The notes under the pieces were generated by a model. It searched no databases. It saw only the letters and a list, made by a program, of their open reading frames with translations, and was not told where the DNA came from. Made by a program: the position numbers and the translations under genes. Of a stretch of DNA of 28,176 nucleotides, positions 1 to 28,176 are shown piece after piece. Within the stretch, counting starts at the first letter, position 1. Each line of letters opens with the position of its first letter. The stretch is taken from assembly GCA_900095095.1 (NCBI GenBank), contig FMBT01000654.1:1-28176 (forward strand), read 5' to 3'. Origin of the DNA: Fragilariopsis cylindrus CCMP1102. Taxonomy: Eukaryota; Bacillariophyta; Bacillariophyceae; Bacillariales; Bacillariaceae.

Positions 1-64
1 ATAATGATGACGTTGTCATCGTGATTGTTGTTCCTGTTATTGGTATCCCTTGTATCGCTACTAC

Positions 65-656
65 TCACTGTAACACTGCCGTTTCCAATTGTTGAGACGG
101 CATCGTCGATGATGATGATGACCCGCCGTGGTGTTCTTCTGTAGTCATTGTGTCTACCTCCTCCTCTTCGTGTGTAGTGATAATATGATCGATACCACTA
201 CTACTGCCACTACCACTACCACTACCTTGTTGTAAGTAATGAAGTACGGCCTTGTAGTCATCATAGGGTAATCCTTTATCCCACATTTCACCCATCGCGA
301 CATCGATACGAATTGGTTCATACCCATCACAATCAATTAATTGATTACGTATAATTTCTTGTGGTGTCAAAATTTTAGCAGCACGGCCAGCACCATTGCT
401 AACATTGTTTTTACTTTCACTTTTGCTATTATTATTATAATTTTTTTTCTTATCTCCGAACCCTCCATCGGATGAAGTGTCGTCGTCGTCACCAATGGTA
501 CTAACACTGTCACTGGCAGTAATAGTCGAAGCAAGTGTTGTTGCGCCTGCTTTCTTGTTCCTTTTTTTTAATTCTCTTTTTACGATTCTTGGCCGTAGTG
601 GTCGCCGCTGGATCTTTTTCCCACATGGCTGCTGCTGCTGCTGCTGTTTCGGTCAT
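65..656 (-). CDS. Small UBA-like domain protein, frame interrupted at an A8 run
   Basis: The gene reads leftward from the ATG at 656-654. The first frame gives MTETAAAAAAMWEKDP followed by a Lys/Arg-rich stretch, and runs to the T8 run at 562-569 (A8 on the coding strand). Beyond that run the first frame soon stops, while the +1 frame stays open to the TGA at 65-67. This second part has a Gly/Asp/Asn/Ser-rich linker and then a compact segment from TPQEIIRNQLID to DYKAVLHYL. It ends in Gly-Ser and acidic low-complexity sequence. The compact segment has the size and helix pattern of a ubiquitin-associated (UBA) three-helix bundle; that assignment rests on pattern alone. The full product would be about 196 residues. 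The shift may be an indel in the homopolymer (assembly or allele), real decay, or slippage. No transit peptide is seen. A role in ubiquitin binding is inference. Confidence 0.5.
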
Positions 657-1094
657 GATGAGAGGAGATGGATTGCTAATTGTTCAAAGCAACTCTATAA
701 AATGCTCCGATTGCTGTCTACTATGAGCTATTACTGATTTTGTGCTATAGGCTGTAAGTAAGTTACACCGCCGTTTAGCTTAGACTTTGATACTTTTACC
801 TGTTCAAACTGGATTTATTCAAGATGACCTTTTTTGCCTTTTTTCGTTTTACCTAGGTACTAACTACTACTACTGCAGATACTTCGGAAGTACCGTACAT
901 AGTATAATAATATGCGTAGGTAGCGGTAACACAGTACGGTCCGCTAAACAAAACGGTGTTGCCGTTATATTTCAAGCATGTCTGTCTCATTATTGTACGG
1001 TACGAATACTAATACTAAAAAGAGGTTACTTAGCTAGCTTCCAATCGTGCTTACTTATTGTTGGTCGATCCAAACGAAAAATAAATTAAAGCCC

Positions 1095-1208
1095 CTAATA
1101 CCATAGGACCCTAAGTAAAAGTAATGCATTACAGTACAGTACATCAAAAACTAAAAATCTACAGTACAGTACAGTACTATCAATAACTTTGGGGTCCCTT
1201 GGTATTAG
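1095..1208. repeat. Imperfect inverted repeat enclosing TACAGTAC arrays (MITE-like or hairpin)
   Basis: The left arm CTAATACCATAGGACCC (1095-1111) and the right arm GGGTCCCTTGGTATTAG (1192-1208) are reverse complements at 15 of 17 positions. Between them lie two arrays of the ACAGT/GTAC type, ACAGTACAGTACA (1131-1143) and ACAGTACAGTACAGTACT (1161-1178). GTAC-rich arrays are themselves partly self-complementary. I see no target-site duplication at the arm ends. The unit, about 114 bp with terminal inverted repeats, could be a small non-autonomous DNA element or a fold-back structure. Confidence 0.45.
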
Positions 1209-1279
1209 TATCATCATCTCAATAATATTATTCGCATTTCGCTCTTTATTACGACTGGTACATTATCTACAATATTCAG

Positions 1280-1440
1280 TATAAATATATGTATATGTAT
1301 ATATATATATAGGTCCTAGGTCCTATATAATATAGGTCCTATATATAGGTCCTACATATTATCATATTTAATATGCGATATATAGTATTATATTCAATAT
1401 GAGATGTAAATTATTATTATATATTATAACTTGTTATTTA
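1280..1440. repeat. AT-rich low-complexity block with four AGGTCCT repeats
   Basis: The block is almost pure A/T with TATATA runs. It is interrupted by four direct copies of (T)AGGTCCTA between about 1310 and 1352. Similar TATATTATATTTAATATAC sequence recurs at 1503-1540, so it may be one larger AT block split by the GC-richer island at 1443-1502. There is no coding signal. Confidence 0.6.
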
Positions 1441-1458
1441 ATTGCTGCCGCTTCGGTC

Positions 1459-1484
1459 CTCACCGCCTTAGAAAGGCTAGTGAG
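1459..1484. other. Hairpin in a GC-richer island
   Basis: CTCAC (1459-1463) and GTGAG (1480-1484) pair. An inner GCC/GGC pair around TTAGAAA extends the stem imperfectly. A second short palindrome, GGTCGACC, follows at 1490-1497. The island contrasts with the A/T tracts on both sides. It does not fold into a tRNA cloverleaf that I can recognise. Confidence 0.3.
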
Positions 1485-2239
1485 TCAGCGGTCGACCTGC
1501 CGTATATATTATATTTAATATACTATACTACATATATATTATATATTATACATATACATATACATATACATATACTAGGAGCGATGATAACGATGAGGGG
1601 GTGAGTCGGTATGGCAAAACAACAGTTTAACGAGGTATTAGGAACTACAGAAAAGATCGAGAACAATGATTTTGGGCTTTCGTTGGTGAAAGGTGGAGAC
1701 GATGCTATTGTCTGTGCAGTCATAGGGTTGATGTTGTCAAATGGAATGGCGGTGGTAGCATTTTATAATCTGCTGTTACTACTAGACGACTAATTAATGA
1801 TTATGTAAGTGCTATTATTGGTTGCATTTTATATCTGATAGTAACATTGTTAAGAGTAGGGAAAATAATAGAATGCAATATAGTATAGTATAGTATAGCG
1901 AGATAAATAGCCATAGGCGAGAGTTAAAGGACTATATCCGGTCGGTTGCATTCATTTATCCATCTAACTCAAAATTGGATCAAAAATTACCGTTTCTTTT
2001 CTTATAGAAACGATCCCACACTCATCACTTGAACAATTCATCGTATAAACTAACGAGTATTCCATCGCATACAACATCGAAGATTAAGTCGCTTCATAAT
2101 ATCAGTTCAAGCAGTTCCTAAACAGAATCGTCCACTTGTTTGTTTAGAATCTTCACAGTCGTCTATTATATTACTACCAGAACCAAGAACTCAAGCATCA
2201 AGATAACGATGTCGACTATGACGATGAACACTTCGAGAG

Positions 2240-2259
2240 CCCCCCCCCCCCCCCCCCCC
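2240..2259 (+). repeat. C20 homopolymer
   Basis: This is an uninterrupted run of 20 C. The frame before it is acidic and ends in ...DYDDEHFES, and a different frame stays open after it to a TGA at 2429. A change of run length would alter which frames connect. Length calls in such runs are often unreliable. Confidence 0.9.
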
Positions 2260-2363
2260 TCACGAAAAGGCTGATGTTGTAATATGTTTGCTTATCCAGC
2301 TTGACCGCGTACAAATAAATCTATTCCATCGAGAGATTTTACCATTAAATTTACCGGTAACCA

Positions 2364-2715
2364 ATGTTTCTGGAAGCTATCACGTCTCAACAAACAGGAT
2401 CACATATTACAGGCTTGATTTATGGGTTTGATCCTAACTCAAAATCCAATGCGTTGATGAGTTGATTCGACTTTCTCGGTTTCCGTGTTATCCATTTGTG
2501 CCCGTGCATTCTAAACTTATCTCTTTTTTTTGGTTCCAATCCATCCTCCCCATTGAATGTAACAAGTGCTGCTGGTCAATCGAATGCCCGTGACGAACGA
2601 AACTTTTGAAGCAGCCATGCAGCAAATACAACAGAAAATGCAACAGCAAATGCAACAGATGCTTGACCGTACGCCTATGCCGCCCATTCCTGAAGAAGAA
2701 TCTGTAATAATATGA
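2364..2715 (+). CDS. Candidate small two-exon gene (or decayed gene), Gln/Met-rich C-terminus
   Basis: I do not recognise this gene. One model starts at ATG 2364 (MFLEAITSQQTG...) and splices a weak donor at 2461 (A|GTTGAT) to ACAAG at 2566. The join makes ATG across the junction and continues to the TGA at 2713-2715. The product would be 81 residues, with TFEAAMQQIQQKMQQQMQQM (likely one amphipathic helix) and an acidic tail ending PPIPEEESVII. The 106-bp intron is pyrimidine-rich before its acceptor. Alternatively this is a decayed gene: without splicing, one frame reads from 2364 to 2614 with a single TGA at 2463 and then needs a shift at TTTT (2610-2613) to enter the Gln/Met segment. Nothing indicates a function. 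Confidence 0.3.
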
Positions 2716-2867
2716 TACATAGTTTTTATCTAACTTCTACAATGAAAGTTGATTATTACTAAACTATGAATGAAGGATAGTTCCGAAAATTATTTATTTT
2801 TATTTTTAAATATTTAACGAAGTTTCCGATTTTCATCATCATCATCTGGTGTATTTATTTATATATT

Positions 2868-4058
2868 TTAAATAACTCCGTCGGCGCGTAAGTTACCTGT
2901 TCGTAGTCTACTAGGACTAGCTAATTCCAATTCAGTTTCTTCCTTCATAGGTGGAAGATCAACAGTTTGTAAATATCCCATGTCATTTTTCGCATAATGA
3001 AGATATTCCAAAAACTTCTTACTACTTGAGAAGACTTTGTTTCCCCAAATGTATTGGTACCAATCGTCAACTATAGTACATTGTTGGTCGGAACGTCTTT
3101 CAGCAAATCCAAAAAGTCGTTCTTCAAAACCATACGTCAATGTAACGGCTTTCCATGCACGTAGATGTCCCGAAATTTCCCAAAGCATATCACTGGCTTC
3201 TTCTTCGTAGTAGTTAGCGACGTCAGAAAGTGTAGTCGGATCGGCCCGAACCGAACCGATCAAATTAAAAACGGCATCCATGCAGGATCGTTCCCACATC
3301 TTTCTTCTCCAATCTCTGTAGAATTCGGTCTTACAAGTTACCGAGGAACGTTCTAATCGTTTTGCGATTGCACCATTCCACTTTCCACAAGCAGAACATT
3401 CACCAGCCAACTTATCTTCGCCAACAGAATCTGGTCCCAAACTAACGCTAACGTCCTTGATGCCTTCCTCGCCAATTTCCATACCAGAAATTAATATTTG
3501 TGTCATAGTATCTCGACAGTATCCTCGTTCCTTTAATGTATCTTCAATATTTCCGAATTGAAAACCACCAGAAAAGAAACAGAAATCTTCATTGCGTTCT
3601 TTGTAGGCATCGTCGACATTATCGAGGAAAGGAAGGATTTCCTGTGGTGGAAGTGTAATATATATAGGGTACTCAGATGTTGCGTATTCTCCTTCTCCTA
3701 GAACGTCTGGGAGGGTCTGGTAGGGTGACAAAATGATATCATCTCCACGTCCCATGTGCATAAGTGCTTGCGCTAATGGGTTAAGTTGGTTATATTCTAA
3801 TTCTGCCTCGTTTGGTGAAACCATAATCACGGATGGACCATCTTCCTTGAGAGTGATCTCTTGTTCTCCAGAAGCCAAAAAATCTTGATATTCTCTAACG
3901 GCCTTAGAATCGGACCAGACGGCCTGCAAAGACGACGACGACGACGACGACGAGTCGACTGTGTTAATATTCGTTCGAAGAGCTGCTGCGGGAGGGGAAA
4001 AGGCTACGGCGGGATAAGCCAAAAGGAAGCAAAGAAGTGCACCGAAATTGAAAATCAT
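2868..4058 (-). CDS. Plastid-targeted ketopantoate-reductase-like protein
   Basis: 396 residues in a single exon. Residues 1-19 form a signal peptide (MIFNFGALLCFLLAYPAVA) followed by FSPP, the Phe-led motif of diatom plastid import, then a Ser-rich transit-like stretch. The body resembles algal and cyanobacterial proteins related to ketopantoate reductase. It has a segment GRGDDIILSP, then a beta strand and turn (EYPIYITLPPQEILPFLDN), a motif like the family's 'vfvqNGml..wL...g' (FCFFSGGFQFGNIEDTLKE), and a helical C-terminal part beginning CGKWNGAIAKRLERSSVTCK. The usual N-terminal Gly-rich dinucleotide loop is not visible, and where the family often has QNG the sequence reads SGG, so NAD(P)H binding and reductase activity are doubtful. 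Its promoter lies in the gap shared with the divergent cyclophilin gene. The family call is from memory of conserved patterns. Confidence 0.5.
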   Translation of the reverse strand: MIFNFGALLCFLLAYPAVAFSPPAAALRTNINTVDSSSSSSSSLQAVWSDSKAVREYQDFLASGEQEITLKEDGPSVIMVSPNEAELEYNQLNPLAQALMHMGRGDDIILSPYQTLPDVLGEGEYATSEYPIYITLPPQEILPFLDNVDDAYKERNEDFCFFSGGFQFGNIEDTLKERGYCRDTMTQILISGMEIGEEGIKDVSVSLGPDSVGEDKLAGECSACGKWNGAIAKRLERSSVTCKTEFYRDWRRKMWERSCMDAVFNLIGSVRADPTTLSDVANYYEEEASDMLWEISGHLRAWKAVTLTYGFEERLFGFAERRSDQQCTIVDDWYQYIWGNKVFSSSKKFLEYLHYAKNDMGYLQTVDLPPMKEETELELASPSRLRTGNLRADGVI

Positions 4059-4698
4059 CTTTAAAATATTCTCCTTTAATATTATAAGTAGTGTTAGGTA
4101 TATTATGTATCAACTTGTAGCTGCTAAATACTATTTTATGAATACAAAAGATCTGTCAATTGAAATGATAAGCAAAGAATAAAGAATGGTTGCAAAGACG
4201 CGGTTTTTCCTCCTGTCGACAGAAGGCGCTATAAACATCAACATAATAATATTGAGAGAATATGTTATCTGAAAAAAAGTGAAAAAACGACCCATCATCA
4301 TACGTACTCGTCGTAAAAAAAATGTATTCCACGTGGAAGCAAAGGAAAATGAAAAATTCACTTTGCATCCGTACGCCGCCTCACCCTTCGCACGACTGAC
4401 TGAATGACCTTCACGAGGTCGTTAAAAGCACGTTCTGAAAATACAAAATAAAAAGATATCGTCAAACAAATAATCAATTCTAATTGGCTCTCTCCAACCA
4501 CGATAGATCTTGTCATCGAACGTGAGCACCGCACAGATTTTAGATTTATTTTGTGAATCATCATCACGCAATGGCGAAGGAGAAAATAATTTTTCTTACA
4601 GTGGACTTATTCCAGCCGTTGTCCAGTTATTATTACAATAGTTCATAATAAATTATTTTATCTCGAATAAACAACTAACAACAACAAACTAATCAATC
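4059..4698. promoter_or_regulatory. Divergent intergenic region between KPR-like gene and cyclophilin
   Basis: These 640 bases contain the start regions of two genes transcribed apart. Short frames on the minus strand (4131-4567) are hydrophobic or basic without any domain and look like chance. The last about 50 bases before the split ATG are A/C-rich (AACAACTAACAACAACAAAC), as expected of a leader. I cannot place a TATA box or a defined regulatory site with confidence. Confidence 0.4.
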
Positions 4699-5395
4699 AT
4701 GTAAGTGCGAATACTCTATATTATCGTAGATCCAGGGCAGCTATCTACATCATGGAAGAAAAGCATGATTCTTCCTTGTGTGGTACTATCGGTTGATTTT
4801 GTTCTTCTTTCTGTCGTGTCGTCGTAGCTTAATAAATCAATTGTGTATCAATTACTTACTCATGCATTATCTACTTTTTTATTATTATTTATTACTCAAT
4901 AGGTCTAATCCTAAAGTTTACTTTGATATCACTATTGGTGGAGCTGCCGCCGGACGTATTGTCATGGAATTACGTGCCGATGTCGTTCCTAAGACAGCCG
5001 AGAACTTCCGTCAATTATGTACCGGAGAAAAGGGATTCGGATTTGCTGGATCTAGTTTCCATCGTGTCATTCCTGGTTTCATGTGCCAAGGTGGAGATTT
5101 TACTAACCATAATGGTACCGGTGGAAAGTCCATCTACGGGAACAAGTTCGAAGATGAGAACTTTAAACTGAAGCACACTGGAGCAGGTACCCTATCGATG
5201 GCGAATGCTGGCCCAAACACAAATGGTTCTCAATTCTTTCTTTGTACCGCAGACACTTCATGGTTAGATGGCAAGCACGTTGTCTTCGGAAAAGTTACCG
5301 ACGGTATGGATGTCATCAAGGCTGTTGAAGCTGTTGGATCACAATCTGGAACAACCAGCCGAAAAGTCATGGTTGATGCCAGTGGACAACTTTAG
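4699..5395 (+). CDS. PPIA-like: Cyclophilin A type peptidyl-prolyl cis-trans isomerase
   Basis: Two exons. Exon 1 contributes only AT (4699-4700). A 202-bp intron (4701-4902, GTAAGT...CAATAG) follows, and exon 2 (4903-5395) begins with the G, so the initiator ATG is created by splicing. The product is 164 residues, starting [14 protein letters not shown], close to the length of human cyclophilin A. Family active-site landmarks are present: [16 protein letters not shown] (catalytic Arg, Phe, Met, Gln), [14 protein letters not shown] (Asn and Phe of the binding groove) and [12 protein letters not shown] (Trp and His). It catalyses prolyl isomerisation in folding and signalling, and the Trp is the usual cyclosporin contact. 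No signal or transit peptide is visible, so it is predicted cytosolic or nuclear. The longer upstream open frame through the intron would give an unnatural hydrophobic extension and is not used. It converges with the aldo-keto reductase gene. Confidence 0.93.
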
Positions 5396-5693
5396 ATAAA
5401 ATTCCAAAAAATTGGTGTAAGCTTGGTTTGTTGAAAAAGGTTAATGATGCTGTTCTTTTTTATTTTCTATTCTTCTTGAAAGGATTGATCAATTAAAATC
5501 GTAATTTAAAAAATTGCCGTGGTTGGGACTACTAGTAGGACATAACTATTAACTTTTCTAAATTTTTTAAACTTTTGTACTCGTTATCAGTAGGATAATT
5601 ATGAAGACCTAGACTGTGTGTGTGTGTGTGTGTGTACTGCAATAGCACAGTAGTCCATTATGCTCGATACATCAAGCTATATTCCTACTCAAA
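5396..5693. other. Convergent 3' region with (TG)n microsatellite
   Basis: Three-prime flanks of the cyclophilin (+) and aldo-keto reductase (-) genes. ATAAAA follows the cyclophilin stop at once. A (TG)n tract occupies about 5615-5635. No gene is seen. Confidence 0.6.
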
Positions 5694-7521
5694 CTAAAGC
5701 TCTGGCATGCCCAAAATTTTGGCAAAGTGACGTTGCTCTTTCTCTGCGAAAAAATTCTCTCCACCTTGCATTCTTTCCATTATGGCTACATCATGTGCCA
5801 TATGAATCGGATTTGTTGTTCCCGAAAGTGGTGTTACGTAACCCAACGACATCAAGAAGGCGTACATATATGTTTGAGGTGTTAATCCCTTTGCATCAGC
5901 CAATTCTGCTACCTCGCTTGTCCCTAATGCTTTCCGGCTTGCTGTCAAGGTCCAAAAGGATTGATAATGAATATTCCTATCTTTACAAAATCGTCTAAGT
6001 TTCGTATCGAAATTGGATTCGGCGTAGAAACGATTTTGTAGAACCTACAATACCACAATGAACAATAAACAATACGATACGGTAACACGTTTAGACCAAC
6101 GGAAAAATGTCACAAAATTATTGATATTAAGTTTGGAAAAATGTAACATGATGTATGAAAGTAATTGTGAGTGAAGATGTGACCAAGAACATGTTGGTGA
6201 AGTAATTATACTTGAAAAAATAGGTGGACTTGAAGAGTCGGAAAGCGTCTCCTTATTACTGAACAAAAAATTGTATTAATATGGGATGTTACTTACGGCT
6301 GGTTTGTGACGAGCCTGCTGGTAGAGCAGACGAAAGACATCCATATCGTAACAGTTGGATATGCCGAGCTGCGGAATGATATAAAACGAATACAATTCGA
6401 CAGGAAGAAGTATCGACAAAAACAACGGCAATGTGTTAATATTATTTCCGTTATTCTTGTTAAGATACATGTATCCCCCCGTCGTCGTCGTCATTATTAC
6501 ATTTAATATTGTGTGTTTTGATTTATATTATATGTGCAACGAAAATTAGCAAGCTTACCTGACGGACTTTACCGTTATCCACTGCTTCTTCCATTACTCT
6601 CCATACAGCCATCGTATCTTCAAAGGCATCTTCAGGTGAATGCATAACCTATGGTTGAAATAAGAATATTATATGTTTATGAGTGAGTGAGTGAGTGAGT
6701 GAATGGAAAAGGAGGAGGGGGGGGGGGGGGGAGAGATAACTATATTTGACTGTCATTATACACGTCGATACATAATGCCATAACTTACCCAACTATCTAA
6801 ATAATCGGTATGAAGATTTTTGAGTGACACTTCCAACGATTGTCGAGCTTGATCTACCGTAGATAATTCGGGATCATACGGTAGATTATTTTTATCTTGT
6901 CCACGAATTGATGTGAACTTGGTCTGTAGCCATATGTCACTTCGAGATAGTCCCAATTCTTGTGCCGCTGCAGTCCAACCATTTCCAACTCCTGCTTCAT
7001 CATAATGTTTTGGTTGACACGCCGTATCGATGAAACGGAATCCAGATTTGACAGCTTCGCTTACCAACCTTGCTGTTTCTTCCTTCTTCCATGCTGTTCC
7101 ATAAATAAGATGTGTTTTGTTAATCATTTTACTAGCCGAATGCGCATCAACTCCTGAAATAATCCCTCGGATACCCGACGATAACTTGCTACTACCAGTA
7201 TAAGTACGATTCTATAATAGGTAGGTAGGTAGGTAGGTAGAAGTATTGGAAGTTTTGGATAGTTGTAAGAGTGAGGATGTTTTTTTTTTTCTTCGTTAAA
7301 AACTGAATTAACCTGAATGAACGAGCCAGTGAATTATAATAATGACTAGGGAATGAAACGCTCTTCCAACATCACATCTTTCGCAAATGATATGTACGTA
7401 CCTCTGAATTATGTATCAAAACGAAGACTCCCGCTCCAAATAGCATGGTTATGCCTAAAATCACAAGATGCTTCGTCAATTTCCCTTGTGGTTGATTTGG
7501 AGGTTTAACCTTCACCATCAT
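5694..7521 (-). CDS. Membrane-anchored aldo-keto reductase, five exons
   Basis: Exons, in reading order: 7521-7402, 7211-6789, 6648-6559, 6368-6297 and 6044-5694. All introns (190, 140, 190 and 252 bp) are GT-AG and phase 0. The product is 351 residues. Residues 17-36 (KHLVILGITMLFGAGVFVLI) form a single hydrophobic anchor near the N-terminus. The catalytic domain shows the AKR tetrad: Asp in GFRFIDTA, Tyr in QPKHYDEAGVG, Lys in WLQTKF, and His in the exon-2/3 junction DSW|VMHSP. LGISNCYDM and YAESNFDT are the next conserved strands and loops. It should reduce carbonyls with NADPH. The substrate cannot be told, and the QPKHYDE form is one I associate with fungal and algal members. It faces the MATE gene divergently. 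The loop near the C-terminus reads LSGTTNPIHM rather than the better-known Lys-Ser NADPH motif, so cofactor preference is open. Confidence 0.88.
6681..6731. repeat. (GAGT)n and G-run inside aldo-keto reductase intron 2
   Basis: A GAGT repeat at 6681-6700 is followed by a G homopolymer at about 6717-6731, both inside the intron 6649-6788. On the coding strand these are a C-run and (CTCA)n, and the C-run lies about 60 bases after the splice donor. Confidence 0.85.
7220..7240. repeat. (GTAG)n in aldo-keto reductase intron 1
   Basis: Five copies of GTAG. On the coding strand it is (CTAC)n just upstream of the acceptor TTATAG at 7212, where it can serve as pyrimidine-containing sequence before the splice site. 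Confidence 0.85.
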
Positions 7522-7981
7522 CGATATCAGTCCTTCCTATTACTGCAGCGCAGTGGAATAAAATGTAAGCCAATTGCTATAATGGAGAATACCCACAGTA
7601 ATTTCACGACTTCTTTGCGGTATGTTTCTATTATTCTACTGTATTATTTTCTATTATTTACAACAGTGACATGCAACACCATAATCAATAACAATAACAC
7701 CGACACAGCCAATAAAATGAAGTAAGAAGGATTTGTTCATTTTCAGTCGTAGGACGACCTTCATGAAAAAAATGAGTCACTTTTCTTGAGTCCCGTTTAG
7801 AGAAGGACGGTCCTGTATGCTTTTTTCGTTTTTTGTCGCGCCAATTTTCGTAGAGTCAAAATCGTAAATCAAAAATGATGATGGATGATGTTATTGCAAT
7901 GGAAAACGTCATCTTTTTCTTTCACAACTATTACCAACCTACCGTTATTGTAACAGAAGCTTTTGCGTATTGTTCAAAGGG
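7522..7981. promoter_or_regulatory. Divergent intergenic region, AKR (-) / MATE (+)
   Basis: 460 bases between the start codons of two genes transcribed apart. A plus-strand frame at 7468-7725 overlaps AKR exon 1 and is a shadow or chance. No clear TATA box or known site is seen, so only position supports a promoter role. Confidence 0.35.
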
Positions 7982-10033
7982 ATGAAGCAATCGGTATCAA
8001 AAGTGAAGATGATAATAATAATAAATTTGATCCTTGTTATAGCTTTTGCAACTACAATTCCAGCATTCGGATTCACGAATTATCAACAGAGGAGCCAGCA
8101 GTATGCTACGTATTCTTACCCATCGCTAAGAGTGACAAATCATCCTCTCAGTACAATACGTAGAGCAGACAATCGACTTCCGTCACTACGTCATTTGCAG
8201 AAGTTGAGTGAAAAAACTTCTAATTCTGACAAGCTACTTTCCATTAGTTCAAATAGTAGTGGTAGTGATGCCGAAGTCGAAGTCGAAGCAATTACATGTA
8301 GTGGCAATGATGGAGAAAACGAGGGATCGACATTCGTTCGACAAAACATTACTTCCAGTAACCAGGAACAGTATGAAGTACCGTCCTTTATGAGAGTTGT
8401 TAAGTTTGCTATACCAGCTATTGGTGTTTATTTATGCAGTCCGATGCTTTCAATGATCGATACGGCTACTGTGGGTTTATTCTGTGGAACGTTACAACAG
8501 GCAGCTTTGAATCCTGCCGTGACGATTATAGATTATTCAGCTCGGACTATGTCATTTCTATATACTGGTACGACAAACATGATTGCGACATCAAAACAAA
8601 AAAAGACTGCTGATGAAATCAAAGATTCTTTTATTGGTTCACTCCGATTTGCATTCCTTATCGGTACTGGCTTAGGAGGATTAATCCTTCTTACTTCCAA
8701 ACGCATGCTTGTACCTCTTATCGGGAATGATACTATAGACACTGAAGTCATTCGTGCTGCATGGAAGTACGTTGCGATCCGAGCATTTGGAATGCCAGCA
8801 GCTGCAATGATTGGTACAAGTCAAGCAGCTTGTTTGGGTTTACAAGATAATAAAACTCCGTTCCAGATCATTATTACTGCTGCTGTAATGAATTTGGTGC
8901 TTGATATTGCCTTAGTTGGACGAAAGATACCATGGGTTGGTGGTACAGCTGGCGCAGCGTGGGCAACAACAGCATCGCAATATTTTGCCCTGGGTCTTTT
9001 CTTCTACAAATTTACCTCTTCAACACGACGACAACAACAACCTGCTGCAAGTACAAGTACAAGTACTAGCAATAGCAACAACAAAATATCACAATTATCT
9101 GGGAACAAAAGCACGAAAAAGAGGGAAAACAAGCTATCCACAAAAGGTTTATTGGCAGGAAGATTAAAATGGAAAAGTTTTTTTGCGTTACCATGCAAGA
9201 AAACAATACAAGATTTTAGTCCATATATCATTCCCGTCACAACCACACAAATTGGGCGTTGTAGTACGTATATTGCGATGGGACATGTCGTATCGTCTAC
9301 ATTAGATACTGCCAGTATGGCAGCACAGCAAATAATAACATCGATTTTTTATACATTGATTCCTATTGGTGATTCCTGCAGCTTAGCTGCACAAAGTTTT
9401 CTACCATCAATAATTTCAGCAGCTTCTGATTCTAATACTGATACTGATACTACTGCTGATGCTACTACTACTACTACTACTACTACTACACAACAACAAC
9501 ATAACCCATCATCAGGAAAAAGTCAGAGTGAGAAACCGGTAGCAAATAATACTATAATTGATATGAACCAAACAATCAAAAATATATACAAAGTTGCTGG
9601 ATGTCTGGGTATATTCTTATCATTAATAGCAATTTCTATCCCATTTGCATGTCCATTACTAACATCAGATACAGCAGTAACATCAATTGTTCAAAGTGTG
9701 GTACCAATTATGTTTGCACTTTTATCAACGCATGGATTTTTTTGTGCATCTGAAGGGATCTTGTTAGGTCTACGTGATTTGAAATTTCTAGGTCGGATAT
9801 ATGGTATATTCTTTGTGGTTGTACCTATCTTAATGTTAAGGTTGAAATATATTGCAAAAGTTGGAGCAACAAATAATATCATAAGTCTATTGTCAGTGTG
9901 GAATGTATTCCTTGGATATCAAACATTCCGAATTCTTGCATTTCTCAGCAGAGTCTTTATTCTAAGAGAACGATTTTCAATCAAGGCGTCAGACAAAAAT
10001 GGAAATGGACACGGCGAAACTCCAATGGCTTAA
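7982..10033 (+). CDS. Plastid MATE family efflux transporter
   Basis: Single exon, 683 residues from ATG 7982. The frame is open upstream to a TTG, but the ATG gives a proper signal peptide, so I prefer it. MKQSVSKVKMIIIINLILVI... ends in IPAFGF, the Phe-led plastid import motif. After a Ser-rich stretch the MATE domain starts at PSFMRVVKFAIPAIGVYLCS. Family features include SMIDTATVGLF, TGTTNMIAT, the AACLGLQDNKTP motif between membrane helices 5 and 6, and GGTAGAAWATTASQY. The second half begins PYIIPVTTTQIGR and includes ALLSTHGFFCASEGILLGLRD. It should export an organic metabolite by H+ or Na+ antiport. It resembles plastid EDS5/DinF-type members; the substrate is unknown. Two loops carry insertions: Ser/Thr/Asn/Lys-rich between the halves, and a poly-Thr/Gln segment encoded near 9430-9500. 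A degraded copy of its 3' end seems to lie at 11384-11530. Confidence 0.85.
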   Translation: MKQSVSKVKMIIIINLILVIAFATTIPAFGFTNYQQRSQQYATYSYPSLRVTNHPLSTIRRADNRLPSLRHLQKLSEKTSNSDKLLSISSNSSGSDAEVEVEAITCSGNDGENEGSTFVRQNITSSNQEQYEVPSFMRVVKFAIPAIGVYLCSPMLSMIDTATVGLFCGTLQQAALNPAVTIIDYSARTMSFLYTGTTNMIATSKQKKTADEIKDSFIGSLRFAFLIGTGLGGLILLTSKRMLVPLIGNDTIDTEVIRAAWKYVAIRAFGMPAAAMIGTSQAACLGLQDNKTPFQIIITAAVMNLVLDIALVGRKIPWVGGTAGAAWATTASQYFALGLFFYKFTSSTRRQQQPAASTSTSTSNSNNKISQLSGNKSTKKRENKLSTKGLLAGRLKWKSFFALPCKKTIQDFSPYIIPVTTTQIGRCSTYIAMGHVVSSTLDTASMAAQQIITSIFYTLIPIGDSCSLAAQSFLPSIISAASDSNTDTDTTADATTTTTTTTTQQQHNPSSGKSQSEKPVANNTIIDMNQTIKNIYKVAGCLGIFLSLIAISIPFACPLLTSDTAVTSIVQSVVPIMFALLSTHGFFCASEGILLGLRDLKFLGRIYGIFFVVVPILMLRLKYIAKVGATNNIISLLSVWNVFLGYQTFRILAFLSRVFILRERFSIKASDKNGNGHGETPMA

Positions 10034-10272
10034 AACGATTATATTTAATAGTAATAACAGAGTACTATATAAATACATTATTTCCAAATTAATCGAATTA
10101 ACCTCCTGTACGAGTGCGTTCACTTATTTTGTTCTGTAATGCCACATTATATTACCCTTCCCTCTAACAGCATCCTTAGACCTCTCTATGTCTAGTATGC
10201 ACTATCACTAAATGCCGATCGATAAATACTAGTTACAACTTGTAGCAATTGAGCAGTATAGTCAATTACGTA
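10034..10272. other. Convergent 3' region, MATE (+) / GNAT-like (-)
   Basis: 239 bases between two stop codons. ATATAAATAC near 10068-10077 may act in 3' end formation of the MATE transcript. Nothing else is seen. Confidence 0.4.
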
Positions 10273-11255
10273 TTACACTTTATTAATTTTGTTTTTTTCT
10301 CTTTCGGTAGCTTTGATGAATAGACTGCTCCATAGAGGCAACAAGTCATCCTTAATGTTGCCTCGCATGAGTGTCCCACACCCACCCCAAACCATCCTAT
10401 CTGGAATGCTTTGAAAGTCTTCTCCTACATATTTAATGATTTTGAAGCCAGAATTTTTGTAGAAACGGACTAATCGTTTGTGTTGAAAGTCTTCGTCATC
10501 AATAGCGAGAAATTCTGCTTCGGTACAACCATTTTCAATGCCTGTACATTTTTTTGGGGGTATATGTATCATTGAAATAGTTGGAGTGACGTTAGCACAT
10601 AGAAACGAGAGAACATCGAATGTGAGACGAGGACTGTTACTACAACAATAAAATATATCATAACAATTACCATTCAAAAACTTTCGAATCCGACACGACC
10701 TACGAACGCACCATGGAGTAAACATTGGTATCCAAATAACAAGCCAACACCAAATATCGTTCCGCCACCTCGAAAATCAGGGTTTTCTTTCCTGACCTGC
10801 TTTACAATGGGTTTGAAAACTTCCATCTTGTCAAGGTGGAGAATTTTACCGGCCGGTCGTACAAATCCTTCACCGTATCCCAAAATTTTAGAACTGTTAT
10901 GCGTGGATCTGGCAACCGTACGAAAGGCTGGACCCAAATTCGTTTTCGACAATTCTACTCCTTCCTTTCGAGCAAAATCTTGTATATCATCGAAAGTCCA
11001 CACTTGATGGTCGACGATGTTATCGCTGGTAGTCGACTGCAGACGATGGGAACAAGCCGCCTGTTGCTGTTTCGGCCTACCACAGCTACTTGAGATGAAG
11101 GCTGGTGCTCTGCCACTACCTGTAGACCGGTGGAATTTCTTAGCTTTGCTGTCGCACACTATAGCGACCAGTATTATCAATATTCTTAGCAACATGTTGA
11201 CAATGTGTTGTAGCATGTGTTGATTGAAAAAAATAAAACATAAAGCACCCATCAA
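10273..11255 (-). CDS. GNAT-like protein, two exons, probable organelle or secretory N-terminus
   Basis: Exon 1 is 11255-10712, the intron is 10711-10542 (170 bp, GTGCGT...TACAG), and exon 2 is 10541-10273. The total is 270 residues from the first ATG. The join reads LLHG|IENGCTEAEFLAIDDED, restoring a continuous conserved block, whereas reading through gives a stop soon after VGFESF. Conserved parts are GYGEGFVRPAGKILHLDKMEVF, split here as GYGEGFVRPAG and KILHLDKMEVF, then FRGGGTIFGVGLLFGYQCLLHG, HKRLVRFYKNSGF (typical of GNAT motif B) and PDRMVWGGCGTLM. I recall similar proteins from other diatoms but no tested function. An acetyl-CoA transferase role is therefore an inference. The start is uncertain: internal Met codons (MLQHIV, MLLRILIILVAIVC) would still give a signal peptide, but no clear Phe-led plastid motif follows. 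Confidence 0.65.
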
Positions 11256-11664
11256 TCATAAATCCCATTTCACATTCACATAATGAATCATCCACAGCAG
11301 CAATCATTCTCCTTTCAAACGTGGATAATAAAAATTTATACGAGACATTTAAAAAATCGCATCCCCCAAAGTTTGAAATAAGTTACGAAGTTGTTGGTTG
11401 TCTTAATTCGAGTATATTCTTCTCAATTATTTATAGCAATTTTCGAATTTATAGATCATTATTTTCTACATATCAATAAAGACGGAGAACGGAGGAATGG
11501 AAATGGATGTTGGAAGCTCCAACGGCTTAATGTACTATCATGTATATGCAAAAATTTATGTCTACTAAAAAATTAAGTGTAAAAATTAAGAATTACTAAA
11601 TTGTGGTCTGATGCTCTGATGACGACGAATAAAAAGAGGATTAAAATTCATTCCTTTGTATCAT
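11256..11664. promoter_or_regulatory. Upstream region of GNAT-like gene, containing a MATE remnant
   Basis: It lies between the start of the GNAT-like gene (-) and the stop of the Mpv17 gene (-). It must hold the promoter of the first and the 3' end of the second. The only structured content I see is the degenerate MATE-like block at 11384-11530. Confidence 0.45.
11384..11530 (+). pseudogene. Degenerate fragment of the MATE gene 3' end
   Basis: Three blocks match the intact MATE gene in the same order and strand. Bases 11384-11403 match 9587-9606 at 17 of 20. GTATATTCTT (11412) and TAGCAATTT (11434) match 9609 and 9627. Bases 11496-11530 match 9998-10033, the last codons and stop, at about 28 of 36, including GGCTTAA at the end. 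The roughly 360 bases between the second and third blocks in the intact gene are missing here or too diverged to see. The frame is broken and it cannot encode a transporter. The best reading is an old local duplication with internal deletion; chance similarity of AT-rich sequence is the alternative. Confidence 0.45.
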
Positions 11665-12711
11665 TTATTCTTCAATAGTAGCAGTACTATCAGGACTCGT
11701 TTGTTGCTGAGTTGTTGTCGTTGATGTCGCTATCACTTGTGCCGTACACAAAAATAATGATGATGATGATGATAATGATGATGATGATGGAAGAATATCA
11801 GCAGCAGCAGCTGTTGTGACCTTGACCTCCCGATGTTGTGACATACTTAGATAACAATTCCAAAATACCGAAAAGAACATCAGTGATAATGGTTGGATAT
11901 GTGCTGGGACAATCGAAAATGAAAGAAAATTTATTGGTATCCAAAATGTTGCCGATGTTTTTATTGTATTGAATAATTCAGCATCTAATTTTCTTTTTGT
12001 CTTTTCCACTAATTGATCGAATCGATACGGGACGACTACCTGTGCTTGTTGTTGTTGCTTTTGTTGTTCGGCATACCAATCTGCTGTATGTTGCACGAAA
12101 TTCCCATACGTATAGAAGGCAAAATTAATTGGTACGGAGGCAAGGAAACTAAGACCGACCCGTGCTACGATACTAGCCGGAGTACGTTTCGGTAAATACC
12201 TGTCGTAGGTTTTATAGATACCCACATAAAATGGTGTAAATAAGACAGACCATACTGCCATTTTTGCTGTACGTGATTTATCCCAAAATGCACATTCATC
12301 CTTTAAATATTTTTTGTAATAGGACGTCGTAGCAACAACGTTGGCAACAACATCAGTAATGATTGTAGAAGTAGTTGCTGTTGTTGTTGCACCATGCAAG
12401 AACAGTTGCTGGAACGCAGATTCCGTGGTTGTTGTATCTGTGCCATTATTGTTATTGTTATTGTTGTGACATTGCTGTTGTGGATCTTTTGTTTTTATTC
12501 TCTGTCGCTTCTGTCGTTTCAACAATAATCGTTCCGATTCGTCAACGACCTGATGATGTCGTTCGTTTCCACCAATTTGTACTTTTTGTGCTATTACGTC
12601 ACCGGCTGACATCAAAATAAGTCCTGATCCAGCGTTAATAAGATATGGCTTGGCCTTCAAATTTGTTACGTACCATCTTGCAAATGAACCGTAAGCTTGT
12701 GATGCGAACAT
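11665..12711 (-). CDS. Mpv17/PMP22 family integral membrane protein
   Basis: Single exon, 348 residues. The N-terminus MFASQAYGSFARWYVTNLKAKPYLINAGSG (shown as MFASQAYGSFARWYV and NLKAKPYLINAGSG) and LILMSAGDVIAQKV match the family start, in which the first membrane helix ends in GDxxAQ. The next helices contain TAKMAVWSVLFTPFYVGIY and SFLASVPINFAFYTYGNF. The family signature follows as FWIPINFLSFSIVPAHIQP and FSVFWNCYLSMSQHRE. Family members are small four-helix proteins of inner mitochondrial, peroxisomal or plastid membranes, implicated in channel or metabolite roles that remain unsettled. This copy is longer than the usual 180-250 residues because of Asn/Thr-rich sequence after helix 1, a Gln-rich loop (EQQKQQQQAQ) and a Ser/Thr-rich tail. 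No plastid Phe motif is visible, so mitochondrion or peroxisome is more likely. Confidence 0.85.
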   Translation of the reverse strand: MFASQAYGSFARWYVTNLKAKPYLINAGSGLILMSAGDVIAQKVQIGGNERHHQVVDESERLLLKRQKRQRIKTKDPQQQCHNNNNNNNGTDTTTTESAFQQLFLHGATTTATTSTIITDVVANVVATTSYYKKYLKDECAFWDKSRTAKMAVWSVLFTPFYVGIYKTYDRYLPKRTPASIVARVGLSFLASVPINFAFYTYGNFVQHTADWYAEQQKQQQQAQVVVPYRFDQLVEKTKRKLDAELFNTIKTSATFWIPINFLSFSIVPAHIQPLSLMFFSVFWNCYLSMSQHREVKVTTAAAADILPSSSSLSSSSSLFLCTAQVIATSTTTTQQQTSPDSTATIEE

Positions 12712-13600
12712 GATAATAGAATGTATATATTATATTATATATTATATATTATGGTGGAAGTATTTTGTTGCGATTGCTGATTACTGATATCTCGTTTTAT
12801 GACAAGAAAGCTCTTTTTCCCCGTCTTTGTCGTTTCAAGCTGGGGTTCGCAGTAAGTTATGTGGTCGATACACTTCATATTTTTACAAGTTGTTTGTAAG
12901 TAGTCTTAGTCTTGGCACTTCCTTCGTCTAGACGAAGGAAGAAGTATTCGTTACTTCCTAAGACGTATTTTCAAAAAGTTGGTGCATTCTACGTTTCCGG
13001 ACAACCTCATCATCCTCTTTAAGCGAAATTAATTGTTGCCGGCATGTTTGCATTTACGTTTACAGTATCGGAATGCTAAGTGCGAGGTCGTAAAACACAT
13101 AAATAGCGTTCTTTTTACTATTTATGGGCGAGTTCGAGACTGTGAATGAAAAGTGATTGAAAATGGACGAAGAAAGCACGGCATATTGAATGAGCGCGGA
13201 AGAATCACTGTTCGTCAGATGCTGTGCTGTGCTGTCAGAAGTGCGCGTGTGCAAAGTCGCGCGCATCAAGGAAATAAAAATCTTTTTTAAGATCATCACA
13301 AGTCGCAATCCATAAAGAATAAAGAAGCATCGATTCACCCGCGAAAGTTTAAGGGAAAAAGACATCATCAAATAATAGACAAAGGACGAAGACAAGAAGA
13401 CAACCAAATCAGAGAAATAGAAGAAGAAGGACAGACAAGTGGCAGGTAACGAACGACAATATTCGGTACACATCTATAAGATCCTTCCTAGACTAGATTC
13501 ATTTTCATCATTTTCATTCATCATAACGATCTATCTTTAAATATTTTAATATACAGTAGTAGTATTCAAACCAAACCGCATCAAATTTATATATAAGCAA
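12712..13600. promoter_or_regulatory. Divergent intergenic region with a perfect 24-bp palindrome
   Basis: 889 bases between the Mpv17 gene (-) and the lumen protein gene (+). It contains a TATATTATAT tract right beside the Mpv17 start (about 12723-12751), a perfect palindrome at 12918-12941 and a GC-richer patch with GCGCGTGTGC and GTCGCGCGC (about 13243-13265). A minus-strand frame at 13060-13473 (137 aa) is Ser/Phe-rich with no domain, and I do not accept it as a gene. Confidence 0.45.
12918..12941. repeat. Perfect 24-bp palindrome
   Basis: CTTCCTTCGTCT (12918-12929) is followed directly by its reverse complement AGACGAAGGAAG (12930-12941), with TCTAGA at the centre. It lies about 200 bases upstream of the Mpv17 start and 660 upstream of the lumen protein start. 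It could bind a dimeric factor or form a cruciform; nothing shows which. Confidence 0.6.
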
Positions 13601-15290
13601 ATGAATGAATCATCAGCTTTCACAACAATGAAAAGAAAGTCTCGAAGAATACATGCCACTACGAATAGATCTTTTTTATGCAGTATCCTCCTTTTGTTTA
13701 TTTGTCGAGGAAATAATAACATCATTATTTTCCGAGAGGATGATTCGGCAACGTCGGCATCGATGACAACAGCATCGGTCGTCGTGTTAGCATTCCCAAT
13801 ATCATCATCATCATCATCACAGACAAGAATACGTTCTATTTCCAACTCCGAAAGTAACAACGATAATAATATTGATATAGAAAAAGACGAAAATCGTCGA
13901 CAAAACAACAACCTCAATAACTACAATAATAGTAATAATAATAATATTAATATTCAACAACAGCAGCAGCAACAATACTATCCACGACGAAGAAGATTTT
14001 TTGAGGAAATGGGTAATAATTTATTATTAGGGGGGTTGTTGACCACAGCTCAAATAACAACAGTTTCGACAATACTTCCTGCATACGCTGCTGCTGCTGC
14101 TACTGCTACTGCTACTGCTACTGCTGACAATAGTAAAAGTAAAGCTATGACCAAGGATGCTGCTGCCGCATCTGTTCAGGCTGGTCTCAATGTTAGTAGA
14201 AAGGGTGGAGGATTAGCTCAACGAATTCGTTCAGCTACGTTCAAAATGGTAAGTTATGCGGTATATGTATATGCTGTGTATACTTGTGTGTGTGTGTGTG
14301 TGTGTGTGTGTGCAACAAGAGGTGTGTTATGGATAATTTAAAAGAAACAAGAACAATTTCAAGATGTTTATCAGTCATCCTTCCAGAAGGAATCTCAGAT
14401 AATGTGCTTCGACGGGAACTAACACGACATAACTCCTCGTATTCTTTCTTCTGTGGCATTTTGTCATATATTCCATCCTGATTATTATTGTCTCACACGC
14501 TTATATCTTTTGTGTCTTGTTGTTGTAGGATGAATTACAAAGAGATTTGATGCAACAACGATGGGATTTATTACCACCGTATCCAGCGCAATTACGTTCC
14601 TATGTAAACATTTTTACCACCTATACAGATGCAGCATTCCCAAGTGATTCACCATCCGATAAAGGTTTACGAGTTGCATTACGGTACGAAGTTGGTCGTT
14701 TCTTTGCATCTGTTGGACGTTTGAACCGTGCTATTGAAAAACAATCTATTGATGAGGCTTATTTAGGTAAGGCATTTATTGTACATCAATAATCGATTGT
14801 TACACTCGTGTTCTACGGTATTGTGCCATTTATGCATGCACTAATACTGGCGTACAATTTTTTTTTCTTTCCTCCTCTTTGTCAATGATGACTTGCATAT
14901 ATAATACAATGTACATCATTTTTAGCCTATGCTGATATGAGTCTATATTTGGATCGATATCTTCGTGTCGGAGGTTTGTATACCTATTATGATAGTGTCA
15001 TTGACAATGAGGTATTGTACAAGGAATACAAAGACGCATTAGTTTATTCCGATCCGATAAAAGATCCTGCTGAAGTTCGTGATTTAGTTGTCTTATGTCA
15101 AGGACCCGATACAGGTAAAACTGGGATTCTTATAGCGGTACTTCCACCAACAGAAAAATCGCATAATTGTGTAGTCAAACTAGACAGGTATAAAGGAATG
15201 CGAGAAATTCGAGTCGTTCCCCGTTTGTGGGCAGCGAAACGATTAGGTGAACAAGCGCCCGATGATGTATTTTTAATCCCCAGGACGTAA
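13601..15290 (+). CDS. Predicted thylakoid-lumen protein: helical bundle plus KOW-like C-terminus
   Basis: Exons 13601-14248, 14529-14766 and 14926-15290, with introns of 280 and 159 bp (both GT-AG). Product 416 residues. Targeting looks tripartite: an N-terminal signal-like region ending VVVLAFP (Phe-led plastid motif), a Ser/Asn/Gln-rich transit stretch, then RRRRFFEEMGNN (131-142 region) with hydrophobic LLLGGLLTTAQITTVSTILP and AYA, as in lumen transfer by the Tat route. The mature part has helices (DELQRDLMQQRWDLLPPYPA, LRVALRYEVGRFFASVGRLN, AYADMSLYLDRYLRVGG) like the four-helix bundles of PsbQ-type and related extrinsic photosystem II proteins. It ends in a beta-rich segment (CQGPDTGKTGILIAV... 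KLDRYKGMREIRVVP) resembling a KOW/SH3-like fold. A photosystem role is inference. I do not recognise a named protein. The first ATG was used; Met10 (MKRKSRR) is equally good. Confidence 0.7.
14285..14312 (+). repeat. (TG)n in intron 1 of the lumen protein gene
   Basis: About 14 TG units begin some 36 bases after the splice donor at 14249. The tract also keeps an open frame into the intron, which is why an unspliced reading ends soon after TG-encoded Cys-Val repeats. Confidence 0.9.
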
Positions 15291-15646
15291 AAAGAAAGTA
15301 GTACAGGTAGTATTGAATAACAGCTATTTTATCAAAGTATGGAAACACACAATTCTGAGGTGCGGTCTTTTTCACATCATTTATAGTAAATAATCATACT
15401 GTAGATATTTACGGTGAATTCTTGCACGGAAGACGAGTTCACTCTGACCATAATATAAGTACAATAATGAAGGATAGCCGTACTTTTCGTGAACAAAATT
15501 CGATTTCCTCAACAATATAATTATTTCGTGGGCGCCGCACCATACCGTGTTTGATCTTTCGTTTTCCTCAACAATTAGTCAATTATCTTTAAACAGTACA
15601 AGTATGCATGTTATGATCTTAATGAAGTAGCTAACTATTTCTATTA
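15291..15646. other. Convergent 3' region, lumen protein (+) / GNAT-like (-)
   Basis: 356 bases between two stops. No gene or clear repeat is seen. GTACAAGTATGC near 15596 is one more variant of the GTAC-containing words scattered through the window. Confidence 0.4.
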
Positions 15647-17719
15647 TTATCCGGCGGTTGGTTCCACCCGATACTGTATCTTTTTCTTGTTATTAATATT
15701 CACCATATTATTATCATGGTCCAACGAAGTTTCGGTGACGTACTTCGAGGTCGTCGTCGTCGATGACGATGTCATCAACAGCACGTCCTCATCGATAGAA
15801 ATTGCCTGGCAAGCAGTCATAATTGACAATGTATTGATCCGCAACCATACTTTTTGTTCAATTGCCAATACCTCCTCGCTTCGTTGTTGTTCTTGTTCTT
15901 GTTCTTGTTGCTGGTGATGATGGCTGTTATTGTTGTTGTCATCAATAGACGACGATGCAGTAGACGCTGCTGCTGCTGTGGTCAGAATTTTCGTCGTCGT
16001 CGTACCGGTATTATTGTTATCATTGTTGTTGTTGTTGTTGTTGTTCTTGTGAGCTGTATAGTGAGAGGATGTTCTTAACAAAGGTAGTTGAGGATCGACT
16101 GCCATCCATTCAATCCGAAGATTTCGCTTTCCTGACGTCCATGCCAAGCTGAGTAAGACAACTGCAGCCAGACTACCAGCCGAATTATCTGAAGGACGAT
16201 TATTCTTTTCGGTACTTACTGTTTGATTATTGTTATTGTTATTGTTATTGTTATTGCTGCTGTCCTTGTCTTCCTGGTCGGCGTTCTTTTTAGTGTTACT
16301 ATCCAAAACCGGCAAAGACGAGGACGAACAATGTACGTATGCTAACATTCCGTATACGGAAGGACAAGAATTTTCATCTCCTAATCCTTCGGCTAACCAG
16401 TGTTCGAGCTGTAACGAAGATGTTTCTTCTTCGTCGTCATTATTATTTTCTTTTTCCCCTTCTTCTAGATTGCTATTATTATTGCTATCAGTATTATTGT
16501 CAGTATTACTACTATTACTATCACGACGGTGATTATTTCTTATATTATAAACTTCTCCATCGAAAGTAGCGTTGTTGGGTTGGTTTTGTTGATGTTTATC
16601 AATTTTTGGTTCTTCGTCGTCATCTACCACCGCATTCTCATCATCATGATCTTCCTCTTCCTCCTCATCATCATCATGCTCTATGTTGGTTATGGGTGTC
16701 ATTCGTTGTTGATGTTGTCGTCGATGACGGCAACGTTCTTCAGATCTTTGTCGACGATACCAATGAGCAATCGGTGCAGCATCGCCAGCGTGTGCAGCTC
16801 GAAATGTAATCCATGAACTTTTTTCCTTCGTTAAATATTCCCGTGAATCATTTTCATTTTCATCTTCGTGATTGTCATTATCACCACCATTATCGTAAAT
16901 AGTTTCATTATCGTGCTTCTCCCTCGCTTCAAACACTTTTGCTTTCCCTCTACCATTATTTCTTGTTCTGTTATCAATACTTGTAGTGCTCTCTCCGGTA
17001 ACAACGACGTCGACGACGGCAGCGCTTTTTTTCTTTGTGCTATCACTATTGTCGTAATTGATTTTGTTCATTTTCTTGTTGTGGTCTTCATTTTCACCAC
17101 CTGGTTGCTGTCCTTCTAATACTAGATTGTTATTGTTATTTTTTCTGTTTCCATTATTATTCCCGATTGAAACAAGATAAAGGAGAGCACTTTCTAAATC
17201 CCAAACATAATCTTGTTGCTGTTGTTTTAATTTATTTTTTCCATTCCGACTATTTTTACTTGTAGTAAAAGTGTGGTGACTATGACATTGATTGTTACGA
17301 GAGTTCATCGCTGCTGCTGCTGCTGCTGCTTTTGGTGTCCCCATCTTCCTCGTCGTTGAACTTTTATTACTGGTTGCGTTATTTGTAGTTGTGACACCGA
17401 CACCTACTACCAAATTCCTCATTATTCGAGTATTATCAACTTTCTGACTGTCGTTCTTAGCGTTGGCGTTGGCGTTGGCGTTGGCGTTGGTACATTTGCC
17501 GTCGGTGGCGGCGGCGATTATTTTGCTAATAGTAGCATCGGCTCGTACTTTCTCTTGAGATTTTTCATCCCGTTCGCTCTCTTTATTGCGTTTTTGATGC
17601 CCTTTTATTCCGTCGTCGTCGTCGTCGTCGTCATCATCATCATCGTTATTGTCGACTTGGGCATTGTCACGTTTTTTTCGTGCCTCACGATCCTCTTCTC
17701 CTCCAGAAGAATTGACCAT
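15647..17719 (-). CDS. GNAT-like protein fragmented by long low-complexity inserts
   Basis: Single exon, 690 residues, of which well over half are Asn, Asp, Ser, Thr, Gln or Glu runs. Conserved islands are DYVWDLESALLYLVSI (about 170-185), WITFRAAHAGDAAPIAHWYR (303-322), LEHWLAEGLGDENSCPSVYG (438-457), LAAVVLLSLAWTSGKRNLRI with EWMAVDP (517-543), and VLAIEQKVWLRINTLSIMTA with CQAI (617-640). In order, these match the strand and helix plan of a GNAT N-acetyltransferase: the RxA..D start, the central beta strands with a VDP turn, and the C-terminal helix. The canonical acetyl-CoA loop (Q/RxxGxG/A) is not visible, so activity is uncertain. Inserts fall between islands, where loops would be. No targeting signal is seen; Asp10+ and Lys-rich N-terminal sequence would suit the nucleus or cytosol. 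It shares a 524-bp promoter region with the histidine kinase. Confidence 0.6.
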   Translation of the reverse strand: MVNSSGGEEDREARKKRDNAQVDNNDDDDDDDDDDDGIKGHQKRNKESERDEKSQEKVRADATISKIIAAATDGKCTNANANANANAKNDSQKVDNTRIMRNLVVGVGVTTTNNATSNKSSTTRKMGTPKAAAAAAAMNSRNNQCHSHHTFTTSKNSRNGKNKLKQQQQDYVWDLESALLYLVSIGNNNGNRKNNNNNLVLEGQQPGGENEDHNKKMNKINYDNSDSTKKKSAAVVDVVVTGESTTSIDNRTRNNGRGKAKVFEAREKHDNETIYDNGGDNDNHEDENENDSREYLTKEKSSWITFRAAHAGDAAPIAHWYRRQRSEERCRHRRQHQQRMTPITNIEHDDDEEEEEDHDDENAVVDDDEEPKIDKHQQNQPNNATFDGEVYNIRNNHRRDSNSSNTDNNTDSNNNSNLEEGEKENNNDDEEETSSLQLEHWLAEGLGDENSCPSVYGMLAYVHCSSSSLPVLDSNTKKNADQEDKDSSNNNNNNNNNNQTVSTEKNNRPSDNSAGSLAAVVLLSLAWTSGKRNLRIEWMAVDPQLPLLRTSSHYTAHKNNNNNNNNDNNNTGTTTTKILTTAAAASTASSSIDDNNNNSHHHQQQEQEQEQQRSEEVLAIEQKVWLRINTLSIMTACQAISIDEDVLLMTSSSTTTTSKYVTETSLDHDNNMVNINNKKKIQYRVEPTAG

Positions 17720-18243
17720 CTTAATACACTATATTAATATATTCGTAGACTTTGTGTGTGCTTGTTTGTGTACTGTATTGTGTATTGTGTGTATCGTTAC
17801 TATCGTTCTGTCGTTCGGTATCGTCCTCTTTTATGTGATGATGAATTGAAAAAGATGATTACAAAATTTCAATGTCGCAAAATTCTGCTTTTTCTATTTA
17901 TCGTAACCCCCCATTATTTTTTTTATCCAAGCCCCTAAGTAACTACTTGAAGTAATCAAATTAATTGTATGCATCTTCGCTCGAAAATTCGCGACCGATC
18001 CTGATTGTTAAATAAATTAATCTCAGTTCTCAAATTTGTGTACAGTTTGTAGAGGAGTATGTGACGTGTTCAATTGTTCCTAGTCCTACATAACTTAGTG
18101 ATCTGGAGCTAACTACGAAGGAACATTGTACTTTTGCGAACAATGTTTCTCATCAATATCACATACTCATTATTATTACCCCTATTACACACAAGATAAT
18201 AACAATAACAAGCGGAAAATAAACGCCAACATTAGCATCGATC
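17720..18243. promoter_or_regulatory. Divergent intergenic region, GNAT-like (-) / histidine kinase (+)
   Basis: 524 bases between two ATGs. An inverted repeat AACATTGT (18122-18129) / ACAATGTT (18140-18147) with a 10-base spacer lies about 100 bases before the kinase ATG. The 60 bases before that ATG are A-rich (AATAACAATAACAAGCGG), like a leader. Small frames at 17555-17938 are chance. Confidence 0.45.
18122..18147. promoter_or_regulatory. Inverted repeat upstream of the histidine kinase
   Basis: Perfect 8-base arms AACATTGT and ACAATGTT are separated by ACTTTTGCGA. The position, 97 bases before ATG 18244, fits an operator-like dimer site or an RNA hairpin in the leader. No known factor is implied. 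Confidence 0.3.
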
Positions 18244-21200
18244 ATGGTGATGGCTGACTCGTCAATTTGTAAAGAAGAAAAGAATCTTGAAAGTACTGAC
18301 GACGACCACGACGACGACGATGACAAGATGAAGGATACGAAGAAGAATATGCATGTGCCTACGTCTACTACGTCTACGTCTACACCTAGTACGACGTCTA
18401 CAAAAGGTCATACACGTAATAAACCATTCTATGGTGACCTTGTTTGTGCGGTTGCATTTACAGTTGTTACTCCTATTGATGGATGGAAGGCAGCGATGAC
18501 ATGTCAACAGGAACATTACGATACAGATACAACAACAAGTGATGATGTTTGTACAGAAAGGATATTTGGTTTGTGTCAAACAGCTCTATTATCTGTAACG
18601 TTTTGTGCATTATATGGTGGATTGAATTGGATTTCATACCTCCATCATTCGAAAAAATATTCCTTCTTTGCCTTCCTTAGTGGTCTTTGGTTATGTGCCT
18701 TCAATAATTTACAACAATGGCCGTATGCTGGTGAATGTGTTATGTACGTCTTTTTCCTTTGTTTCTGTTTCGCCACGACTTGGAAAATAATTCGATACTA
18801 TATACTAGTGCAACGAGGAACTACTACCGGTATCTCTTCGCAGCTTTGTATACTTTTTTGTTATATGAGTATGCAGGTTGCCATTGATTCAGTTTCTCAC
18901 AATATTTATCCTCTCTCTATCTATCTATCTATCTATCTCTCACACACACTCGCACACGCACACACGCTCTTTCAAAATAATCAATCATAACAGTACATAC
19001 CAATTTCATGGTGTACTTGTAGGATGCCTTTCGAATGGAAAATTGTCATTCAAGGACCAAATGATTCGTATGGTACTCATGTTCGGTGTTGCATCGTATG
19101 TTTCGATTAGAAGTCCTTTTTCTGTTTACTGTGAAGATGTACTCCCATTATTGGGTGGACCGGTCCTATTATCGATAGCAACACTTGCTGCGACTCGATC
19201 TAACGTATATTGGAATTTATTAAAAACAACGAATTGGAACTTACTAACAGTACAGGGTGCACGCTGGGTCCTTGCTGGTATATATATGTATCATACAGCT
19301 ACTGATTTATTATCGATCCATAATAATAATAACAATAATAATAATGCTAACGTAGATGATAACAATATACGAGCAGCACAGGAAAAACTTATTGCTATTA
19401 CGAAGGCTGCATTTATTGCATGTGTCGGTGTAGGTGCAACTGGTGCATTTCAAAATGAAATTGATTTGAATGAACGATTAGAAGTTCTTGTCCAGAATCG
19501 AACAAAAGAGATACAGGAAAAGAATGATAAATTACATATGGTAGAATTAGCTCTACGAGCAAGTGAAACCGCAATCGCTATCACAGATTCTAATTTACGT
19601 TTTATCTGGTTGAATGCGGCCTGCGAAGAAATCTCGACGAAGAACATTGATGCTGCTGCTACTGCAGCATCAAAAATAGCACCGACTAAAGGAGGAGCAA
19701 TATCGACAGGGAAAAAAATACAAGGACAGCATCAAGTCTCGTCGCAGTCGTTCTTAGGTAGAACGATAGTGGAAGTATTAGCACTTGAAACTATCCTTGA
19801 TGAAAAGAAATTAACTCGTGCGTTTGCATCGCATCGGAGAGAAGACGAGGTATGTATCAACGAAATGATTTTCCGTTTAGAGGTATCACCTTATGCATTT
19901 GTAGACAACAACGACGATGACGACGACGACGACGACGACGAATCCGTTGCAGCAGATCACAAAGATGCGAGATCAAAACGAATAATCAAAAAGAAGAAGA
20001 ATGATGATAATGGTAGCAATAGATATTTGGTAGTCTTCAAGAATATAACAGCCGAACGGGCACGAGAAGAGGCAGAGAGGACCGCACAAGAAGAAGCTAT
20101 GTTAGCAAAGGCGATGGAAGATTCTATGGTCACACTGACGGTGAGTTTATCATTGTTACTATTTGGTTGTTGGGTTGGTTTATCTGCTTTCTTTCCTTCC
20201 TTCCTTCTTTCTTTCTATTAGCTTCCCAATGAACCAACTGCCTCACATTCATTGGTGTACTATTTCTATACTATTATTATTTATTCATGCAATTAAATTG
20301 AATACAGCACGAATTGCGAACTCCTATGCAAGGCATCATGGGAGTCACTAGTATGCTTCTCCAGGAGAACAAAAAGAAAGATGAAAAACAGACCGATACA
20401 ATTCTTGCTGAATCGTTGAAGCTTATTATGGCTTCATCGGGATTGCTTCTGAATCTAATCAATAATCTACTTGACGTGAAAAAAGTGAATTCCGAAAGTA
20501 AGACTTGTTTTGTGTGTGTGTGTGTGTGTGTGTGTGTATTGATTTATTTATCATTGGCTTGATCTTCTCGCAAAAGATGAATTTTGTTCTTCATAATCGA
20601 ATGCATGTCCTGTCCGGTTTTTACCGAATTGTTATTCTTACGTATGTTTGTCTATGAATTGTCTTCTTCACGAATCAAATCACCTTATTACACATAGTGA
20701 TGGATTCATTCCCTATGTCGTCAGTCATTGCCCGGTCGGCCATCAAAGACACGATCGACTTCTGTCAACCCCTCGCTTCGATATCAGGCGTTTCTGTGGT
20801 AACTGATTACGGAAATGGCAGGAAAAATGATTTTATGGTCGTATCGAATGCTTTGCGGTTGCAACAAGTGAGTAAAATTAGTTCCTGCAATGGTGATTAT
20901 TTTCTCTTTTTTGTCCATTCTATACTCCATCTTACCAATATCCTCCTGCAATTTCATTTTGCTCTTTCAGGTTTTGATCAATCTTGTCTCGAACGCTATC
21001 AAGTATACAGAAGAAGAAAGTCAGATTTGTATTCGAATTCGACCGACCATCATGACTGATGTTGAATACATGATAGACCACGCTCTCGCATCATCCCGAG
21101 ATGATAATTCTAACGATGGTGTTTCAAAGAAGGACTTGTCTCTTTCTAACCATTCCGTCCTATGCTTCTCCATATCTGATTGTGGTCCCGGTATTGCTCC

Positions 21201-21945
21201 TCATCAAGCAGATCGTTTATTCCGTCGCTTTGCTCGGTTGGATAATAAACCCACCCGTGCTCTTGGTGGCGGCAATAAAGTTGGTCAGCCATCGGGGACT
21301 GGACTTGGTCTGAACTTGTGTCAGTTATTCTTGCATAGAATGAATGGAGAAATATGGGCCACGAACAATAGTAATGGAATAGGCTCGACATTTTCCTTCT
21401 TTTTACCCCTTGCAATTGATAATAATCCTAATATCGACTCAAGAATCACCGCTCCTGTGGAAATGTCGAACAACCGATGCAGATCTTTTGAGGATCTTTC
21501 GCTTACCACGTCTCAGTTGAGAATTCTTTTGGTCGACGACGTACTCATCAATCGTAAGGTCATTGGAAGGATGGTGAAACTTATTGGTATCGTGGATATT
21601 GTCACGGTCGACTCGGGTGAAAATGCACTGATCGAACTGTTTAAAAATGGCCCGTACGACTTGGTCATAAGTGATCTTCAAATGCCAGGTATGTCGGGGA
21701 CAGAGTTGTGCGAAGCGATAATGGCGGACACCAACGGTTGTTTGATTAGAAAACCTGTCGTTGTGGGTCTTACAGCCGACACGAGCGTAAAAGTTGCAGA
21801 AAACTGTAGTGTTGCTGGAATGTCGGCTGTTATGTATAAACCAATTTCAGTTATAGAGATGAGAGACTTTTTTGGAACGACTGTCGGACGGCTAAAACCA
21901 GGAGTTTGGTACACGAGCAATACCGAGGTCCTGGCCGCTCAGTAG
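18244..21945 (+). CDS. Hybrid sensor histidine kinase (multi-TM, PAS, HisKA, HATPase, receiver)
   Basis: Exons 18244-18868, 19023-20140, 20308-20497, 20698-20867 and 20971-21945; all four introns are GT-AG (154, 167, 200 and 103 bp). Product 1025 residues. An acidic and Thr/Ser-rich N-terminus precedes about eight hydrophobic segments (roughly 60-360, for example DLVCAVAFTVVTPIDGW and IRMVLMFGVASYVSI). A coiled coil (LNERLEVLVQNRTKEIQEKN) leads into a PAS domain (ALRASETAIAITDSNLRFIW to YLVVFKNITAERA) with a poly-Asp insert. The H-box is HELRTPMQGIMG (His582), the N-box LINLVSNAIKYTEE, and the ATP lid DCGPG (771-775) and GTGLGL (810-815). The receiver has DD (890-891), phosphoacceptor Asp936 in LVISDLQMPGMSG, Thr969 and Lys991. 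All residues for autophosphorylation and internal transfer are present. Ligand and output are unknown. Unsplit reading fails at each intron. AATAAA occurs at 21975-21980, about 30 bases after the stop. Confidence 0.9.
18911..18966 (+). repeat. (CTAT)n and (CA)n in histidine kinase intron 1
   Basis: CTCTCTAT units pass into a CA-rich tract inside the 154-bp intron (18869-19022), taking up about a third of it. The acceptor TTGTAG|GA follows at 19022. Confidence 0.85.
20511..20537 (+). repeat. (TG)n in histidine kinase intron 3
   Basis: About 13 TG units start some 13 bases after the donor A|GTAAGA at 20498. The placement is like the TG tract in the lumen protein gene. Confidence 0.88.
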
Positions 21946-22477
21946 GGGATATTCTATGCTACAATAATGATGACAATAAAGCACATAATTATTCCATTTC
22001 TGTACTGCATTTTACAAGTAGGGGTATCGTTAGTACGCATCCGTTCGACGATCTTTTCTCATTTCGTGGCGATTTCCTACTACTTTTCAAAGAAGGGCTG
22101 GAAAGGAATAACTATAGTCTGAAGAGTAGTATCAATAATTAAACGAGATTAACATTACATACAGTACATGCATTAGACCTTATTTGAGGTCAAATTTAAA
22201 TTGAAAGAACCTACTTTCGCGCGATTAAAATATTTCGTAAATAATGATGTGATCATAATATTAAGAGGACTAATTCGACTAGAAACACGTGGAACGACTC
22301 CTTGTCGCGTGCGCGTGGCTGACGTCTTATGATTCTCTGTGTTTTCTTCAATCAAACACGAAAAATCCAAGCAGAGAAGGACAACAAAACATCACCAAAA
22401 CGAAGAAGTCATGTTATATCATAGATGGCAGCATATATCACGCTGTGTACAAAAACAACAACAAAAACAACAACAAA
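21946..22477. promoter_or_regulatory. Upstream region and leader of the zeta-carotene desaturase gene
   Basis: 532 bases between the kinase stop and the ZDS ATG. AATAAA at 21975 likely ends the kinase transcript. A G-box CACGTG (22286-22291) and TGACGTC (22320-22326) lie 192 and 158 bases upstream of the ATG. An A/C-rich leader (ACAACAACAAAAACAACAAC type, about 22450-22477) abuts the ATG. A 31-codon upstream frame begins at ATG 22329 and another short one at 22411 overlaps the ZDS start; they matter only if transcription starts upstream of them. Confidence 0.45.
22286..22326 (+). promoter_or_regulatory. G-box and TGACGT element upstream of ZDS
   Basis: CACGTG (22286-22291) is the palindromic core bound by bZIP and bHLH factors. 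TGACGTC (22320-22326) contains TGACGT, the core reported for stramenopile aureochromes (blue-light bZIP factors) and for diatom CO2/cAMP response elements. Two such cores within 41 bases upstream of a carotenoid gene suggest light control. Short cores also occur by chance. Confidence 0.35.
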
Positions 22478-24307
22478 ATGGGAAATAACACAAGAAGCCG
22501 AGGCTTCACCCTCGTAACGGCGGTGGTGGTGACAATGGCGATATCTTCGTGCTCTGCGTTCATGTCTAGAAGTACTAGCAGAAGCAGCGCTGTTCGATCT
22601 CTTTCCGATACGGCAACAGATGGGTTTACCTCTGACGGTGCAAAGACCCAAATAGGAAACGATTCCTTTCTAAATGAAGATCTTATGGCTCGCGCTCAAA
22701 ATGGACCGGGAGTTGTCAATAAGGAGAAGCTCAAGATTGGAATCGTCGGTGCTGGATTAGCTGGAATGATCGCTGCAATGGACTTAGCTGATGCGGGCCA
22801 TCAAGTTGAAATGTTCGAATTACGACCCTTCGTGGGAGGTAAAGTCAGTTCATGGCAAGACAAGGATGATAATCATATTGAAATGGGTTTACATGTGTTC
22901 TTCGGGTGCTACTACAATCTATTTGGTATTATGAAACGAACGGGTGGTTTTGATAAGAACTTACGTATCAAGGACCATGTACATACATTTGTCAATGATG
23001 GAGGGAAATTAGGTGCCCTCGATTTCCGATTCCCTATTGGTGCTCCCATTAGTGGTCTCGCGGCATTCGCCGCCACCGAACAATTAGGTATAGAAGATAA
23101 GTTCCATAATGCGGTCCGTTTGGGAACATCTCCCATCGTCCGTGCCTTAGTCGATTTCGACGGTGGAATGGATATGGTCCGAGAATTAGACGATATTACC
23201 TTTACCGAATGGTTCACTCAGTTAGGTGGTAAACGAGGGAGTTTAGATCGGATGTGGGATCCTATCGCGTACGCTCTAGGATTTTTAGATTGTGATACTA
23301 TTAGTGCTCGTGCTATGTTGACCATTTTTATGCTCTTCGCTATCCGGACCGAAGCCAGCGTCTTGAGGATGCTGGATGGTAGTCCCCAAACGGGCTTACA
23401 CGATCCCATCATTAAGTACCTCGAAGATCGCGACGTTAAAATTAATCTTAAAAGTCCATGTCGGGAATTAGTTCATGATTTAGATCCCGAAACGGGCTTA
23501 CCCACTCGTGTGCGTGGTATCAAGATCGGCGCTAAGAATGTTTATCACGAATTCGATACAGTTATTTGTGCCCTTGATGTTCCCGGTATCAAAAAGGTAT
23601 TACCAAAGAGCTTTCGTCAATACGACATGTTTGACAAAATTTACGAGTTAGAAACTGTTCCTATTGCTACCGTTCAAGTTCGATTCGATGGTTGGGTGAC
23701 AGAACTAAACGACGATGCTCGTATGATGGACATTTCGGGTGATCAAAGTGACGGTCGAGGTGGTGGTATCGACAACTTGTTATATAGTGCTGACACTGAA
23801 TTTTCATGCTTCGCTGATCTCGCCGTGACAAGTCCAGGGGAATACTATAAGGAAGGAGAGGGAAGTTTGATCCAGGCTGTCTTCGATGCGCGTGCCACTA
23901 AACGATCCGAAGAACAATTGGTAGAGGATTGTATCGCACAACTCCACAAGGTCTTCCCGTCCTCAAGCAAACTCAACTGTACCTGGTCGAGTGTTGTGAA
24001 ACTTGGTCAAAGTTTATACCGAGAAGCTCCTGGACAAGACAAATTCCGTCCGAAACAAGCGACACCCATTTCTAATTTTTTCCTTGCCGGTTCCTACACG
24101 TACCAAGATTATTTAGACTCTATGGAGGGTGCAACAAGATCTGGTTTGATGGTTGCAGATGAAGTCATTGCTCGAGCCGACGGACCGAATGGTCTCAAGG
24201 CTATGTCTGTAAAGTTACAGGCGGAGGCAAAGGCAGAGAAAGAGTCCTCAGTAGAGAAAGAACCTGAAAAGGAGAAAACTTTATTCTTTGCTGCGGAAGC
24301 GGCTTAA
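22478..24307 (+). CDS. ZDS: Zeta-carotene desaturase, plastid
   Basis: Single exon, 609 residues from ATG 22478. The open frame extends upstream only to a GTG, and the ATG gives the expected presequence, so the ATG is chosen. A signal peptide (FTLVTAVVVTMAISSC) ends CSA|FMSRS, the Phe-led plastid motif, followed by a Ser/Arg transit region. The FAD-binding Rossmann motif is KIGIVGAGLAGMIAAMDLAD (86-105) with FELRPFVGGKVSSW. Other ZDS landmarks are HIEMGLHVFFGCYYNLF, WDPIAYALGFLDCDTISARA, FMLFAIRTEASVLRMLDGSP and the C-terminal FAD loop FFLAGSYTYQDYLDSMEGAT. It desaturates zeta-carotene through neurosporene to lycopene, using plastoquinone, in the plastid. It is distinguished from phytoene desaturase by these motifs and by overall resemblance to plant ZDS. 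A Lys/Glu-rich tail (KAEKESSVEKEPEKEK) is an unusual extension. Confidence 0.93.
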   Translation: MGNNTRSRGFTLVTAVVVTMAISSCSAFMSRSTSRSSAVRSLSDTATDGFTSDGAKTQIGNDSFLNEDLMARAQNGPGVVNKEKLKIGIVGAGLAGMIAAMDLADAGHQVEMFELRPFVGGKVSSWQDKDDNHIEMGLHVFFGCYYNLFGIMKRTGGFDKNLRIKDHVHTFVNDGGKLGALDFRFPIGAPISGLAAFAATEQLGIEDKFHNAVRLGTSPIVRALVDFDGGMDMVRELDDITFTEWFTQLGGKRGSLDRMWDPIAYALGFLDCDTISARAMLTIFMLFAIRTEASVLRMLDGSPQTGLHDPIIKYLEDRDVKINLKSPCRELVHDLDPETGLPTRVRGIKIGAKNVYHEFDTVICALDVPGIKKVLPKSFRQYDMFDKIYELETVPIATVQVRFDGWVTELNDDARMMDISGDQSDGRGGGIDNLLYSADTEFSCFADLAVTSPGEYYKEGEGSLIQAVFDARATKRSEEQLVEDCIAQLHKVFPSSSKLNCTWSSVVKLGQSLYREAPGQDKFRPKQATPISNFFLAGSYTYQDYLDSMEGATRSGLMVADEVIARADGPNGLKAMSVKLQAEAKAEKESSVEKEPEKEKTLFFAAEAA

Positions 24308-24993
24308 ATTTTTGAATGCAGTATAGAACTTGTAAGATAAATTGAAACATTTGTTTTCTTTCCTTCCTTCAAACTATGAAATACCTATATGATTATGACT
24401 ATTATAGTTCGATAGTATGCCACTCTATGGGTAAATATTCGAACGCAGAAACTCGCTCATAGGAACAGTAGAAAATTATAATTATATTGGATCTAAATTC
24501 TAGTAATGCTTGGATTTAGGGCCTCTCCGTTCTGTTGGAGATGCCTGGCCACGATAGATTATCACAATATAGCAAGTTTGAAGTTGCGATCAAATTCGAA
24601 AATGAGTCCCGTACAATAATTGATCTCATCCATCATGCACACATCACATATCCGCCCATCATGGATCCATCCATATTTTGTTGTGGCGAGTGCGAAGCTT
24701 TTCTCGAATTTTTCTCCTGATAAACTGAACATGTTGTTCATGCAATCAATTTTCATTTAGATTTGTCTCGACGTATCTACACCTTTACCATTTCTTTTTA
24801 TTAACAGCGATTTTCTTGCCTTTCTTGCAAAAATATGGATATATATCGTCTTCACAAGCTAGTAGTATTTTCTTTATTTTACATTTATTGCTATTTTCTA
24901 ATTGTGTTATCTACCACCATCGTGGTGTAGGATATCTGCAGTAGCAGTGTTGACTCTAAAGCTGTACAATGAATAGATTCATTACATTTTTAT
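24308..24993. other. Convergent intergenic region, ZDS (+) / JmjC-sulfotransferase (-)
   Basis: 686 bases with no gene I can support. Overlapping opposite frames at 24535-24756 (about 61-64 aa) have ordinary base composition but no domain, and each is a shadow of the other. No repeat stands out. Confidence 0.5.
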
Positions 24994-27903
24994 TTATAGT
25001 GGTGAATACTCTAAATTTTTGAAATCATCTGCAAAAACCTCGTTGATAATGCTTCTTGTCTGTTCGTTCTTTGCAAATAGCATATAATTAGGGTAATTAG
25101 GTGTTTTGTTGCTGTGGTCCATTTCGAGTGGACCACTCTTGAGACATGGAATATGCTCGGCAAGCTTTGTTATATCCTTGCTGAGATCTTCAAGATGAAA
25201 AATTTCCTTTACGACCATCTCACCCTCAGGATCTACAAGCCAACTGGTCTGTGTACTGCTAAAGGTATCGTACACTTCGTTCCCGTGTCCGGCTGCACCA
25301 AACCTATAATGACTGGCGGTGTTAGGCGGGAAAGTCTTGTATACGTCGAGGATCCATTCATGGAAGGCGTCCATCTTTTCTTCATCGGACATTGAATCAA
25401 GGTCGAGCGTTGGAATCAGTCTCTCCTCACACTTATCGGTATTTTCTTGACAGCTACTAGCAAGGAAGAAGAAGTTGGACACTTGTCTAGCAAGAGGGTG
25501 TCTAACCACAGCGAATGTATATGCATCGTTCCAAGTCTTTCTTCCGTAATGATCTATATATGCATGTGCCGTTGCGTGAAAGGCACGATGGAAATCTTCG
25601 TTTTCGTCCCACCATTCACCTCCGTAATACTCTTCATCACACCGCTCTTCAAACATGCGGATGAGGCTTGTACCTCCGGTTTTGTTGATGTGTACAAATA
25701 AGAAAGGGATCTCCTCCTCATCATCGTCGCCATGCGCATGTTGTTGCTGCACAGCTTCATCTTCGGAATCAGATTCGTCATCATCATCATTCGAATTAGA
25801 TTCTCCTCTAAGAGTGCTACCTCCCTGCTGGTAGTAGTCTTCAACAATGGCAGCCGCACCGATGGTAAACCCGTGGTTTAACGTACTATGACCCCAGTAA
25901 TTGGGTATGTAAAGCATATCTCCGGATTTTTGGACGCACGTTAAAGACATCTTCTCGTCCAGTACTTCTGACACTTTCTCCGCCGACATACCAGTAATTC
26001 CTTTATATAATGGTGGACCAATCTTCCACTGTTTTGTTCCAACGTACAGGATGTTAAAGGCAGCCTCATGCCAGTGGTAGGTAGCGCCAGATGCGTCGCC
26101 ACCAAAGAAGACTTGCCAAGTAAGATCATCTCTATTTTCGACGAGCGGGAACCAATTCTTGATGGTACGGAATCCACCTCTCGGATCAAGAATATCACCA
26201 TCGTAATCCGGGTAAAGCTCTTCAAGATCCGATTGATGGGGGTGGAGGGCGTGGATCATCTTTTTTTCTGGCATCTCCTCACAAACAGCTCCCTTTTCCA
26301 TATCAATAATGGACATGTCCTCACTACATAGCTCTTGCTCGCTTAAAGGAGGGTATGCCGTGGGACCTACTTCAAATAATTCATTTGGATTGAATTTGTC
26401 TAACTTCTCCCAACTATTCTTAGAGAACATATCAAGTTCCATCTCGTCAGCTTGTCCTCTCATGGCTACTGGACGACCAGTAATAAAGTAATCCCTGTAG
26501 AAAACTTCCGCTGACAACTCCCCGTCGATAACATCAAAATCACAGCGGTCGTGATCAAACGAAGTCACAGAAGTTTCACTCCATCCTGATCTTTTGCCAC
26601 TCTTGTTGCCGTGGTGGCTATCTCTATGCTTTCTCCGTTGCTGACTACTGGCGCTTTCTTCAACTACTTCAATACCGAGGACGTTCCTTGCATCATAAGG
26701 ACGGATCGGTGAACCTTTCATCTTGACGTAATCTTCAACGGATCGATCGTACTCATCAATAATCATGGAATTATCTCCGTTAGTCAACACCTTCACAATC
26801 TCAGCGTACCCACCTCGAATAGCCTCCTGTATGGCATTGAGACTTCTACTACTACCCGGTTCATTCTGTACCGGTCTATAGAGAGGATCAAGACCGTGTT
26901 TGACTATCAACTTTTCCGCAACGAGGAGCATCCCCGCCTTGGCAGCCTCGATTAGCATGACGTCGTCGACAGCGACCTTGTCTTTTGGTTGGAGCTCCTC
27001 CATACTCCTTTCAATTGGGTATTCTTTCTTTTCTCGAAGACTGTTTTCGTTATTAGAAGGTCCCTTATCACGACCGACCAATACGCGATCAACGCACTCA
27101 AGCATACACCTAATTTTATCTGTAAATTTTATCTCGTCAGCATCTCGGAAAAAGGTAAAATCAATCTCATCATTGTAGCCTCTTTTGGGTCTCGTTGTTA
27201 ATACGTCGTCGTAGTGACAGGGGCCGATCACGGGTTGACTATATCCTTGATGATCACCCGGTGCAATATATCCTAATCTTGTCAAGTCAGCATAACATAC
27301 CTCATCTTGATCTTCATTGACAATGCCACCATGAAGATACTCGTGAGCATCGATGGCAGCTAGTATTTTTTTTGGTTCGCCCGAAACATCATTGCCGGAC
27401 TTGTCACGAATAACCCTCTCGACTCCCAAACTTTTAGTAGTAGAACCTGATTTTTCATCGGTTAGTATCCTACCTTGATTATTATTATCTATTTTGTTTT
27501 TATAGCACCATGTATAAAGATTTCCTGATATACCATTAATGTGGTGGTTCTCAGTACACTTTCCTCCTCCTAATGAGGATGAGGATGTGGATGAGGATGA
27601 AAGGTGGCGTGCCACCGCGGCTATAACAACCAGTGATAGAATTATCCCAATGATTACAACAGATATACCGATGAACAGTGACGATCTTCTACTACTACTA
27701 CTGCCTTTAACACGGCTTCTTCCGTCACGACCATTCCGGTATCGACTCTTTGATTGGTAGGCACCAACTGGGTCTAACGTACTGCTATTATTAGTGCTAA
27801 CACCACCATTATTCTTCTCTCGACAATGAGGCGACGATCTCCTTTGACGGACTTTTTGATCCATGCCGTTGAAGCCGTTGGAGCCGACGAAACCGTTTGC
27901 CAT
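24994..27903 (-). CDS. Type II membrane protein: ankyrin-like, JmjC/cupin_8 and sulfotransferase domains
   Basis: Single exon, 969 residues. A basic cytosolic tail (1-74) precedes one membrane helix (about 76-98, FIGISVVIIGIILSLVVIAA), so the bulk should face the ER/Golgi lumen. A Cys-containing region (116-270) follows. Residues 315-390 look like ankyrin repeats (VMLIEAAKAGMLLVAEKLIV; AIQEAIRGGYAEIVKVLTNG). Residues 455-692 form a JmjC/cupin_8 fold: TGRPVAMRG, YHWHEAAFNILYVGTKQWK (609-627) and GDMLYIPNYWGHSTLNHG (661-678). The metal site would be His610, residue 612 (His rather than Asp/Glu) and His672, with Lys in GTKQWK for 2-oxoglutarate. After an acidic linker (700-731), residues 732-969 are a sulfotransferase. 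The 5'-phosphosulfate loop is FVHINKTGGTSL (736-747), and the 3'-phosphate site is FAVVRHPLARQVSNF (797-811). Predicted chemistry is oxygenase plus PAPS-dependent sulfation of a secretory substrate; both are inferred from folds. Confidence 0.82.
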   Translation of the reverse strand: MANGFVGSNGFNGMDQKVRQRRSSPHCREKNNGGVSTNNSSTLDPVGAYQSKSRYRNGRDGRSRVKGSSSSRRSSLFIGISVVIIGIILSLVVIAAVARHLSSSSTSSSSLGGGKCTENHHINGISGNLYTWCYKNKIDNNNQGRILTDEKSGSTTKSLGVERVIRDKSGNDVSGEPKKILAAIDAHEYLHGGIVNEDQDEVCYADLTRLGYIAPGDHQGYSQPVIGPCHYDDVLTTRPKRGYNDEIDFTFFRDADEIKFTDKIRCMLECVDRVLVGRDKGPSNNENSLREKKEYPIERSMEELQPKDKVAVDDVMLIEAAKAGMLLVAEKLIVKHGLDPLYRPVQNEPGSSRSLNAIQEAIRGGYAEIVKVLTNGDNSMIIDEYDRSVEDYVKMKGSPIRPYDARNVLGIEVVEESASSQQRRKHRDSHHGNKSGKRSGWSETSVTSFDHDRCDFDVIDGELSAEVFYRDYFITGRPVAMRGQADEMELDMFSKNSWEKLDKFNPNELFEVGPTAYPPLSEQELCSEDMSIIDMEKGAVCEEMPEKKMIHALHPHQSDLEELYPDYDGDILDPRGGFRTIKNWFPLVENRDDLTWQVFFGGDASGATYHWHEAAFNILYVGTKQWKIGPPLYKGITGMSAEKVSEVLDEKMSLTCVQKSGDMLYIPNYWGHSTLNHGFTIGAAAIVEDYYQQGGSTLRGESNSNDDDDESDSEDEAVQQQHAHGDDDEEEIPFLFVHINKTGGTSLIRMFEERCDEEYYGGEWWDENEDFHRAFHATAHAYIDHYGRKTWNDAYTFAVVRHPLARQVSNFFFLASSCQENTDKCEERLIPTLDLDSMSDEEKMDAFHEWILDVYKTFPPNTASHYRFGAAGHGNEVYDTFSSTQTSWLVDPEGEMVVKEIFHLEDLSKDITKLAEHIPCLKSGPLEMDHSNKTPNYPNYMLFAKNEQTRSIINEVFADDFKNLEYSPL

Positions 27904-28176
27904 GATGCATGTACTGTAGTCAATACTACGGCGGCAATAATTGAGATCGTTTCGATTTATTTGTTGATTCTTTTTTTTAAATGGTACAGTACCCAGCCAA
28001 TTAGCTTATTGTTGTTGTTATGTTCGTAAATGATGACAACAATGTTCAATGTAACTTGAATTTGATACGGTAACGTCTACTTTGTGTTCTGTGTGGTCTT
28101 GTACTGTATCTGGCGTATCGGTAGTTGTATCAATTTTCGTCGAGTATCTTAGTGGAGTATGTAATATTATGTCAAA
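27904..28176. promoter_or_regulatory. Upstream region of the JmjC-sulfotransferase gene
   Basis: 273 bases to the window edge. They include TGTACTGTAG (27909-27918), GGTACAGTACCC (27983-27994, a perfect palindrome) and TGTACTGTA (28093-28101): three GTAC-centred words in one short promoter. No other signal is clear. Confidence 0.4.

Follow-up and report, generated by a model that had tools for sequence, protein, structure and literature searches.

Among described systems, the heparan sulfate 6-O- and 2-O-sulfotransferases (Sulfotransfer_2, PF03567) can be compared with the sulfotransferase domain analysed here, to which they show 16–18% identity over a structural alignment; to our knowledge, none of the animal enzymes has a JmjC domain. 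In layout, the analogue is the heparan sulfate N-deacetylase/N-sulfotransferase NDST, in which two modules on one Golgi anchor act on one substrate. The first module of NDST is a deacetylase, whereas in the present protein it is a JmjC domain, making NDST a precedent for the working mode and not a relative. Stand-alone Sulfotransfer_2-like proteins of bacteria and viruses share 20–35% identity with the sulfotransferase domain, and a pattern search of their frames at 36 loci found no JmjC motif (at one of these, L086, the frame is broken and only 32 residues could be read).

On the JmjC side, the comparison is with JMJD8, an ER-lumenal protein that carries an HxD to HxH substitution (PMC5684140). 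Its histidines H179, H181 and H248 (PMC5684140, PMC9820096) likewise place a histidine where the metal-binding aspartate is expected, as do H610, H612 and H672 of the present protein. The authors of the first report suspect that JMJD8 is perhaps neither a hydroxylase nor a demethylase (PMC5684140), while a later one describes a 2-oxoglutarate-dependent demethylase activity that was essentially eliminated when H179 and H181 were both mutated (PMC9820096). JMJD8 consists of a JmjC domain alone behind an N-terminal signal peptide, without a sulfotransferase, and its lumenal location is experimental, whereas ours is inferred; the two proteins are likened by motif, not by sequence comparison. With respect to possible substrates, diatom silaffins are described as containing hydroxylated and phosphorylated lysines as well as sulfated residues (PMC4557024). 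Both enzyme families are well known, but our searches of an open-access library, including diatom, Golgi, domain-fusion and JMJD8 contexts, found no published description of a secretory-pathway protein that joins a JmjC domain to a sulfotransferase, in agreement with the first-pass annotation, which knew of no enzyme with such an architecture. The fusion was likewise not found in the available text of a survey of algal carbohydrate sulfotransferases that has diatom entries (PMC4659905).

The window, i.e., the whole stretch of 28,176 nucleotides that was analysed (contig C378), carries on its reverse strand a single uninterrupted frame, as the first-pass annotation had claimed, running from ATG to stop over 969 codons (Table 1). 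The frame remains open for 34 more codons upstream of the chosen ATG (1003 codons in total), so that the start codon is a choice. When the window was shuffled 100 times by mononucleotide, no frame exceeded 162 residues, ruling out a chance ORF. Whole-protein Pfam scores are modest (24–36 bits). JmjC_2 (PF08007) matches residues 603–678 with 29.2 bits (E = 7.6e-7, cut-off 22) and Sulfotransfer_2 matches residues 732–825 with 28.9 bits (E = 1.5e-6, cut-off 22), while JmjC (PF02373) lies barely above its cut-off of 24 (24.4 bits, E = 4.1e-5). Of the earlier assignment to JmjC/cupin_8, the JmjC part therefore stands; Cupin_8 (PF13621) stays under its cut-off of 27.4, with 12.7 bits (E = 0.12) for the whole protein and 17 bits for the domain alone.

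Table 1. Features of the fusion gene, with positions in the window.
Feature	Residues	Position	Strand	Evidence
JmjC-sulfotransferase fusion ORF (protein P0001), predicted type II membrane protein	1-969	24994..27903	-	969 codons + stop; architecture repeated at second locus
Predicted signal-anchor transmembrane segment	76-96	27616..27678	-	Hydropathy; orientation inferred by positive-inside rule
Ankyrin-like module	308-415	26659..26982	-	Ank_2 match ~317-376, under cut-off; dN/dS 0.18 between paralogues
JmjC domain	452-690	25834..26550	-	PF08007 + PF02373 above cut-off; hhalign
H610-W-H612, proximal part of putative metal site, His for usual Asp	610-612	26068..26076	-	Alignments; within identical run 605-624
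K624, at G-x-K position of the genome's cupin/JmjC proteins	624	26032..26034	-	Alignments
H672, distal histidine of putative metal site	672	25888..25890	-	Alignments
Acidic low-complexity linker	691-731	25711..25833	-	No Met from M663 to M750 (window copy)
Sulfotransfer_2 domain	732-969	24997..25710	-	Pfam, PHROGs, alignment, structure model
5'-PSB (PAPS) loop LFVHINKTGGTSLIR, with K741	735-749	25657..25701	-	Alignment conservation
3'-PB motif FAVVRHPLARQVSNFF, with R801 and S809	797-812	25468..25515	-	Alignment conservation
H776, candidate catalytic base	776	25576..25578	-	Alignment conservation

A single strong hydrophobic segment, from residue 76 onward (Kyte-Doolittle score of 3.16 for 19 residues; the next best elsewhere reaches 1.52), follows a basic tail of residues 1–75. 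By the positive-inside rule, this combination suggests a type II protein with a cytosolic tail and with the JmjC and sulfotransferase domains both in the lumen, which supports the earlier proposal of a membrane anchor with both domains on one side. Each locus (see below) encodes 14 cysteines past the anchor, all 14 of which align between the loci, and the sole unmatched cysteine lies in the cytosolic tail. The shared cysteines would fit disulfide bonds in an oxidising lumen. From the topology, the compartment may be the Golgi or, equally well, the ER.

Between the anchor and the JmjC domain, the first-pass annotation had placed an ankyrin-like region. Pfam scores for this label are below cut-off, Ank_2 in both copies (14.5 and 12.7 bits against 27.3; E-values of 0.053 for the window copy and 0.2 for the paralogue) and Ank_4 with 12.5 bits against 22.7. 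We use "ankyrin-like" for residues 308–415 as a description only; the module is well conserved between loci.

A protein search of the genome assembly (67.9 Mb, 818 contigs) located the fusion in four places: the window contig and contigs C533, C688 and C345. C533 overlaps the window over approximately 20 kb at 95–98% DNA identity (98.3% over the gene-bearing part and 95.3% over another part), and its gene copy differs by 7 mismatches in 2,907 aligned bases and has lost a single base at each of three sites, which disrupts the frame. The window and C533 (L009–L011) are each exactly 28,176 bases long, despite an overlap of just ~20 kb. C688 has an intact frame of 942 residues, encoding a protein 66–67% identical to the window copy. 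C345 is 85–94% identical to C688 over four DNA blocks and carries an 890-residue frame that shifts near the C-terminus through one single-base frame change; its linker is 15 bases shorter. Outside the gene, blastn (E 1e-10) of the window against 20 kb of C688 and 14.7 kb of C345 detected no match. We interpret the four places as two loci, with two haplotype contigs for each. At each locus, one of the two contig copies (C533 and C345) has no intact frame in the assembly, and the single-base differences in these copies are either sequencing errors or damaged alleles. The fusion is thus found on more than one contig, and its presence at a second, 66–67% identical locus, with each locus on two contigs, rules out an assembly chimera.

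The two loci have diverged in the linker and the cytosolic tail and kept the modules. The Nei-Gojobori dN/dS between loci is 0.18 in the ankyrin-like module, 0.16 in the JmjC domain and 0.19 in the sulfotransferase; these values carry no standard errors and, with dS at 0.58–1.0 in these three main modules, are approximate. The ratio is 0.30 between the anchor and the ankyrin-like module, 0.68 for the tail plus anchor and 0.11 for a 31-codon spacer in which dS is saturated (2.0); for the linker it is not calculable. Linker length differs between loci, and the sulfotransferase is in the JmjC frame at both, the 15-base loss in C345 amounting to whole codons. In the window copy, M750 is situated beyond the PAPS loop, and with no methionine between M663 and M750 the sulfotransferase part could not start alone with a complete nucleotide site. 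This argument is restricted to the window copy, since the paralogue's linker contains a methionine, M693, ahead of its PAPS loop.

Profile searches of the genome returned at least 32 JmjC_2, at least 39 Cupin_8 and at least 29 Sulfotransfer_2 stretches, and among the stretches listed no gene apart from the fusion copies has both a JmjC/cupin and a Sulfotransfer_2 hit. Pfam analysis of 10 JmjC/cupin and 10 candidate sulfotransferase ORFs (20 chosen from 40 loci) found none with both domains; 8 of the 10 sulfotransferase candidates match PF03567, and L061 and L063 match nothing at E 0.01. Close stand-alone relatives were not found in the genome, where the N-terminal region and the sulfotransferase part match the four copies only. 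One further stretch was hit by the JmjC part (E = 0.127) and one by the whole protein (E = 0.03, residues 20–106). Viral contigs gave no match with the whole protein or the JmjC part; with the sulfotransferase part, poor patterns recovered none and a better alignment recovered 8 loci. Each of the 8 (L102–L109) is a Sulfotransfer_2-like gene on its own IMG/VR viral contig; L102 and L103 agree in match length and in E-value, and L104 is part of a longer frame of 463 residues. By tblastn, the JmjC part matched no phage and 10 plasmid records, the strongest with E = 3e-5 and 25% identity. The sulfotransferase part matched 3 phage records, with E = 1e-3 at best, and 2 plasmid records, of which the better has E = 4e-8. 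NCBIfam gave one, meaningless match. Sequence searches against solved structures yielded nothing for the whole protein and chance-level matches for the sulfotransferase and N-region profiles. The JmjC profile returned 31 rows with a best E-value of 0.21, headed by glucose-6-phosphate isomerase and followed by JMJD7, FIH, TYW5 and JMJD5 among others; JMJD8 is not among the 31.

The earlier claim of a full sulfotransferase with a PAPS site was supported. Besides the Pfam match, the PHROGs profile phrog_3347 ("Galactose-3-O-sulfotransferase") covers residues 733–968 (E = 3.9e-9), and in the paralogue Sulfotransfer_2 is matched over model positions 7–251 of 252 (36 bits). An alignment of 26 sequences (A8/A9: the window copy with 25 of the 36 sulfotransferase loci, 11 having been left out by choice as near-duplicates, for broken or N-terminally over-long frames, or for want of a recognised PAPS-loop pattern) shows H738, K741, G744, R801 and S809 to be invariant and H776 to be present in at least 90%. 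Across all 36 relatives, R801 and S809 are kept in 34, K741 and H738 in 33, and H776, E905 and Y966 in 35, the misses being L086, with its broken frame, and L087, L091 and L093, whose sequences were trimmed to begin 30 residues ahead of the match, so that the PAPS loop was lost or shifted. We take K741 to be the 5'-PSB lysine and R801 and S809 the 3'-PB arginine and serine of the PAPS site. An AlphaFold2 (AF2) model of this part adopts a sulfotransferase fold, closest to the heparan sulfate 6-O/2-O enzymes; Foldseek returned nothing at E <= 0.001, with HS6ST as the best match (0.036). The domain is complete and keeps its PAPS-site residues, and PAPS binding and activity are predicted; most likely, it would transfer sulfate to a hydroxyl of a carbohydrate or glycoprotein.

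The JmjC half presents a different picture. Aligned by hhalign with the other JmjC/cupin proteins of the genome, the domain scores a probability of 95.5% over 80 columns. The canonical HxD/E...H metal triad is absent, and both loci have HxH...H (H610, H612 and H672) instead. In an alignment with two bacterial cupin-annotated relatives that have H-x-D (L070 and L073), H610 corresponds to the first histidine, H612 to the place of the aspartate and H672 to the distal histidine, with an arginine opposite K624 in the bacterial proteins. Ten JmjC/cupin proteins of the genome have an invariant aspartate opposite H612 and a nearly invariant G-x-K lysine opposite K624, a lysine to which we assign a presumed role in 2-oxoglutarate binding by analogy with FIH. 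Another 24 JmjC/cupin loci were chosen from the JmjC_2 and Cupin_8 lists, which overlap; some of the 24 are probably alleles (e.g., L030/L034 and L045/L046). The motif could be read at 20 of them and is HxD in all 20. Nineteen of these were in the expected context by pattern, to which L032 was added; L035, L039, L047 and L067 have no readable motif. Strings reading HxH or HxE at L030, L033, L039, L044, L045 and L068 came from short or unrelated stretches, and one reading HxD at L047 from an unrelated frame; all were discarded by eye as non-JmjC.

Residues 605–624, with H610, H612 and K624 inside, form a 20-residue run that is identical at both loci. The run falls in the segment of the JmjC domain where conservation is highest (94% between loci, against 74% for the domain overall), which argues for a retained site. 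The domain appears to keep a cupin-type putative metal site with three histidines and the G-x-K lysine, and in this it is closer to JMJD8 than to a standard 2-oxoglutarate hydroxylase. Of the two enzymes claimed in the first-pass annotation, the sulfotransferase is complete, and the JmjC half is without its canonical triad. Structure prediction yielded the sulfotransferase fold; the JmjC fold was not obtained, relatives for its modelling being lacking. A single-sequence AF2 model of residues 308–690 had a mean pLDDT of 32, and the JmjC half of a second AF2 model had no ten-residue block above 62.

Taken as a whole, the locus probably encodes a diatom secretory-pathway type II membrane sulfotransferase that has an NDST-like layout and an atypical JmjC domain in its stem. 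One anchor in a secretory membrane, most likely that of the Golgi, would hold all modules in the lumen, where a Cys-containing region, the ankyrin-like module and the atypical JmjC domain would form a large stem. The C-terminal Sulfotransfer_2 domain would bind PAPS and sulfate a hydroxyl, most likely on a carbohydrate or glycoprotein, and the JmjC domain may either perform non-canonical metal chemistry on the acceptor being sulfated or bind and position it. As in NDST, two modules would serve a single substrate from a shared Golgi anchor.

It is quite possible that the JmjC domain is a pseudo-enzyme, acting as a structural or substrate-binding stem only, with sulfation as the sole chemistry. 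Lumenal sulfotransferases often have non-catalytic stems, and the replacement of the metal-binding aspartate by histidine points the same way. JMJD8 provides a precedent for such doubt (PMC5684140). However, the metal-site strand is more conserved than the remaining domain, and all three histidines and the lysine are kept.

This same conservation favours a truly bifunctional enzyme, in which the three-histidine JmjC domain would be active as an Fe(II)/2-oxoglutarate oxygenase, with a secreted substrate that it hydroxylates or demethylates; the sulfotransferase would then place sulfate on the hydroxyl so formed or on a group next to it. H610, H612, H672 and K624 are identical at both loci, three of them within the most conserved stretch (H610, H612 and K624). 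JMJD8, with the same substitution, is described as losing its 2-oxoglutarate-dependent activity on mutation of both H179 and H181 (PMC9820096), and diatom silaffins bear hydroxylated lysines and sulfated residues (PMC4557024). Against this, the canonical carboxylate is absent, all 20 readable motifs elsewhere in the genome keep HxD, and activity loss was suspected for JMJD8 itself (PMC5684140). We therefore regard a bifunctional enzyme as somewhat unlikely. With HxH...H in place of the canonical triad and differing reports on JMJD8, hydroxylation preceding sulfation is possible but unproven. A Golgi-anchored machine with two set steps, hydroxylation or demethylation by the three-histidine oxygenase first and sulfation second, possibly for silica-associated or exopolymer glycoproteins of diatoms, we consider unlikely.

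That the halves are separate genes, or the fusion an assembly artefact, is highly improbable: the modest Pfam scores would allow either, and the paralogue's linker methionine, the one point in favour of separate genes, could start a sulfotransferase-only protein, but in the window copy and in C688 both halves are read in one frame, as they are in C345 until near the C-terminus; C533 has the same order apart from its three single-base differences, and neither the methionine-free stretch of the window copy nor the in-frame linker length changes fit separate genes.

If the locus does encode a secretory sulfotransferase with an atypical JmjC stem, the gene is a concrete, testable candidate for silaffin sulfation, for which we know of no enzyme. 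It also offers a second, physically linked setting for the question of whether JMJD8-type JmjC domains with three histidines have enzymatic activity.

Several other observations were made in the window and the genome. Between positions 18244 and 21945 on the forward strand, the neighbouring ORFs may be one hybrid histidine kinase split by introns; 20890–21945 contains HATPase_c and response-regulator domains, and the other ORFs of this region have no Pfam match. A 690-residue ORF at 15647–17719 on the reverse strand is Asn/Asp-rich, of low complexity and without a Pfam match. Positions 22478–24307 encode a flavin amine oxidoreductase family protein (PF01593), presumably a carotenoid desaturase by resemblance. 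Elsewhere in the genome, a Cupin_8 ORF with chromo and HMG-box domains (L047:3–3587) is apparently a nuclear JmjC/cupin protein, and the silicon transporter family (PF03842), which points to a diatom as the probable host, is matched by 27 stretches, with scores of up to 757 bits.
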